From NCBI RefSeq assembly GCF_000373785.1, contig NZ_KB892377.1, positions 248,001-312,000 on the forward strand: a DNA stretch of 64,000 nucleotides, written 5' to 3'. How positions within the stretch are numbered: position 1 is the stretch's first letter; the number at the start of each line of letters is the position of its first letter. Below the pieces are notes generated by a model that did not search any database, was not told the DNA's origin, and saw only the letters and a program-made list of their open reading frames with translations. Shown here piece by piece: positions 1 to 64,000 of this stretch. A program made the translations under genes and the position numbers. Source of the stretch: Erysipelothrix tonsillarum DSM 14972. GTDB taxonomy: Bacteria; Bacillota_I; Bacilli_A; Erysipelotrichales; Erysipelotrichaceae.

Positions 1-744
1 GCTGAAAATGCGATTGATCCAATTTATGCTCAAAATTTAGGTGTAAATATTGATGATTTGATTCTTTCACAACCTGACAGTGGAGAGCAAGGTCTTGAAA
101 TTGTAGATGTGCTTGTACGAAGTGGTGCTGTTGACCTTATCGTGGTCGATAGTGTTGCGGCGTTGGTTCCTCAAGCGGAACTTGATGGCGAAATGGGCGA
201 TGCTCAAGTTGGTCTTCAAGCGCGTATGATGTCTAAGGCGATGCGTAAACTATCGGGAGGAATGAACCGCGGTGAATGTACTGCGATATTCATTAACCAA
301 CTACGTGAAAAGGTTGGGATTATGTTTGGTAATCCCGAGACGACTCCGGGTGGACGTGCGTTGAAATTCTATTCTTCTGTGCGACTTGATATTCGTCGCA
401 GTGAACAAATTAAACAAGGTACGGATATCGTCGGGAATAAAGCAAATATCAAAGTTGTTAAAAACAAAGTGGCACCACCCTTTAGAGCAACACAAGTTGA
501 AATTATTTATGGTAAAGGAATTAGTTACATTGGGGAAGTTATTGACCTGGGTGTTCAGTATGACTTTATCAATAAAAGCGGATCGTGGTATTCTTATAAA
601 GATGAAAAAATTGGGCAAGGTCGTGAAGCCGTTCGAAGTTTCTTAGAGGATAATCCTCAAATAACTGAAGAAATTGCTGCTCAAATTCGTGAGATTATTT
701 TACCGAAACGTGAAGTTTTAGAGAAAAAAGACGATAAAGAATGA
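1..744 (+). CDS. recA: RecA recombinase, C-terminal part (5' truncated by window)
   Basis: RecA is the ATP-dependent strand-exchange protein of homologous recombination and the SOS coprotease. The reading frame is open from base 1 ([16 protein letters not shown]...), so the start and the Walker A region lie upstream of the window. Visible family features are the Walker B stretch [13 protein letters not shown], the DNA-binding loop region [16 protein letters not shown] followed by [14 protein letters not shown], and an acidic/lysine-rich C-terminal tail ending EKKDDKE. About 247 residues are present out of the usual 340-350. A strong intrinsic terminator overlaps the stop codon, so recA is probably not cotranscribed with rny. 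Confidence 0.97.
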
Positions 745-768
745 TATTATATATCATTCTTTTTTTTG
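739..768 (+). terminator. Intrinsic terminator of recA
   Basis: A perfect 9-bp inverted repeat (GAATGATAT at 739-747 and ATATCATTC at 751-759) closes a 3-nt loop and is followed by a run of eight T. It overlaps the recA stop codon at 742-744. Confidence 0.9.
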
Positions 769-855
769 TCCTTGTGGAATTCACATTAATAAAGTATTAT
801 ATATGTATTAGGAAACTAATTTTAAATATTTTTTAAATAAAGAAAGAGGAATAGA

Positions 856-2412
856 ATGGACAATCAACTATTATATTCCGTCTTAACTGGTATTATTGTT
901 TTTATTCTGACAATTTTTGCGATGATTGTCGTTAATAAATTAGGTTTAAACCGTTCAAAGGAACGTGCAAATTCATTAATTAAAGATGCTGAAGATAAAG
1001 CAGAATCAATAAAAAGAGAAGCACATTTAGAAGCAAAAACTCATGCATATGAGATTAAACTAAATGCTGAAAAGGAACTTAAAGGGCAACGTAAGGAACT
1101 CCAAGAATATGAAAATAAATTGGATCGCCGTGAAGAAAATCTAAATTTTCGCGATGCAAACTTAGTGACTAAAGATAAAGAAATGTTGAATAAGCAACGT
1201 GACTTAGAGGCTAAATCTGCCAAACTAGATAAGATGGAGCAGGAGTTAATTGAGCGCACAGAAGTTCAATTAAAAGAATTAGAACGTGTTGCACACATGC
1301 CTGCATCAGAAGCAAAATCAGAACTTTTCGAAGTTGTTGAAAAACAAATGGAACAAGAAGTTCTAACGTATATCCGTGAACAAGAAGAAATGGCTCATCA
1401 ACGAGCTGAAGACATCGCAAGAAACATAATTTCTCTTGCTATCTCACGATATGCACAAGAAGAAACGACACAACGTACTTCGTCAATCATCACATTACCA
1501 AGTGAAGAGATGAAGGGACGTATTATTGGTCGTGAAGGACGTAATATCCGTGCATTTGAAAATGCTACAGGTGTTGATCTCTTAATTGATGATACACCAG
1601 AAATTATTACACTTTCATGTTTTGACCCAATCCGTCGTGAAGTAGCACGAATGGCCTTGGATACTTTGATGTCCGATGGACGCATTCAACCAGGACGCAT
1701 TGAAGAAGTGGTTGATAAAGCGCGTAAAGAACTTTACCAAGTAATTAATAAAACGGGTCAAGACACACTGTTTGATCTCGGAATCAGTAAAATGGATAAA
1801 GAAATTGTTACCATTTTAGGACGACTTAAATACCGTTATAGTTATGGACAAAATGCCTTAGCTCACAGTATTGAAGTAGCCAATCTTGCGGGAATGATGG
1901 CGGCTGAACTTGGCTTAAATCAAAAACTTGCGAAACGTGCAGGACTCTTGCATGATATTGGTAAAGGTCTTGATTTCGAAATTGAGGGAAGTCATGTGGA
2001 CCTTGGAGTTCGTTTAGCGAAAAAACATAATGAACATCCTGTCGTGATTAATGCGATTGCATCACATCATGGTGATACTGAAGCAACGAGCGCAATTGCT
2101 GTTCTTGTTGCTGCTGCAGACACATTAAGTGCTGCAAGACCGGGTGCACGCTTTGAATCATTTGAAAATTATATTCAACGTCTTGAAGAACTTGAAGCAA
2201 TTGCATTGACACGAGACGGTGTACAACGTGCATTTGCAATTCAAGCAGGTCGTGAATTACGGGTGATGGTTGTTCCTGATGAGATTGATGATTTACAAAC
2301 TGTCAAACTTGCTCGCGACATCCGTCAACAAATAGAAGAAGAACTCACTTATCCAGGACAAATTAAAGTTACTGTGATTCGTGAATTAAGAGCAATGGAG
2401 TTAGCTAAGTAA
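856..2412 (+). CDS. rny: Ribonuclease Y
   Basis: RNase Y is the membrane-anchored endoribonuclease that starts bulk mRNA decay in Firmicutes. The 518-aa protein has the usual order: an N-terminal membrane helix (about residues 5-27), a long charged coiled coil (about 30-195), a KH RNA-binding domain with the signature [15 protein letters not shown] (about 215-240), and an HD domain with HDIGKG at about 365 that carries the metal-binding His-Asp pair. Length matches the family (about 520 aa). It starts at ATG 856 after an AGAGGA ribosome-binding site. The stop codon TAA shares its last A with the ATG of ymdB, as in the conserved rny-ymdB pair. Confidence 0.97.
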
Positions 2413-3176
2413 TGAAGATATTATTTATAGGAGATATCGTAGGAGCAAGTGGTCGACAAGTTGTTGTTGACCACTTACCTATGTTGAAAGCGCAATATGA
2501 AATTGACTTTACGATTGCAAACGGTGAAAACAGTGCACATGGTAAAGGGATTACAAAAAAAATATACAATCAATTAACCGAAGCAGGCGTAGAATGCATT
2601 ACAATGGGAAACCATACATTTGCAAAACGTGAGATTATAGATGATTACGATGAATGTCCTAATCTTCTCATTCCTGCGAATATTGAGCCTATTGATTTTG
2701 GAAACTATTATAAAGTTTACGACGTTAAAGGAAAGCAAGTATGTGTTGTAAATCTCTACGGAGAAGCATTTATGAATCGCGTGGGCGATCGCCCTTATCC
2801 ATATATGGATTGGTTATTAGAGAACACAGAGTATGATTATTACTTTGTCGATTTTCATGGTGAATCAACCAGTGAAAAAATGTTGTTTGCACACATTTAT
2901 GCAGAAGAAATTGATGCACTTGTAGGAACTCATACCCATGTTCAAACAGCGGATGAACGTATTATAGGACAAGTTGCCTATATTACCGATGTTGGAATGT
3001 GTGGTGCTTATGATAGTGTCATAGGTCGCGACATCGATGAGTTGTATGATCGTATAATTTTAAATGAAAATACACACTTCAAAGTGGCTAAAGGTGATGC
3101 ATTCTTAAATGCTGTAGTGATTGAAGTTGACGATCGGACGATGAAGTCGAAGTCAATTCAAAGAATTGCAATTTAA
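2412..3176 (+). CDS. ymdB: YmdB-family metallophosphoesterase (2',3'-cyclic nucleotide phosphodiesterase)
   Basis: YmdB is a dinuclear metallophosphoesterase that hydrolyses cyclic nucleotides and in Bacillus affects biofilm and RNA decay. The 254-aa protein shows the family metal-binding motifs GDIVGASG at the N terminus, NGENSAHGKG, GNHTF and THTHVQTAD. It begins inside the rny stop codon (TAATG), a one-base overlap that implies translational coupling and a shared transcript with RNase Y. A strong terminator follows, which closes the operon. Confidence 0.93.
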   Translation: MKILFIGDIVGASGRQVVVDHLPMLKAQYEIDFTIANGENSAHGKGITKKIYNQLTEAGVECITMGNHTFAKREIIDDYDECPNLLIPANIEPIDFGNYYKVYDVKGKQVCVVNLYGEAFMNRVGDRPYPYMDWLLENTEYDYYFVDFHGESTSEKMLFAHIYAEEIDALVGTHTHVQTADERIIGQVAYITDVGMCGAYDSVIGRDIDELYDRIILNENTHFKVAKGDAFLNAVVIEVDDRTMKSKSIQRIAI

Positions 3177-3184
3177 AGTAAGTA

Positions 3185-3209
3185 AAACCAAGCCTTGCTT
3201 GGTTTTTTT
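3185..3209 (+). terminator. Intrinsic terminator of rny-ymdB
   Basis: Stem AACCAAGC (3186-3193) pairs with GCTTGGTT (3197-3204) over a CTT loop and runs into seven T. It sits 9 bases after the ymdB stop. Confidence 0.9.
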
Positions 3210-3265
3210 ATTGAAGTTTCTGTGGAAACATAGGTGCTTCGTTTTTATGTGAACGAAATCTAGTG

Positions 3266-3271
3266 TATAAT
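3266..3271 (+). promoter_or_regulatory. Probable -10 box of the RNase J promoter
   Basis: A consensus TATAAT lies 50 bases before the RNase J start, just downstream of the rny-ymdB terminator. No good -35 hexamer is seen at the usual distance, so the call rests on the -10 box and context. Confidence 0.4.
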
Positions 3272-3320
3272 AGATATAAATGGTTTACATCATAATAGAA
3301 ATTAATTAAAAGGAGATTTT

Positions 3321-4979
3321 ATGGATAAAATTCGTTTTCTCGCATTAGGAGGTCTTGATGAAGATGGCAAGAATATGTCAGTCATTGAGATTAATGACGA
3401 GATTTATGTCGTGGATGCAGGTTTAAAATATCCACAAACCGATCAGTTAGGGGTTGAAATTGTAATTCCTGATTTATCATATTTAAAAAAGAATAAAAAA
3501 CGTGTCAAAGCAATTTTTATAACACACGGTCATGATGACGTGATGGGGGCGTTGCCTTACTTGGTAAAAGAAGTTAATGCTCCAGTATATGCGACACCTT
3601 TGATTGCATTGATGATCGAAGATTTATTTAAAGAAAATAAAGTTAAAAATGCAAATATACACAAGATTAAACGGAATAGTCGTTTTAAAGTAGGGGAACG
3701 TCGTTTTGTTGCGTTTGGACTCACACACTCAATTCCGGATACATTTGGAATTGCGATTGATACCGACCAAGGTTATATCGTACATTCAAGTGAATTCATT
3801 ATTGATTTTGATGTTCGTAATCAAGGATTTATGTGTGATGTTGCGAATATTTCTGAACTTGGGAAAAAGGGTGTGTTTCTTTTAACGGCTGAATCCGTGG
3901 CATCCAAACGTCAGGGTTTCACATCACCAAACCATCGTATTACTAAACGCATCGAGCGTGTATTCGAAGAAACCGATGATCGCATTCTGGTTACTTTGTA
4001 TGAACAAAACATTTATCGTTTAATTGAAGTTATTGAAACAGCTCATAAATTCAAACGTAAGGTGTTTTTCTATGGTGAGAAGCAACGTCGTCTCATGAAA
4101 CATTTGGAACGTTTAAACTACTACCACATGCCGAAGGGATTAGAAATTAAGCCCGATCAATTTAATAATGAGATAAAAGATGTCGTTGTGATTGTTTCGG
4201 ATATTGGTCCAAGCGTCTTTAGTAAAATGGGACGTATCGCTATGGGCGAAGATCAACTCGTTGAGGTTAATGAAAAAGACAATGTGATTGTCGCATCACC
4301 TGTTGTACCTGGTACAGAAGCGATTGCTGGAGCGATGATTAATGAGTTGTATAAAGATGGTGTGAAGGTTACTTCACTTAACTATAAAGACGTTATGCCA
4401 ATGCATGCATCCGTTGAAGATTTAAAAATGATGATTGCACTTCTTAAACCTAAGTATTATGTACCGGTAAAAGGTGAGTATCAAAATCTTGTAGCTAACG
4501 CAAGTGTTGCTGTGGATATGGGTATCAGTGCAGGAAATATCGTTGTTTTAGATAACGGTCAAGTTGCTGAGTTTGTAGATGGTCGTTTAAAAACAACTTC
4601 AGAAATTTTAAAACTCGAAGACATGCTTATTGATGGTAAAGATCATCTCGATACTTCTGGCTTGGTGTTGCGCGATCGTCAAACGCTTGCAACAGATGGT
4701 TCAATTATTGTAGGGATGGTTATTAATAATAAAACAAAAGAGATTTTGGGCGGACCGGATGTACAATCTCGTGGTGTTATCTATCTAAAAGATGCCGATA
4801 ATATTATGAAAGAAGTCGGTGTGATTCTTGAACAAACGATTCTAAAATTAGTTGAGAAGCACAAATATGATAATGTGACGGCGCGTAATGAAGCCCGTGA
4901 TGTTATTGCCAAATATATTTATAAACAAACAGGTAAACGTCCAATGATTTTACCCGTTATTATTGAAATTCACATTTGA
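3321..4979 (+). CDS. rnjB: RNase J family protein, J2-like, with degraded catalytic motifs
   Basis: This is a metallo-beta-lactamase/beta-CASP ribonuclease of the RNase J family (552 aa, usual length), which process and degrade RNA from the 5' end. The fold markers are clear (DAGLKYP, ITHGHDD, PKYYVPVKGEY, C-terminal KRPMILPVIIEI). Several catalytic positions are changed compared with RNase J1: the metal motif HxHxDH reads HGHDDV, the GDFKFD aspartate position reads SSEF, the SDSTNAE position reads TAESVAS, HASGHG is shortened to MHAS-VEDLK, and VHGEYR is VKGEYQ. This resembles, and goes beyond, the loss seen in Bacillus RNase J2, which acts mainly as partner of J1. The ribosome-binding site is AAAGGAG before ATG 3321. 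An active paralogue probably exists elsewhere. Confidence 0.88.
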   Translation: MDKIRFLALGGLDEDGKNMSVIEINDEIYVVDAGLKYPQTDQLGVEIVIPDLSYLKKNKKRVKAIFITHGHDDVMGALPYLVKEVNAPVYATPLIALMIEDLFKENKVKNANIHKIKRNSRFKVGERRFVAFGLTHSIPDTFGIAIDTDQGYIVHSSEFIIDFDVRNQGFMCDVANISELGKKGVFLLTAESVASKRQGFTSPNHRITKRIERVFEETDDRILVTLYEQNIYRLIEVIETAHKFKRKVFFYGEKQRRLMKHLERLNYYHMPKGLEIKPDQFNNEIKDVVVIVSDIGPSVFSKMGRIAMGEDQLVEVNEKDNVIVASPVVPGTEAIAGAMINELYKDGVKVTSLNYKDVMPMHASVEDLKMMIALLKPKYYVPVKGEYQNLVANASVAVDMGISAGNIVVLDNGQVAEFVDGRLKTTSEILKLEDMLIDGKDHLDTSGLVLRDRQTLATDGSIIVGMVINNKTKEILGGPDVQSRGVIYLKDADNIMKEVGVILEQTILKLVEKHKYDNVTARNEARDVIAKYIYKQTGKRPMILPVIIEIHI

Positions 4980-4992
4980 TAGGGGTGATTGA

Positions 4993-7356
4993 GTGAGTTC
5001 TAAGGGAAAGAAAACTAAAAAAGAACAACTTAAGCAACAGGAGTTAATTAAGTTTATTGTTGAACTATCCATCATTGCGTTTACCATTATTGCAATGTTT
5101 GAACTCGGCGTTATTGGACGTTTTCTTAACCAATGCATGCGGATTATGGTGGGTCAATATCCAATTCCATACCATATTCTAATTATGGGTATTACCCTTT
5201 ATAAAATGGTAGATACTGATCATAAACATAAAACATGGCGTTTTTGGACGGCGGTAGGACTGCTTTTTACCGCAATGATTTTATCCGTTAACTTTTTTCT
5301 ACAGCCACAGGCTTCGGGATTATCCGTTATTACTGAGTACTTTAATCGAATTCCGGTCATTTTTATGAATTCCCAAGAAAATGCTTATGGCGGTGTGATT
5401 GGTGCGGTTTTATTTGGACTGCTTTCATACTTAGTTGATCGTGCAGGCGTATTACTCTTTGTGATTGTGTTAATCCTAAGTGGTTTAGCTTTGCTTTTCA
5501 CACCAAGAGAGATGCTACGCAGTGCACAAAAGAGTACAGATGCAACAAAGTCTGCATTTGAAAAACGTCGTGAACAAAAAGAAGCGAAACGTCGTGAGAA
5601 AGAACTAAAAGAAAAACAAGCAGCGTTGGATCACAAGCTGAATGACTACACAGTCGATCATGATTCTGCGATTACGCAAACAAAAGCGGGATTTATCTCA
5701 TTTGATGAATCACCAAAGTCGGATGCACCAGTATCCAATGGCACACCATTTCTAACGATGGATGAGAAACAAGAGCAAGGTGATACTATCACAGCCGATG
5801 TTTCTGAAAACCCTTTTGGACTTGAAAATGCCGGTTTGGATCCTGTCTCACTTTCCGATAAGACGGATACGCAAGAAGCTCTTGAGCGTGGGGAAGATCG
5901 TCGATCTACGTCATTTGAACACTATAAAATTCCTACAATCCATCTTTTGGAAACAGGTAAGGGTTCGAATACATCAAAGGCTAATGTTAATAGTGCTAAA
6001 GAAAAAGGCGAGCGATTAATTGCCGTATTGAAACAATTTGGTATTGATGCCACTTTAATGGATATTCATATAGGTCCTGCAGTTACTAAGTTTGAATTGA
6101 AACCAGACAGTAATGTGAAAATCAGTCGCATCTCTTCAGTTCAAGATAACTTAATGATGGAGTTGGCGGTTAAGACCTTGCGCATTGAAGCACCGATTCC
6201 CGGTAAAAGTGCGGTTGGAATTGAAATCCCTAATGTTGAAATGGTTCCGGTTAAGATGAAAGACGTCGTGATGGGGTCTTCACAATTTATGTCTGAGGAT
6301 AATATTAATGTTGCCTTAGGAAAAGATTTAACCGGAAAACCCATTACGGTAGCTTTAAATAAAATGCCGCATTTACTTGTTGCAGGAGCAACCGGTAGCG
6401 GTAAATCGGTGTGTATGAATGCAATTATAACCTCGATTCTTTTAACGAAATCACCGGAAGATTTGAAATTACTTCTCATTGATCCTAAGAAAGTGGAATT
6501 CACACCGTATACAGAAATTCCGCATTTAATCGGTCCTGTTATTGATGACCCTCATCGTGCTTCGGCTGCGTTGAAGGTTGTGGTTGAGGAAATGGAACAG
6601 CGGTATGATCTGTTTTCCAAAGCCGGGGTTAGAAATATTGGTTCTTATAATGAAAAAGTTAAAGCCTTTCCGGCAGAAAATTTATCAAAATTACCTTGGA
6701 TTGTTGTTATTATTGATGAATTAGCCGATTTAATGTCGGTTGCGGGAAAAGAGGTTGAAACAAGTATTCAACGGATTACCCAACTTGCCCGTGCCGCCGG
6801 AATTCATTTGATTGTCGCAACACAACGCCCTTCAGTGGATGTTGTTACCGGTATTATTAAAGCGAATATTCCATCGCGAATCGCTTTCGCTGTTTCGAGT
6901 GCAATTGATTCACGAACTATTCTGGATGAAGCGGGAGCTGAAAAACTCCTTGGATATGGTGATATGCTCTATATCCCTATGGGTGAACCCCATGCCATTC
7001 GTGTTCAAGGATGTTATGTGAGCGATGAAGAGGTTAAAAAAATAGCGGATAAAGCAAGTGCACAAGCGAAACCACGTTTCGATGATGCCTTCATTAAATT
7101 GGATGGTGTCGAAGGAAATCACGGTGTGCTTGGCGTTGAGGACGATCCCCTTTATAAAGAAGCCTTTGAGTATGTTGTAAGACAGAAAAAAGCATCGACT
7201 TCACTCTTACAAAGACGATTCCGTATTGGTTATAACCGTGCTGCAAATATGATTGATGCCCTCGAACAAAATGGAGTAATCGGTCCTGCACAAGGTAGCA
7301 AACCGCGTGATGTATTTGTAAGTCCTGATGAATTAGAACAAGAGAGCTCATTGTAG
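4993..7356 (+). CDS. ftsK: DNA translocase FtsK/SpoIIIE
   Basis: FtsK/SpoIIIE pumps chromosomal DNA through the closing septum. The 787-aa protein begins at GTG 4993 behind AGGGGTGA, 13 bases after RNase J, so it may share its transcript. It has about four membrane helices in the first 180 residues, a charged linker (about 185-330), and the RecA-like motor with Walker A GATGSGKS (about residue 465) and Walker B VVIIDELADLM (about 570). A winged-helix gamma domain with the RFRIGYNRAAN motif (about 730-750) reads the KOPS/SRS sites. All catalytic motifs are intact and the length is normal. Confidence 0.96.
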   Translation: MSSKGKKTKKEQLKQQELIKFIVELSIIAFTIIAMFELGVIGRFLNQCMRIMVGQYPIPYHILIMGITLYKMVDTDHKHKTWRFWTAVGLLFTAMILSVNFFLQPQASGLSVITEYFNRIPVIFMNSQENAYGGVIGAVLFGLLSYLVDRAGVLLFVIVLILSGLALLFTPREMLRSAQKSTDATKSAFEKRREQKEAKRREKELKEKQAALDHKLNDYTVDHDSAITQTKAGFISFDESPKSDAPVSNGTPFLTMDEKQEQGDTITADVSENPFGLENAGLDPVSLSDKTDTQEALERGEDRRSTSFEHYKIPTIHLLETGKGSNTSKANVNSAKEKGERLIAVLKQFGIDATLMDIHIGPAVTKFELKPDSNVKISRISSVQDNLMMELAVKTLRIEAPIPGKSAVGIEIPNVEMVPVKMKDVVMGSSQFMSEDNINVALGKDLTGKPITVALNKMPHLLVAGATGSGKSVCMNAIITSILLTKSPEDLKLLLIDPKKVEFTPYTEIPHLIGPVIDDPHRASAALKVVVEEMEQRYDLFSKAGVRNIGSYNEKVKAFPAENLSKLPWIVVIIDELADLMSVAGKEVETSIQRITQLARAAGIHLIVATQRPSVDVVTGIIKANIPSRIAFAVSSAIDSRTILDEAGAEKLLGYGDMLYIPMGEPHAIRVQGCYVSDEEVKKIADKASAQAKPRFDDAFIKLDGVEGNHGVLGVEDDPLYKEAFEYVVRQKKASTSLLQRRFRIGYNRAANMIDALEQNGVIGPAQGSKPRDVFVSPDELEQESSL

Positions 7357-7368
7357 CTCTTTTTTTTG
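7343..7368 (+). terminator. Intrinsic terminator of ftsK
   Basis: AGAGCT (7343-7348) pairs with AGCTCT (7355-7360) and is followed by eight T. It overlaps the end of ftsK. Confidence 0.85.
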
Positions 7369-7539
7369 TTTTTAACGCAACTACGCATTATTTGTCTAGA
7401 AGCCGGTCTTATAAGGAAGAAATGTTAAGATTATGTAAAATACAAGAACAAATTGTGCGAATGTAGTGAAATGAATCGTGAAATAGTGTATATTGATACC
7501 ACTAGTCTAAATTTTAAGTTTAGATTGATGGGAGGGTAT

Positions 7540-10500
7540 ATGAATAAAAAAATATTTGCTTTTTTCATGGCTGTGGTCATGTTTGTATCAACTGGCATTC
7601 AGTTGGATGCAGATACAGCACGTGTTGCAAATCAAAACAGCCTAATAACTGATTTTAATTTTTCAAATACTAGCATAAACCATGGGTACGAAACCAGCGT
7701 TACAGTTCAATTTGCTGAATCAGGGAATCAGAAATTGAGTTCTGGTGATGTTATGGACCTCCGATTACCAATGGAACAGAAAGTTGATTCAAATGGATCA
7801 CCTTATTCCGTGGGCCTTAAAGGGATCTCACAAACGATTAAACTTACAATGCCGGGAGTTGAAAATCCACTGGCGCATGTCTATGTAACTGAAGGTAATG
7901 TTCATGTTGTATTTACGGATGAAGTTGATCAACTGAATAATATCGTAGGCTCTTTCACTTTTAGAGTTGAAGGGTTTAACAACAACACCCAAAATATTAA
8001 AGAAATGATTTATACAAATTTGGATACGAATTTAGCTGAAAAATCAGTCGAGGTTATTGGTGAATTCCAGGGCAGTGGCTCTTACGAGATGTTTACCAAA
8101 CTGGGTGGCATGTCCCGTGATGAAGAAGAAGTCGTGCGATGGGTTCTTCTCATGAATGGTGAACGCGAACCCTTTATGTCTGATATGACGGTACGTGATA
8201 CAATTGGTCAAGGCCACGAGTATATTCCGGGATCACTTGAGTTTATCATTACTGACCATTTAGGCAATCGTTTTACGGTTGATGAACAGCGTTTTAGAAA
8301 TGAATACGGTGGTGTATGGATCAACGGTCAATCGTTGATTGTTTCAACGCACCCTGGGAAACTGCATTACAGTTCAATTGAAGTGATGTATAAAACGAAG
8401 ATTACGGACTTAAAACTGGAGCAGTTAGATAATACAGCTGTCGCTAGTTTTTCTGATAATGAGGGCGTCCCTCAAAGAATTGAAAAAGAACTATCGGTTG
8501 AAAACCACTATAGCTCTGGATCAATTATTGGAAATAAACCGAAGCCAGGCGTTTTACGCATCGTAAAGGTTGTGGATGGGACTGAGACACCTGTACCTGG
8601 TGTTACTTTTGTCGTGAAAAATGATCGGGGTACGGTTATTGAGCGTGTAACAACGGATGAGACGGGCATTATAAACTTATCGTTAAAAGACGGTCACTAT
8701 TCCATTCAAGAAGTGGATGCACCGGATTGGCTCTCCGTGGATTCAACACCTGTGGAAATTGATGTTGATCACAATGCGGCGGAAGGAACGCTTGCCGTTT
8801 TTGAAAACAGTATCAAAAAAACTAATATTAAAGTATTTAAAAAATGGGTTGGTGGGCCTTCACCTCATCCTGTGGTTGCTTTTAACCTGATGCAAACCGT
8901 GGAAGGCGTGACTTCTGAAGCAGGAAGGATTTTAACTTTAGAACGTGGGCAAACATCCGTGGTTTTTGAAGATCTCCCGATTGTAAATGAAAAGGGTCTA
9001 CCGATCACCTACTCCATTGAGGAAGCAGGAATCGCTACGGAAGAATATAAGGTCGATGTAACACCAATCAATGATAAGTACGAAATTTTTGTTACGAACA
9101 CATTTATTAAAGATACGGAGCTGACTGATTTCCAAGTTTTTAAAACGTGGAAAGGGGGTCCGACACCAAGACCTGCTGTTTCGGTACAACTTTATGCGAA
9201 TGGTGACCCTGTTTATGGAAGTGTACTTGAAATTCCTTCAGGTCAAAACTCTGTAACATTCAAAGATTTGCCTGCTTATAAGGAAGGCAAGGCTATTGAC
9301 TATAGTATTCGTGAAGTACAAGTTCCCACAAATTATAAAGAAACAATAATTAAATCGAATCATATTGAAAATGAATACTTACTTAAAGATGTGACGATGA
9401 CCAAAAAATGGGTTGGTGGTAATCCAAATCGTCCGCAAACAGAATATGTTTTAGTTGCGGATGGTGTGGATACGGACTTAGAAGTTACACTAAACCAAAC
9501 AACAACACATACATTTAAAAATGTACCTAAATATAACGATGCCGGAAAAGAAATTATCTATACAGTTCGTGAAAAAAATGTTCCTGCGGGGTATGATGTC
9601 TCCTATAGTGATGACGGATTAACCGTCACAAATACGTTCCGTATTGAGAAGACTGAAATAACGGCGCATAAAATTTGGGTGGATACGCTTAAACCAGGAG
9701 AACATCCAACAGTTCGATTCCAATTATTCCAAAGCATTGATGGTGTTGAATCGATAGTGAATGGAGTTTATCAAGATATTAGCGAAGGTTCCGTAACCTT
9801 TAAAGATTTACCCAAAACAACTCAAGATGGCAAAGAAATTCGCTATTTTGTTAAAGAGGCGAACATTCCAATGCAGTATGAAGTCAGCTATAGTACGGAT
9901 GGACTGACGGTAACGAATACATTTAAACCGGATATGACCGCAATAAATGTTGAAAAAATATGGAATCATGGTCCTAAAGATCATCCCGAAATTGAAATTC
10001 AATTATATGCAAACGGGGTACCGATTGAAAATGGAAAACGAACACTTAAAAACGGTCAAACGCAAATGGTATATCGTAATTTACCAAAACAAAATCCGGA
10101 CGGTGAAATCGTCTATTCTGTTAAAGAGCTAACACAGCTTGATGATTACACAACACGTTATGAAGGTACTGGGACGAATCTTAAGATTATCAATGATTAT
10201 CAAGTTCCAACGAAATCGATTATCGCCCGTAAAGAATGGGAAGGGGGACCGCGTCCTCATCCCACTGTTTCGCTGATGCTCACAAAACGGATTGAAGGAT
10301 CAAAAGAGATTTTACCAGTTGATCTTGAGCCGATTGAAATTAAAGATGGGCAAACTGAAGCCGATTTTGGGAACTTACCGATAAAAACATTAGATGGTAA
10401 AACCATCACCTACTTTGCAAACGAGGTCGAGGTTCCAGAAGGGTACCTTGGATTAAACTCGTTTGGGGATCCTTTAACGGTTATTAATCGTTTTGATGTC

Positions 10501-13500
10501 AAGACAGCACCGGTTTATGGTAAAAAAGTATGGCACGGTGGACCAAGTCCTAGACCTGAGATTGAAATTAAACTCCAAGAACGTTTCGAAGGGGAATCCG
10601 ACTATCGTGACAGTACTGTACCGACAAAACGTCTAAAAGATGGACAAGATACAGTGCGTTTTGATTCGATGCCTACCTTTACTATGGATGGCCGTCGCAT
10701 CGAATATAAAATCGATGAAGTTGCCATACCTACATCGTATCATCAAGATACAAAGTCTAAACCCTTGGAATTGATTAACACGTATGATGTGGGCAAGACA
10801 TCCGTTACTGCACGAAAAATTTGGGTAGGTGGTCGAAAAGAAGCCGTGACCCTACGTCTCTATCAAGAAGTTGATGGTGTCGAAACACCAGTTCCTGATG
10901 GTGAACGGATTCTTAGTGAAACTGCTGAACAAGTAACAACATACGATAATTTACCGGAACGTACTCAAGATGGTAAAACCATTCAATATTTTGTACGTGA
11001 AGCGGGTGTACCTGAAAATTATGTGGTATCGTACAGCCCTGATCGTTTAACGGTTACCAACACCTTCCAAGAAGGGGTAACTCACTTAAACGTTAAAAAA
11101 ATCTGGCAAGGGGGTCCTGGACCTTCTGTACCACTGGAATTAGAACTAATTCGTAATGGTGATCCAACAGGTGTGATTCAAAAAATTATGCCGGGTGATA
11201 ATGAGACTGTCTTCACCAACCTACCAAAATATGATCAGGATAATATGGAATATCAGTATAGTGTCCAAGAAATTAATGAGATAGATCACTACACTCTTGA
11301 CAACGTTGCTGCAGATGGTCAAGGGAATCTAACGATAACCAATGTGTATGATTATGGCGAACGAACTGTTACGGCAAAGAAAGTCTGGACAAACGGAGTC
11401 AGTCCGCGTCCGGATATTCAGTTTGAACTCAGACGTTCGACTGATCCTCAGGATAAAGTGGGTGAGTCGACAGGTCTTGTGAATACGCTTCGTGATGGTG
11501 AAACGACGACGGTATTCGAAGGTCTTGATGAACGTGATGATGAGGGTAAGACATACATTTATTTTGTGAAGGAGTTAACCGTTGTACCGGATACGGTAAC
11601 ACAATACAGCCCGGATCATTTAACGGTTTATAACCACTATGTTTCACCCAAAACAACCGTACATGTTTCAAAAATATGGGTTGATGGTCCAGATACTCAT
11701 CCAGATGTGACCTTCCAATTGATGCGTCGTGTTAAAGGCGTTGAACCGAAATTTGAAGATGTATTTGGTGCACGTTTAACCTTACCTTCAGGTCAAGATA
11801 GACTTGATTTTGTGGGCGTACCGCTGAATGACCCACAAGGTAGACCTTATGAGTATTCTGTGACGGAAATTAATGTACCGCTTAATTATGAAGTATATAC
11901 TGCACTGATTGATTCAGACAATGTGATTAAGGTATCTAATGTTTTTAGTACGCCACTTAAAACAATTCAAGCATCAAAAGTGTGGGAAGGGGGCAAAGAG
12001 GCACGCGGAGATGTTGTATTTGAATTGTACCGCAGTGTTGGGAATGAAGAACCTGTTGCTGTTATTGGAACGCAACAAACATTAACCCCAACAATGCATT
12101 CGGTGCAATTTCCGCAGCAGCCGGTTTACGATTCAAAAGGTCGTGTTTATGATTACCGTGTAAAAGAAATTAGTGGACCTGATCACTTCACTGCCTCGTA
12201 CAGTGATGATGGCTTGACGGTAACCAATACGTATGATTATGGAAACATCGATGTAGATGTTGAGAAGATTTGGGTTGATGGACCTGAAACACATCCTACG
12301 ATTGTGATTGATCTTTACGCAAATGGTGTCAAAACAGACCATTCTGTGACTTTACAAAACGGTAACACGACTGCAACGTTCAAAAATCTTCCTGAACGTG
12401 ATGACGCAGGACAACCCATTCTTTATACAGCACAAGAACGTGATGTACCACAACATTATCGAGCTTCCAATAATGGATTAACCATTACCAATACATTTGA
12501 TCCTGGTGTCCAAACCATAACGGCCACGAAAGTGTGGCAAGGTGGACCTGCAGATCGTCCGGATATTACATTTGAACTCTATGCGGATGATCAACCAACC
12601 GGAATAACTAAGGTTCTAACTTCAGGTGAAAAAACGACTACATTTGAAAATATGCCAATCTATACTCAAACCGGTGAGGTCATTACGTATCGGGTAGAAG
12701 AAGTATCACTTCCTAAACACTACCAAGCCACATACAGTGATGATGGCCTAACTGTAACCAATACCTATGATGTTGGTGTTCGTGATGTCATTGCCCATAA
12801 AGTTTGGGTCGGTGGAGCCGCAACACAGCGTCCAACTGTGGTATTTGACCTTTATGCAGATGGCATCAAAACCAGTCATGCAGTCGAACTCAAAGACGGA
12901 ACCACTACGGCGCGCTTTAATCAATTGCCGGTTCGCAATCAAGATGGTTCGGTGATTAAGTATACCGTTCAAGAGCGAACCCAACATGAAGCCTATGACG
13001 TCAGCTACAGTGAAGATGGACTTACGGTGACCAACACCTTTAATCCCGGCACGCAAACCATAACTGCTCATAAAATTTGGGTGGGTGGACCAACCGATAA
13101 ACCGGATGTTGTATTTGAACTTTATGCCAACAATCAACCAGCAGGGATTAAAAAAATCTTGAAGTCTGGCGTGAAGTCTGTGAGCTTTAAAGGGCAACCT
13201 GTGTTTGATGATTTTGGTAAACGGATTAAATATCATATTGTTGAGCATGAGGTTCCTGATTATAAGATTACCTATAGTGCAGATGGCCTTACCGCTATTA
13301 ACACCTATACCAAAATTGATGATGGAGTCGGCTCGGTAAACAATCGACCAACGAAACCCAATACACCACCAATGCATGGTATAAACGTACTTGGTATGAG
13401 TAAAGATCGTTTGGCTGCATTACCCAATACGGGAATGAGTGCAAATTATACCCAATCAATCTTGGCTCTGGGCTTAATTGCTCTCGGTACTGTTTTAAGA

Positions 13501-13518
13501 CGTAAGAAACGAAAATAA
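7540..13518 (+). CDS. rspA: Giant LPxTG adhesin with collagen-binding-like head and 16 Cna-B repeats (RspA-like)
   Basis: This cell-wall surface protein (about 1992 aa) probably mediates adhesion to host matrix. I place the start at ATG 7540, directly after GGGAGG, rather than at upstream in-frame codons, because it opens a clean signal peptide (MNKKIFAFFMAVVMFVSTG). Residues about 35-320 resemble the paired collagen-binding head domains of Cna-type adhesins. A SpaA-like prealbumin domain follows (about 335-425), then sixteen Cna-B repeats of about 90 residues, each opening with a K-W-GG-type motif (KKWVGG, KVWHGG, KIWVDG) and closing with a TNTF/TNTY strand. The protein ends with LPNTG, a membrane helix and RRKKRK, a canonical sortase signal. 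The symbol is an inference from resemblance to Erysipelothrix RspA. Confidence 0.85.
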   Translation: MNKKIFAFFMAVVMFVSTGIQLDADTARVANQNSLITDFNFSNTSINHGYETSVTVQFAESGNQKLSSGDVMDLRLPMEQKVDSNGSPYSVGLKGISQTIKLTMPGVENPLAHVYVTEGNVHVVFTDEVDQLNNIVGSFTFRVEGFNNNTQNIKEMIYTNLDTNLAEKSVEVIGEFQGSGSYEMFTKLGGMSRDEEEVVRWVLLMNGEREPFMSDMTVRDTIGQGHEYIPGSLEFIITDHLGNRFTVDEQRFRNEYGGVWINGQSLIVSTHPGKLHYSSIEVMYKTKITDLKLEQLDNTAVASFSDNEGVPQRIEKELSVENHYSSGSIIGNKPKPGVLRIVKVVDGTETPVPGVTFVVKNDRGTVIERVTTDETGIINLSLKDGHYSIQEVDAPDWLSVDSTPVEIDVDHNAAEGTLAVFENSIKKTNIKVFKKWVGGPSPHPVVAFNLMQTVEGVTSEAGRILTLERGQTSVVFEDLPIVNEKGLPITYSIEEAGIATEEYKVDVTPINDKYEIFVTNTFIKDTELTDFQVFKTWKGGPTPRPAVSVQLYANGDPVYGSVLEIPSGQNSVTFKDLPAYKEGKAIDYSIREVQVPTNYKETIIKSNHIENEYLLKDVTMTKKWVGGNPNRPQTEYVLVADGVDTDLEVTLNQTTTHTFKNVPKYNDAGKEIIYTVREKNVPAGYDVSYSDDGLTVTNTFRIEKTEITAHKIWVDTLKPGEHPTVRFQLFQSIDGVESIVNGVYQDISEGSVTFKDLPKTTQDGKEIRYFVKEANIPMQYEVSYSTDGLTVTNTFKPDMTAINVEKIWNHGPKDHPEIEIQLYANGVPIENGKRTLKNGQTQMVYRNLPKQNPDGEIVYSVKELTQLDDYTTRYEGTGTNLKIINDYQVPTKSIIARKEWEGGPRPHPTVSLMLTKRIEGSKEILPVDLEPIEIKDGQTEADFGNLPIKTLDGKTITYFANEVEVPEGYLGLNSFGDPLTVINRFDVKTAPVYGKKVWHGGPSPRPEIEIKLQERFEGESDYRDSTVPTKRLKDGQDTVRFDSMPTFTMDGRRIEYKIDEVAIPTSYHQDTKSKPLELINTYDVGKTSVTARKIWVGGRKEAVTLRLYQEVDGVETPVPDGERILSETAEQVTTYDNLPERTQDGKTIQYFVREAGVPENYVVSYSPDRLTVTNTFQEGVTHLNVKKIWQGGPGPSVPLELELIRNGDPTGVIQKIMPGDNETVFTNLPKYDQDNMEYQYSVQEINEIDHYTLDNVAADGQGNLTITNVYDYGERTVTAKKVWTNGVSPRPDIQFELRRSTDPQDKVGESTGLVNTLRDGETTTVFEGLDERDDEGKTYIYFVKELTVVPDTVTQYSPDHLTVYNHYVSPKTTVHVSKIWVDGPDTHPDVTFQLMRRVKGVEPKFEDVFGARLTLPSGQDRLDFVGVPLNDPQGRPYEYSVTEINVPLNYEVYTALIDSDNVIKVSNVFSTPLKTIQASKVWEGGKEARGDVVFELYRSVGNEEPVAVIGTQQTLTPTMHSVQFPQQPVYDSKGRVYDYRVKEISGPDHFTASYSDDGLTVTNTYDYGNIDVDVEKIWVDGPETHPTIVIDLYANGVKTDHSVTLQNGNTTATFKNLPERDDAGQPILYTAQERDVPQHYRASNNGLTITNTFDPGVQTITATKVWQGGPADRPDITFELYADDQPTGITKVLTSGEKTTTFENMPIYTQTGEVITYRVEEVSLPKHYQATYSDDGLTVTNTYDVGVRDVIAHKVWVGGAATQRPTVVFDLYADGIKTSHAVELKDGTTTARFNQLPVRNQDGSVIKYTVQERTQHEAYDVSYSEDGLTVTNTFNPGTQTITAHKIWVGGPTDKPDVVFELYANNQPAGIKKILKSGVKSVSFKGQPVFDDFGKRIKYHIVEHEVPDYKITYSADGLTAINTYTKIDDGVGSVNNRPTKPNTPPMHGINVLGMSKDRLAALPNTGMSANYTQSILALGLIALGTVLRRKKRK
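8818..13310 (+). repeat. Sixteen tandem Cna-B coding repeats
   Basis: The stalk of the adhesin is encoded by sixteen units of about 270-300 bp. Each unit begins near a K-(K/I/V/T)-W motif and ends near TV(T/I)NTF. The units are diverged but share stretches such as YSDDGLTVTNTYD in several of the last copies, so they can expand or contract by recombination. Confidence 0.85.
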
Positions 13519-13529
13519 AAGATATATAT

Positions 13530-13563
13530 ACCTACACACGATATTGAGTGTGTAGGTTTTTTT
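13530..13563 (+). terminator. Intrinsic terminator of the large adhesin
   Basis: ACCTACACAC (13530-13539) pairs perfectly with GTGTGTAGGT (13548-13557) over an 8-nt loop, then a T run. Confidence 0.92.
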
Positions 13564-13753
13564 GTGCATAAAAGCGTCAAGTTTTAAGTGAACAAAGCGT
13601 AAAGTTTGTTCATTTCGTACATTTTGTAAGTGGTGGTTAAAACTTTGTGTATAAATTGTGCAAGAATGTGTAAGTTTTGTGACAAATCACATATACTACT
13701 TATACAAACAAATTGTGAGTGATACTCAAATGTTCACAAGTGAAGGAGTAACT

Positions 13754-16126
13754 ATGAAAAATACGAAACAAAAAACAATTCTAATGTCATTGATTGCCTT
13801 AGTATTAATCGTTTCTGGTATTACTACAAAAGTAAATGCTGCATCCAATCCTACGGATTATACAAACGAAGCGATTTTCACAAAATTTGAGATTAATCCT
13901 ACAGGAACGATTAGTGATCCAAGCAAGCCAATTGAGTTTAGCCTTGCTTTCCATGATATGAATCAAGGCCAAAAAGTAAAATTTAAGCCTGGCGATTTTT
14001 TTAATCTAACTTTACCAAGCAACGATGAAATTAAACTTCGTTCCCTTCGGGCAATGGGTGAAACGTTACCCGTTCATGCACTTGATAAACAAGGAAACCA
14101 AATCACACTTGGAAAACTAACCTTTAATGGGGATCGCATTCATTTTGAATTTATGGATGATGTACTCCAATTAGACAATGTTTCCGGAACGATTAACCTT
14201 AAATCAATTTATGAAAATGCTTATCGAGGTGAAGAAGATAAAATTGCAGAGTTGCCCACCAATCTTGGTTTAGGGGCATTGGATAAACAAATGATTACCA
14301 TTTCCCAACCAGGAACTCCAGTTGGTGTTGAAACGAATCCTATCTTCTACTGGAAAACCGGTACATTCTCACAAGAAGTGCATGGCGATATGCACTGGTG
14401 GTTGAATGTTAACAGTGGTAAGGAGGTTGTGAATTCGGACGTTAAATTAGTAGACACAATTGGTGCAGGTCATAAGTTGGTTGATGGAACACTTTGGATC
14501 GACGTTGAAGCAAATGGAGAAACAAAGCGTATTGATCAGGATCAATTTAACAAAGAATATGGAACAATTACAATTGCAGGTCAAGTTCTAACTGTTTCCA
14601 TTTCTAAGGAGAAAGCAAGTAATACAAATTTCACAGTAATCTATGATACGCGTGTTTTTGATAAAAAAATGGAAAATTACACTAACACCTCTACCATTGA
14701 ATACACTGACAAAGATGGTAAATTCATAAATGATACGCCGAAACATTACACAGACTCCGCTGTTGTGAATATGTTTGATGATGCAACAATTGGAGGGGAA
14801 CTAAAAGATAAGGGTGTGTTCCGCGTGCAAAAATTTATTAAAGATACGGACGAAGTGCTTGAAGGTGTTACGTTCGAAATTACAGATCAAAATGGTAAAA
14901 AGGTTGAAGGTACGACCAATGAAGATGGCATCATCGATTTTAATCTCGTTCCTGGAAACTATACGTTAAAAGAAATTAAGACGGTGGATGGCTTTGAATT
15001 AGATACCCGTGAATATCCTTTTGAAATGACTGAAACGTCTCAATCAAAAACAATCTATAACGACTACCAACGGATTGATGTTAAAGCGACTAAAAAATGG
15101 ATAGGCGGACCAACACCTCGTCCTAACGTAGAATTTGAGCTGTATCGTACGGCGAAAGGTATTACAGAACGTGTTTCTATCCCATCACAAGTATTGGTTG
15201 ATGGTCAAACAACTGTTGATTTTGGAAAACAATTAAAATACGACAAAGAAGGTAATGAATATCAGTATTCAGTAAAAGAAATCACAAATTTAGATGGATA
15301 TCTAAAACACGAAGAGGGACTTGAAGTAACCAATACCTATAACCTACGTGATGTAGCTGTAACCAAAGTATGGGTTGGTGGACCTACGGTTCACCCAACC
15401 ATTCAAATTCAACTCTATGCAAATGATGTAGCACTTGAAAATGAAGTGATTACTTTAGCATCGGGAGCGGAAGTAGCGACCTTTAAAAATTTACCCATTT
15501 ATGACACACAAGGGAATGCGATTGTCTATTCAGCCAAAGAAATTAATATTCCGCAAGGCTATGAAATGGAACAAACGGATGCCTTGACGATCACGAATCG
15601 TTTTACGGTTGAAAAGATTGATGTTGTCGCTCATAAAATTTGGGATGGTGGTCCAGCGGATAAACCGACGATTACATTTGGTTTAGTACGCGACGGCATT
15701 GAAATGGGAATTACAGTTGATTTAGTTAAGGGTGAGAAAACCGCAGTGTTTGAAGACTTACCTAAAACAGATCCAAATGGTAAGGACTATATTTATACCG
15801 TTGTTGAAACAAAGGTACCGCATGGCTATGTTGCCGTTTACAGTGAAGATGGTTTAACCGTTACAAACTACTTCGATGAACCGGTGATTGTCAAACCCCA
15901 TGATCCCAAAGACCCGGTTAAGCCCGTTGAACCGACAAAGCCAATTGAACCAACAAAGCCAGTCGAACCTCAAAAAAACGAAAAACCCGAGATATTGGGT
16001 GTGCGTAAGGAAAAATTACCACAAACAGGAGTGAGTGCTAATAATGTCTTATTATATGGTAGTTTGCTGATTATTTCAGGGATTAGTATGTTTGTTTACA
16101 AACATCATCGTGAAGAAAAAGAATAA
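13754..16126 (+). CDS. rspB: LPxTG collagen-adhesin-like surface protein with three Cna-B repeats (RspB-like)
   Basis: This is a shorter paralogue of the preceding adhesin (790 aa from ATG 13754, chosen for its GAAGGAG ribosome-binding site and the signal peptide it opens, ending near VNAASN). The head region (about 35-350) matches the layout of the first adhesin, including the IGAGHKLVDGTL segment that parallels IGQGHEYIPGSL. A SpaA-like domain (about 355-440) and three Cna-B repeats (KKWIGG, KVWVGG, KIWDGG) follow. A proline/lysine-rich wall-spanning segment (PKDPVKPVEPTKP...) leads to LPQTG, a membrane helix and a charged tail. The two genes probably arose by duplication followed by change in repeat number. 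The symbol is inferred by resemblance. Confidence 0.85.
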   Translation: MKNTKQKTILMSLIALVLIVSGITTKVNAASNPTDYTNEAIFTKFEINPTGTISDPSKPIEFSLAFHDMNQGQKVKFKPGDFFNLTLPSNDEIKLRSLRAMGETLPVHALDKQGNQITLGKLTFNGDRIHFEFMDDVLQLDNVSGTINLKSIYENAYRGEEDKIAELPTNLGLGALDKQMITISQPGTPVGVETNPIFYWKTGTFSQEVHGDMHWWLNVNSGKEVVNSDVKLVDTIGAGHKLVDGTLWIDVEANGETKRIDQDQFNKEYGTITIAGQVLTVSISKEKASNTNFTVIYDTRVFDKKMENYTNTSTIEYTDKDGKFINDTPKHYTDSAVVNMFDDATIGGELKDKGVFRVQKFIKDTDEVLEGVTFEITDQNGKKVEGTTNEDGIIDFNLVPGNYTLKEIKTVDGFELDTREYPFEMTETSQSKTIYNDYQRIDVKATKKWIGGPTPRPNVEFELYRTAKGITERVSIPSQVLVDGQTTVDFGKQLKYDKEGNEYQYSVKEITNLDGYLKHEEGLEVTNTYNLRDVAVTKVWVGGPTVHPTIQIQLYANDVALENEVITLASGAEVATFKNLPIYDTQGNAIVYSAKEINIPQGYEMEQTDALTITNRFTVEKIDVVAHKIWDGGPADKPTITFGLVRDGIEMGITVDLVKGEKTAVFEDLPKTDPNGKDYIYTVVETKVPHGYVAVYSEDGLTVTNYFDEPVIVKPHDPKDPVKPVEPTKPIEPTKPVEPQKNEKPEILGVRKEKLPQTGVSANNVLLYGSLLIISGISMFVYKHHREEKE

Positions 16127-16130
16127 AAGA

Positions 16131-16200
16131 GTACCTCTAAAGTTAATCTTAAATCATCGTAGTGTCATGATGATTCAGGAAATACTTTGGAGGTATTTTA
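16131..16200 (+). terminator. Probable terminator of the second adhesin
   Basis: GTACCTCTAAAGT (16131-16143) pairs with ACTTTGGAGGTAT (16184-16196) with wobbles, and an inner ATCATC/GATGAT stem lies between. The T run is short. Confidence 0.55.
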
Positions 16201-16501
16201 TTATGGTGTAATACACTTATCTAGAAATGCATATAATACTAACCACCTGAAGCCGTTAAATCGTTTATGTTTTATTTAATGTGCTTTCGTTTTTTGAATC
16301 ATTGATCTCGTTCTCTGCATTTTTTTACAGTTAGATAATTACATTTTCTATTGGATGGGCTAGTGTCATCTAAACTGTAAATTGTACTTTAAATGAGATT
16401 ATGGGTCGATAATTATCCAAAGAAGTCAATATATGCGTGGGAACGCAAGTAATTGATTTTTGAATAAATCCTGTAAACCCGATTAGTATCAGCTTGAAAA
16501 T
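16201..16501. other. Intergenic region between convergent adhesin and proS units
   Basis: No convincing gene is seen. There is a TATAAT at about 16233-16238 and an imperfect inverted repeat (TTTACAGTTAGAT near 16326 with ATCTAAACTGTAAA near 16368), so a small transcript is possible but not supported further. The region is AT-rich spacer between two terminators. Confidence 0.4.
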
Positions 16502-16529
16502 AAAAAAATCTGGATTAATCCAGATTTTT
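16502..16529 (-). terminator. Intrinsic terminator of proS
   Basis: A perfect inverted repeat with arms AAATCTGGATT and AATCCAGATTT, T-rich when read on the minus strand, lies just after the proS stop. Confidence 0.85.
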
Positions 16530-16532
16530 CAT

Positions 16533-18218
16533 TTACATATAAGATTTGATGACATTAAGAATGTCTTCACGTTTAAGTTTTTGTTCTGTTCCGGTTTTGC
16601 GTTCTTTGAGTTCGACTTCACCTTGTTCAACATCACGACCAACTGTAATTCGTAAGGGTACCCCAATAAGGTCCATATCATTGAACTTAATACCAGGGCG
16701 TTGTTTACGATCGTCAAGAATGACTTCGATACCAGCTTGGGTTAGCTCACGGTATAGATCATCGGCGAATGCCATGTGTTCTTCATTCTTATTATTAATC
16801 ACAACAATACCTACTTGGAATGGTGCAAGGTTCATTGGCCATACAATTCCATTTTCATCGTTATTTTGTTCAACGACAGCGGCTAAGGTACGTCCTAAAC
16901 CTATTCCATATGAGCCCATGTAAACATCTTGCAGCTTGTTATTTTGGTCAAGATATTCAAGACCCATAGCTTTTGAATATTTCGTACCGAGTTTGAAGGT
17001 GTTTCCAACTTCAATCCCTTTTGAGAACGTTAGAACACCTTTCCCATCAGGGTTAGGGTCACCTTCTTTAACGTTTGAAACATCTACAATGTGTGTTGCT
17101 TTAAAATCAGAATGATTTACATTGATCAAGTGATGGTCATTTTCATTAGCACCGACTGTAAAGTTACGTAGGCCTTCAATCATCTTATCAACTACAACAT
17201 CGATTTTAAGACCAACAGGTCCTGCAAACCCAACAGAGGCACCTGTGTGTTCTTGAACATGTTCAAAGTCAGCAAGTTCAACTTCAGTTGCTTTATAGAG
17301 TTTAGCGAGTTTTGTTTCGTTTACATCACGATCGCCTAGAACACAGACTGCAACATATTGATCATCAAGTCGATAAATAAGTGTCTTAACAAATTTTTGA
17401 ACGGGTTGATCTAAATAGGTTGCTACTTCTTCTATCGTGCGGGCATTGGGTGTATAGACTTTTTCAAGACTGAGGCAAGGTTCGTCAGAAACGATACGAG
17501 ATACGTTTTCAGCGACTTCAAGGTTACTTGAATAACCAGTATCTTCGCCAAGAACGAGGATGTCTTCACCAATGTCTGTAACAGCTTGGAATTCCTCTGA
17601 GAGAAGTCCACCCATGATTCCAGTATCAGCTCGAACAATACGGTAATCAAGACCAACGCGGTCAAAGATTCGTTTGTAAGCTTCAAACATAGCATTGTAG
17701 GACTTATCAGCGGATTCAAGATCAGCGTCAAATGTATAGGAATCCTTCATCACAAACTCGCGAACACGAATTAGACCAAAACGAGGACGTGCTTCATCTC
17801 TAAATTTAGTTTGAAATTGATAAAGGCTAAAGGGCATATCTTTATACGAACGAATCTTCATTTGTGCGGCTTGCGCAAAAAGTTCTTCGTGCGTCGGACC
17901 AAGAACAAATGGTTTTTGGAAACGATCTTTAAGTTGGAACATACTTGTTCCGATAATATCACGACGACCAGAAGCGATATACACATCTTCCGGAATCAAT
18001 GTTGGCATCGTCATTTCTTGTGCATCAATTGCATTCATCTCTTCGCGGATGATATTTTCAATTTTGTTCTTTACTTTTAAACCGAGTGGCATATACATAT
18101 ATACCCCGGAAGAACTCTTTTTAATGTACCCAGCTCGAACGAGTAGGTTACCACTGGTTGAATCTTCGTCACGAACATCTTCCCTAATGGTATAAAAGAA
18201 ACTTTTACTTAATTTCAT
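16533..18218 (-). CDS. proS: Prolyl-tRNA synthetase
   Basis: ProRS charges tRNA-Pro. The 561-aa protein has the bacterial-type layout: a class II catalytic core with the ATP-binding segment GPTHEE, an inserted editing domain (about residues 220-390), and a C-terminal anticodon-binding domain with GIEVILDDRKQRPGIKFND. I place the start at ATG 18218 because a GAGGTGAA ribosome-binding site sits six bases before it. The longer in-frame start at 18254 lacks one and adds residues foreign to the family. The gene is divergent from the 6S-like RNA. I looked for a T-box leader upstream and found no room for one. Confidence 0.95.
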   Translation of the reverse strand: MKLSKSFFYTIREDVRDEDSTSGNLLVRAGYIKKSSSGVYMYMPLGLKVKNKIENIIREEMNAIDAQEMTMPTLIPEDVYIASGRRDIIGTSMFQLKDRFQKPFVLGPTHEELFAQAAQMKIRSYKDMPFSLYQFQTKFRDEARPRFGLIRVREFVMKDSYTFDADLESADKSYNAMFEAYKRIFDRVGLDYRIVRADTGIMGGLLSEEFQAVTDIGEDILVLGEDTGYSSNLEVAENVSRIVSDEPCLSLEKVYTPNARTIEEVATYLDQPVQKFVKTLIYRLDDQYVAVCVLGDRDVNETKLAKLYKATEVELADFEHVQEHTGASVGFAGPVGLKIDVVVDKMIEGLRNFTVGANENDHHLINVNHSDFKATHIVDVSNVKEGDPNPDGKGVLTFSKGIEVGNTFKLGTKYSKAMGLEYLDQNNKLQDVYMGSYGIGLGRTLAAVVEQNNDENGIVWPMNLAPFQVGIVVINNKNEEHMAFADDLYRELTQAGIEVILDDRKQRPGIKFNDMDLIGVPLRITVGRDVEQGEVELKERKTGTEQKLKREDILNVIKSYM

Positions 18219-18270
18219 ACATTCACCTCGTAATTTTCTCATATAGTATATCACGAAACCATGAATTGTG

Positions 18271-18279
18271 TGTTATAAT
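18271..18279 (+). promoter_or_regulatory. Extended -10 promoter of the 6S-like RNA
   Basis: TGTTATAAT carries the extended -10 TG plus a consensus TATAAT at 18274-18279. It predicts a start at about 18286, exactly where the closing stem of the RNA begins. Confidence 0.7.
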
Positions 18280-18285
18280 AGTGGT

Positions 18286-18437
18286 GCCCAAAGGGAAATA
18301 TATTTCCGACACTTTGATATAAGGGAATCCGGATGTTTATGCGTGGTGTGAAAGCTAATTTATTAGAATCCTAAGCACATGACAGGATACCCACCTGTTA
18401 ACACAGGGAATAATATCAACCCTTTGGGTTTTTATTT
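18286..18437 (+). ncRNA. ssrS: Probable 6S RNA
   Basis: 6S RNA binds the housekeeping RNA polymerase holoenzyme by mimicking an open promoter. About 150 nt lie between an extended -10 promoter and a T run. The ends pair (GCCCAAAGGG near 18286 with CCCTTTGGG at 18420-18428), so the closing stem doubles as terminator. The 3' half has the order typical of 6S RNA: a CCCACCTGT/ACAGGG hairpin (about 18390-18408) after the presumed central bubble. There is no coding frame. The identity is inferred from size, closing stem and the CCACC hairpin. A covariance-model search would settle it. Confidence 0.6.
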
Positions 18438-18518
18438 TGAAGTATTTAATCGGTCCTTGTGTTTATCAAGGAAACGTTATAAAATATATATAGACAGAAG
18501 ATATAGGATGGTGAGAGT

Positions 18519-18740
18519 ATGCTAACACTAAGTATTACAGGCGTATCCATTGGTTACTTTATTTTTGGAGCCGCTGTGGGTGCCTTGATTTCTTTCTTTG
18601 TAACAAAGAAAATGTTTGAAAAACAATTAAAAGAAAATCCACCAATCAACGAAAAAATGATTCGTGCGATGTATATGCAAATGGGACGTAAACCGTCTGA
18701 GGCACAAATTCGTCAAATCATGAAGTCGATGGGACAATAA
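18519..18740 (+). CDS. yneF: YneF family small membrane protein (UPF0154)
   Basis: A 73-aa protein with one N-terminal membrane helix (about residues 8-30, rich in Gly and aromatic residues) followed by a basic cytoplasmic stretch ending in the family motif MYMQMGRKPSEAQIRQIM. It matches the length and C-terminal signature of YneF/UPF0154 proteins found across Firmicutes. Their function is unknown. It starts at ATG 18519 behind GGTGAGAG and is followed by its own terminator. Confidence 0.88.
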   Translation: MLTLSITGVSIGYFIFGAAVGALISFFVTKKMFEKQLKENPPINEKMIRAMYMQMGRKPSEAQIRQIMKSMGQ

Positions 18741-18763
18741 AAACACAGGCGACTGTGTTTTTT
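18740..18763 (+). terminator. Intrinsic terminator of yneF
   Basis: AAACACAG (18741-18748) pairs with CTGTGTTT over a GCGA loop, followed by T. Confidence 0.85.
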
Positions 18764-18780
18764 ATTAATATGTGTTATCA

Positions 18781-19497
18781 ATGAAAAAACTCATCCGCAA
18801 ACTCATTTTGATGATCTTGACGGTTGCTTTGGTAATATCCGGAGTGATTATCTTTTTTGGTTATCAAGAGTATCAATCGGTTATTGCGAAAAAACCGGTG
18901 GATGAGGTGTTAATGGTTTTACAACAAGACGAAGCATATACAAAAATTGACGAAATACCCAATATTGCAATTAAAGCAATGGTGGCGACAGAGGACACAC
19001 GTTTATTTACGCGCAAATCCGTTATGGATCCGCGGGCAATTCTGCGTGCAATCGTCCATAATTTGAAACAACGCAAACTGGTAGAAGGTGGATCCACCAT
19101 TCCCCAGCAAGTTTCAAAAAATCTTTATTTCGATCACTCGGCATCCTTTGTCCGAAAGGTATCGGAATATTTTGTGACACGCGACTTATTGCTAAACTAT
19201 ACTAAAGAAGAAATCCTTGAGATGTATCTCAATATGATTTATTACGGCGATGGGAATTACGGCATTTATCATGCAAGCGTTGGCTATTTTGATGTATTAC
19301 CCAGCGAACTTAACGATGGGCAAGCGACACTTTTAATGGGATTGCCACAATCACCGTCTTATTATGCACTAAGCAGCAATTTTGAAGCTGCCAAAGCACG
19401 TCAACGCCATGTACTCAACCGTTTAGTCGATATCGGCGAGATCAGTGAAGGGCGCGCAGATGAGATTTATTTAATCGATGTTTATGGAGGACAATGA
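18781..19497 (+). CDS. Monofunctional GT51 peptidoglycan glycosyltransferase
   Basis: The enzyme would polymerise lipid II into glycan strands at the outer membrane face. The 238-aa protein starts at ATG 18781, has one N-terminal membrane helix (about residues 5-28), and a single GT51 domain. The motifs are EDTRLF with the catalytic Glu, EGGSTIPQQVSKNLY, and KEEILEMYLNMIYYGDGNYGI. There is no transpeptidase domain, as in MtgA/SgtB-type proteins. The first motif reads EDTRLFTRKS where most members have EDxxFxxHxG, so the His-Gly is lost, a small deviation. It is followed after one base by trpS, whose ribosome-binding site lies in its last codons. Confidence 0.88.
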   Translation: MKKLIRKLILMILTVALVISGVIIFFGYQEYQSVIAKKPVDEVLMVLQQDEAYTKIDEIPNIAIKAMVATEDTRLFTRKSVMDPRAILRAIVHNLKQRKLVEGGSTIPQQVSKNLYFDHSASFVRKVSEYFVTRDLLLNYTKEEILEMYLNMIYYGDGNYGIYHASVGYFDVLPSELNDGQATLLMGLPQSPSYYALSSNFEAAKARQRHVLNRLVDIGEISEGRADEIYLIDVYGGQ

Positions 19498-19498
19498 A

Positions 19499-20494
19499 AT
19501 GAAAAAAAGAATGATTAGTGGCATTAAGCCAACTGGACAACTAACCTTAGGAAACTATATTGGTGCATTGAAGCCATTTGTTGAGTCCCAAGATGAATAT
19601 GACCTCAGTGTATTTATTGCGAATTTACACTGTGTTACGATGCCGATTGATCCAGAAGAACTTGAAACGAACTTACGTGATGCGCTTGCCTTTTATCTTG
19701 CATGTGGTTTGGATCCTCAAAAAACAGATATCTTTCTACAAAGTGATGTTCCTGAAATCGCGCAACTTGGTTTCTTGCTCTCTTGTGTTACACCGATGGG
19801 GGAATTAAACCGTCAAACACAGTTCAAAGATAAAAAAGACAGTGGTATGTCTTTAAGTGCTGGTTTTTACACTTATCCAACATTAATGGCATCTGATATT
19901 TTGATTCATAAAGCAGAACTCGTACCTGTTGGAGAAGATCAAAAACAACATGTTGAGTTAGCGCGTGATACAGCAGAACGTTTTAACAATCGTTTTGGTG
20001 AAACATTTAAAATTCCAGAACCGGTCATTGCGAAGGTTGGAAAACGGATTATGTCGTTACAAGATCCAAGTAAAAAAATGAGTAAATCAGACCGTGAAGG
20101 CGATAAAGGGGTCATCTATTTAAAAGAAGACACTAAAAAAGCACGTAAGAAAATTATGTCGGCCGTAACGGATAGTATCGGGGTAGTTCAGTATGACCCT
20201 GAACACCAACCGGGTGTTGCCAACTTGCTTACAATTTATGCTTCATTAAAAGGAATAAGCGTTGATGAGGCGGTACAAGTTTTTGAAGGTCAGCAGTATG
20301 GAAGCTTTAAAAAGGCTGTCGCAGACGTTGTTTGCGAGGAATTAGATCAGATTCAAGTGCGTTATCATGCTTATATTGATTCTAATGAAATGAATCAAGT
20401 GCTCGCTGAAGGAGCAGCTCGCGTGCGTCCTCAAGCGCAACAGACCCTTCATGATGTTCAGGCAAAGTTCGGCCTGGATTGGAAACGTGACTAG
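19499..20494 (+). CDS. trpS: Tryptophanyl-tRNA synthetase
   Basis: TrpRS charges tRNA-Trp. The 331-aa length matches Bacillus TrpRS (about 330 aa). The class I signatures are present: TGQLTLGNYIGAL (HIGH equivalent) near the N terminus and KMSKSD at about residue 195. I prefer ATG 19499 because GGAGG at 19486-19490 is correctly spaced. The upstream in-frame ATG at 19478 has no such site and lies inside the GT51 gene. No T-box is present upstream, since the gene abuts the GT51 gene. Confidence 0.96.
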   Translation: MKKRMISGIKPTGQLTLGNYIGALKPFVESQDEYDLSVFIANLHCVTMPIDPEELETNLRDALAFYLACGLDPQKTDIFLQSDVPEIAQLGFLLSCVTPMGELNRQTQFKDKKDSGMSLSAGFYTYPTLMASDILIHKAELVPVGEDQKQHVELARDTAERFNNRFGETFKIPEPVIAKVGKRIMSLQDPSKKMSKSDREGDKGVIYLKEDTKKARKKIMSAVTDSIGVVQYDPEHQPGVANLLTIYASLKGISVDEAVQVFEGQQYGSFKKAVADVVCEELDQIQVRYHAYIDSNEMNQVLAEGAARVRPQAQQTLHDVQAKFGLDWKRD

Positions 20495-20532
20495 CATACT
20501 TATCACAAATAACAAATAAATTCATGAATTAT

Positions 20533-20558
20533 GACCTAGAAATTTTTTCTAGGTCTTT
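20533..20558 (+). terminator. Probable terminator of trpS
   Basis: GACCTAGAA (20533-20541) pairs perfectly with TTCTAGGTC (20547-20555). Only three T follow, so it may be leaky. Confidence 0.6.
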
Positions 20559-20584
20559 CAAAATAAACATATAAAATGTATAAT
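20556..20584 (+). promoter_or_regulatory. Promoter of spx-mnmA
   Basis: TTTCAA at 20556-20561 and a consensus TATAAT at 20579-20584 are separated by 17 bp. They lie 22 bp before the spx start. Confidence 0.55.
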
Positions 20585-20606
20585 TGATTAAAAGGGAGGT
20601 TTGCAC

Positions 20607-21044
20607 ATGATAGTTCTTTATTCATCTCCTGGTTGTGCGTCATGTCGTAAAGTTCGACAATGGCTTAAAGATCGGAATTTAAAATTTATTGAAAAAAATA
20701 TATTTACATCGGTTCTTAGTGAAAAAGAAATAAAACATTTACTAATGAGAAGTGAAAATGGTACTGAGGATATTATCTCGAAGCGGTCAAAGGTGATGCA
20801 AGAATCACAGCTTGACCTTGATGAATTATCCATGAGTGAGTTGATCACATTTATTCAACGCCATCCTTCCGTTCTGAAACGTCCAATCATTATGAATGAT
20901 AAATCATTCCTAGTAGGTTATGATGAAGAAGAAATCGATGCATTTCTACCGCCGGAATTACGTTCGGCAAATCGACATTCGTGTGATCCAACCTGTCCAA
21001 AGTATGGCTCATGCAGTATGGCAATGAAAGATGATGAAAAATGA
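20607..21044 (+). CDS. spx: Spx/ArsC-family regulator
   Basis: Spx proteins bind the RNA polymerase alpha C-terminal domain and redirect transcription under thiol stress. The 145-aa protein has the thioredoxin-like ArsC fold with an N-terminal CxxC switch (SPGCASCRKV) and the conserved KRPIIMND segment. Start ATG 20607 follows GGGAGG by seven bases. The C-terminal tail is unusual, with extra cysteines (CDPTCPKYGSC) that could bind metal or form further disulfides. The last four bases overlap mnmA (ATGA), so the two genes are translationally coupled. Pairing a thiol-stress regulator with a tRNA thiolation enzyme is notable. Confidence 0.88.
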   Translation: MIVLYSSPGCASCRKVRQWLKDRNLKFIEKNIFTSVLSEKEIKHLLMRSENGTEDIISKRSKVMQESQLDLDELSMSELITFIQRHPSVLKRPIIMNDKSFLVGYDEEEIDAFLPPELRSANRHSCDPTCPKYGSCSMAMKDDEK

Positions 21045-22159
21045 AAGTATTAGTAGGTTTATCTGGAGGCGTCGATAGCGCAGTCGCGGCTCATATATTA
21101 AAATCGCAAGGACATGATGTTACTTGCGCTTTTATGCGTAACTGGGATTCTTTTGCGAATAATGATATTCTTGGGAATCCAACAATTAAAGATGATATGT
21201 GTTCACAAGAAGTGGACTATGATGATGCGAAACGCGTTGCGGACCATCTTGGTTTGGAACTGCTTCGCGTTGACTATGTAAAGGAGTATTGGGATAATGT
21301 ATTTTCATTTTTCCTTGCGGAAACTGAACGCGGAAATACACCTAATCCTGATATTCTTTGCAATCGTTATGTGAAGTTTGATGCATTCTACGATTTTATG
21401 GATGAGAATGGTTTTGAAGCACTTGCGACGGGACACTATGCCATCACACGTGAGGGTAAGATGTATCGTGCTGTGGATCAAAATAAAGATCAAACGTACT
21501 TTTTAAGTCGCGTTCGTCCGGAAGTATTGCCTCGTGTGCTATTTCCTTTAGGTTCTCTAAAAAAAGAGGAAGTGCGTCGTATAGCGATGGATTTGGATTT
21601 GCCTGTAGCAACCAAAAAAGATTCAACAGGTATTTGCTTTATCGGTGAACGCCAGTATCGAGATTTCCTTAAAAATTATTTAAAAGATGTTGAAGGGGAT
21701 ATTATTGATGTTGATACCCATAAGGTATTGGGGAAACATCAAGGGGTTATGTTTTATACAATTGGCCAACGACATGGCTTGGATATCAGTACAGCTGTAG
21801 GGCCTTGGTTTGTTGTTGGAAAAGATCTTTCAAAGAATCGAATCTATGTAGGCAAGGGTGCTGACCATCCGATGTTGTTTGCAGGTGCTGCAGAGATTGC
21901 CGAGATGAATTGGTTTGCTGATGAAAAAGAAGCAATCGAATGTACTGCAAAATTTAGATATCGCCAAAAGGATGTTAAGGTACGCATTGCATGGATTGAT
22001 GATTCACGCTTACGTGTTGAAATGATTGATGATGTTAAGTCTGTAACGTTAGGGCAAGAAGCGGTTTTCTATCTTGGTGAAGAATGCCTTGGTGGTGGTC
22101 GTATTGATCGTGTATTTGATACGGATGGAAACGAAGTGAAGTATGATTCGAAACTATGA
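21041..22159 (+). CDS. mnmA: tRNA-specific 2-thiouridylase MnmA
   Basis: MnmA places sulfur on U34 of tRNA-Lys, -Glu and -Gln using ATP. The 372-aa protein starts with the PP-loop GLSGGVDS and has both catalytic cysteines in family context (NPDILCNRYVKF at about 105 and STGICFIGER at about 200). The C-terminal part (TIGQRHGLDI, RYRQKDVKVRI) is the beta-barrel domain for tRNA binding. It overlaps spx by 4 bp and the CPBP gene by 17 bp, so the three form one operon. Confidence 0.97.
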   Translation: MKVLVGLSGGVDSAVAAHILKSQGHDVTCAFMRNWDSFANNDILGNPTIKDDMCSQEVDYDDAKRVADHLGLELLRVDYVKEYWDNVFSFFLAETERGNTPNPDILCNRYVKFDAFYDFMDENGFEALATGHYAITREGKMYRAVDQNKDQTYFLSRVRPEVLPRVLFPLGSLKKEEVRRIAMDLDLPVATKKDSTGICFIGERQYRDFLKNYLKDVEGDIIDVDTHKVLGKHQGVMFYTIGQRHGLDISTAVGPWFVVGKDLSKNRIYVGKGADHPMLFAGAAEIAEMNWFADEKEAIECTAKFRYRQKDVKVRIAWIDDSRLRVEMIDDVKSVTLGQEAVFYLGEECLGGGRIDRVFDTDGNEVKYDSKL

Positions 22160-22871
22160 TATTGACCAGGGACGTTTTGAATTTAGTCCCTTACAGGTTT
22201 TAGGTGTTGTTGTAAATTATTTTTGTGGTTACCAATACCTTTATCCTAAAATAGGGGTTTGGATTAGTGGATCAAAGGGGGTTGTAACACCGCGTGTTGC
22301 AATGTTTATTTATCTCTTTACCCTACTAACAACTGTGTTCATTGTTCGTAAAGAATTATGGGCGAGTTTTCGATATTTTAAACGCTCCATTCGTACAAAT
22401 ATTGGTCCGGTTTTTAGGATTGCAGGAGCATTGCTCTTATTTAATATTGCGATTGGTTTAATCGTCCAATTAATTATGGGTGATGGCACGGTGAGTGCAA
22501 ACCAAGCAGCTGTCAATGATGGATTGCGAAATTTTCCGTTTTTAAATATGTTTGCGACCATTATTTTTGCACCCATTGTAGAAGAAATTGTTTTCCGCGG
22601 TGCTTTCTACCAAGCTTTACGTTCAGAAAAAGCATATAAATCAAGTGTTTTTATTTCGTGTTTATTATTTGGTCTTATTCATATTGTACCAAGTATGGCA
22701 GCAACGGGAGATTTAACACAACTCGTTTATTTAATTCCCTATTCGGGGATGGCGATTTTTATGATTTTGGCGTTTGAAGTGACAGGATCAATATGGGGTG
22801 CAATCTTTGTACACATGTTGAATAATGCATTTGCGACATTAACAGTAATATTACCAATGTTTTTAGGTTAG
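22143..22871 (+). CDS. CPBP-family intramembrane metalloprotease
   Basis: A 242-aa polytopic membrane protein with about six hydrophobic segments and the three CPBP/Abi motifs: EEIVFRG (catalytic Glu pair and Arg), FGLIHI, and HMLNNAF. Relatives process prenylated proteins or, in bacteria, bacteriocin-immunity and unknown substrates. The ATG at 22143 overlaps the end of mnmA by 17 bp. The substrate cannot be told from sequence. Confidence 0.88.
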   Translation: MIRNYDIDQGRFEFSPLQVLGVVVNYFCGYQYLYPKIGVWISGSKGVVTPRVAMFIYLFTLLTTVFIVRKELWASFRYFKRSIRTNIGPVFRIAGALLLFNIAIGLIVQLIMGDGTVSANQAAVNDGLRNFPFLNMFATIIFAPIVEEIVFRGAFYQALRSEKAYKSSVFISCLLFGLIHIVPSMAATGDLTQLVYLIPYSGMAIFMILAFEVTGSIWGAIFVHMLNNAFATLTVILPMFLG

Positions 22872-22884
22872 ATTTGAGGTCAAT

Positions 22885-25020
22885 ATGGAACAAACGATTA
22901 AAGGATCTGTAGAAACATGTATATTTAAAAATGAGCAATCTGGATATGGTATTTTCCGGATTGTTCTTTTCAATAGCAATCAAAAACCGATGACCATTAA
23001 AGGACCTCTTGCGACACTTGAAGTGGATTCGTTTTATGAGTTTACCGGTGATTATGTTGAAGATCCACGCTATGGGATGCAATTCGATGTTATTGGCTTT
23101 AAGCAAATGCTGCCACAACATCGTGATTTTATCATTCGTTTTTTAAGTGGTCCCAATTTCCCTGGCGTGGGAAACAAAACAGCAACATCCATCGTTGATA
23201 CTTACGGTGAAGATGTACTCGACCAAATTCGTGATCATGAAGATTTTCAACTTAATATTAAAGGTATCACAGCCGCCAAAGCGGAGATGATTTTATCGGT
23301 TATTCGTAAACAAGATGCTCAAGAAGATACGGTTTCATTTTTGTTAGCCCATGGTCTCGGTAATAAACAAATTATCAAGATTACCAAAGAATACGGTGAG
23401 AATGCGATTGCGGTTATACGCGAAAACCCTTATCGTCTTGTTTACGACGTTGATGGCATTGGCTTTAAAACCGCAGATAAAGTAGCGATGTCGCTAGGGT
23501 ATGAATTGGATGATCCCTGTCGCGTTGAGGCACTCGTTCTTGATCGTTTCAAAACAATTTGTTTTGGTGCAGGAGATAGTTTTATTACGAAAGAAAAACT
23601 CTTTGATGGTGTGCGTATGGGAGATGCGGAACGCGTCGAAGCAGCCTATCAAGCCTTGATTCGAAGTGGTGAACTGGTTGAAGATGAATCGCGTTTATAC
23701 CATCATTCGCAATACGATAGTGAAGTTTATGTAACCCAGACTCTGAGTGATTTTGAGTATACAGGTTATGACTTTGATTTAGACGATCTTGAAGCGAAGA
23801 TCGCAGCAATTGAATCTAATCTACGTATTGAGTTTGATGATACCCAACGCGAAGCAATCGAATCATTTCTAAAAGAAGATGTGATGATTTTGACTGGAGG
23901 ACCCGGTACCGGTAAGAGTACACTCTTGTCCGGTGTGGTATCGCTCTTACAAGCCAATTGTCCTTGGTTGCATATCACGCTTTGTGCCCCAACAGGACGT
24001 GCGGCAAAACGACTTGAGGAACTTACAAATGTTCAGGCGGCAACGATTCACTCAGTTTTAAAATGGGATTTAGAATCGAATAAATTTGGAATGCATGAAG
24101 AAAACCCACTTGAAACCGATATTTTAATCATTGACGAGTTTTCAATGGTGGACACATGGCTTCTCGCTAATATCTTAAAAGCATCAACGAACGTAAAAAA
24201 ACTGCTTTTTGTGGGTGATAAAGACCAACTTCCCTCAGTAAGCAGTGGATTTGTATTGGGTGATCTTATTGAATCAAAAGTTTTCAAGACCATTTCGCTG
24301 GAACGCAACTATCGACAAGAAGCTGGATCAGAGGTTATAGATTTAGCGGTTAATATGAATCACGGTAAATTGGATGTTTCCGAGTACCATCGTGATGTCC
24401 GTTTCTTCGATAGCCGTTATGGTAGTGTTAAAGATATCGTGCTTAAAGTTGTGGATGAAGCGATGAGTAAGGGTTATGACTTGAGTGAAATTCAAGTTCT
24501 GGCTCCGATGTATTCTGGACCCGCTGGTATCGATAATTTAAATCACTTTTTACAAAAAATGTGTAATCCCGAGAGTTCCCAAAAAGCGCAAGTGATGTAC
24601 GGAACACGGATCTTTCGAGAAGGGGACAAAATATTACAACTTAAAAACCAACCGGATGATTTTGTCTTTAATGGTGATATCGGTATCTTGGTTGAAGTTG
24701 AACCAAAACGTATGGTCGTTGATTTTGATGGAAACTATGTCGAGTATGAACCTGCATCTTACATCAATATTACCCATGCGTATGCAATGAGTGTTCATAA
24801 GGCGCAGGGATCGGAATACCCGATTGTCATTCTTGTAGCTGTTCGCGATTTTTACCGGATGCTCTCACGACGTCTTTATTACACCGGTGCGACTCGTTCA
24901 TCCAAGTCATTAGTTTTAGTAGGGGAACTTGAAGCATTTGAAACGGCTGTGAAGAATCATCATGAAGCCAAACGCAATACGTATTTAGTGGAACGCTTAA
25001 AAGAAGCATTTGAAAAGTAA
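22885..25020 (+). CDS. recD2: RecD2-type ATP-dependent DNA helicase
   Basis: RecD2 is a 5'-3' superfamily 1B helicase acting in DNA repair outside RecBCD. The 711-aa length fits the family (about 700-800). An N-terminal OB/HhH region (about 1-200, with PGVGNKTA and GIGFKTA) precedes the helicase core with Walker A GGPGTGKST at about 338, DEFSMVD (motif II), and VHKAQGSEYP with GATRSSK (motifs V-VI) at the C terminus. It starts 13 bases after the CPBP gene and is probably cotranscribed with it. Confidence 0.95.
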   Translation: MEQTIKGSVETCIFKNEQSGYGIFRIVLFNSNQKPMTIKGPLATLEVDSFYEFTGDYVEDPRYGMQFDVIGFKQMLPQHRDFIIRFLSGPNFPGVGNKTATSIVDTYGEDVLDQIRDHEDFQLNIKGITAAKAEMILSVIRKQDAQEDTVSFLLAHGLGNKQIIKITKEYGENAIAVIRENPYRLVYDVDGIGFKTADKVAMSLGYELDDPCRVEALVLDRFKTICFGAGDSFITKEKLFDGVRMGDAERVEAAYQALIRSGELVEDESRLYHHSQYDSEVYVTQTLSDFEYTGYDFDLDDLEAKIAAIESNLRIEFDDTQREAIESFLKEDVMILTGGPGTGKSTLLSGVVSLLQANCPWLHITLCAPTGRAAKRLEELTNVQAATIHSVLKWDLESNKFGMHEENPLETDILIIDEFSMVDTWLLANILKASTNVKKLLFVGDKDQLPSVSSGFVLGDLIESKVFKTISLERNYRQEAGSEVIDLAVNMNHGKLDVSEYHRDVRFFDSRYGSVKDIVLKVVDEAMSKGYDLSEIQVLAPMYSGPAGIDNLNHFLQKMCNPESSQKAQVMYGTRIFREGDKILQLKNQPDDFVFNGDIGILVEVEPKRMVVDFDGNYVEYEPASYINITHAYAMSVHKAQGSEYPIVILVAVRDFYRMLSRRLYYTGATRSSKSLVLVGELEAFETAVKNHHEAKRNTYLVERLKEAFEK

Positions 25021-25037
25021 AATTAATTTGATATAAT
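25010..25037 (+). promoter_or_regulatory. Strong promoter of an orphan small RNA
   Basis: TTGAAA at 25010-25015 and TATAAT at 25032-25037 are separated by 16 bp, and TG precedes the -10 box (TGATATAAT). The -35 lies in the last codons of recD2. Confidence 0.75.
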
Positions 25038-25043
25038 AGTCTT

Positions 25044-25164
25044 GTCTGAGACGTGATGAATCTTAGACATGGTGGATTTGGTTTGGGAGACAAAATCTAT
25101 TATGGTAGATAATATACTACTATAAGAAAAATAACACCGCTTATAATAGGTGTTATTTTTTTTT
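25044..25164 (+). ncRNA. Unassigned structured small RNA (about 120 nt)
   Basis: A non-coding unit with its own near-consensus promoter and terminator lies between recD2 and mscL. The predicted transcript folds into a row of hairpins: GTCTGAGA (25044) with TCTTAGAC, GGATTTGGTTT with an AAAATC segment around 25075-25098, TTATGGTAG with CTACTATAA around 25100-25125, and the terminator stem. I do not recognise a known family: it lacks the SRP, tmRNA, RNase P and T-box signatures. It could be a regulator in trans or, as a read-out, an antisense leader for mscL on the other strand. Confidence 0.6.
25130..25164. terminator. Bidirectional terminator between small RNA and mscL
   Basis: AATAACACC (25130-25138) pairs with GGTGTTATT (25149-25157). 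T runs occur on both strands, so it serves the small RNA (plus) and mscL (minus). Confidence 0.85.
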
Positions 25165-25178
25165 ATGCTTTTTCGCAA

Positions 25179-25586
25179 TTATTTATTTTTTTTTAGTTCT
25201 TCTAAGATGTTTTCAAGTAAGACCACTTCATCAGATTTTGGTGCAGGTGCTTCTTCAACAACTTCAGGTGCTTTTTTGAATTTATTCATAGCGCGGATAA
25301 CCATGAAGATGCAAAGCGCAATAACGATGAAGTCGATGGTAGCTTGTAAGAAGTTACCATAACTCATGACAACAGCAGGTGTTTCACCAACTGCAGGTTT
25401 AATCACCCATTTTAGATCAACAAAGTTTGCAGAACCGGTAAGTAGACTAATGAGCGGTGTAAAAATATCTGCTACAAGCGATGCAACGATTTTACCAAAT
25501 GCACCCCCAATAACAACCCCAACTGCCATGTCAATTACGTTCCCTTGCATTGCGAACTCTTTAAATTCCTTAACAAATTTTTTCAT
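25179..25586 (-). CDS. mscL: Large-conductance mechanosensitive channel MscL
   Basis: MscL is the pentameric emergency valve that opens under hypo-osmotic shock. The 135-aa protein has the family N-terminal helix and TM1 (FKEFAMQGNVIDMAVGVVIG), a periplasmic loop, TM2 around residues 80-105 (FIVIALCIFMVIRAM) and a charged C-terminal helix (EVVLLENILEELKK). Length and motifs are typical. An AGGAGGAAT ribosome-binding site lies before ATG 25586. Confidence 0.96.
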   Translation of the reverse strand: MKKFVKEFKEFAMQGNVIDMAVGVVIGGAFGKIVASLVADIFTPLISLLTGSANFVDLKWVIKPAVGETPAVVMSYGNFLQATIDFIVIALCIFMVIRAMNKFKKAPEVVEEAPAPKSDEVVLLENILEELKKNK

Positions 25587-25683
25587 ACAATTCCTCCTTA
25601 TTAATAATATAATTGATTTATGTGATATTTCAAAGGAATGTGATATGATTTATACGATAAATGATAAAGAAAGAAGGTCTCTT

Positions 25684-27111
25684 ATGAGTGAATCAGTTGT
25701 AATGAAATATTTTAGAGAAATCAGTGCGATTCCTCGTGCTTCATTTAATGAAGAAGCAATCAGCAATCACTTAGTCGATTTTGCGAAAGGGTTAGGTTTA
25801 AAATACATTCAAGATGAATTATGGAATGTGATTATTTTTAAACCGGCAACAGAAGGTTATGAAGAAGCACCCACAGTGATGTTACAATCGCATACCGATA
25901 TGGTTGCGGAAAAAAACAAAGACAGTGATCATGATTTTGATGTGGATCCGATCGAATTAGTCATTAAAGATGGCATGCTTTATGCCAATAACACAACACT
26001 TGGTGCTGATGATGGTGCCGGGGTTGCCTATATGATGGCGGTTCTTGCTGATCAAGAAATGGGTCATCCTGCTTTAGAATGTGTTTTTACCGTTCAAGAA
26101 GAAACTGGACTTACAGGGGCTACGGAGCTTGATGCTTCAATGCTTAAATCCGAATTATGTATTGGCTTGGATGGCTCAGGTGAAGTTGAAACATATGTTT
26201 CGTCATGTGGAGGTGTTCGTGCCCGCCTTGCGAAGTCTGTAACGTTTGAAGATGTCGATATGGATACAGTTACGGTTTCAATTCGTGGCTTACTCGGTGG
26301 ACACTCAGGTGGTGAAATTGATCAAGAGCGTGGTAATGCCTCAAAGATTGCCGGTATTATTATGCGTCGTGCTTTAGATCAATTTGATTTCCGTGTTGTG
26401 GCAGCTGAAGGTGGTCTTAAAATGAATGCGATCACGCGTGAGCATGATTTCACATTAGCAATGACGGATGTTGCAGGATTTAAAACATGGTTTAAAGAAA
26501 TTGAAGCAGGTTTTATTGAGCAATATGAATTCAGTGATAATGGCCTGAATTTCACGCTTACTGAAGGTCATACAACGCGTGCACTTTGTGAAGCGGATAC
26601 GCGTCGTGTTGTGGATGCACTCTTCATGCTTCCTTATGGAGTCATCCAAATGAGTAAAGCAATCGAAGGGTTGGTTATTACTTCTTCAAATATTGGTACA
26701 GTGCGTTTGAATGAAGAAGAATTAGAAATTACAATGTCGATTCGTGCGACACAAGCCTTTGTTCTTGATACGGTAATGCGTCAAGTAGAATGGATTGCTA
26801 GCATGAACGATCTTGAGATTGAGTTCTCATCCCGTTATCCGGGCTGGAATTATGATGCGAAATCCAAATTACGTGAACGTACCATGAGCGTTTATAAAGA
26901 ACTCCGTGGTCAAGACATGGAAACAGAAGCAACACACGGTGGAATGGAACTGGGTATCTGGAAGGGTAAAATGCCTCATATTGATATTGTTAGTTTTGGT
27001 CCAATTATGTTTGATATTCATACACCGGACGAACGCCTTGACCTTGCGTCCTTTGACCGTACCTATGAGTTTTTAGTGGCCTTGTTAGAGTCACTCAAAG
27101 ATTTCAACTGA
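25684..27111 (+). CDS. pepD: Aminoacyl-histidine dipeptidase (M20C, PepD)
   Basis: PepD hydrolyses Xaa-His and related dipeptides in the cytoplasm for amino acid supply. The 475-aa protein has the M20 dizinc motifs QSHTDMV, LGADDGAG, the catalytic EETGLTGA, and a conserved C-terminal ATHGGMELG. A GHSGGEI segment lies in the lid domain. I take ATG 25684 as the start behind AAGAAGG. The longer open frame upstream overlaps mscL on the other strand and is not coding. Confidence 0.94.
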   Translation: MSESVVMKYFREISAIPRASFNEEAISNHLVDFAKGLGLKYIQDELWNVIIFKPATEGYEEAPTVMLQSHTDMVAEKNKDSDHDFDVDPIELVIKDGMLYANNTTLGADDGAGVAYMMAVLADQEMGHPALECVFTVQEETGLTGATELDASMLKSELCIGLDGSGEVETYVSSCGGVRARLAKSVTFEDVDMDTVTVSIRGLLGGHSGGEIDQERGNASKIAGIIMRRALDQFDFRVVAAEGGLKMNAITREHDFTLAMTDVAGFKTWFKEIEAGFIEQYEFSDNGLNFTLTEGHTTRALCEADTRRVVDALFMLPYGVIQMSKAIEGLVITSSNIGTVRLNEEELEITMSIRATQAFVLDTVMRQVEWIASMNDLEIEFSSRYPGWNYDAKSKLRERTMSVYKELRGQDMETEATHGGMELGIWKGKMPHIDIVSFGPIMFDIHTPDERLDLASFDRTYEFLVALLESLKDFN

Positions 27112-27252
27112 TTTATCACGCATTGATCTTATAATGGTCTAATTTGATTAACATTTACGAAAATAATGCGTAATTTGTTGATTATTAAGTAACGTGCTGA
27201 CATAAAATTATGATAAGATTAAGGTAGCAATAACCTATTGGAGGATGAAATT

Positions 27253-27726
27253 ATGTTTGGCTTATTTAAAAAAAATAAAGAATCATACCGCTCTTTTGGA
27301 ACTGGAAAAGTTTTATCACTTACGGACGTTCCAGATCAAGTGTTCTCGACAAAGATGATGGGTGATGGCTTTGCCATTGAGCTTACAGATGGAAATGTGT
27401 ATGCACCCGTTAGTGGGGATGTCACTTTGGTCTTCCCTACAGGACATGCCTTCGGTATCACGGATGCGAATGGCGTGGAAATGTTGATTCACCTTGGAAT
27501 TGATACGGTTGAACTTAATGGCAAGGGTTTTAAGAGTGTTGTTAAGCAAGGTGATAAAGTGTCACAAGGTGATTTATTAACAACGATTGATCTTGATTAT
27601 ATTAAAGAACAAGGCAAATCGGTGGTAAGTCCATTTATTCTTACATCAGGTCAATCCATTACGCTTCTTAAAGAAGGGGAACAGGTTACACCTGAGTCTG
27701 AAGAAATTTTCTCAATCAATAAGTAA
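27253..27726 (+). CDS. crr: PTS glucose-type EIIA component
   Basis: EIIA-Glc type proteins pass phosphate from HPr to EIIB/C sugar transporters and regulate carbon uptake. The 157-aa stand-alone domain has both active-site histidines in context (FPTGHAFGI and LIHLGIDTVEL). It starts at ATG 27253 behind GGAGGATG. It is not fused to EIIBC, so its partner must be encoded elsewhere. The gene is monocistronic, with a terminator directly after its stop. Confidence 0.9.
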   Translation: MFGLFKKNKESYRSFGTGKVLSLTDVPDQVFSTKMMGDGFAIELTDGNVYAPVSGDVTLVFPTGHAFGITDANGVEMLIHLGIDTVELNGKGFKSVVKQGDKVSQGDLLTTIDLDYIKEQGKSVVSPFILTSGQSITLLKEGEQVTPESEEIFSINK

Positions 27727-27752
27727 AGACATCGTTATGATGTCTTTTTTTT
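27726..27752 (+). terminator. Intrinsic terminator of the EIIA gene
   Basis: AAGACATC (27726-27733) pairs with GATGTCTT (27739-27746) over GTTAT, followed by T8. Confidence 0.9.
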
Positions 27753-27774
27753 CCAAAATGAAAGAGGTGGCGTT

Positions 27775-28631
27775 ATGATTAAAGATATATTAGAACAAGC
27801 TCAGTTTAATGAGGATGCCGTTTTGGTATGTACATCCCAGGTGGATAACTACCGTTATCTCGTAGAGAGATTCCAGAGCCATATAAGGGGGATAAACACC
27901 ATCTCCCAATATTGAAGCTTAATCCACAAGAACGACTGATGAGGACGCTTTATATGCTTCCAGAGCTTAAACAACGTTATCAGAAACGGAATATTGATCC
28001 GTCTGTGTTTTATGCAAGCATTCAAGATTTAAATTATCGCATCGAACGATACCATCATTCTAATGACCACTATGGTCTAAGCGACAGTGATGTCATTTGG
28101 CTTCGCTTTATGTTCCGATTTGAAATGTTTGAGATAGGAAGTTTACGTTATCAGATTTTTCCCTTCTCATACGCAGAAATTGAACGTAGCGGCCATGACA
28201 CCATGCACTTACCACAAGTTCAAAAGGAACGGTTTCCGGAAGGGACGATGATGTTAAACATTCATATCAAGAAAGATGCTGATCTTTCGCCACAGGCTGT
28301 CGAAACCTCACTAAAACAGGCCCACAGTTTTTTTGAAACAACCTTTCCCGAACATGATTTCAAAGTGTTCGTTACACGAACATGGTTGATTCATCGTGGT
28401 ATTATGGCGATGATGGATGCATCCAGCAATATTGTGCAATTTGGGAATCGATTTGAAATCATTGCATCATCCCATAATCGATATCAAGCACTTGAACGCA
28501 TCTATGGGACGACCGATATGTATGAAATCAGTCGTATGACAAAATCCAGTCGTCTTGAAAAAGATGCCTACAAACATCCTGAACTCCTCGGCGTTGCTTG
28601 TGGAATTATCCCATTTGAATCCATGCAATAA
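27775..28631 (+). pseudogene. Acyltransferase-like cytoplasmic protein, frameshifted at a G5 run
   Basis: The start at ATG 27775 has a good AAAGAGGTGG ribosome-binding site and encodes MIKDILEQAQFNEDAVLV..., but the frame stops at 27915. The remaining protein continues in the frame one base earlier, from about 27887 (KGDKHHLPILKLNPQERLM...) to 28631. A single lost base in the run of five G at 27887-27891 explains the break. The joined product (about 285 aa) resembles acyltransferase-domain (DUF5596-type) proteins, an assignment I hold with moderate confidence. The site may be phase-variable, a true pseudogene, or a sequencing error. A downstream TTG at 27912 could in principle start a shortened protein. 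Confidence 0.65.
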
Positions 28632-28703
28632 GTTTGATAGGGATTTCATTATCAAGTGAAATAGTCTATTATAGTACTAAGATATTCCAAATAGGAGGAA
28701 AAC

Positions 28704-29372
28704 ATGGATTTTTTAAAACTGTTTATTATTTTTATTGTTGCATTCATCCTCATTCAACTCTTAATCCGTTTTATGGGCAAAAGAGCGAGTGATAAAGCTA
28801 TGAAGGCATTTATGGAAAGTGATACCCCAACATTCACTAAAATTATGGATGGATGGCTTGCAAAGTTAACCATTCCACCGTTTAATCGCTACTTCTTTAA
28901 ACTTAATTATTTTATGAGCATCAACGATGCCGATCAAGTGAAAGTAATTGCTGAGAGTATGCAAGATTTTAATATGAATCGCAAACAAAAACTTGAGTAC
29001 CTCATGAAACTTTATGAATATGCTTTGATGCGTGATGATATACCCACTACAAAAAATGCATTAGAAGCACTTCGTACATTTATCAGTGAATCCGATATGG
29101 ATAACCGCCAACAATTGCTTGAAAAATTAGACTTGGATGAATCGATTTTTATTAATCATGATATGGATTCACTTGATGCGATTGATACCTTGATTGAGCA
29201 ATCTCCTGAAGAACTTAAAGGGGTATGGTATTTCCGAAAAGCGATGATACTTGAAGAAAATGGTCATGATCAACGCGCTTTAACGGAAATAGAACGTGCC
29301 ATGCGTCATGAAACCTTAGCGATAAACAAAGAACAATATCAAGTTCTTAAAGACCAAATCGAAAAGAAATAA
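28704..29372 (+). CDS. Membrane-anchored TPR-like protein of unknown function
   Basis: A 222-aa protein with one N-terminal membrane helix (about residues 4-24) and a cytoplasmic all-helical region. Its C-terminal part (WYFRKAMILEENGHDQRALTEIERAMRHE) looks like a tetratricopeptide repeat. It has an AGGAGG ribosome-binding site and a terminator after the stop, so it is a single-gene unit. I do not recognise the family; a scaffold role at the membrane is only a guess. Confidence 0.7.
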   Translation: MDFLKLFIIFIVAFILIQLLIRFMGKRASDKAMKAFMESDTPTFTKIMDGWLAKLTIPPFNRYFFKLNYFMSINDADQVKVIAESMQDFNMNRKQKLEYLMKLYEYALMRDDIPTTKNALEALRTFISESDMDNRQQLLEKLDLDESIFINHDMDSLDAIDTLIEQSPEELKGVWYFRKAMILEENGHDQRALTEIERAMRHETLAINKEQYQVLKDQIEKK

Positions 29373-29375
29373 GGG

Positions 29376-29404
29376 TCCTCACAAGCGTGAGGGCTTTTAT
29401 TTTG
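29376..29404 (+). terminator. Intrinsic terminator
   Basis: CCTCAC (29377-29382) pairs with GTGAGG (29387-29392) over AAGC, followed by a T-rich tail. Confidence 0.8.
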
Positions 29405-29454
29405 GTTTGAATGAGAGAAAATCATGATTTATGTGAAATACTTCAATTTTAAGG

Positions 29455-29483
29455 TTGCATTTAAGCCCCTTTTAAGATATTAT
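29455..29483 (+). promoter_or_regulatory. Promoter of tRNA-Leu
   Basis: TTGCAT at 29455-29460 and TATTAT at 29478-29483 are 17 bp apart and 18 bp upstream of the tRNA. Confidence 0.65.
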
Positions 29484-29500
29484 TATTAAGCAAACAACAT

Positions 29501-29587
29501 GCCCGAGTGGTGAAATCGGTAGACGCACTGGACTCAAAATCCAGCGAGGTAAAACTCATGACGGTTCGAGTCCGTCCTCGGGCACCA
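29501..29587 (+). tRNA. tRNA-Leu (anticodon CAA), CCA encoded
   Basis: The 87-nt gene has the acceptor stem GCCCGAG/CTCGGGC, an anticodon arm CTGGA-CTCAAAA-TCCAG with anticodon CAA, the long variable arm expected for leucine, a GGTTCGAGTCC T arm, and an encoded 3' CCA. It sits exactly where core chromosome gives way to the mobile element. Its 3' end is not repeated later in the window, so I cannot show that it is the attachment site. Confidence 0.96.
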
Positions 29588-29600
29588 TAAGACAAATTAT

Positions 29601-29632
29601 AACTTTGGATTTACTAAATCCAAAGTTTTTTT
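29601..29632 (+). terminator. Intrinsic terminator after tRNA-Leu
   Basis: A perfect 12-bp stem (AACTTTGGATTT at 29601-29612 with AAATCCAAAGTT at 29616-29627) runs into seven T. Confidence 0.92.
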
Positions 29633-29654
29633 GTATTCTACAGGAGGTGATACA

Positions 29655-29891
29655 GTGATAAGAAAGCCACTAAGAAGTGTACTTTCTCAATACGTTACAG
29701 ATGAATTTAATAAATCAGGATTATCTATGAGGGAGTTTGCGAAAAAACATGGAATTTCATTAGGTGTTTTACAGAAACTCCTGGATACAGATGTAAAAGG
29801 GTTTAATGTGAACACTGTAGATAAGATACTAACTGGTTTTGATAAATCCTTGATCTTGTTATTAGAAGAGTATGGCGAGTATGAGACATAA
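29655..29891 (+). CDS. Small helix-turn-helix protein, first gene of the ICE side
   Basis: A 78-aa protein starting at GTG 29655 behind a perfect AGGAGGTG site. The middle (SMREFAKKHGISLGVLQKLL) reads as a helix-turn-helix of the Xre type, and the C terminus is acidic. It is likely a small DNA-binding regulator of the element. The start upstream at TTG 29631 lies within the T run of the previous terminator and is rejected. Confidence 0.65.
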   Translation: MIRKPLRSVLSQYVTDEFNKSGLSMREFAKKHGISLGVLQKLLDTDVKGFNVNTVDKILTGFDKSLILLLEEYGEYET

Positions 29892-29913
29892 AAAAAGAGC
29901 CAATCGAGGCTCT
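29889..29913 (-). terminator. Terminator reading on the minus strand
   Basis: AGAGCC (29896-29901) pairs with GGCTCT (29908-29913). The T run is on the minus strand. No minus-strand gene is visible to the right, so it may stop antisense or small-RNA transcription from the 29914-30295 region. Confidence 0.6.
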
Positions 29914-30295
29914 ACGATATATAATCTCTTTCTTACAAAAGGATGGCCGTCCTGAAGTAAGATGCAAACCAAAATTAAATAAATAATGAAAAATTAAATA
30001 AATAATCTTAGCCATACGCGAGTTTTAAGCGTGCGTGTTTTACACTACCGCTTTACGTACATTATATTACATAATTACGTAAATATCAAACTTAAAAACT
30101 TATGAATTCAACAAAAAAAACAAGTTCGGTGTACGTACTTGTGGTTATTATAAGGAAGCCTTACTTAAGTCAATACTTAATACTAATAAGGTTCTTATAA
30201 TTAAATGATTCTAAGGTAATCAATAAATCTTATTTAAAGACATAAGGCTCTATTTTTGAATGATTAAAAGGTAATCATTATTGAAAGGACTTAAT
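29914..30295. other. Non-coding region with iteron-like repeats before the candidate initiator gene
   Basis: No gene is seen in these 380 bases. The region holds two 16-bp direct repeats, AAATTAAATAAATAAT at 29972-29987 and 29991-30006. It also has the inverted pair TTTACGTA (30052-30059) and TACGTAAA (30076-30083), and two 19-bp near-copies of AATGATT-NN-AAGGTAATCA at 30204-30222 and 30259-30277, the second ending 18 bp before the next start codon. Such arrays are typical of replication origins or autoregulated operators. The very AT-rich 29970-30006 stretch could be an unwinding element. Confidence 0.55.
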
Positions 30296-31447
30296 ATGAA
30301 AAGCACAAACAAGAAAGATGCAGGATCCTGGTATCAATTAGGCTTTGATATCTGGTTTAAGCCACAACCTGTAAGAAATTTAAAACAATTGATTCGTTCA
30401 ATGAACGCATCAAACAAAACATATTTAACAAAAAGCAACCATGACGGTATGAGTGTTGATGAATTAGTCGATGCTTACATACTTTCTAATAACAAAGAAT
30501 ATAAGAACTATAAAAAAGTATCTGAAGATAAACGAAAGCATAAGCGTCGACATGGAGAATACTTCATTATTTATCTTGGAAAAAATATCAGCATGTCTTC
30601 ACAGATAAAAATATTACACGAATTTATTGACCAGGTACGTTATGGAGAACGTGGACTACCTTTTTATGCTACAACTTCTAAAGCTAATGGCGAGGTATGG
30701 ATTCATTTATGGATTGGTGATCGTGAATATCTTAAAGACGAACCGAAAGTATATACGAAAACTCAATATAAAAAGCCTAATGGCCAGTTATGTGGAAAAG
30801 ATTATCCAGGAGCGATAGTTTTATATGAAAAAGGTGATATCCAGAAGGATGCTGAAGGGAATGTAAAAACGACTTCAGGATGGAGACAGAAGAAGACGCG
30901 AATTTTTGCGGAATCGTATAAGACACTTGTTCCAAGACTTAAGGATGCAATGTTGGCCGTGTTCTATTGTGTGTTTAAAAAAATAAACCCAATGTTGAAG
31001 TTCAAAGTTCGTGACGAATATTCAAACAAGCGAAAAGAGTTTGTAACTGTAAGTCGCGCTGCACCGGATTGGAAGAATATTAAGTACCGAGAAATTGCAT
31101 CACTACAGTACTTTGTTAAGTACGTTATTCATGAACTCATGACCAATGATATTGATAACTATCACTATTATGGTGAAGACACTATTGATTTTATGGATCC
31201 ACCAACGCCCTACAGTATTGAATTGAGAAATCTCTTCCTGCAGTATGACAAAATCTTTAAGTCCTGGATGTTTGAAGACGAATGGAATCAAACGCGAAAT
31301 ATCATGTTTGAGAACTATCATTCAGTCATGCATCATCTCACTTACTTAAGAACAATGTTTAAAAAACAAGTAAATCAAATCGTGGTAAAGCATAAAAAAG
31401 ATAAGCCAACGTTACTTAAATTACAGTACGATTGGCCAATGATGTAA
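30296..31447 (+). CDS. Hypothetical protein, candidate replication initiator of the ICE
   Basis: A 383-aa basic, aromatic-rich soluble protein starting at ATG 30296 behind AAAGGA. I see no certain family motif. The central WIHLWIGDREYL and the many Lys/Arg/Tyr residues suggest nucleic acid binding. Its place right after iteron-like repeats and at the head of a parA-parB block is where ICEs and plasmids carry an initiator, so a Rep role is an inference from position only. It could also be another early ICE protein. Confidence 0.55.
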   Translation: MKSTNKKDAGSWYQLGFDIWFKPQPVRNLKQLIRSMNASNKTYLTKSNHDGMSVDELVDAYILSNNKEYKNYKKVSEDKRKHKRRHGEYFIIYLGKNISMSSQIKILHEFIDQVRYGERGLPFYATTSKANGEVWIHLWIGDREYLKDEPKVYTKTQYKKPNGQLCGKDYPGAIVLYEKGDIQKDAEGNVKTTSGWRQKKTRIFAESYKTLVPRLKDAMLAVFYCVFKKINPMLKFKVRDEYSNKRKEFVTVSRAAPDWKNIKYREIASLQYFVKYVIHELMTNDIDNYHYYGEDTIDFMDPPTPYSIELRNLFLQYDKIFKSWMFEDEWNQTRNIMFENYHSVMHHLTYLRTMFKKQVNQIVVKHKKDKPTLLKLQYDWPMM

Positions 31448-31465
31448 AGGACGCGGGTGGGGGCT

Positions 31466-31681
31466 ATGGATATAGAACACTTGAAGTCTTTAAAATGTAA
31501 AGCATTCGCACGTTCGATTGAACTGTTTGAACTTGATTGGTTTGATTCGTATGAAAAATACGGAATCTATTCTTCAGAAGAAGACATTAGATGGTTATTT
31601 GGAATAAGAGTTAAAGTACTGCATAAACTATCCTTACAGTTAGAAAAGAGACTATTAAATGAAAGAAAAAGAAAACACTGA
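31466..31681 (+). CDS. Small hypothetical ICE protein
   Basis: A 71-aa protein starting at ATG 31466 just after a G-rich ribosome-binding stretch (GTGGGGG). The sequence (MDIEHLKSLKCKAFARSIEL...) is helical with a basic C terminus. It overlaps the next gene by 23 bp. No family is recognised. Confidence 0.6.
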   Translation: MDIEHLKSLKCKAFARSIELFELDWFDSYEKYGIYSSEEDIRWLFGIRVKVLHKLSLQLEKRLLNERKRKH

Positions 31682-31943
31682 GTGTTTTTCACCATTTGAT
31701 TTTAAGCGATATGAGGCTATTGAAAATTTCGCTTATATTGACTTACATAAAGTCCTGGATTTAATCGATGATAGACTTGAAGTTCTATGGGAATATACAT
31801 GGATAGACGGCTGTTTTAGAGCCAGTACAGAAGAAGAACTCATTGAATGGAATAAGTTATCGAGATTTAAAATATTAGTCACAGAGCGGATGAAATCGCT
31901 AAAAAAACAATTTGAATTTAACAGTAGAAAAGAGGAGAACTAA
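31659..31943 (+). CDS. Small hypothetical ICE protein
   Basis: A 94-aa acidic helical protein (MKEKENTECFSPFDFKRYEA...) that starts inside the previous gene and whose stop TAA shares its last A with the parA start codon. The tight packing shows it belongs to the partition operon. It is similar in tone to the 71-aa neighbour (a W-D/E pattern, LSRFKILV against LFGIRVKV), so the two may be distant paralogues. Function unknown. Confidence 0.6.
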   Translation: MKEKENTECFSPFDFKRYEAIENFAYIDLHKVLDLIDDRLEVLWEYTWIDGCFRASTEEELIEWNKLSRFKILVTERMKSLKKQFEFNSRKEEN

Positions 31944-32806
31944 TGACTAAAGTTATTGCGTTACTAAATATGAAAGGCGGTGTTGGTAAAACAACATCCA
32001 GTATCAACATTGCAACAGGATTCGCGAACAAAGGAAACAAGGTCTTATTAATCGACTTAGATCCACAAGCAAACTCGACTGATATTTTATTAGATATAAC
32101 CCAGGAAGAAGCATTTCTAAATAATGACATTATCACGGCCATCGAAAATCGAGATACCAAGACACTTGATGTATTGCTTGAACAAATCGTTTCATATCAA
32201 CACAAAGAAATATTCATCGATCAGATGCTAATGGATGATAGTCTAACATCTACTTATCAAACAAAATTTGAGAATCTACATGTGATTCCATCACGACTTG
32301 AATTAGCTAACGTGGAAAAATCAATTCGTAACGGTAATGAAGCGATGCACTTACGACTCTTTAATATTATCGAAAAACTTAAAGAAGAATATGATTACAT
32401 TTTCATTGATTGTCCACCAATCATCAACGTTTTAACCATTAATGTGATAAACGTCGTAGATGAAATCATTGCACCAATTAAAATCGATAAGGGAGCCGAG
32501 AAAGGCTTGTTAATGACGATTAGAGAATTATTGGCCATTGCTAACAGCTATCGTTTACAAATCCCAGTACGGCCACTATTCACAATGGTAAATAGAAACA
32601 ACACAGACCGAGATCGACTTAAAGCGATTTCTACTTTAGATAATAGTGTAATTAAACCCATACCTGCAGTAATACGAACACAAGCAAAGGCAATTACACA
32701 GTCCGGATATGATAATAAAGTTGTTATTAATAATCCGAAATTCAAAGTAGGCGGAGATTACCAGGAAGTAGTGGATTACTTAGATAAAGAATGGAGTGAA
32801 AAATAA
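31943..32806 (+). CDS. parA: ParA/Soj-family partition ATPase
   Basis: ParA ATPases move or position DNA by binding it non-specifically in their ATP form. The 287-aa protein has the deviant Walker A motif MKGGVGKTTSSINIATGFA at the N terminus, LLIDLDPQANST, and IFIDCPPIINVLT. It overlaps genes on both sides by one base. In an ICE it would stabilise the excised circle, or, with a KorB-like partner, support regulation. Confidence 0.92.
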   Translation: MTKVIALLNMKGGVGKTTSSINIATGFANKGNKVLLIDLDPQANSTDILLDITQEEAFLNNDIITAIENRDTKTLDVLLEQIVSYQHKEIFIDQMLMDDSLTSTYQTKFENLHVIPSRLELANVEKSIRNGNEAMHLRLFNIIEKLKEEYDYIFIDCPPIINVLTINVINVVDEIIAPIKIDKGAEKGLLMTIRELLAIANSYRLQIPVRPLFTMVNRNNTDRDRLKAISTLDNSVIKPIPAVIRTQAKAITQSGYDNKVVINNPKFKVGGDYQEVVDYLDKEWSEK

Positions 32807-33510
32807 TGAGTATCTTTGACAATATGCTTAATGAAGAAACTAAATCTTATGCAGCGTCCGAAACCATGAAACTGCAGTTAAACCAAATAGAAACTAATCC
32901 ATTGAATAATGCACCCATTGAGGGAATTGAAGAACTTGCGGAATATATTAAACAGGATGGATTAAAAGAGAAATTAAGAGTCTATCAAATTTCAAATAAT
33001 AAATATCGCTTATTATCCGGAGAACGGAGATATAGAGCGTGTCAGTCAATTGGAATTAAAACAGTTGAAGTAATTGTAGTACCTCAGCCAGAATCGGAGG
33101 GTCAGGAACTTATCGAAATTGATGCATCGAACGAAACGCGGGCACAGACCGAAGAATTTTTAAACTCTCGGATTCAGTTGTTGGCCAAAGCATACGATCT
33201 TGAAAAAGAGAATGGAAATATTCCTACAGGCACATTAAAACGTGATTGGATTTCTCTAAGAATGCACGATAAACTTTCACCCCGACAAATACAAAACTAT
33301 CTATCAGGAAACGTAAAAGCATTGCAAGAAGAACCAACAACAATCAAAGAGGAAAAAGACTTTGATATTGAGGCTGAAGCAAATAAAAAAATCAAACAAC
33401 TTATTAAAATTTACGATTGGTACTTTGAAAATAGAGAGTTACTTCAAGATGAAACAAATGCAAAGTTGAGAAGTCGATTTAAAGATTTGAATGATCTAGG
33501 AGAATACTAA
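32806..33510 (+). CDS. parB: ParB-like DNA-binding protein
   Basis: A 234-aa protein with a ParB/Srx-type N-terminal domain (NQIETNPLNNAPIEGIEELAEYI, then LSGERRYRACQSIGI at about 70-85) and a central helix-turn-helix (LKRDWISLRMHDKLSPRQIQNYLSG, about 142-168). It overlaps parA and the next gene by one base each. ParB/KorB proteins bind dispersed palindromes. The eleven copies of a 21-bp palindrome that begin 370 bases downstream are candidate sites for it (inference). Confidence 0.82.
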   Translation: MSIFDNMLNEETKSYAASETMKLQLNQIETNPLNNAPIEGIEELAEYIKQDGLKEKLRVYQISNNKYRLLSGERRYRACQSIGIKTVEVIVVPQPESEGQELIEIDASNETRAQTEEFLNSRIQLLAKAYDLEKENGNIPTGTLKRDWISLRMHDKLSPRQIQNYLSGNVKALQEEPTTIKEEKDFDIEAEANKKIKQLIKIYDWYFENRELLQDETNAKLRSRFKDLNDLGEY

Positions 33511-33881
33511 TGAGCAGTAAGATTAATGTTGAAGAATTAATGGCAAAAGAAGAACAACTAACGCTTGTTAAAGAATCGGATAAAATGTATCAATTTAAAA
33601 ATGATGATGAACGTCTCTCATTTGTAGAAGACAAAAGCAATTGGAAGAAAATATATGCAAATTCAAAATTCAATTGTAGAATCTCAATTCTTACAATTAA
33701 GAGTTTTAAATTCATTCGCTATGAAGTTTTGGCGGATCAGCCAAGTTGGTATCAAAAAGGTGGACAACGTTGGGTTAAAGATAGTACCAGGAGAATACTT
33801 GATAATAATACACAATCACTTGAGACCTATACTGATTTACAAATCGTAGCGTTGCTGAAACAGGAACGCAACAATCTTTGA
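33510..33881 (+). CDS. Hypothetical ICE protein, last gene of the partition operon
   Basis: A 123-aa protein that overlaps the parB stop by one base. The sequence has a basic middle (NCRISILTIKSFKFIRYEVL) and a tryptophan-rich turn (QPSWYQKGGQRWVKD). Its stop codon TGA at 33879-33881 is directly followed by the first 21-bp palindrome. No family is recognised. Confidence 0.6.
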   Translation: MSSKINVEELMAKEEQLTLVKESDKMYQFKNDDERLSFVEDKSNWKKIYANSKFNCRISILTIKSFKFIRYEVLADQPSWYQKGGQRWVKDSTRRILDNNTQSLETYTDLQIVALLKQERNNL

Positions 33882-33902
33882 ACATGGCAATCATTGCCAT
33901 TT
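33882..33902. repeat. ICE palindrome copy 1 (central C)
   Basis: Arm ACATGGCAAT, C, arm ATTGCCATTT with one mismatch at the outer end. It abuts the stop codon of the previous gene and lies 12 bases before the GGAGG of the next. Confidence 0.9.
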
Positions 33903-33925
33903 AATAAAAAACGGAGGAATTTAAC

Positions 33926-34195
33926 ATGAAAAACAATACACGAAGAATACTACATGTTTTACTTAAAATACTACTTTTCATCCTAGCTATACTTCCTGCT
34001 CTATTACTTATCTGGTTCTTGTACTACAAAAATATTCTTTTTGCTAAGAATATCATTGATGCAATTTTATCGTTTGTAGGTGTTGTATTAGCTAGTAAGG
34101 GATTTTGGATATTAGTAATCGCGTACTTCGTGTGGTTTGGATTGTTTTTCCTGGTAAATCAACTCGTAAAGAAAACAGGAAAGAAAAAAAAGTAG
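33926..34195 (+). CDS. Small two-helix membrane protein
   Basis: An 89-aa protein with two clear membrane helices (about residues 10-32 and 45-75) and a basic C-terminal tail (KKTGKKKK). It is preceded by a palindrome copy and a GGAGG site. It could be an accessory part of the transfer apparatus. No family is recognised. Confidence 0.6.
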   Translation: MKNNTRRILHVLLKILLFILAILPALLLIWFLYYKNILFAKNIIDAILSFVGVVLASKGFWILVIAYFVWFGLFFLVNQLVKKTGKKKK

Positions 34196-34207
34196 GGGGA
34201 ATTATTT

Positions 34208-34486
34208 ATGAAACAAAAAATAGAAAGAGAGTTCCATAAAATCATTTCCGAACAAGATCATAATATGAGTTTACGTTTACTTATGAGAGAAGTTGATACC
34301 TATGTCCATATGTCCGAATACAAGACTGATAAGGCGTTGAGGGCACTCTTACAACATAACAATGCTGAACTTGCTGGATTACTTAATTTACCAATAGTTG
34401 TATATAATCGTAAACTTAAAGATTTTGATTTTTCTACACATGAACTGCACACAATGATTAAACATCTAAATTTGCACATTACATAA
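34208..34486 (+). CDS. Hypothetical ICE protein
   Basis: A 92-aa soluble protein (MKQKIEREFHKIISEQDHNM...) starting 12 bases after the membrane protein gene, behind GGGGGAA. It is mostly helical with several histidines. No family is recognised. Confidence 0.5.
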   Translation: MKQKIEREFHKIISEQDHNMSLRLLMREVDTYVHMSEYKTDKALRALLQHNNAELAGLLNLPIVVYNRKLKDFDFSTHELHTMIKHLNLHIT

Positions 34487-34498
34487 CTGGCTAAAATA

Positions 34499-34587
34499 TA
34501 GTGCAATAATAGAGCCCATCAATCCATCTTCATATCATACTCCTTCAAACAACAATGAAAAGAATGGTGGGTTCTGCTATTGCACTA
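34499..34587. repeat. Long inverted repeat, 20-nt arms
   Basis: The arm at 34499-34518 (TAGTGCAATAATAGAGCCCA) pairs with the arm at 34568-34587 (TGGGTTCTGCTATTGCACTA) with one mismatch and two possible G-U pairs, around a 49-nt loop. There is no T run, so it is not a normal terminator. It ends 15 bases before palindrome copy 2 and could be an mRNA processing or regulatory hairpin, or the remnant of a small inverted-repeat element. Confidence 0.75.
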
Positions 34588-34602
34588 TGACTGATAAAAG
34601 TA

Positions 34603-34623
34603 ACATGGCAATCATTGCCATGT
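34603..34623. repeat. ICE palindrome copy 2 (central C)
   Basis: Perfect arms. It is followed at once by AGGGAGG, the ribosome-binding site of the 34635 gene. Confidence 0.95.
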
Positions 34624-34634
34624 AGGGAGGGTAC

Positions 34635-35210
34635 ATGGATTTAATTAGTGAAAGAAAGGTAACGGATATCATCAATAACGTTGAAGATGGATCTATGACA
34701 ACAGAACAAGGCTTTTCAATATTTGCGAATTATCTGTATGAAGCAAAGTTTAAAGGACAACTATACCTGGATGAAGAAAAATATATAGTATTCAGACATG
34801 GCAAACGTGTCGAAGACTATATGAACTCAAACAGTAAATGGTTTATCTCAATGCCGGAAGGTAGTAATTATTCAGAAGAAACAAGAATATCTTACATCCA
34901 GGATCTTATTGAAGAGGACGATAAAATGCTTCAGATTCTCATTAAAGAATTTAATGAAGGAATCTTATTACCTGAACAACGAGAAATATTTTGGATGAGA
35001 TATATTCTTAAAAACAAAACCACTAAGATTATCAGTTTCTTTGAATTACATACTGTAAAGTACTATAAAATTCTTGACGAAATTAATGAAGCCGTTTCAT
35101 ACATCTGGTGTTTGTCATACGGCAGTGCGTTGAAATACATTGAATATCGGGCAAATTGCCTTAAACACACATTTTCACATAATGATTTTAAATGTAATCG
35201 CTTACAATAG
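34635..35210 (+). CDS. Hypothetical ICE protein
   Basis: A 191-aa soluble, acidic protein (MDLISERKVTDIINNVEDGS...) starting at ATG 34635. The C-terminal half has a helical region with ISFFELHTVKYYKILDEI. It is preceded by palindrome copy 2 and the long inverted repeat, and followed by a small-RNA unit. No family is recognised. Confidence 0.55.
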   Translation: MDLISERKVTDIINNVEDGSMTTEQGFSIFANYLYEAKFKGQLYLDEEKYIVFRHGKRVEDYMNSNSKWFISMPEGSNYSEETRISYIQDLIEEDDKMLQILIKEFNEGILLPEQREIFWMRYILKNKTTKIISFFELHTVKYYKILDEINEAVSYIWCLSYGSALKYIEYRANCLKHTFSHNDFKCNRLQ

Positions 35211-35240
35211 CCAAAACTTAAAATAACTGCCCAATAAATA

Positions 35241-35249
35241 TGTTATAAT
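35241..35249 (+). promoter_or_regulatory. Extended -10 promoter of ICE small RNA A
   Basis: TGTTATAAT combines the extended -10 TG with a consensus TATAAT at 35244-35249. No good -35 is seen. Confidence 0.6.
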
Positions 35250-35254
35250 TTAGC

Positions 35255-35327
35255 TACCAACCGTAGGTGGTTGTACCAAAAGCCAAAAATTAAGGCGTAT
35301 AACATATAAGTTATGCGCCTTTTATTT
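35255..35327 (+). ncRNA. Candidate ICE small RNA A (about 70 nt)
   Basis: A short unit with an extended -10 promoter and a strong terminator lies between two ICE genes. The 5' part forms an ACCAACC/GGTGGTT-type hairpin. The terminator is GGCGTATAAC (35294-35303) with GTTATGCGCC (35310-35319) and T-rich tail. The core order AGC-N-ACCAA...CCAAA-N-GC is shared with small RNA B at 56065, though the order is loose. It may be an antisense-type regulator or the leader of the 35348 gene with an attenuator. Confidence 0.5.
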
Positions 35328-35347
35328 ATGCAAAAAAAGGAGAAATT

Positions 35348-35683
35348 ATGGATTCAACAGAAATCATCGTGATCGGTAGTATGCTAATAATTGGATGTAT
35401 GTTAATTGCAGTATTTGCGCTCTATCAAAACAAAACATATATAAGTAAAACAAACTTTATGACACCATTTAAGTTAAAGTTCCATGAGCTTGTGCTATTT
35501 ATCGTGTATCTAATGATCTGTGCATTTCTATCAAATGTATTGAAAAGTTTACAATCTTACTTTATATACTTGATTGTATTATGTATTATTATTGTAGGAA
35601 TGCTTATTGCATATATTTACTTTGGAGTTAAAAAGACGAAATTGATGATGACTGAATTAAAAAAAAATACAACATGGCAATGA
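35348..35683 (+). CDS. Small membrane protein (three helices)
   Basis: A 111-aa protein with about three membrane helices (residues about 7-27, 45-65 and 70-92) and a short basic tail. It starts at ATG 35348 behind AAGGAG. It lies in the surface-protein part of the ICE, between small RNA A and palindrome copy 3. No family is recognised. Confidence 0.6.
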   Translation: MDSTEIIVIGSMLIIGCMLIAVFALYQNKTYISKTNFMTPFKLKFHELVLFIVYLMICAFLSNVLKSLQSYFIYLIVLCIIIVGMLIAYIYFGVKKTKLMMTELKKNTTWQ

Positions 35684-35692
35684 TTGCCATGT
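35672..35692. repeat. ICE palindrome copy 3 (central G)
   Basis: Perfect arms, opposite orientation of the central base. It overlaps the last codons of the preceding gene and is followed by AGGAGG. Confidence 0.95.
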
Positions 35693-35703
35693 AGGAGGAT
35701 AGA

Positions 35704-36942
35704 ATGGAAAAATTGAAGAAATGGTTGGAACCAACAAAAAATAAAGTGATCGCAGGGACGGTATCAGTTCTAGTAGTTGCGATAATAGTAGTTGCTGTTG
35801 TACTTCTACAAAAACCAACACCAACGATTAAATTCAAAGACGATGCTGTGTTTGAAAAATATACTTATTTGGATCAAGAGATGATTGAATCCCAAATAGA
35901 TAAAGATAATAGTAATTACACATCATTTGAGTATGAATTTATTAAAGATGGAGAGATTGTATCATTTGATGAAATTAAAAAAGAACAAATTTCAACTTAT
36001 GTTGAAAAGAATGAACTTGAAAAACCTCAACCATCTGAGAAAGACAATACAGAGATAATGGCACTACTTGAGGCAAAAGATAAAATGCCACTTGTTCAAG
36101 ATGTCGATATAAGATTAACCGTAACGTTAGATAGTGGAAAACAATCAATGGTTGATTACACAATAAAGCCAACGGATACTGTTCCATTAGTTGTAAAAAT
36201 TGTTTATAACGATATTGAAATTAAAGATGGAGATAAAATTGTAATAGATATAAACGAAGACATCATGAACTTATTAAACTTATCAGCAACAGATATACGG
36301 TTTGGAAAAGAAATACAGATGAAGTCCATGGCGAGTTTAAATGAAAAAGATGAATATACTGAAGTTAATTTTGAATTCCAGACAACAGATGGTTTAGAAC
36401 TAACCAAACCAAGTGTTTATTTTTATACTAAAGATTTAGCAAATCTATCCGAAGCGGAAGTAAAAGAAATTAAATCACTAGGTGTTGTTAATGTTGATAC
36501 CGTTCAAGTCAAAGAAGAACTTCCAAAAACAGGTAATGACGAATCTGCAAACAACAACGGTAATACAACAAATTCAGGTAACGAAACGCCACCTGTAAAT
36601 ACGGGTAATGACTCACCATCCAACACCGGGGGTTCATCAAATAGTAATAATGAGACCCCACCAGCAAACAATGGGGGCGGATCTACTGCACTGTGCCCTA
36701 ATGGTTCAAATCCTGAGTTGCCTTGCGATGCACCGATTCACCAACATACTGCATATTCTAAAATGTTAGTTGGGTACAGTTTTGCTGAAGCTGACTCTTG
36801 GGCAGAAGATATTGCTGATGCTCGAATCTGGAATGGAGTTAAAATAGGAAGTTACGAAATTTATGAAGTTAAGAAAAACGACCACAGTTCTTACGGATAT
36901 GTAGTTTACTTTAATGACTATAATGGAAATGTAATTTTATAA
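35704..36942 (+). CDS. Membrane-anchored surface protein with internal LPKTG
   Basis: A 412-aa protein with one N-terminal membrane helix (about residues 17-38) and a large outside part. A folded region (about 45-270) is followed by LPKTG at about 276, a low-complexity Asn/Gly/Ser/Thr/Pro linker, and a C-terminal domain of about 85 residues with a CPNGSNPELPC pair of cysteines. The LPKTG is not followed by a membrane helix, so it is not a standard sorting signal. The layout parallels the lipoprotein at 41584 (short anchor, folded part, Pro-rich linker, Cys-containing tail). Function unknown; surface accessory of conjugation is plausible. Confidence 0.7.
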   Translation: MEKLKKWLEPTKNKVIAGTVSVLVVAIIVVAVVLLQKPTPTIKFKDDAVFEKYTYLDQEMIESQIDKDNSNYTSFEYEFIKDGEIVSFDEIKKEQISTYVEKNELEKPQPSEKDNTEIMALLEAKDKMPLVQDVDIRLTVTLDSGKQSMVDYTIKPTDTVPLVVKIVYNDIEIKDGDKIVIDINEDIMNLLNLSATDIRFGKEIQMKSMASLNEKDEYTEVNFEFQTTDGLELTKPSVYFYTKDLANLSEAEVKEIKSLGVVNVDTVQVKEELPKTGNDESANNNGNTTNSGNETPPVNTGNDSPSNTGGSSNSNNETPPANNGGGSTALCPNGSNPELPCDAPIHQHTAYSKMLVGYSFAEADSWAEDIADARIWNGVKIGSYEIYEVKKNDHSSYGYVVYFNDYNGNVIL

Positions 36943-36950
36943 AATCATAA

Positions 36951-36975
36951 AGAGAGGTTAAACTCTCTTTTTTTA
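36951..36975 (+). terminator. Intrinsic terminator
   Basis: AGAGAG (36951-36956) pairs with CTCTCT (36963-36968), followed by seven T. Confidence 0.85.
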
Positions 36976-36977
36976 TT

Positions 36978-36998
36978 ACATGGCAATCATTGCCATGT
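36978..36998. repeat. ICE palindrome copy 4 (central C)
   Basis: Perfect arms, directly after the T run of the previous terminator and before the GAGAGGA site of a nine-codon open frame. Confidence 0.95.
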
Positions 36999-37013
36999 AG
37001 AGAGGAAAAACTA

Positions 37014-37043
37014 ATGAAACAATATCGAGAAAGACCACCTTAA
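37014..37043 (+). CDS. Possible nine-residue leader peptide MKQYRERPP
   Basis: A very short open frame with an AGAGGA ribosome-binding site lies between palindrome copy 4 and a terminator, upstream of the 1475-aa adhesin gene. The order short frame, terminator, large gene is that of attenuation leaders. It contains Arg and Pro codons (CGA, AGA, CCA, CCT) near its end. Alternatively it is the stub of a deleted gene. Confidence 0.4.
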   Translation: MKQYRERPP

Positions 37044-37047
37044 AGAT

Positions 37048-37072
37048 AAGACAGCAGAGGCTGTCTTTTTTT
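37048..37072 (+). terminator. Terminator between the mini-frame and the large adhesin
   Basis: AGACAGC (37049-37055) pairs with GCTGTCT (37060-37066) over AGAG, followed by seven T. It lies 31 bases before the adhesin start and would have to be read through or avoided for expression from upstream. Confidence 0.85.
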
Positions 37073-37103
37073 ATGCATTAAAAATGTTTGTAAGGAGGAC
37101 AAT

Positions 37104-40100
37104 ATGAAAACAAACAGAAAAAAAATTACAGAATTAATGAACAAAATTCTAATCTCTGCACTAACCATTCTTGTTAGTGTCACGTCATTCACAGTAGATA
37201 TTAGTGCAAATGAAGAAGTCTATCGTAATGAAGACGTAATGATTAATGTTGAACGAAAACAAATAAGCGATAATACTGAAACTGAATTACTATTCAGTGT
37301 GAAGCATGACGAAAACGTACAAATTGAAGATATCAAATTAGGTGATCTTGAAGTCGAAAAAGTTGATGGCGATTTACCTAACACTTACAAATACAAATCA
37401 GTCGTTGGTATTGACGGTAATTTCAAATTTACAGTTAATTATTCAAAGACTTTATTAATCGAGACGGACGATAGTCAAAAGACAATCGAACGTAAAGATA
37501 AATTTGATTTCAATGTAATTGTTGAACCACCACTTATTGATATCGAAGAACAAAAAGAAGTAGTCGAAGTAAGTGAACCTACTCCAGTTGAACCTAAACA
37601 AGATCAACACCTGCCTAAAGAAGAGCAAAGAGTAGAACCAACAGAAGTTGAAAAGAAAACAGAACAAATTGATATTGAAGAGAATAAGAATATTAATACA
37701 GAATTCGATGGAAAAGGTCGTTCGATTTTCCAAGTTAATGGAATGATGCGAGCAGGAAATATTAGTAAATCAGACATTCCTTATAAGTACCATGTAGTAA
37801 AAATCAGTGACCCTAGTTATGAATATTATGATTATCAATATGCTAATTTATCTGTAGATGGCGAACATGCTATTTGTCTTGACCCATCCACTATGGTTAC
37901 GTCATCAAAATATGACCCAACTGCTGATTTTGACAGCCTAAGTAAGTCATTACAAAAACGACTTATCTTAATTGGAAATTATGGTTACAAGTATTTTGGA
38001 ACACAAAAACATATTCTTGCAGAAACAACTCTTGTATGGAAAGAAAAAGGATGGTCTACTAAATCTTGGAAAGATATGAGTGGAAACGTAATTGATATAA
38101 GCCAAGAGATTGCAGATATTGAAAATGCTATTTCTCACCACTATGACCGACCATCATGGAATGGTACAACTAAAAATGTGAATGTCGGTGATGTAATAGA
38201 CTTATCAGATGCTAATCTGAAAGGATTTACTGTTATAGCTGATAGCAATATTGAAATTGTTCAAAACAGTGGTTCAACTCTCAAGGTTAAACTAAAAAGT
38301 GGAACGAGTGGAGGAATTAATTTAAAGAAAAAATCTAATCTTAAAGATGGAACACCAATTATCTACAAATCTCCCAATTCTCAGGATTTATTAGTTGCCC
38401 GAGTAAAAGACCCTATCTATGCAGATATTACTCTTAAGGCTAATAAACATACTGTAGTGTTTGAAAAAGTTGATGCGGTTAATAATTCAATTAAATTGAA
38501 TGGAGCAACAATTCGTGTTTCACGTAGTAATTCAGTAGATGCAAACGGTTTTATGAATGCACCAATTCATTGGGATTACTCTACTGGAAGTAATGGATTA
38601 ACAACTGCAGATAAATTTGGTGATATTGGCAAGACTTACTACTATCAAGAAGTGAAGGCACCAAACGGCTATTTAGTAGACAAAACGATCCGTTCATTTA
38701 CTGCTCAAGGTGGTATTACAAGTACATTTACGATTCAGGACAAAAAACCTTTAGGAGAGATTGTTATTCATAAAAAAGACAATCACGGGAATGCACTTGT
38801 AAATGTGGTATTTGATATTAAGAATGCAAGTAATAGTGTTGTCGGTACTGTTACGACAGATTCCAATGGTAAAGCTAGTTTAAAACAATTACCTTTAGGC
38901 GACTATACAATTGTAGAAAAATCAGTACCAAGCGGAATCGTATTAGATAAAACGGTTTATAATGTTTCAATTAAGTATAAGGATCAAGTAACCCCTGTAG
39001 TTATTGTTACAAAGAACATTCAAAATAAATATCAACGTACTGATATTACATTAACGAAAGTTGAAAACAATTGGGATACAACATTCCCACAAAACAACGG
39101 CATCGTATTAAGTGATGCAGTAATCGAACTTTATGCTAAAACTAATATTTATGAAGGCAGTAAATTAATTTATCTTGCAGATACATTAATCGGAACTGAA
39201 ACTACAAATGCGAATGGTCAAGTAACATTCCATAATTTACCACTTGGTGACTATTATGCTAAAGAAAAAGCAGCGCCTAATGGTTATGTACTATTTAATG
39301 GTCAGTGGGATATTTTAGTTAAATATGATGGATCAAACCCAAGTGTTGAAATCATTAAAAACGGTAAAACTGTAGATAACCAAGTTATTTATGGTAAGGC
39401 AACTTTGATTAAACAAGATACAGACCGTAAATTGCTTGAAGGAGCAGTTTTTGGATTGTTTACAAAAGATGGCCAAAAACTTGCTGAACTAACAACAGAT
39501 AAGAATGGAATGATTGTAACACCGGACTTACGTTATGGTGATTACTACTTTAAAGAACTCCAAGCACCTATTGGATATATCTTAGATGAGACAGAAATTC
39601 CATTTACAGTATCGGAACATCAATCAATGCAATATATCACAGCACCAAACGAACCAATTCAAGCAAAACTACTCGTTAACAAATATGATAGCGAAACATT
39701 ATTACCACTTGCAGGAGCTGAGTTCCAAATCTTCAGTTACGATAAAAATGAGATTGTAACTGTTAAATACCAAGATGGTAAAAATGTTGTTGAAAAAGAT
39801 ACTTGGATTACAGATGAAGATGGTCAATTCTTAATTGAGGCATATTTATCCTACGGACGTTACAGTTTAATTGAAACTAAAGCACCTGAAGGATATAACT
39901 TAGTTGACCCTATTGATTTTGAAATTGACGAGAACCAAACATATCAAACGATTGAGATCATTGGTAAAGTCCTTGAAAAAGATGTTGCTAACCGACCAAT
40001 TCGCTCTGATGTTGCAGTGGCCAAAGTTGATGCAGTATCAAAAGAATACTTACCAAACTTTGAATTTAAGGCTATTAATATGACAACAAAAGAAGAGTTC

Positions 40101-41531
40101 AGTGGTATTACTGATGTAGATGGTATTGCATACTTTACTCAACTTAAATATGGACGCTATATGTTTACAGAATTTAAAGTTGATGGTGAATATTTGATTG
40201 ACCAAACACCACAGTTCTTAGATATTATTGAAGATGGTATTGTTTATGAATTAACTTTTGAAAATTACAAGCCAACAGGTGATATTGAAGTCATCAAGGT
40301 AGATTACAAAGACGGTAGTCCTGTAGCGGATGCAACATATGGATTATTTGATTTAAACGGAGATGTTGTCACAGAAGTTAAAACAAACGAAAAAGGTATT
40401 GCTAAATTTAGCGATATTGCACTAGGTGACTATGTTCTCAAAGAAACGGTCTCACCTAAAGGTTACCTCATCGATGAAACTGAATACCCAGTAAGTATTC
40501 AATATGTTAATGAAAAAACACCCGTTATTTATGTAAAACAAAACGTGGTTGAAATGAGAGAAGTTGAATTAAAAACAAGTGCATCATTCACGGAACGTGA
40601 AAAGGATGAACCAAATATCATAACAATTACAGATAAAGTAGCTTATGAAAACTTGATTATCGGTAAAGAATATCGCGTAGATGGATATCTCATGGATAAA
40701 GAAACAAATCAACCAATCTTAATTGATGGCCAACGTATCGAGGGATCTACAACCTTTACTGCAGAAAAACATGACGGTACTATTGATGTTCTCTTTACAT
40801 TCGACCAAAATAAACTATCGACAAAATCAATTGTTGTCTTTGAAGATATGTATGAAGAGGGTCAACTCATTGCAGTTCATAATGACATTAATGATATTGA
40901 TCAAACAGTTGACTTAATAACAGTAAGAATTACAAAACTAGATTCTGTTTCCAAGAAATCATTAAAAGGCGCAGAGTTTACAATGTACGATACTGAAGAT
41001 ATGGTTATCGATGTTCAAGTAAGTGATGATAGCGGTATTGCAGAATTTACAATCTTTGCGGGAGAAGTTGTTCGAATTAAAGAAACGAACGCACCTGAAG
41101 GTTATATCTTAAGTGATGAAGTAATTGAAATTGATGCATCCAAAGACATTAACGGCAATCTCTACTCAGTTGAGTACTTCAACGATATGTTACCAGTTGT
41201 CGTTTTACCTAAAGCCGGAGTAGGAATGAGCGGATCACTTTCCTTTGGTGGAGTCAGTGCACTCTTGGGTGCAATTTCACTCTTAATCTCAAAATTGAAA
41301 AAGAAGAAAGAAACAGAAGAACATTTAATCGAGACAGTAAGTTCAATTAAGCGAAAGGGTGATGTTATCACCATTGTTGATACACAAGAAGTTTGCTATT
41401 TTAAAGAAGGTATTGAACACATAACTGCAGATGATTATTCTGTAGCATTTGATTATTATGGACGTGCCATTAAATTAGTGTGTGCAAACAAGGAACTTAT
41501 TCATTATTTGTTGGAAGTATTAAAAATGTAG
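37104..41531 (+). CDS. Giant thioester/SpaA/VaFE surface protein of the ICE
   Basis: A 1475-aa surface adhesin. A signal peptide (about 1-37) is followed by a charged Glu/Pro/Lys linker and a thioester-like domain (about 225-330; ...HAICLDP... with ILAETTLVW), which in relatives binds host targets covalently. The expected Gln of the second motif is not evident. About eight SpaA-type prealbumin domains follow, recognised by GDYxxxEKxxPxGY patterns, and one VaFE domain with VVFEDMY near 1250. Such proteins are common ICE cargo in Firmicutes. At the C terminus LPKAG, a membrane helix and KLKKKK form a sorting-like signal, but about 75 more residues follow. Ribosome-binding site GGAGGA. Confidence 0.88.
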   Translation: MKTNRKKITELMNKILISALTILVSVTSFTVDISANEEVYRNEDVMINVERKQISDNTETELLFSVKHDENVQIEDIKLGDLEVEKVDGDLPNTYKYKSVVGIDGNFKFTVNYSKTLLIETDDSQKTIERKDKFDFNVIVEPPLIDIEEQKEVVEVSEPTPVEPKQDQHLPKEEQRVEPTEVEKKTEQIDIEENKNINTEFDGKGRSIFQVNGMMRAGNISKSDIPYKYHVVKISDPSYEYYDYQYANLSVDGEHAICLDPSTMVTSSKYDPTADFDSLSKSLQKRLILIGNYGYKYFGTQKHILAETTLVWKEKGWSTKSWKDMSGNVIDISQEIADIENAISHHYDRPSWNGTTKNVNVGDVIDLSDANLKGFTVIADSNIEIVQNSGSTLKVKLKSGTSGGINLKKKSNLKDGTPIIYKSPNSQDLLVARVKDPIYADITLKANKHTVVFEKVDAVNNSIKLNGATIRVSRSNSVDANGFMNAPIHWDYSTGSNGLTTADKFGDIGKTYYYQEVKAPNGYLVDKTIRSFTAQGGITSTFTIQDKKPLGEIVIHKKDNHGNALVNVVFDIKNASNSVVGTVTTDSNGKASLKQLPLGDYTIVEKSVPSGIVLDKTVYNVSIKYKDQVTPVVIVTKNIQNKYQRTDITLTKVENNWDTTFPQNNGIVLSDAVIELYAKTNIYEGSKLIYLADTLIGTETTNANGQVTFHNLPLGDYYAKEKAAPNGYVLFNGQWDILVKYDGSNPSVEIIKNGKTVDNQVIYGKATLIKQDTDRKLLEGAVFGLFTKDGQKLAELTTDKNGMIVTPDLRYGDYYFKELQAPIGYILDETEIPFTVSEHQSMQYITAPNEPIQAKLLVNKYDSETLLPLAGAEFQIFSYDKNEIVTVKYQDGKNVVEKDTWITDEDGQFLIEAYLSYGRYSLIETKAPEGYNLVDPIDFEIDENQTYQTIEIIGKVLEKDVANRPIRSDVAVAKVDAVSKEYLPNFEFKAINMTTKEEFSGITDVDGIAYFTQLKYGRYMFTEFKVDGEYLIDQTPQFLDIIEDGIVYELTFENYKPTGDIEVIKVDYKDGSPVADATYGLFDLNGDVVTEVKTNEKGIAKFSDIALGDYVLKETVSPKGYLIDETEYPVSIQYVNEKTPVIYVKQNVVEMREVELKTSASFTEREKDEPNIITITDKVAYENLIIGKEYRVDGYLMDKETNQPILIDGQRIEGSTTFTAEKHDGTIDVLFTFDQNKLSTKSIVVFEDMYEEGQLIAVHNDINDIDQTVDLITVRITKLDSVSKKSLKGAEFTMYDTEDMVIDVQVSDDSGIAEFTIFAGEVVRIKETNAPEGYILSDEVIEIDASKDINGNLYSVEYFNDMLPVVVLPKAGVGMSGSLSFGGVSALLGAISLLISKLKKKKETEEHLIETVSSIKRKGDVITIVDTQEVCYFKEGIEHITADDYSVAFDYYGRAIKLVCANKELIHYLLEVLKM

Positions 41532-41532
41532 G

Positions 41533-41578
41533 ACAACATGGCAATCATTGCCATGTTGTTTTATTTAGAAAAGAGGTG
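41533..41578. repeat. 46-bp duplicated initiation module, copy 1
   Basis: This stretch, containing palindrome 5 and the ribosome-binding site AAAGAGGTG, is identical except for the palindrome's central base to 50203-50248 in front of the relaxase gene. A local duplication or gene conversion placed the same initiation region before two different genes. Confidence 0.9.
41536..41556. repeat. ICE palindrome copy 5 (central C)
   Basis: Perfect arms, extended here to a 27-bp palindrome by ACA and TGT on the outside. It lies 4 bases after the stop codon of the large adhesin. Confidence 0.95.
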
Positions 41579-41583
41579 CCCAT

Positions 41584-42447
41584 ATTAAAAAGAAAATTAT
41601 CATAATTGCGATTTCATTATTATTCCTTACCGGATGTAGTTGGAATCCATTTGAACAAGAGCCAAAACTAGAATTCAAAGACAATCCAGTATCTGCAGAA
41701 TACGGAAAAGAATTGGTTCTTACAGATTTAATCAAAAGTTCTAAGTATGATGAAATATTTGTAAGTGAATATGATCCATTAAAATTAGGGGAACAATCCA
41801 TTGTCTATAAACTTATTAGAAATGGTAAAGAAAAAGAGTTTACATTAGTCATTAATAACGTTGATACACATCAACCACATTTTACAAAAACCACGGATGA
41901 AATACTAATCATGGAAGGGAGCACATTTGATATTAAAAACTATTTTGAAGCAATTCACGACGTGGATGGGAAACTAGAAATAACACTTAAGGAAAAGGCA
42001 GATAAATATAAACCTGGTGTTTATGTCATGACTGCAGAAGCCGAAACGAAAAACGGAAATAAAATTGGTACTAATTTCACCTTAGCTGTGAAGAGTAAAG
42101 AAGAATATGAAAAAATCGTTGCCAATGTGACACCTAAACCAGTAGAAGAACCTGCAGATAAAAACGAAGGGAATCAATCGGGAGCGGGGAGTACAACTGA
42201 GAAACCTGTCATAGTTCAAGAGACACCTCAAGCCAAACCTGAAGAAAGACCTCAAGCCATTCCAAAATCAGAAAGACGCTTATATTTATTTAGTGATGGT
42301 TACAATGTTCAAACTGCACCCAGTGCTTGTACCAGTGATTTAAGTGCTGCTTACAGTAATGGATGGGGTGGTTCGTGTCTGCCTTACTATGGTGACAACC
42401 ATGAATTTGCGGATCCCATTGGAATGGAACTCAATATCTTTGATTAA
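41584..42447 (+). CDS. Lipoprotein of the ICE, probably started at ATT
   Basis: The frame encodes a lipoprotein signal peptide IKKKIIIIAISLLFLTGCS with lipobox LTGC, then a 260-residue exported part with an Ala/Pro/Glu linker and a C-terminal segment with two cysteines (SACTSDL..GGSC). No ATG, GTG or TTG exists between the in-frame stop at 41566 and the signal peptide. ATT 41584 sits five bases after GAGGTG, the same spacing as the ATG of the relaxase gene behind the identical 46-bp module. So I place the start at ATT (287 aa). Using TTG 41713 instead would remove the signal peptide. A role at the cell surface during conjugation is plausible. Confidence 0.7.
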   Translation: MKKKIIIIAISLLFLTGCSWNPFEQEPKLEFKDNPVSAEYGKELVLTDLIKSSKYDEIFVSEYDPLKLGEQSIVYKLIRNGKEKEFTLVINNVDTHQPHFTKTTDEILIMEGSTFDIKNYFEAIHDVDGKLEITLKEKADKYKPGVYVMTAEAETKNGNKIGTNFTLAVKSKEEYEKIVANVTPKPVEEPADKNEGNQSGAGSTTEKPVIVQETPQAKPEERPQAIPKSERRLYLFSDGYNVQTAPSACTSDLSAAYSNGWGGSCLPYYGDNHEFADPIGMELNIFD

Positions 42448-42466
42448 AATAACCTCGTAAAAAGGA

Positions 42467-42487
42467 ACATGGCAATCATTGCCATGT
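42467..42487. repeat. ICE palindrome copy 6 (central C)
   Basis: Perfect arms, located 19 bases after the lipoprotein stop and just before AAAGGAG. Confidence 0.95.
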
Positions 42488-42503
42488 AAAAGGAGTTGAT
42501 AAA

Positions 42504-42587
42504 ATGAGTCAAACAAATAAATCGAATTTTACTGAATTACTAGAAAGCTTAGGGATCCTGGAAGGAGAGTTAGATACTGATGACTGA
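42504..42587 (+). CDS. 27-residue small protein coupled to the ArdC-TOPRIM gene
   Basis: ATG 42504 behind AAAGGAG encodes MSQTNKSNFTELLESLGILE..., an acidic amphipathic helix. Its stop overlaps the start of the next gene by 8 bp, and the GGAAGGAGAG site of that gene lies within it. It is therefore either a small functional protein or a coupling leader for the 849-aa protein. Confidence 0.55.
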   Translation: MSQTNKSNFTELLESLGILEGELDTDD

Positions 42588-45129
42588 GAAGAATAAGACG
42601 ACATATAATGCCCGTCAAGAGTTTGCAAAACGTGTTCAACAATCTATCCTTGATGCACTTGAAGAAGAACGTATCCCTTGGGAATCACCGGTTACTAAAA
42701 ACTTTATGGTTCCCATTAATGCTATTACCAATAAGCAATACCACAATGTTAATGAAATGTTCTTAACAATGAATGCAACCTTGAACGGATATAACGATCC
42801 AAGATGGATTACCTTTAAACAAGCAAAAGAACAAAATTGGTATATAAAAAAAGGTGCTAAATCAGTACCAATCATTTTTTCAAGTATTGTTGACAGACGC
42901 ACTCAAAAACCTGTTACGAAAGAAATGACGGAAAAAATGACTCAAGAAGAACTTACAGAACTTAAAGCGAATACGTATATTAAATCAAGAATGTATCATG
43001 TTTTTAATGCTGAACAAGTTTCGGGGATCCCAAAACTTGAAGCACATCAAAAGATACAACCCATCTATAAACAAGAAACAATCGAAAAAATATTGAAAGA
43101 CTTATCAAAAAATTTAGATGTGAACATTAATTATCAGAATGTACCGAATGCATATTACAACTTAGTGGCAGATGATATCACAACGCCACCAATGGATCAC
43201 TATTCATCGTATGAAAAATATGCATCAACATTGCTTCATGAGTTTGTTCATGCCACAGGACACGAGAAACGGCTTAACCGTACCATGGTTGGAAACATGG
43301 AGAGTAAAGAATATGCAACTGAAGAATTAGTAGCTGAACTATCAGCTACCTATTTATCGGCATACATCGGTATTGAAAAAGAACTCAGTCAGTATGAAAA
43401 CCATAAAGCATATTGCCAGAGTTGGTATCAACGGATTAAGGACAATCCCGATTTATTGATCACTGCTCTTGCGCATTCTGCAAAGGCACAAAGTTACATC
43501 ATTGAACAAGGCGGTATTGAATTAATACAACCAAAACCAAAACTTGAACTTAATACGGATACGCTAAAGGCCACCGTACAAATTGAAGATTATGCAGTGG
43601 ATGTTTTAGGTCTTACACTGGTTCAAGAAGGGAATCATAAGTCTTTTAAAGAACATGATAGTTGTATTGTTTATCCAGATAATTCGTTCTATCGTTTCTC
43701 ACGCAATGTTGGTGGAAGTATTTTAGATTTTGTGATGCATTTTGAAGAAGTCGATTTAAAGACGGCTATCGATCGAGTTAAAAAGTATTGTCTTGATAAT
43801 AAGCTGGAATTACAAGATGGAACTATCCAGGGTGAGGGTAAACAACAAGTTCGTAAAAAAGCACAGCTCGAACTTCCAGAACCTTCAGACAACAATGACA
43901 AAATTATTAAGTATCTTACGGAGGAACGTGGACTGAGCCTTGCACTTGTTGAGAGTCTTATTGATTCCAAAAATTTATACCAGGATAAAAAAGCTAATTG
44001 TGTATTTGTTAGTTATGAAAATGGATTGGCTACTTATGGTATGAAACGTGGAACGTATGGAGACTTTAAAGGGGATGTTAAAGGAAGTGTAGCCTCTAAT
44101 GGATTTATTTTAGATAATGATGCAACACAAACAATCTTTACAGAAGGAATCATTGATGCTCTTAGTTTGATGGAAATGCTAGAGGATCCGGATACCTATA
44201 ACTACGTTAGTGTGAATGGTGTTGGTAAATGGCACGATGTGTTCACACACTATATTGAAACGTTATCGAAGTCACAGAAAGATATCGATACCTTTATTAT
44301 CGCATTTGATAATGATGAAGCAGGACAAATTGCGACCGAACAAATGACTGATTATCTGGAAGTACGTTATCCATTGTACAAGGTAGAGGTTTTAACATCT
44401 GAATTAAAAGATTTTAATAAAGATCTCATGGATGATAAACGCATAGAAACACTTGAACCAACACTTGAGTCCTTTGCATTAAGAGAACCTCAAGAACCTA
44501 ATCCAAAATATATGTCGTTAACAATCAACAATGCACATTGTTTAAAAACATTTATTGAAGATAACCAAACAAAAAAAATATATACATTCCCAAAAGGGAG
44601 TCAGTATAACAAATATATCTTTACTGTAAATGCAGAACAAATTATGAACATGGATGTTAATCGAAATACAGTGACACTTCAATTTAATGAAAATGAACCA
44701 ATTGCTGTTACTAAAGGAAAACGAATGGAGGGTGTGTACAAAGTCCTGGACGAACAATATATCAATGCACATGAATTACTCAGTGCTTATCGACAACTTG
44801 ACTATGAGCCTGAGTCAAAACAGCATGTAAGGCTTTCTAAGAACGACATAAAAGCGTTTAGAGAGGCAATAGAAAAAAACAAGGAAATTATGCGGACTCA
44901 GATAATTAAAGACACTGACATGCTATTAAATGGCGAAGGTCACTATCTTGTTGACCGGTCATTAATCGTCGATTTGCAGAAACAAGCAATGGACTTAAAT
45001 AATGATGGTATTGAAAATGCTATTAAGAATATTGAAGACCAAATGCTAGAACGGAAAAACGGACTGGAAATGAACAACAAAGCGTTAAACCTAAGTAATG
45101 AAAAAGAACCGGAACTTGAAATAAGTTAA
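42580..45129 (+). CDS. ArdC-like antirestriction / zincin / TOPRIM fusion protein
   Basis: An 849-aa multidomain ICE protein. Residues about 1-120 match the ArdC/LtrC-type single-strand DNA-binding domain (PWESPVTKNFMVPINAITNKQYHNVN). A zincin metallopeptidase motif LLHEFVHATGHEKRL follows at about 220. The middle (about 330-420) is a DUF3991/CHC2-like region, then a TOPRIM domain with FTEGIIDALSLME (about 525) and IIAFDNDEAGQIA (about 570). The C terminus is a helical region. Such proteins are carried by conjugative elements, where they may protect incoming single strands or act in priming. The last base of its stop codon begins palindrome 7. Confidence 0.85.
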   Translation: MTEKNKTTYNARQEFAKRVQQSILDALEEERIPWESPVTKNFMVPINAITNKQYHNVNEMFLTMNATLNGYNDPRWITFKQAKEQNWYIKKGAKSVPIIFSSIVDRRTQKPVTKEMTEKMTQEELTELKANTYIKSRMYHVFNAEQVSGIPKLEAHQKIQPIYKQETIEKILKDLSKNLDVNINYQNVPNAYYNLVADDITTPPMDHYSSYEKYASTLLHEFVHATGHEKRLNRTMVGNMESKEYATEELVAELSATYLSAYIGIEKELSQYENHKAYCQSWYQRIKDNPDLLITALAHSAKAQSYIIEQGGIELIQPKPKLELNTDTLKATVQIEDYAVDVLGLTLVQEGNHKSFKEHDSCIVYPDNSFYRFSRNVGGSILDFVMHFEEVDLKTAIDRVKKYCLDNKLELQDGTIQGEGKQQVRKKAQLELPEPSDNNDKIIKYLTEERGLSLALVESLIDSKNLYQDKKANCVFVSYENGLATYGMKRGTYGDFKGDVKGSVASNGFILDNDATQTIFTEGIIDALSLMEMLEDPDTYNYVSVNGVGKWHDVFTHYIETLSKSQKDIDTFIIAFDNDEAGQIATEQMTDYLEVRYPLYKVEVLTSELKDFNKDLMDDKRIETLEPTLESFALREPQEPNPKYMSLTINNAHCLKTFIEDNQTKKIYTFPKGSQYNKYIFTVNAEQIMNMDVNRNTVTLQFNENEPIAVTKGKRMEGVYKVLDEQYINAHELLSAYRQLDYEPESKQHVRLSKNDIKAFREAIEKNKEIMRTQIIKDTDMLLNGEGHYLVDRSLIVDLQKQAMDLNNDGIENAIKNIEDQMLERKNGLEMNNKALNLSNEKEPELEIS

Positions 45130-45149
45130 CATGGCAATCATTGCCATGT
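45129..45149. repeat. ICE palindrome copy 7 (central C)
   Basis: Perfect arms. Its first base is the last base of the preceding TAA, and GAAAGGAG follows. Confidence 0.95.
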
Positions 45150-45163
45150 AGAAAGGAGCGTTG

Positions 45164-45481
45164 ATGTTACAAAATAATCGTCGATACGTAATCTCGCAAG
45201 CGCGAATTAAAAAAACACCGATATTTGCATGGATTTGGTATGAATTTATATTACTTGTAGTAGGGTGTATCCTGCTCGTTGTACTTATATTTTCATGTCC
45301 ATTCCCAGTCTCAGTAAAGTTTTCAACTGCATCTACAGCGGTCACAATTATTTTTGCTCTATTTGCACAAGTGGACGAGTTAGGAGGCAGTCCTTTTACT
45401 GTCCTAAAAAAACTTGCTAAATATTATTTTGGTACACGTCACTATCTATATAGACCTAGAAAGGAACGATATGTCGAATGA
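45164..45481 (+). CDS. PrgI-like conjugation membrane protein
   Basis: A 105-aa protein with two membrane helices (about residues 24-45 and 52-72) and a basic tail. Size, topology and position two to four genes ahead of VirB4 match PrgI/VirB3-type proteins of Gram-positive type IV secretion systems. Start ATG 45164 behind AAAGGAG. The family call rests mainly on context. Confidence 0.6.
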   Translation: MLQNNRRYVISQARIKKTPIFAWIWYEFILLVVGCILLVVLIFSCPFPVSVKFSTASTAVTIIFALFAQVDELGGSPFTVLKKLAKYYFGTRHYLYRPRKERYVE

Positions 45482-45758
45482 TGAGTTAATCAAAAACTAT
45501 ATGTTTTGGTGCATGGGAAAACGTGATGTCTTCAGTGATTTTAAATGTTTTTCCCGCACAATCAAATTTGAAAAATTTGAATTAGAAGGTGATGAAATCA
45601 CCTATGAAATTGTTGAGTTTAAAGACAAAGAAACAACACTCTATGCAGTCGTCAATGACTTTGTAACACTCTATGTTACACGTGAACTTGATCTCGCAAT
45701 TTCAACGTATTTAGAATTTATTACAACAATACAAAAATTAACACAGGAGGAGCATTAA
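45471..45758 (+). CDS. Hypothetical protein of the conjugation operon
   Basis: A 95-aa soluble acidic protein (MSNDELIKNYMFWCMGKRDVF...) starting at ATG 45471, which overlaps the PrgI-like gene by 11 bp and uses AAGGAA. No family is recognised. The overlap shows cotranslation with the secretion genes. Confidence 0.6.
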   Translation: MSNDELIKNYMFWCMGKRDVFSDFKCFSRTIKFEKFELEGDEITYEIVEFKDKETTLYAVVNDFVTLYVTRELDLAISTYLEFITTIQKLTQEEH

Positions 45759-45759
45759 A

Positions 45760-45996
45760 ATGCCAGAATTTATGTCAAAACTATTATCACTTGTTGAAGC
45801 ATCCCGAGGATGGGTTGTATCAATACTTGTACCCGTATTTATCGTATGTGGTCTCTTTTTCTCATTGATGTTTGGAGTCGCGAGTGACCAAAACAAAGGG
45901 AAATGGAAGGGAGCACTTATTTTCTTATTAGTCATTGTTATTATATCTGCAGCGATCGGATATATTATTCCTTGGTTATACTCATTCTTTGCATAG
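45760..45996 (+). CDS. VirB2/TrbC-like pilin-type membrane protein
   Basis: A 78-aa protein with two membrane helices (about residues 18-40 and 52-75) separated by a short charged loop (DQNKGKWKG), the topology of VirB2/TrbC proteins. It starts one base after the previous stop, behind GGAGGAG, and precedes the VirB6-like gene. In Gram-positive systems such proteins probably form part of the channel rather than a long pilus. Confidence 0.65.
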   Translation: MPEFMSKLLSLVEASRGWVVSILVPVFIVCGLFFSLMFGVASDQNKGKWKGALIFLLVIVIISAAIGYIIPWLYSFFA

Positions 45997-46030
45997 AACA
46001 CAATCAAGTTAAGAAAGGAGGTACATTATT

Positions 46031-47749
46031 ATGCTTGATTGGGTAGGACAAGCAATGGACGAACTGTGGCGCACCATTATGTGGGGCATCATGGAATTTT
46101 CTCTCGGACTACAAAGTTCATTTGTCAAAGATGTTATTATTCCTGCATCAAAATTAACATTCTTAAAATCCGATATTGTTTCATCCGGTTATGATATGTT
46201 CTCACTTGTTGCCGTAAACTTGCTAGTTGTTGTCGTTTTATTTTTATTAGTCATGGCCACAATCAAAGGAGAACTTGAAAAGAAAGTCAAACATATCATT
46301 ATTGGAGCCTTGTGTAGTGTCTTACTTATTGGGGGAACAAAGCCCTTTATTCTTTGGGCTTTTGAAGGTGTGAGTGAGGCATCGATTCATGTAACATCTA
46401 ATGAACAAATTTCATCGTTAGATGATGAAGTTGTACGAATTACAATCGCTGCAGCGAACCCTAAAATGAGTGAAGAGAAAACAAAGGCTTTTGTTTCAGA
46501 ATTTAACCAACCTGATTTTGATTACAACCAAAAAGAAGGGAAAGACTATAAATTTACACTAAATCCATTTCCAACGATGATCATCAGCTTCATCGTTTTA
46601 TTTTTATTAATCTATATTGCATTACAAATATTATTCCGTGGTTTATCCATCGGTGGTTTATTAACAATTTCACCGTTTGCTACCATTACCCTGGTTACTG
46701 ATAATAACCAAGGGTGGCGATTTGTCGTAGGGCAATTTGCAAACGGATTGTTTATGACTGCCATGCAAATGTGGATCCTTATTTTCTCGATGGTATTTAT
46801 AGCAGAAATGAAGAGTTCAAACTTCTTTTTACAATTACTCGTATTGATTGTAGGATTCTTATTTGTAATTCAATTCCCAACAATTGTATCCGGTATAACC
46901 GGAGGGTCACAAGGCTCACTTTTACAATCTGCACAAAGTGCTTTAATGGGTGCTAATGCGGGACGTGCTCTTATGGCGGGTGTTGTAGGTAGTGCTATGG
47001 CAACTGCTTCGGGACTAGGCAATATGTTTAAAGGTGCTTTTACCGGTAGAGGGAAAGGAACTTTGGGTAATGTTGGTAATGTAGCCAGTGCACCCTTGAG
47101 ATTTGCTTCAGGTGCCATAAAAGGTGAAGGGAAAACAATTCTAGGAAATGAAGGAACGAAAGCAAACAAAATGGGCGCTAAGACGAGAAGTCAAGCATCC
47201 AATTTAATGCAGTATGGTGGACTAAAATCTTCAAGTAATAAAGAAGAGGTAGGTGATGATGGAAATAATAAAAACAATGATACTTCAAATACTAATAACT
47301 CTTCTGCACCATATGATAAACAAGAAGCGCAACGTATGACATCTCAAGACTTAAATCCGGATAAAAGAGATAGTTCAAACCCTGATGTACAACGTATGAC
47401 ATCAAAAGATATGAATCCAACTCATACAGAGAATCCAAAACCTCGTGAACATTATTCGGGTCAAGAATCTACTAAAGGGAGTTCGACAGGAACACGTGAC
47501 GAAAGAACACAACGAAACAGTTCACGATTAAGTAACCAATACACAAAACCAACTTCAAACGATAATAAATCAACAAAATCTCCTGGTAGCAGTTCGACAA
47601 CTTTACGTGCTACAGGAAGTAATAAAACACAATCAACAGGATGGCAAGGTTATCGAGACCAGGGTGTGCGAAAGACCGTTGAAAGTGAGCGCCAAAAAAC
47701 AAGCGCGAATCACCGCCTTAAAGCAAGCAATAATAAACCGAAAGAGTAA
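46031..47749 (+). CDS. VirB6/TrbL-like polytopic conjugation protein
   Basis: A 572-aa protein with about six membrane helices in residues 55-300 and a long, hydrophilic, Ser/Asn/Thr-rich C-terminal tail. Within the tail the segment AQRMTSQDLNPD recurs as VQRMTSKDMNPT. It has the TrbL/VirB6 pattern of an inner channel component. Ribosome-binding site AAAGGAGG before ATG 46031. The stop codon TAA merges with palindrome copy 8. Confidence 0.78.
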   Translation: MLDWVGQAMDELWRTIMWGIMEFSLGLQSSFVKDVIIPASKLTFLKSDIVSSGYDMFSLVAVNLLVVVVLFLLVMATIKGELEKKVKHIIIGALCSVLLIGGTKPFILWAFEGVSEASIHVTSNEQISSLDDEVVRITIAAANPKMSEEKTKAFVSEFNQPDFDYNQKEGKDYKFTLNPFPTMIISFIVLFLLIYIALQILFRGLSIGGLLTISPFATITLVTDNNQGWRFVVGQFANGLFMTAMQMWILIFSMVFIAEMKSSNFFLQLLVLIVGFLFVIQFPTIVSGITGGSQGSLLQSAQSALMGANAGRALMAGVVGSAMATASGLGNMFKGAFTGRGKGTLGNVGNVASAPLRFASGAIKGEGKTILGNEGTKANKMGAKTRSQASNLMQYGGLKSSSNKEEVGDDGNNKNNDTSNTNNSSAPYDKQEAQRMTSQDLNPDKRDSSNPDVQRMTSKDMNPTHTENPKPREHYSGQESTKGSSTGTRDERTQRNSSRLSNQYTKPTSNDNKSTKSPGSSSTTLRATGSNKTQSTGWQGYRDQGVRKTVESERQKTSANHRLKASNNKPKE

Positions 47750-47769
47750 CATGGCAATCATTGCCATGT
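47749..47769. repeat. ICE palindrome copy 8 (central C)
   Basis: Perfect arms. Its first base is the last base of the VirB6-like stop codon, and GAAAGGAAT follows. Confidence 0.95.
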
Positions 47770-47783
47770 AGAAAGGAATAGGA

Positions 47784-50201
47784 ATGTTAAAAAAGTTTAA
47801 ACCAACGAATAAAGTTATGAATTTTAAAGTTGATGACAATCTTAATTTGATAAATAGTCAAAAAAGACTTGTTAAGTTACTTCGTGTCCATTCCGTAAAT
47901 TTTGATAATTTGCGGGATAACGACCAACAAAAATATGTCGATTCATTTTCGTACATTTTGCAACAGTATCCAATTGATGATCTTCAAATATTTAAAGAAG
48001 ATAAAAAATCAAATTTAGCAGACTATATGGAACAGTTTGAAATTGAGTTAAGTCGATTGGATATCAAGGATCCTAAACAGTTTGTACGATTTAAAATCTT
48101 GGAGGAGGAACGATTATTACTTCAACAACGCATCATCAATGGCGAGATTAAAGAACGTCACTTTTATATCATTGTGACGGCCAAAAACGAAGAAGAATTT
48201 GAGGCTACTCATGCGAGCCTCAAACGCTTGTTTGTGGATGAAAAAATGGATTTCGATTTAGTAGGGAAATTTGAGACACTCATTGTTCTATTCAACTACT
48301 TAAATCCAATGACATCACAATTCACATCATTACCAAAACTAGATATCAACCAAGACCATACAATTACGAATTACCTGGATATGGGTTCGTTTAGTCTTGC
48401 TGATGATGGTATCTTAAATCAATATATCGTTTCGGATGGATTGTTTCAAAAAATGTTTTACATCCATGCAACACCTGAAGAACCACCTGTAGGATGGCTT
48501 GCAACATTCATGGGGATAACGGAACTTGACTACTCAATTCATTTAAATAAAGTGGATTATGATGTGTCTCGCAAGATGTTTAACAAAACAAAATCTGCCT
48601 TAAATCAAGATATGGATAATTCACGATTAAAGGATGATGATAAGAAAAAACTAGAACAACAATACCGTGCTGTTGATAATCAACAAGATCAATTATTGTA
48701 TGGACTTCAAATGTATTCAGTTGTCATTACCTTTAGAATTAAAGCAAATTCACTCGAATTACTTAAGGAACAAGAATCACGACTTATTAAGACTGTGGGT
48801 AAAGCCAGTTTCATGGTCAAACAAGGATTTGGAGAACAAAACGTTCTGTTTGAAACGTGTGCACCTATTGGTGTTAATCATTTCAATAAGACTGCTTATT
48901 CAAAAATAATTAGTTCCGATGAATTAGGATGGGGTTTTCCATTCATTAATGAAACACTGGTAGACCAAAACATGCCGATTGAAATTGGTAAGAGTTTTTC
49001 GGGTGAAGCCATTCTTTTAGATACACGGCTTAAAACAGTCTCACGTGTAAACTCAAACGAGTTTATAACGGGGGTATCCGGATCGGGTAAAACAACCTTA
49101 ATTATGAACTTAATCAAGTCACGATTTGGAAGACACGAAAGACAATTCATCATCGATGTCGTAGGAAAAGAACTTGTAAATCTTACGAAAGATCTTGGTG
49201 GAGAAGTCCTGGATATGTCGAGTAATACAAGTGGTATGATTAACCCACTTCAAGTACGTATTGATTATGAAATCAAAAGCGAAGAACACGAAGAGAACGA
49301 TATCGATTTAGATAATATCTATCCACTAGGATTACATCTTCTTTTCTTGAGAACATTCTTTAATCTACAGCTCGGTCAAGAAATGGATGATAAGAGTTTA
49401 TATATACGTGTCATTGATACTTTGCTACTTGAGTTTTATGAAACAAGAGGGATCACAATTCACTCTACAGCACGTGATATCTTGGCCATGAAAAATGAAG
49501 ACTTCCCAACCTTTTCGGAATTTTATACCTATGTTGAAATCATGAAGAAAAAATCGCTTACGGTTGATGGATTAATTCCTGCAGAGATGCTTGCGAAGAC
49601 ACTTGTCTTTATTCATAGTCTTGGACGTGGTGCAGAAAGTACAATCTTCTCGGGAACAACAAACATCGATCTCGATGATTCCTTACTCATGAATTTTGAT
49701 ATTTCACGCTTACAAGGAAAAGACAGTAACATCCTATCTGCACAATACTATAATATTATTAGTTTCACGTGGGGATATGTTATGACTCACAAGTATCCTA
49801 ATTTTAAACGAATCTATGCGGATGAAGTGCATGCATTATTAAATCGAGATACACCCTATATATCGCAATGGATGCGAAAACTATCCAAGGAAAATCGTAA
49901 ATTTGATTGTGGTTTAACTGCAGCGTCCCAAGAATACGCGGATGTATCACGTGGTGACTCAAGTGATGAAGGGATTTCGCTTGTTGCTAACAGCGCATAT
50001 AAATTCTTCTTTATGGCTGATAATACAACTCGAAATATTTTAGCTAAAGAAAATATGTTAGATTCAGCGAACTTGGATTGGCTTGAATTTGAAGTTAAAC
50101 AGGGTGAGTTTTTAATGGAATATGGAAAAGCAATTATGAAAGTAGATGGGAAAATGGAACAAGATGATCCACGATTTATTTACTTTGAGAATTTACGTTG
50201 A
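47784..50201 (+). CDS. VirB4-family conjugation ATPase
   Basis: VirB4/TraE ATPases power assembly of the type IV secretion channel. The 805-aa protein has an N-terminal non-ATPase half and a C-terminal motor with Walker [14 protein letters not shown] (about residue 430) and the Walker B/arm region [11 protein letters not shown] (about 675), followed by [11 protein letters not shown]. The length is typical. It lacks an obvious membrane helix and would sit at the cytoplasmic face. Confidence 0.93.
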
Positions 50202-50202
50202 T

Positions 50203-50248
50203 ACAACATGGCAATGATTGCCATGTTGTTTTATTTAGAAAAGAGGTG
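50203..50248. repeat. 46-bp duplicated initiation module, copy 2
   Basis: Same sequence as 41533-41578 except the central palindrome base. Here it is followed by TTGAC and the ATG of the relaxase gene. Confidence 0.9.
50206..50226. repeat. ICE palindrome copy 9 (central G)
   Basis: Perfect arms, extended by ACA/TGT to 27 bp, 4 bases after the VirB4 stop. Confidence 0.95.
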
Positions 50249-50253
50249 TTGAC

Positions 50254-51447
50254 ATGGGAATGATGTTTTTAAATATACGAAGAGTTGATGTAGGAAGTAA
50301 AAACTATGCAAACATCGTAAATTATTATGGCCGTGATGAAGCGGTCGAAGTTAAAGAAGAAGATGCTATAGCGATTGATGATGTCCTGGAGAACCCAGAA
50401 GCGATTATAAATTACTATGGTCGATTTGAGGAGGATGATGGATACCCTGGGTTTGATTTTCAAGGTGGTAAAACAAATGAACAAGCACTCTATGAACTTG
50501 AGACGTTGCAACCCAAAGAAATCTATCAATCCGTTATTTCATTTAAGTCTGAGGATGCCACAAAATTAGGACTTGTAACAAAGCAAGACTTCATGATCTT
50601 GGCAAATAGTTATATTTTAAGTTGCGCGAAACAGTTAGACATAAAGCGTGAAAATCTTGTATGGAGTGGATACGTTCATTCCAATACGGAAAATCCACAC
50701 ATGCATATTTATTTCTTTGATAAGTCACGTATTGAACAGCCCTTATTTAAGAAACGCGAAATTTTAAAAGTCAGAAGTTCCTTAGCGAATACAATTATTA
50801 ATCAAGTTGATTCTTATAAAGAAAAGGATCAAAACTATAAACGCGTAATTGAAGAGGCAAAAATGATGTTTTCAGATAAGAAAATTGATGATTTAATCGG
50901 TAGTAGAACAGTTCTTGGTCACCATAAGTTAATATCCTTAAGTGACGGAGATAAAGCCCTACTGAGAGCGTTTAAGGATTTATCCTTATCAATTCCCCTT
51001 GACGGAAGAAAAAGCGCTCTATCTTTAGAAAAATGGCATCCAGATGTATATAAACAATTAGAAGGCACACGAGAAATGATGGTTGAAGAGTTGAAATCAA
51101 TGTCTATTTATAAAAATAGTTTAAATGAAATAACTGAAGCATTTGTGAGTGTTTATGGTAGTGAGTCAAAAGGCAAAGAATACTACAACAACCAGATGGA
51201 TAAAATTAATCGAAGACTTGATAATGAGATTGTTAAATTTGTGACCGAACATCGTAATGAACTATTGCATCCGGATTTTGATTTTAATGATGTTCCCCTT
51301 AACTTTGCGGGTTCATTCAATAAACTTCAGTCAAGTGTCAACAAACAATTCATGCTTGGAATACAAGGCTTCTTATTTGCTATGAAACCACGTAAAGAGA
51401 AAGAGAAAGAAAGAGAGCGCGAATATGAAGAAGAAATCGACTACTAA
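50254..51447 (+). CDS. MobL/MobP-type relaxase
   Basis: A conjugative relaxase would nick oriT and stay bound to the transferred strand. The 397-aa protein carries the histidine triad motif HSNTENPHMHIYFF at about residue 147-160 (HxxxxxPHxH) and an N-terminal region with candidate catalytic tyrosines (NIVNYYGRDE, IINYYGRF). The C-terminal half is helical and basic. Start ATG 50254 lies five bases after GAGGTG. It sits between VirB4 and the coupling protein and overlaps the next gene by 23 bp. Confidence 0.85.
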   Translation: MGMMFLNIRRVDVGSKNYANIVNYYGRDEAVEVKEEDAIAIDDVLENPEAIINYYGRFEEDDGYPGFDFQGGKTNEQALYELETLQPKEIYQSVISFKSEDATKLGLVTKQDFMILANSYILSCAKQLDIKRENLVWSGYVHSNTENPHMHIYFFDKSRIEQPLFKKREILKVRSSLANTIINQVDSYKEKDQNYKRVIEEAKMMFSDKKIDDLIGSRTVLGHHKLISLSDGDKALLRAFKDLSLSIPLDGRKSALSLEKWHPDVYKQLEGTREMMVEELKSMSIYKNSLNEITEAFVSVYGSESKGKEYYNNQMDKINRRLDNEIVKFVTEHRNELLHPDFDFNDVPLNFAGSFNKLQSSVNKQFMLGIQGFLFAMKPRKEKEKEREREYEEEIDY

Positions 51448-51745
51448 AGAATTGATTGTCATGATCGTGGTTGCGTTTATATCAATTAATTTTTTGGTTC
51501 TATACATATCGGATTTAATAAACAAAATTCCTTTAAGAATTATTCATTATTTAAACCCTATAGCATGGTTATCCTTTTACCAAGATAAACCACAAATTTT
51601 ACTTCTTTTGGCACTCGCGATAGCCGTCATATTCTTATTGTCGTGGAATAATTCAAAAGATTTTATTACAGAACATGAAGATGTTGCACGTATGGCCACG
51701 GATGAAGAAATTGATGAAGCGTTTGGAAGAATGAAAATAAAATAG
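51425..51745 (+). CDS. Small membrane protein of the transfer operon
   Basis: A 106-aa protein with two membrane helices (about residues 8-30 and 55-78) and an acidic cytoplasmic tail. Its start overlaps the relaxase gene, and it directly precedes the coupling protein. VirD4 proteins of Gram-positive elements often have a separate small membrane partner. The present coupling protein lacks its own membrane segments, so this gene may supply the anchor (inference). Confidence 0.6.
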   Translation: MKKKSTTKELIVMIVVAFISINFLVLYISDLINKIPLRIIHYLNPIAWLSFYQDKPQILLLLALAIAVIFLLSWNNSKDFITEHEDVARMATDEEIDEAFGRMKIK

Positions 51746-51775
51746 TATTAAATGCAAAGGGAAAAAGGAGGGTTT

Positions 51776-53329
51776 ATGAAAAGAAAAAAGAATTTTATAC
51801 CAGAGTATGGAGGAGGGATCCCTGTAGGGTATAACGAAAAGAAAGATGAATACTTATATGAACGACTTGATTATCATTCTGGTGTTGATGGAGCAACAGG
51901 GATTGGTAAGACAACGCGTATCTTTATTCCTGCAGTTTACATAATGGGGCAACATAAAGAGAACATGATTATTTCGGATAATAAACGTGAAATCTATTCA
52001 ACAACCAAGAAGTATCTTGAAAAGCAAGGCTATGATGTGCGTATTGTAGATTATCGTAATCCAGAATACGGTGATCGTGTCAATTTACTTCAAGAAGTCA
52101 TTAATCATGTTGATGAAGGTGATTTGGATTCAGCGCAAATGGAGGCAATCGATTTAGCTGCATCCTTAATCCCACGTTCAGAAAACGAAACACCGATGTG
52201 GGGTGACGGTTCCGAAAGTGCAATTGCTTCAGTCATTCTAGCAATTTGTTTAAGAAAAGATTTTCCAATCACAACGAAATCGATAAGCAATGTTTTTAAT
52301 AACATTATTCAGCTAGGAAAATCTGAACAAGACGGGTCAATACTTGATCGTTACTTCAATTCACCAAAGCGAACACAAATTGAAAAGATTGCCTTTGGGA
52401 ACTATGGCATGTCATCGTCAAAAGTACGGATGTCATTCAATACAATGGCAACGTCATCCATTCGAGAATATAGTTATGAAAAAGTTAAAAAACAAACGTC
52501 ATATAGTGATTTTAATCTGAGAGATTACACCAAAACCGACAGTAAGCCTTTTGCTTTATTCATTGTTTCCCCCGATGAAAAAGACAGTATGAATCGTATG
52601 GCACCAGGTCTTGTTGAATATTGTTATCGTGTATTGGTTGATGAATCCAATCGATGTGATAAAAGTAAACTTCCAACGCGATGGCATTTCTTATTGGATG
52701 AATTTACGAATAATGGTAAGTTCAAGAATTTCGTGCAACGTCTAACCTTGTCACGTGGACGTAATATTTTTTATCATCTAGGTTACCAAGGAACACCTCA
52801 AATTCAGTCTTTGTATGGCGAAAAAGATACTCAATCAATTCTTGATAACTTAGGGATCCGTATTTGGACGGAATTTGCAGACCAAACAGAAATTAAAGAT
52901 TTCCAAGAAAAGACAGGACACTTAGCCGTAGTATCTTCAACTCAAACAGAAAACTCGAGAGGCTTATTTGATATTTCTTTAAATAAAAATAGCTATCAAT
53001 ATAATTCCTCAAGAGTCCCAATTTTTAAAAATGAATACTTGACGACATTAGGGATTCCCGATGCAGTCGCTAAACGAAGAAGTATGTATGCATTTAAAAC
53101 AATTTTACCCGTGTGGATGGATACGGGACTTGTGAATGTTTTTGAGAAGACAAACAATAACGAAATCTATCCACGTATTGAGGATGACATAACTGAGTAT
53201 TGGAAGTTATTACCTGATCCAATGGCTAATTTATATAAACCTCAACCAGACATCGACCTTGAGCCTATTGATTTTTACGATAACGAGTCTGAAAATAATG
53301 TAGACCTACCAGATAACGAAAACTATTAA
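51776..53329 (+). CDS. VirD4/TraG-type coupling protein
   Basis: The coupling ATPase brings the relaxase-DNA complex to the channel. The 517-aa protein has Walker A GATGIGKTTRIFIPA at about residue 40, the Walker B region WHFLLDEFTNNGKF at about 310, and the YQGTPQIQSLYG segment typical of TraG. It has no N-terminal membrane helices, unlike classical VirD4. I chose ATG 51776 behind AAAGGAGG over the upstream ATG 51752. The stop codon TAA merges with palindrome 10. Confidence 0.9.
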   Translation: MKRKKNFIPEYGGGIPVGYNEKKDEYLYERLDYHSGVDGATGIGKTTRIFIPAVYIMGQHKENMIISDNKREIYSTTKKYLEKQGYDVRIVDYRNPEYGDRVNLLQEVINHVDEGDLDSAQMEAIDLAASLIPRSENETPMWGDGSESAIASVILAICLRKDFPITTKSISNVFNNIIQLGKSEQDGSILDRYFNSPKRTQIEKIAFGNYGMSSSKVRMSFNTMATSSIREYSYEKVKKQTSYSDFNLRDYTKTDSKPFALFIVSPDEKDSMNRMAPGLVEYCYRVLVDESNRCDKSKLPTRWHFLLDEFTNNGKFKNFVQRLTLSRGRNIFYHLGYQGTPQIQSLYGEKDTQSILDNLGIRIWTEFADQTEIKDFQEKTGHLAVVSSTQTENSRGLFDISLNKNSYQYNSSRVPIFKNEYLTTLGIPDAVAKRRSMYAFKTILPVWMDTGLVNVFEKTNNNEIYPRIEDDITEYWKLLPDPMANLYKPQPDIDLEPIDFYDNESENNVDLPDNENY

Positions 53330-53349
53330 CATGGCAATCATTGCCATGT
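53329..53349. repeat. ICE palindrome copy 10 (central C)
   Basis: Perfect arms. Its first base is the last base of the coupling protein stop codon. Confidence 0.95.
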
Positions 53350-53378
53350 ATCTTGAATTAATATCGAAAGGAGTAATT

Positions 53379-53837
53379 ATGGAAATATTAAATTTTTTAA
53401 ATGACAGTGATAGATATCAAATGGGACTTATAGCTAGTCATGTTAGCGATCTCATTCACGCACCATCATTCGTAGATTTTATTATTCTTGATAATGATGC
53501 AACATTGAGTGATGCTCACACCTGGTACTACGTTGATTTAATTACTGCAGTAAATCCGGAAGTGGAAGTTGCTGTTATGATTAGTGATTTTGAACACCGC
53601 GATAAATTAATGACGTTACTTACTAAAAAAGATATTGATGTTATTACAATCAATAATGAGTATGTTGAAGATTATCAACCAACGATAATCCCCAAGTGGC
53701 GGATCATAAAGAAACGGAAACTGGCTAAAAAGAACCAGGAAAAATTTTACGCGTTACGTACAATGACAGAAATCCCAACAAAACAAGGATTAATTAGTAA
53801 ATGGAAAGCCAAAAAGAATGAGAGTGACTTCGAATGA
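53379..53837 (+). CDS. Hypothetical protein between coupling protein and M23 hydrolase
   Basis: A 152-aa soluble protein starting at ATG 53379 behind GAAAGGAG. An upstream in-frame start would begin inside palindrome 10 (MAIIAM...) and is rejected. The N-terminal 100 residues alternate strands and helices (VDFIILDNDATLSDAH..., VAVMISDFEHRDKL) and look like a Rossmann-type or nucleotidase-like fold. The C terminus is strongly basic. It overlaps the next gene by 4 bp. Confidence 0.6.
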   Translation: MEILNFLNDSDRYQMGLIASHVSDLIHAPSFVDFIILDNDATLSDAHTWYYVDLITAVNPEVEVAVMISDFEHRDKLMTLLTKKDIDVITINNEYVEDYQPTIIPKWRIIKKRKLAKKNQEKFYALRTMTEIPTKQGLISKWKAKKNESDFE

Positions 53838-54721
53838 AAAAGTCACTTGGAGTCAGTTTAAGTGCAGTCATTCTCTCATTGGCCATTCCTGTATTATTTT
53901 TAATGATGATGTCTTCAGCACTATCTCAAACAACAACTGGAATCATGGCCGATTCACAAGGCGATAGACAGTCATTCTTCGATTTATATTACCGAGAACC
54001 CATTATGAACACTCAGAAAGAAAAAAATGTGCTGGTGCCGTTTGGATGGCTTTATGGCGCAATGTGGTATAACAACCCTAACGAAATATCTCAAGGAAAA
54101 GTAAATGAGATGATTAAATATGCTTATGTATGTGATAAGGAATGTAAACTTGTTTCCCTTGATGAATTTGTAACGGCCGTTAAACCACATTTGTCGGATA
54201 AAGAAGTCACTATAGATGAATTGAAGAAAAACATCCAATTGTTTGAAGATTCTGACCAAATATACTTTGGTGATATTCCATCTAAAATGAGTGATTACAA
54301 AGGGCTCGAAATGGCATTACCTTTGCCCAGTAATTCATACCAAATCACTGCACGTTTTGGAATGTATGATCCTTGGGGAACTGGAGATTGGCATATGCAC
54401 AACGCAATTGATTTAGCACCCAATGATGGACAAGAAGGTCATCCTTTATATAGTATGATTGAAGGAACAATATCTGGAAAAGGATATGATGCGAATGGGT
54501 GGGGAAATTACATCGTAGTACAAAGTAAAAAGTATCCAGAATTTAGCATTCGATTTGCACATATGCAAAAACCAAGTTCACTAGTTATTGGAGAATCAGT
54601 TAAAATCAAACAAAGTATTGGTTTACTGGGTAATACCGGAGACAGTGCTGGAGCACATGTTCATGTGGAGTTTATAGAAAATGGAAAGAGATTTAATCCA
54701 GAATTGGTTTTTGGTTTTTGA
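53834..54721 (+). CDS. M23-family peptidoglycan hydrolase of the transfer system
   Basis: A 295-aa exported protein with an N-terminal membrane helix (about residues 7-28) and a C-terminal LytM/M23 domain. The zinc ligands are seen in HMHNAIDLAP (about 192-200) and HVHVEF (about 277-282), with a GNTGDSAGAH turn. Cell wall hydrolases are standard parts of Gram-positive conjugation systems, where they open the wall for the channel. The gene closes the secretion block. Confidence 0.85.
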   Translation: MKKSLGVSLSAVILSLAIPVLFLMMMSSALSQTTTGIMADSQGDRQSFFDLYYREPIMNTQKEKNVLVPFGWLYGAMWYNNPNEISQGKVNEMIKYAYVCDKECKLVSLDEFVTAVKPHLSDKEVTIDELKKNIQLFEDSDQIYFGDIPSKMSDYKGLEMALPLPSNSYQITARFGMYDPWGTGDWHMHNAIDLAPNDGQEGHPLYSMIEGTISGKGYDANGWGNYIVVQSKKYPEFSIRFAHMQKPSSLVIGESVKIKQSIGLLGNTGDSAGAHVHVEFIENGKRFNPELVFGF

Positions 54722-54746
54722 TTATTTTTATCTTAATATTGTATAG

Positions 54747-54774
54747 TTGATATTAAAATGCGTTTAAGTATAAT
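54747..54774 (+). promoter_or_regulatory. Promoter of the OLD-like gene
   Basis: TTGATA at 54747-54752 and TATAAT at 54769-54774 are separated by 16 bp, 29 bp before the start codon. Confidence 0.75.
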
Positions 54775-54802
54775 AAGGGTATAACCATGGGGAGGTAATG
54801 TA

Positions 54803-56047
54803 GTGGGGAAAATAGAAGTCTATATCGGTCCAAATGGATTCGGGAAAACAACTAAACTCAATACACTGATTGATGATTTAATAAATAACGGGATATCGGA
54901 ACGCGAAATTTTTTATATGCCTGCTGAGATTTACTTAGATGATGAAATTAAAGAAACAGATACCAGCACTACACGGTCTAAGACAATGGAGTTTCTACTA
55001 ACTGATATTTTAGATACTGATAAGATTAACGCAGAATTTGAGAAAACAAAAAAAATGTATGAACAAGAAATTGAAAAGAATAGTAATCGGGTAAATGGAG
55101 CTTTTGACGAAGTTGCAAAACTTAATGGTAATGAGATAACCAGTGATATTATTGAGATAAATAAAAAAATATCAGTAACTAAGCCTATCCAAATTAATTC
55201 TAAAGAGTTTAAAGCAAAAATCGGTTCGGGTCAAAAATACTATTTCTTTCTACAACTTTTAAAAGAGAGTAATAAGAAGTACATATTTATTGATGAACCA
55301 GAACAATATTCGCACCCAACACTTTTAAACAAAATTGCGAAAGTTATTAACTCATTAGTAGAATCTGGTAAAAGTGTATATATAGCGAGTCATTCACCAA
55401 GATTGTTGTCGATGTTAAACTTAGAAATTTCTGATATTAAGATTATCAATGATCATACACATAAAGCTAAAACAATTAGTATTTCTAATAATATTGAGAA
55501 ACTAGATAAAACGTTTGAAAAAGTTAAAGGAAGTTGGCCAGAAGTTCATAGAAATTATTATGAAGAAATACATTTGAGAAAATATATTAAAGAATACTAC
55601 TATAAGGATTTTTTAGAAGCACTCTTTACAAAAAATGTAATACTATGTGAAGGTAATTCAGATAAAGTTTTTATTAATAAAGTTCTTTCTAAAGCAGACA
55701 AATTGTTTGAAGATTATCATATCTTTATGACAAATGGCAAGTTCAATATGCCTATATTTGTAGAGATATTCCTTGCATTGGAGATAAATACCTATCTGTT
55801 CTATGATGATGATACAAATCTTATAAAAAATGATAAAGAAAAATTAGAGAGCAAATTTTATATGCAGGGACATGACTTACTCAATGACTATTTTAAAGAT
55901 AGATTAGGCTGTAAGTGCTACGGATTTGAAGGGTGTTTAGAGAAAGAATTAGTTAAAAAAAATATGGAAAAAACCGTGTCAAATAAATTACTTGAATTTT
56001 TAGATAACTGGGAATTCGAGACTAAATATGATATTTTTAATTTTTAA
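54803..56047 (+). CDS. OLD-like AAA ATPase with TOPRIM domain
   Basis: A 414-aa protein starting at GTG 54803 behind GGGGAGG. The N-terminal half is an ABC/SMC-type ATPase with Walker A GPNGFGKTT (about 8-16) and Walker B FIDEPEQYSHP (about 168-178), plus the ASHSPRLL switch. The C-terminal third has TOPRIM-like motifs ILCEGNSDKVF (about 283-293) and YLFYDDDT (about 336-343). This is the layout of OLD-family nucleases, several of which act in phage defence. It has its own promoter, unlike the neighbouring transfer genes, which fits cargo. Substrate and partner are unknown. Confidence 0.75.
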   Translation: MGKIEVYIGPNGFGKTTKLNTLIDDLINNGISEREIFYMPAEIYLDDEIKETDTSTTRSKTMEFLLTDILDTDKINAEFEKTKKMYEQEIEKNSNRVNGAFDEVAKLNGNEITSDIIEINKKISVTKPIQINSKEFKAKIGSGQKYYFFLQLLKESNKKYIFIDEPEQYSHPTLLNKIAKVINSLVESGKSVYIASHSPRLLSMLNLEISDIKIINDHTHKAKTISISNNIEKLDKTFEKVKGSWPEVHRNYYEEIHLRKYIKEYYYKDFLEALFTKNVILCEGNSDKVFINKVLSKADKLFEDYHIFMTNGKFNMPIFVEIFLALEINTYLFYDDDTNLIKNDKEKLESKFYMQGHDLLNDYFKDRLGCKCYGFEGCLEKELVKKNMEKTVSNKLLEFLDNWEFETKYDIFNF

Positions 56048-56049
56048 TA

Positions 56050-56058
56050 TGATATAAT
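56050..56058 (+). promoter_or_regulatory. Extended -10 promoter of ICE small RNA B
   Basis: TGATATAAT gives an extended -10 with TATAAT at 56053-56058, directly after the OLD-like stop codon. Confidence 0.6.
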
Positions 56059-56064
56059 AGTAAT

Positions 56065-56176
56065 GGTTATCAGCGACCAAGGGGAAGTTCCAAATGCTGA
56101 CAATTGTAAAGAGGTTGAAACCTCAATAAAAAATTAGAGTGCCCCTCATTAATCTGTGAGGGGTTTTTATTTTATT
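56065..56176 (+). ncRNA. Candidate small RNA B, possible type III antitoxin RNA
   Basis: A non-coding unit of about 110 nt sits between an extended -10 promoter and a strong terminator (CCCCTCA at 56142-56148 with TGAGGGG at 56157-56163, then T5). Inside, TCAGC pairs with GCTGA around an AGGGGAAGTTCC loop (about 56070-56100), and GAGGT/ACCTC forms a second hairpin followed by an A-rich tail, an arrangement that could form pseudoknots. It lies where ToxI/AntiQ antitoxin RNAs lie relative to ToxN-type toxins, but I see no tandem repeats, which those RNAs normally have. Confidence 0.55.
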
Positions 56177-56200
56177 AGACACGTAAATCGTGTCTTTTTT
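56177..56200 (+). terminator. Second terminator between small RNA B and the ToxN-like gene
   Basis: AGACACG (56177-56183) pairs with CGTGTCT (56189-56195), followed by six T. Two terminators in series would keep most transcripts to the RNA alone. Confidence 0.85.
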
Positions 56201-56203
56201 ATT

Positions 56204-56224
56204 ACATGGCAATGATTGCCATGT
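56204..56224. repeat. ICE palindrome copy 11 (central G)
   Basis: Perfect arms, 3 bases after a terminator T run and just before GAAAGGAG of the ToxN-like gene. The last copy seen. Confidence 0.95.
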
Positions 56225-56238
56225 GGAAAGGAGCCGTA

Positions 56239-56937
56239 ATGTGGGTACAAATAAATGAGGAGTATTTAAATTACTTAAGAGAATATGGGGATACACGAGT
56301 TCCGAATCAAGACTATGGCGAGCATAAATTCAAACCCTTTTTTCCTGTATTTGAATTAAAAAATACAGGAATTGTTTATGTAGCAAACGTTGGGCATTAT
56401 AAAGCAACAGAAAGGATGATGGAAGACACGATAGATTTTAAGAAGATACCAGGAAGTCATAATAACTATATCGGTGTTGTTCATTTAAACATGATGTTTC
56501 CGGTACCTAAAGATCAAATTAAAAAATATGATTATAAGATGATTGAGGAGAAAATGTCCTGGGGATCTAGTTTTGATTTTAAGAGGCATCTTCCAAGATT
56601 TCAACAATATGAAAAACGGGTAAAAGAAAAAGACATCGCCTTATCCGCTATGACAATTTACGAAATAAAAAATAAAAAATTAGATCCATACACGTCAAGA
56701 CGAACCTTGCCGTTTTTAAATTTAGAGGCAAAACTCGTTGAGTATCAAATTAATAAATACATCAAAAACGAGCTATTACAATCTGAAAAAATTGAGGTTG
56801 AACGAGAAGGAAATGACTTTCTGATAAATCATAAAAACAATGTATTTAAAGTAACCTATAACGAAATTAAGGATGTAGAGAAGTTGTATGAATATGTATC
56901 GTTAGGCAAAGCGCCCGATTTAGATATAGAGTTGTAA
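56239..56937 (+). CDS. ToxN/AbiQ-like endoribonuclease (type III toxin-antitoxin)
   Basis: A 232-aa protein resembling type III toxins that cut RNA and are held inactive by an RNA antitoxin. The order matches ToxN: an N-terminal INEEYLNYLREYG, the strand KPFFPVFELKNTGIVYVAN, and YIGVVHLNMMFPVP near residue 95. A C-terminal extension of about 60 residues is longer than classic ToxN (about 170 aa). I use ATG 56239 behind AAAGGAG rather than the start inside palindrome 11. Small RNA B with a terminator lies directly upstream, as expected. The family call is from pattern memory. Confidence 0.6.
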   Translation: MWVQINEEYLNYLREYGDTRVPNQDYGEHKFKPFFPVFELKNTGIVYVANVGHYKATERMMEDTIDFKKIPGSHNNYIGVVHLNMMFPVPKDQIKKYDYKMIEEKMSWGSSFDFKRHLPRFQQYEKRVKEKDIALSAMTIYEIKNKKLDPYTSRRTLPFLNLEAKLVEYQINKYIKNELLQSEKIEVEREGNDFLINHKNNVFKVTYNEIKDVEKLYEYVSLGKAPDLDIEL

Positions 56938-57346
56938 TTGTTTGTTTGAAGTCGCAAAGCGACCTAGTTTTTTGCACGCGGGGTGCGTGCATTCTTTGGG
57001 AAAGACTCTTCTGCAATTAAGGCAAATATCTATTTGTTGTAAGGCAGTAGAGCCTTTCTTAAAATCGCGCTTGCTAACGCAAGCGAAAAATACCAAATTG
57101 GAGTTTTACACCCTTTAGGGTGTCCAATTTAGTATTAGCAGGATAAGGGGCGTAACTTATGGTGTCCCATAAGTTACTTGTAGCAAATCGCCAGTGGCGA
57201 TTTCGAGGGGCAGTTTTGGTAACATTGTGCGACATTTTGACATAAAACAATAATAAAAAGTGCGACATATGGACTTTTGCGACTTTTTATATGTTATTGT
57301 CGCAGTATTTTGTAATTATAATCGCGACTTTGCGACAGGAGGAAAT
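56938..57346. other. Hairpin-rich non-coding region, candidate oriT
   Basis: These 410 bases carry no gene but at least seven inverted repeats in series: GTCGC/GCGAC (56952), GCACGC/GCGTGC (56976), GCGCTTGC/GCAAGCG (57066), a nested AAATTGGA...TCCAATTT around ACACCC/GGGTGT (57094-57133), GTAACTTATGG/CCATAAGTTAC (57152-57177), and AAATCGCC/GGCGATTT (57185-57203). At 57227-57335 TGCGAC or its complement recurs at least six times, ending at the ribosome-binding site of the next gene. Hairpin clusters beside repeated short sites are typical of oriT and relaxosome operators. The relaxase itself is 6 kb upstream. Confidence 0.5.
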
Positions 57347-57946
57347 ATGAACGAATTAAGAGAAAAATTAATAAATAGAATGGAAAAAGAAAAATTGAAC
57401 GTTTCTGAAGTATCTAATATTACTGGATTAAATAGAAAAACACTACAACGATTTTTATACACAAGTACAAACATTTCTAAATCAACTTCAGCTACACTCT
57501 CTGGATTTGTTGATTATCCAGGTAAATATAAAGAGGTTGAGGAAATGATTAATGTAGGTCAAGTTAGGATTCCAAAAGCACATTATGAATATCTAAAACG
57601 TCATGCTGAAGAAGATGGAGTCTCTGTGATCGAGGTGTTAAGAAGAGTAGTAGAAAATGTTGTCGAGAATGACTATTTATGGAAATCATTTGATGAACAT
57701 TTAAATATTACTGAACGAGCTTTAAAAACGACAATGAGTAAAACGATGATTCCTTTTATTAGACAACAAGATAAAGAAATTGCATTTATTGGAAATTATG
57801 TAATGTACCTGGAGGAACTCATATTCCGACTATGTTCTAAAGACCACAGTGATAAAGAATTTAGAAAAAGTATGAAGGTGATTAAAGATAGCATGTTTGA
57901 GATTGGTGACAACAAGCGATATAAAAGAACGAAGAAAGTGGACTAG
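57347..57946 (+). CDS. DNA-binding accessory protein, possible relaxosome factor or regulator
   Basis: A 199-aa protein from ATG 57347 behind CAGGAGGA. Residues about 15-45 (LNVSEVSNITGLNRKTLQRFLY) form a helix-turn-helix. The middle (VRIPKAHYEYLKRHAEEDGVSVIEVLRRVVENVV) reads like a ribbon-helix-helix segment, and the C terminus is a basic coiled region. The TGCGAC repeats just upstream, one of them 7 bases before the ribosome-binding site, suggest autoregulation. It could act as a relaxosome accessory at the neighbouring candidate oriT. Confidence 0.6.
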   Translation: MNELREKLINRMEKEKLNVSEVSNITGLNRKTLQRFLYTSTNISKSTSATLSGFVDYPGKYKEVEEMINVGQVRIPKAHYEYLKRHAEEDGVSVIEVLRRVVENVVENDYLWKSFDEHLNITERALKTTMSKTMIPFIRQQDKEIAFIGNYVMYLEELIFRLCSKDHSDKEFRKSMKVIKDSMFEIGDNKRYKRTKKVD

Positions 57947-57970
57947 CCGATTGGCTGGTTTACTTTTTTT
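57942..57970 (+). terminator. Intrinsic terminator
   Basis: ACTAGCC pairs with GGCTGGT (57953-57959, one G-U) over GATT, followed by a T-rich run. It overlaps the stop codon. Confidence 0.75.
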
Positions 57971-57989
57971 ATTTTGTAAAAGATGACTC

Positions 57990-58245
57990 GAGCCCTTGGT
58001 TCCCGTACTCTAACATACGTTCCAAGAAAATCAAAATTCGCAAATTTTTTATGAGTAATGCGCTCATAAAAATTTTACTCTCGAGCAATGCTGCGCGCGT
58101 CAGATTATTTTTAAGGTTCATTCACTGCGTTCATACTCCACCCGCACTCGTGCGAATTCCGTCCTTAAAAATAATCTTCCTTTTCCGCTTGCATTGTTTT
58201 GATTTTCTTTCCACGTCTGTTTTCATTTAGTCACCAAGGGCAAAG
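57990..58245. other. Giant nested inverted-repeat structure 1
   Basis: Arms close inside each other over 250 bases: GCCCTTGGT (57992-58000) with ACCAAGGGC (58233-58241), AAGAAAATCAAAA (58024-58036) with TTTTGATTTTCTT (58197-58209), and AGATTATTTTTAAGG (58102-58116) with CCTTAAAAATAATCT (58163-58177), all perfect. Side hairpins lie at 58042-58076 (TTTTATGAG type) and CGCAC/GTGCG at 58143-58154. No gene is present. It may be a structured RNA, a single-strand origin or part of the transfer origin. Confidence 0.8.
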
Positions 58246-58275
58246 ATAAAAACTTGGTAGAAAGGAGTATGTATC

Positions 58276-58425
58276 ATGAGCAACGCTAATTGTATGAATA
58301 ATGATGAAGTAAGTGAACCAATGATTGAAATACCACTTGGTTTATTTCTAGCACTTGTGAATGGTAATGTAGAAGTAAAAGTAACTGAAATCGCGATATG
58401 CGGAGAAAAGGAAAAGGTAAACTAA
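58276..58425 (+). CDS. 49-residue small ICE protein
   Basis: ATG 58276 behind AAAGGAG encodes a 49-aa acidic protein (MSNANCMNNDEVSEPMIEIP...) with a hydrophobic centre (LGLFLALVNGNVEVKV). The stop is one base before the next ATG, so the two are coupled. Function unknown. Confidence 0.6.
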   Translation: MSNANCMNNDEVSEPMIEIPLGLFLALVNGNVEVKVTEIAICGEKEKVN

Positions 58426-58426
58426 T

Positions 58427-58825
58427 ATGAACTATTTTATTGCAAAAGAAATTGAAACAGGATATGAAGGACTTTATGAATACAGTGGAAAAATCAACAA
58501 GAAAGATTATGTTGTTATTCCTAATTGTAGTGATGAACCGGTTACTGCAATTGTAGTTAAAACAGTTAGTCGTTATAATGCATTGACATCTAATGAAACA
58601 CCACAAGCAATTATTGATACGATTGATGTTAAAGGGTGGCAACTTCGTAGAGAAAAAGAACTTGATAATGTGATTTTACTTGAAAAAATGCAAGGTAAAA
58701 TTAGTCAAATTAAACTCTTGGAACAACTTGAAAAATATGCTTCAAGAGATACTGAAATGGCAGAGTTCTTAAATGAGTTTAAAAAAGAAACAACCGAACC
58801 GATTAATGATAATACTGATTACTAG
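58427..58825 (+). CDS. Hypothetical ICE protein
   Basis: A 132-aa soluble protein starting at ATG 58427 with GGAAAAGG upstream. The N-terminal half alternates beta strands (KKDYVVIPNCSDEPVTAIVVKTV) and the C-terminal half is helical and acidic. The layout recalls small DNA-processing accessory proteins with an N-terminal beta domain, but no family is assigned. Confidence 0.6.
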   Translation: MNYFIAKEIETGYEGLYEYSGKINKKDYVVIPNCSDEPVTAIVVKTVSRYNALTSNETPQAIIDTIDVKGWQLRREKELDNVILLEKMQGKISQIKLLEQLEKYASRDTEMAEFLNEFKKETTEPINDNTDY

Positions 58826-58862
58826 AAGTAAGTGCGTGTGAACCACGCACTACTTCATTTTT
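58825..58862 (+). terminator. Intrinsic terminator
   Basis: GAAGTAaGTGCGTG (58825-58838) pairs with CACGCACtACTTC (58844-58856), with a T-rich tail. It begins at the last base of the stop codon. Confidence 0.75.
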
Positions 58863-58875
58863 AAAAGGAGATAAT

Positions 58876-59370
58876 ATGCCTAATATATGTGAATTTGAGA
58901 TGCTAATTAAAGGGTCTGCAGATAATTTAAAGAAAGCGAATGAAATTATCAATGCAGACTATGAATATGATGAAAATGGTTTAAAAAGTTGTAATGCAGA
59001 TTTTCATGTTTGTAGAACGTGGCCATGTACTGACCTTGAAAATGAATTAGATTTTGAAAGTGGAAGTATCAAAATATATGGGGATTGTGCTTGGAGTGTA
59101 TCAACGTGTATGTTTGAACAAGGTTACTATAAGGATTTAAAAGACCGTTCAAATTCAAGGGTAACCACAATTCCGATAATGTGTGAAATGTATGATTTAG
59201 ACTTTGAAATTTACAGCAAAGAATACGGAATGTGTTTTCAAGAACACTATATCGTTCGCAAGGGGGAAATTGAACTTGATGAATGTGTAGAATTTTCCAC
59301 TGAATATATCGAAGGAACTGATGAATATATTTCAGTCGGTGGGTTTAAAGAATGGCCATTTTCGATATAA
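58876..59370 (+). CDS. Hypothetical protein, Api92/YubB-like pattern
   Basis: A 164-aa acidic protein with many aromatic residues and cysteines. The opening MPNICEFEMLIKGSADNLKK and the late FSTEYIEGTDEYISVGGFKEWPF resemble Api92-like ferredoxin-fold proteins of plasmids and phages, where the start is typically MPNWC. The match is weak. It has an AAAGGAGA site and is followed by a hairpin. Confidence 0.5.
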   Translation: MPNICEFEMLIKGSADNLKKANEIINADYEYDENGLKSCNADFHVCRTWPCTDLENELDFESGSIKIYGDCAWSVSTCMFEQGYYKDLKDRSNSRVTTIPIMCEMYDLDFEIYSKEYGMCFQEHYIVRKGEIELDECVEFSTEYIEGTDEYISVGGFKEWPFSI

Positions 59371-59374
59371 ATTA

Positions 59375-59400
59375 AGGTGGCTACTATGCCACCTAGTTTT
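59375..59400 (+). terminator. Probable terminator
   Basis: AGGTGGC (59375-59381) pairs with GCCACCT (59388-59394), followed by AGTTTT. Confidence 0.65.
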
Positions 59401-59412
59401 GCCGGCTCGCAC

Positions 59413-59534
59413 CCAAAGCATAGGATTAAAATTTTAACGCAGGATATTTAATATCAGATCGCTACGCTTTCGTCGGCACGTTGTGCACGACTCACTAATA
59501 TAAAATATCCGCTAATTTTAATCCTATACTTTGG
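59413..59534. other. Nested inverted-repeat structure 2
   Basis: An outer 21-nt pair with one mismatch (59413-59433, beginning CCAAAGCATAGG, with 59514-59534, ending CCTATACTTTGG) encloses GGATATTTAATAT (59442-59454) with ATATAAAATATCC (59498-59510). Both enclose an inner hairpin GTCGGCAC/GTGC-A-CGAC at about 59472-59491. It has the same onion-like design as the structure at 57990 and no gene. Confidence 0.8.
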
Positions 59535-59564
59535 ACGCTCGATATAAGTGTGGAGAGCATACAA

Positions 59565-59600
59565 AAAGAGGATTATAAGTCATACTTAAGAATCCTCTTT
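59565..59600. terminator. Probable bidirectional terminator
   Basis: AAAGAGGATT (59565-59574) pairs with AATCCTCTTT (59591-59600). T runs occur on the minus strand and weakly on the plus strand. It lies downstream of the GNAT gene. Confidence 0.7.
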
Positions 59601-59657
59601 CTGATTCAAATAATCTAGGTTTTTTTTGTTATATTCATGGAGCAATTTATTCAACTG

Positions 59658-60200
59658 TTATTTTCGTGTCTTAACACTTTTATATAAAACATGACTTTTC
59701 AATTTGGAATCATCAGCAACTTTAGGATGATCAAAAACACCAATATAATTCATACCTATTCTTTTCATGACATTTTCTGAGGGGGTATTGATTGCCGCGG
59801 TGAAACTATAAATAACCGGTATATTTAGTGTTTTATGGCCATATTTAAGAGTTGCTTCCGCTCCTTCAACTGCATATCCATTGTGCCAGTATTTCTTTAA
59901 CATTCGCCACCCAATTTCAACCTCTCCTAATAATTTAGTTCCAAAATTGATTTTTACTAAACCAATGATTCCGATAAATTCACCCGAATCTTTTAATTCT
60001 ACGATATATTTAGAATAATCGAATTCTTGTCTGTGTTTTATTGCGTTTAAGGCATATTCTTTAGATTCAGCTTCGGTCAAAGGTGCAGGAAAGTACTTCA
60101 TAACATCCGGATCCCTGTTCATCTCATAGATATCCTTGATATCATCCTTTACAAGATCTCTAAAGCCTAGTCTTTTTGATTCGAAAATATAATTGTTCAT
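59658..60200 (-). CDS. GNAT-family N-acetyltransferase (RimJ/RimL-like)
   Basis: A 180-aa acetyltransferase. The start TSKRLGFRDLVKDD-like N terminus (SKRLGFRDL), the GEVEIGWRMLKKYWHNGYAVEGAEAT segment (acetyl-CoA site region) and the NTPSENVMKRIGM motif fit the RimJ/RimL branch. AAAGGAG lies before ATG 60200 on the minus strand. The substrate is unknown; it may be cargo of the ICE or a chromosomal gene beyond its end. Confidence 0.85.
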   Translation of the reverse strand: MNNYIFESKRLGFRDLVKDDIKDIYEMNRDPDVMKYFPAPLTEAESKEYALNAIKHRQEFDYSKYIVELKDSGEFIGIIGLVKINFGTKLLGEVEIGWRMLKKYWHNGYAVEGAEATLKYGHKTLNIPVIYSFTAAINTPSENVMKRIGMNYIGVFDHPKVADDSKLKSHVLYKSVKTRK

Positions 60201-60282
60201 AATACTACTCCTTTTAAATAAAATTTATTATACAATAAAAAGATTCTGTTAAGGTGATAAACAGATTAGAAAAGCAATGATT

Positions 60283-60321
<39 letters not shown>

Positions 60322-60465
60322 AAAAAAATATTCGTTCTTTCTTCATTGATCCCCATACTTTAATAATATTATATTATTACTAACTATCCTGAGGTATCAT
60401 TTTTTATAGATTAAATTTTTAATGAGTAATGTGAATTGTTATAATAACTACTAGAGGAGAACTGT

Positions 60466-61754
60466 ATGGAAAGAAAAATTGCTATTTATTGTAGAGTCTC
60501 TACAGATGATCAAGCAGAAAACGGCTACAATCTACGGGAACAAGAGAAGCGAATTGAACAATACATTAAAGCATACGATAATGAGTTTACTGAAGAAGTT
60601 ATAAAATACATTGATGACGGATATTCAGCAAAAGACTTAAAGAGAAGGGAAATGATATTATTACTAGATGATATTAAAGACGGCCTAATATCAAAAATTG
60701 TAATTCATAACTTGGATCGACTGACGAGGAGTATGAAAGATTTAATTTATTTAATAGAGTTGTTTGAAGAATACGACGTCCAATTATTCAGTTTAAAAGA
60801 AAAAATTGATACAAAGACGGCCATTGGGCGCTTCTTTGTATCAATGATAATTCTAATTGCACAATGGGAACGAGAAGCAATTTCGGAAAGGACTATCAGG
60901 GCCTTAGATCAATCAGCATATGAAGGGAATTACGTTCATGGAAGAACACCATTTGGTTATAATACCGTCAATAAAAAATTGGTAATCAACGAATTGGAAG
61001 CTCCTATTGTTAAACAAATTTTTCATATGTATCTATTTAATGAAGACAATGTTAATAAGATTCTGCATTATCACGGTTCCAATCATCGGGACTTAGGTTT
61101 TATTTGGACTTATGATAGAATTAGAAATATATTAACAAACGAAATTTACACAGGAACATATAGAAATAAGCGAATCGTCATCGATAATCATTCACCTCAA
61201 ATAATTGAACGAGAACAATTCGATATGGTACAGGAAATGATGCAAAGTAAGAATAAAAAAGATAATCATCTTTACCTGTTTAAATCATTGTGTTTCGATA
61301 GTGGAACCAAAAGAATATTAAATCACAGAAGTGTTGTTAAACCTTTGAAGATATATTTGTACTATGAAAACGAAAAACAACAACGCATTAATGAGAACGA
61401 TATTGAAAAACAAATTAGAACAGATATTAATAAGTATATTAACAATACAATTAAAAAATCATTTTCAGTCAAAATTAACACTTTGAAAAAAAAGATTATG
61501 CTCTGGCTGAGTTAGATAGATATTTTGATATTGGATTTATTAATGAACAATATTATATGGAAGAAAAAAGCAAATTATTGTCAAATATTAAATTTAAAGA
61601 AAATTCGTTGGATATAATCGCACATGATACAGAGTATTGGAGTTCGATGAATGTAAATCAACAACGTAAGTTTTTGATAATGAATGTATCCAAAATAGAA
61701 ATTGATCTAAGTGAAAAAAAAGTAATCAGTATTATATTTAAGTCTATCAAATAA
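60466..61754 (+). pseudogene. Large serine recombinase, frameshifted at an A8 run
   Basis: The N-terminal catalytic domain is clear: IAIYCRVSTDDQ with the nucleophile serine, the HNLDRLTRS motif and QWEREAISERT. The recombinase domain follows (GRTPFGYNTVNKKL, IWTYDRIRNILTNEIYTGTYRN). The frame ends at 61515, but the protein continues in the frame one base earlier from the A8 run at 61486-61493 (KDYALAELDRYFDIGFI...) to 61754. One missing A explains this. The zinc-ribbon cysteines expected after YLFKSL are largely absent, and the joined length (about 430 aa) is short, so decay may be older than the frameshift. It would be the integrase of the ICE. Confidence 0.75.
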
Positions 61755-62003
61755 CTGGTCCATAGATAATTTTCAACCTCACATACATTATTATAATCAA
61801 TTATTTATTAATATTTCACCGTTTTATAACTTGAAAAATTACTAGGGTTAGTCTTGTAATGCTATAGTTAATTTGTAACACGTGTATATAATCTAGTACA
61901 ATGGAAGAAACAATGGGATATTCAGTTCAACACTTAATATACTAATTTTAAAAGTAACCCTACTCTCTCTCTATATATATGTAGAGTAGAATGTGTAATA
62001 TGA
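61755..62003. other. AT-rich intergenic region
   Basis: No gene is seen. A serine recombinase attachment site would be expected near here, but I find no clear direct repeat with the left side near tRNA-Leu. Confidence 0.4.
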
Positions 62004-62075
62004 TGCTAGTATAAATAACGGATAGTCTAAACATAGAAAAATCAGTTAAAATAGGAGTAACAGAAGGAAAACTCT

Positions 62076-62374
62076 ATGCGAAAACAATATGATAAAGAAT
62101 TTAAAGAACAGGCATTGCAGTATAAGAAGGATAACCCGAATCTCAGCGTTAGAGCTGTTTGTGATAACCTAGGATAAGTCAACCAACATTTTACAAATGG
62201 CAACAAGAAGCCAAAACCAATGGTGGTGTAGTCAACCATCGTGGCTCTGGTAATTACGCAAGTGATGAAGAAAAGGAAATCGCTCGCTTAAGGCGTGAGT
62301 TAAAAGCGAAAGACGATGCACTTAAGATATTAAAAAAGGCGATCGGCATTCTGGGAGAAGAAGAACCGAAGTAA
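62076..62374 (+). pseudogene. IS3-family orfA, frameshifted
   Basis: ATG 62076 opens MRKQYDKEFKEQALQYKKD..., a helix-turn-helix of the IS3 OrfA type, but a base is missing near 62170 (expected GISQPTFYKW) and the frame stops at once. The rest continues in another frame, with the leucine-zipper region IARLRRELKAKDDALKILKK, to the stop at 62372-62374. Confidence 0.8.
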
Positions 62375-62380
62375 TCTATC

Positions 62381-63233
62381 AATGTGTTTATGAAGAAAGG
62401 AACTCATTGTCGGTTTCGTGAGTGCTATCTGAATTAAATGTATCAAAGTCGGGATATTATGACTGGTTACAACGAAAGCCATCGAATCAAAGTAAGAGAA
62501 AAGAATTTGTCTGTACTAAAATAGAAGAGATTCATAAAGAGTCATATCAGATTTATGGAGCTCCGATAATCTCCAACGTTTTGAAGAATAAAGGAATTTA
62601 TGTATCGCAAAAAATAATATCTAACTATATGAAACAACTTGATATTCGTGCACATTATCGAAAGAAATATACAATTACGACAATTTCCAAAGGCTTTCAT
62701 ACAAAGTTAAAGAATGTACTGAACCGAGACTTTATTCCTAGTCAACCGAATCAAGCTTGGTGTACAGATATTACATACATTTGGACGGAACAAGTATTTG
62801 TTTACTTAACAAGTATTATGGATTTATACTCTAGAAGAATTATAGTTTGGGATATCAGCGATTCATTAAACATTGGTCAGTGATGAAATGTGTACGAATC
62901 GCTAAATCAAGAAGACCACATGACAAAGCTCTGATAATACATAGTGATCGAAGGGTACAATACACTTCTACGGAATATACAGAGGAATTAAAAGAAATAC
63001 GACTTAGTTACAGCCACAAAGGCAATTCGTGGGATAACGCTTGTATAGAGTCCTTCCACTCACTGATTAAACGTGAGTGGATTAACAAGATATCAAATAA
63101 GGGATATACAAGAAGCAAAGCAAATAGTATTTGAGTATATAGAGTCATTTTACAACACAACTAGAATTCATGGTTCGTGTAATTATATGTAACCAAGACA
63201 GTATGAACTACAGCAACATATCAGACTCTAAGT
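62381..63233 (+). pseudogene. IS3-family orfB transposase, several breaks
   Basis: The DDE transposase is recognisable by SKSGYYDWLQRKPS, YGAPIISNVLKNKGI, WCTDITYIWT (first Asp) and SYSHKGNSWDNACIESFHSLIKRE (Glu region). An in-frame TGA precedes VLSELNV at about 62419. A frameshift near 62875 splits the core, and another near 63110 separates the end (FEYIESFYNTTRIH). The second Asp context reads IIHSDRRVQYTS. The enzyme is dead. Confidence 0.8.
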
Positions 63234-63397
63234 TTAAGTTGTCCGTTTTCTTGACTTAGTACCATCCACTTTGGATTGATATAATTTATTTTTGGTAGTA
63301 GGTAACATAAGGTACTTATGATCCATAAGTAAGATATGATTTAGTATTTATATTTGTATTATAAATAGATTAATAAGAAAGCGAGTGTTGTAACTAG

Positions 63398-64000
63398 ATG
63401 ATTAAAATTGATAAGATTGACACCTCAGAAAATGCTAAAATATTTGCAAATATGATTAATGATTCACCTAAAACATATTTTTTAGATGGAAAATGGGGTA
63501 GTGGAAAAACTGAATATATAAAAGAGCTTGAGAAATATCTACGAAAGGATATCCGTGTTATAAATGTGGAGTTGTGGAAACCAAAAGATAAAAGTACCTT
63601 ATCTCAATTGATGTTTGAAAGCATTTATCCGTTTAAATTCAAATTAATAAAAAGAATTATTAAGTTATTTATATTCTTTTCTGTTATGGGGAGTATGTTT
63701 ATCGCATTTAAAGGTTTATCCTCGAAAGAATTTTCAGTATCAGAAACTGAATCAATGTTATTTGGGGTAATCTTGTCAATTTCAACAATCATAACAACGT
63801 TATATACGTTTATTGGTGCAAAATGGGTTGATTTGGATCGTTACTACATGGGTAAATCAATACAATCGCTTGTTGATATTAAAAGGCCTAAACTTTTAAT
63901 TATTGATGATTTTGATAGATTAGAAGAAAGTGTTCGTAATGAATTGTTTTTGCTTTTTAATTCAATCCACGGAATAACGAGAGTCGTTTTTGTTGGCGAT
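63398..64000 (+). CDS. KAP-family P-loop NTPase, N-terminal part (runs out of window)
   Basis: From ATG 63398 the frame is open to the window end (201 codons). Walker A FLDGKWGSGKTEYIKEL lies at about residues 28-44, two membrane helices follow at about 87-105 and 124-145, and Walker B LLIIDDFDRLEE at about 166-177. The insertion of membrane helices between Walker A and B is the hallmark of KAP NTPases, some of which belong to phage defence or mobile-element systems. The rest of the gene and possible partners are not visible. No strong ribosome-binding site is seen (AAGAAAGCGAG upstream). Confidence 0.8.
   Translation, partial: MIKIDKIDTSENAKIFANMINDSPKTYFLDGKWGSGKTEYIKELEKYLRKDIRVINVELWKPKDKSTLSQLMFESIYPFKFKLIKRIIKLFIFFSVMGSMFIAFKGLSSKEFSVSETESMLFGVILSISTIITTLYTFIGAKWVDLDRYYMGKSIQSLVDIKRPKLLIIDDFDRLEESVRNELFLLFNSIHGITRVVFVGD

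Follow-up and report, generated by a model that had tools for sequence, protein, structure and literature searches.

The closest described counterparts of the structures analysed here are found in plasmid F, in the pLS20 family and among single-strand origins. In plasmid F, Frpo2 and Frpo1 lie before ssb and before the 64032 gene (PMC9849209), and Frpo-driven genes are less effective at the trailing end (PMC11541004). In the pLS20 family, which has a MobL relaxase, the EGeRS1 copies are described as structured, GC-rich sequences of about 420-750 bp that precede establishment operons, occur several times per element and have no evident double-stranded DNA promoter; the transferred strand (T-strand) is reported there to be non-template for these genes, and the authors recognised no promoter for EGeRS1 and no strand compatible with one (PMC8708921). 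Single-strand origins such as ssoA, ssoU, ssoT and ICEBs1 sso1 are folded single-stranded DNA recognised on one strand. Searches of the open-access literature brought up neither elements of this type described from Erysipelothrix nor single-strand promoters shown in Firmicutes. At the locus described here the T-strand is predicted to be the template of the early genes, the fold is under measurable selection, and unrelated sequences fill the same place in other integrated conjugative elements (ICEs); together these features make single-strand promoters or origins of Firmicutes testable with short DNA in Bacillus subtilis.

The window, a stretch of 64,000 nt from Erysipelothrix tonsillarum, contains an ICE that spans about 29.6 to 59.6 kb. 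tRNA-Leu (29501-29587) lies at one end; an attachment repeat was looked for at the opposite end and not found. The gene content comprises ParA/ParB-like proteins, an ArdC-Toprim protein, a VirB4-like protein, a MobL-family relaxase (50254..51447, plus strand), a VirD4 coupling protein, an M23 peptidase, an OLD-like protein, ToxN and an HTH protein. The last of these (57347..57946, plus strand), which has a possible RHH-like region and a DUF6290 match that is weak and below cut-off, is likely a relaxosome accessory. Its gene sits between the predicted oriT and the first of the two structures, A, and the intrinsic terminator of this HTH/transfer operon (57931..57970, plus strand) lies 21 nt before A. 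Past A, an RBS (58260-58267) leads into the plus-strand early operon (58276-59370), whose genes encode proteins of 49 aa (58276..58425), 132 aa (58427..58825) and 164 aa (58876..59370) and which is probably establishment-like, used just after entry into a new cell, a role that we infer. Copies of the second structure, B, are placed after the early operon and that operon's terminator. Elsewhere in the window, the ArdC-Toprim protein (42580-45129) combines ArdC N-terminal, zincin-like peptidase, DUF3991 and Toprim domains in a single chain and likely has anti-restriction plus primase-like functions; a large serine recombinase (60466-61754) is apparently split in two frames (60466-61515 and 61557-61754), and a 6S RNA gene (18282-18434) has an Rfam match above the gathering score.

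The minus strand, which serves as template for the genes and is the predicted T-strand, is most likely the one on which structure A (57992..58241) functions. The structure folds into a three-way junction closed by the outer helix P1 (57992-58000 / 58233-58241, 9/9 pairs), an intervening helix P1b (58012-58020 / 58213-58221, 8/9 pairs) and P2 (58025-58036 / 58197-58208, 12/12 pairs), and carries the hairpins P3 (58040..58078, arms 58040-58055 / 58063-58078) and P4 (58102..58177, arms 58102-58116 / 58163-58177, a 15/15 stem). The 46-nt apical region of P4 (58117-58162) is conserved in sequence, and the unpaired core on the template strand is rich in purines. The DNA-fold z-scores of A are -7.5/-8.1 (plus/minus strand), with 0/200 shuffles as good; folded as RNA, A is also stable (z -5.9). 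Structure B (59409..59538, minus strand), downstream of the early operon, is a long, nearly perfect hairpin with outer arms at 59409-59433 / 59514-59538 and inner arms at 59442-59454 / 59498-59510 that enclose a small core hairpin (59472-59491); its z-scores are -4.8/-5.6, again with 0/200 shuffles as good. A and B have an apical motif in common, which reads GAACNNAGTGARYGA in the minus-strand sequence. The hexamer TAGCGA, which we take to be CS-6-like, occurs in window B and is not preserved among the remaining B copies. The nested, long and nearly perfect arms reported by the first-pass annotation are thus present in both structures, and the perfect 9- and 15-bp pairs it listed were borne out; its 13-bp pair proved to be 12 perfect pairs, and A, which it called onion-like, has nested arms within an overall shape that is a three-way junction and not one onion.

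When all 260-nt windows of the 64 kb were ranked by minus-strand fold, the first three places went to the oriT region, A and B, in that order. Two further folds were recorded. One (56121-56380), which starts shortly ahead of the ToxN-like toxin gene (56206-56937) and runs into it, is strong and may be the repeat array of an RNA antitoxin in a type III toxin-antitoxin system; the other (36921-37180) ranks high on both strands and lies around the gap before a gene for a surface-protein-like product of 1475 aa.

The pairing of A and B is conserved in relatives, a check that the first-pass annotation had proposed and that turned up heavy covariation. DNA searches with A returned the locus L002 (73% over 282 nt) and several loci with the P4 core alone in common; when folded, the A relatives have the same architecture with arms altered in sequence. 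Covariance models built from three A copies and three B copies, with the window left out, recovered window A (E=3e-16) and the A of G010 (9e-6), and window B (E=2.5e-10) and the B of G010 (7e-5); the A model later found the A copies of G006 (6e-29) and G011 (1e-23). Across six Erysipelothrix copies of A, in a model-fitted alignment that leans towards the model because three of its six rows also built it, two-sided changes occur in 36/72 pairs, 92.4% of cells are paired compared with 33-45% in slid controls, and the covariation score is 0.41 compared with 0.15 for shuffled and 0.03-0.09 for slid alignments. The helices of A can be checked by eye, and the slid control is far off despite the alignment bias. 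For B, 14/50 pairs covary among three copies. BLAST of B within the genus matched nothing except B itself, and its relatives were recognised by position first and then by the covariance model, which across the order matches Erysipelothrix only and misses the window's own copy under stricter filters.

These results bear on whether A and B are ordinary terminators or chance hairpins, as terminators adjoin both structures. That the folds could not be chance, and that terminators do not look like this, had been asserted from the letters alone; both statements held up, since 0/200 shuffles fold as well, neither structure has a T-run, separate terminators exist, and the helices covary across relatives. 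We consider the terminator or chance explanation hardly credible. A pattern scan of GTDB genomes returned four Erysipelothrix matches together with two Pseudomonas matches judged to be chance. The match L007 (G290) is a chance hit within an RnfD/NqrB-like gene. Plasmid and phage searches with A and the A core gave chance matches of 19-31 nt only, and Rfam at two thresholds held nothing relevant to A or B, with no match at or above the gathering score. One further locus, L013 (G007:C57, 749-956), is a degraded A copy in which one half diverges within the P4 core into sequence resembling a transposase gene.

For B, wobble pairs support the template strand. In the predicted folds, G.T pairs number 21 on the template (minus) strand and 0 on the other, and a hand count gave 20 G.T pairs on the minus strand with no C.A; ten of the G.T pairs represent one tandem wobble that is kept in all five copies. 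The same count for A (12 template, 17 coding) favours neither strand. The template strand is the more stable at 19/19 sites, but template-strand shuffles also fold more stably, so composition explains part of this energy bias, and we gave it up as proof of strand; the z-scores of A and B are similar on both strands.

The predicted oriT (57138..57203, minus strand) consists of a hairpin (57185-57203), an inverted repeat (57152-57162/57167-57177) and a predicted nic between 57139 and 57138, CCTTATCCTG|C. The order hairpin, inverted repeat and minus-strand CCTTATCCTG|C, ahead of the HTH gene, recurs in the window, L002 and L003, and in G029 the template strand shows this layout as well. The site agrees with the MOBP nick consensus (C/T)ATCCTG(C/T) (PMC3772185), and the MobL relaxase of pLS20 nicks the template strand too (PMC5313138). 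From the position and strand of this motif the T-strand is predicted to be the minus strand running from 57138 leftwards, so that B and A would enter last in this ICE. Both structures would then lie at the trailing end, A at 853 nt from the predicted 3' end; an early idea that T-strand polarity places A in the leading region was dropped when the nick motif was found. In G304 the nick motif is on the coding strand, and the layout is therefore not universal. The strongest single-strand fold of the window (56941-57200), a series of several hairpins between toxN and the predicted nick, corresponds to the first 200 nt of the predicted T-strand.

Each Erysipelothrix copy of A has transfer-side genes on one side and the early operon on the other, and begins 10-30 nt past an intrinsic terminator in most copies (about 75 nt in G007-33). 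A MobL relaxase accompanies A in the window, G010-1 and G007 C28; in G007 C33 the partner is a longer relaxase with another VirD4, and G011 has a third arrangement. The association of one onion family with two different relaxase/VirD4 sets argues against A and B being double-stranded or extruded DNA sites for element proteins, whether of the relaxosome, partition, replication or an integrase. Such a site would fit the nearby oriT and gene for a relaxosome-like HTH protein and the conserved sequence of the loops, but the arms keep pairing as their letters change, which is not required of a duplex site read by sequence, and we hold this explanation to be very improbable.

The 132-aa early protein has homologues in G068 (three loci), G011, G006 and G142, and an onion fold precedes the early operon at every one of these loci, with template-strand z-scores of -4.4 to -7.5. 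The homologue was used in advance to predict most of the onion sites, an out-of-sample test in which the first gene of each early operon was picked by eye. The A copy of G006 is just the third-ranking fold of its 10 kb, and the onion ranks second at three other loci. In G029, identified earlier via the A model and a distant HTH homologue, a 157-nt onion (z -9.6) lies after an M23 gene and before early genes. Onions thus stand before early operons at 5/5 non-Erysipelothrix loci examined (G029, G068 C4, C7 and C10, and G142 C3), and those of related ICEs in three other genera have no sequence similarity to A. The onion and early genes of G029 lie in the leading region, entering first, with the genes reading towards oriT; by its predicted nick the onion of G068 C7 is probably leading likewise, with genes towards oriT, and that of G068 C4 looks leading as well, by a nick motif with one mismatch. 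Strong folds in G304 and G142 C25 occupy positions other than that of A and seem to be unrelated, and what was taken by eye for an SSB-like gene behind the G068 C10 onion has no Pfam match. The locus L077 (G142:C25, 2281-2560) is a near-perfect palindrome with arms of about 80-100 nt, located where a surface-protein-like gene ends; it has no relation to A or B.

In rolling-circle plasmids the displaced strand has its sso close to the 3' end, and in the ICE of the window A lies likewise near the 3' end of the predicted T-strand. A and B might accordingly be purely single-strand origins that prime the complementary strand, either following transfer or as part of rolling-circle replication; RNA polymerase, or a primase/primosome at the conserved apical loops, would do the priming, and the early genes would be incidental. 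The apical motif held in common would suit origins of this kind, as would the position of B after the operon, where no promoter-like motif was seen within B, and the orientation-specific sso carried by ICEBs1 (PMC4595007). Against this stand the onions ahead of early genes at all five non-Erysipelothrix loci, several of them near the leading end (G029, probably G068 C7 and C4), and plasmid searches revealed no similarity to known sso types; we regard origins alone as an unlikely account. With A trailing here and its counterparts leading in G029 and probably G068, promoter and origin are not separable by position.

A promoter-like motif lies in the 3' arm of A (58007..58034, minus strand; TTGATT-N16-TAGAGT), with TG one base ahead of the second hexamer (the N16 ends in TGT); the first hexamer is paired in P2 and the second falls in an internal loop. 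The corresponding hexamers in other A copies are TTGAAT/CAGAAT, TTGCAT/TAAGTT, TTGCAA/TAAGGT, TTGCAT/TAAGGT and TTGCAT/TATGGT (the last at a spacing of 15), and the distance from TTTTG to GGG in the 3' arm, measured by eye, is 27 nt in the window, G010-1, G007-28, G010-2 and G006. The match is weak, at best 8 of 12 positions and no better than a consensus scan yields by chance, and consensus promoter scans do not report it. As double-stranded DNA the motif points the opposite way, and no consistent consensus promoter stands out on the coding strand between the terminator and the early gene. Given a motif at chance level and no recognisable ordinary promoter, the use of RNA polymerase is a step that we infer.

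The promoter survey also bears on a structured RNA, either a leader of the early operon acting by roadblock or antitermination in the manner of EGeRS1, or a minus-strand regulatory RNA. A lies directly ahead of an RBS and has a stable RNA fold, and EGeRS1 is reported to block read-through in pLS20 (PMC8708921). The short gap between terminator and A in most copies, however, leaves a plus-strand leader promoter without room, no consistent minus-strand promoter or terminator was found, the wobble pairs of B favour the minus strand, and Rfam gave no match; a structured RNA is, in our judgement, quite unlikely. Among the options of the first-pass annotation (structured RNA, single-strand origin or protein-assembled DNA), a single-strand role on the T-strand fits best, because neither strand showed a promoter/terminator arrangement from which A could arise as a discrete RNA, and because of the wobble pairs in B and the predicted nick.

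The fold and position of A and B and, for B, the template strand are well supported; T-strand polarity, use of RNA polymerase and timing are predictions. We have good confidence that A and B do their work as single-stranded DNA, folded from the template strand, and their probable role is that of a switch or priming site on the single strand that comes in. On balance we favour, with some reserve, A as a Frpo-like single-strand promoter and/or priming origin on the T-strand with B as its companion element. The minus strand would fold as it enters the new cell, or while the donor replicates it by rolling circle, and the arms of A would pair imperfectly, with a promoter-like -35 placed in helix P2 and a -10 in the internal loop. 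Host RNA polymerase would bind this fold and copy the minus strand rightwards, reading the opposite arm of A and then the early genes behind a leader of about 45 nt plus the RBS. The resulting RNA would express the operon 58276-59370 during the single-stranded phase and could also prime the complementary strand, like Frpo/ssi elements, until conversion to double strand destroys the fold and switches the element off. B at the operon end would be a second single-strand element, perhaps a second priming site or origin.

Like Frpo1 and Frpo2 (ssi; F and ColIb-P9), the elements extend over hundreds of nucleotides and probably fold on the template strand, and A and the onions of other ICEs lie just before early operons, a stable one-strand fold being found directly before early genes; in G029 and G068 C7 the genes read towards oriT, which is the F arrangement. 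In the same scan applied to F, 2nd and 4th place on the template strand go to the regions ahead of ssb (58320-58539) and of the 64032 gene (63720-63939), respectively, so that known single-strand promoters show this signature. Unlike Frpo, A has weak hexamers, the hosts are Gram-positive, the fold in Erysipelothrix is branched, and A of the window is, by the predicted nick, at the trailing end whereas the F elements are in the leading region. Plasmid searches gave no similarity to Frpo or EGeRS1, and, with the weak boxes and a position outside the leading region here, we do not file A and B as Frpo/ssi members. A resembles EGeRS1 in being structured, in preceding an operon of putative establishment role, in occurring more than once per element and in having no evident double-stranded promoter; it differs in size and GC content and in a T-strand predicted to be the template. 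A and B fall below 60% identity to the EGeRS1 copies, and their covariance models match nothing in pLS20. More tentatively, A and B may belong to a class of Gram-positive ICE single-strand switches kept by fold and position and not by sequence, which would activate an establishment cassette only while it is single-stranded; the Erysipelothrix cassette would have one at each end (A at the start, B at the end), is combined with at least two transfer systems, and would enter last in this ICE. A strand bias that the source passages on EGeRS1 do not mention was seen in pLS20 itself (L097), where the EGeRS1-B region 45801-46020 folds at -66.6 kcal/mol on the template strand and at -54.1 kcal/mol on the other.
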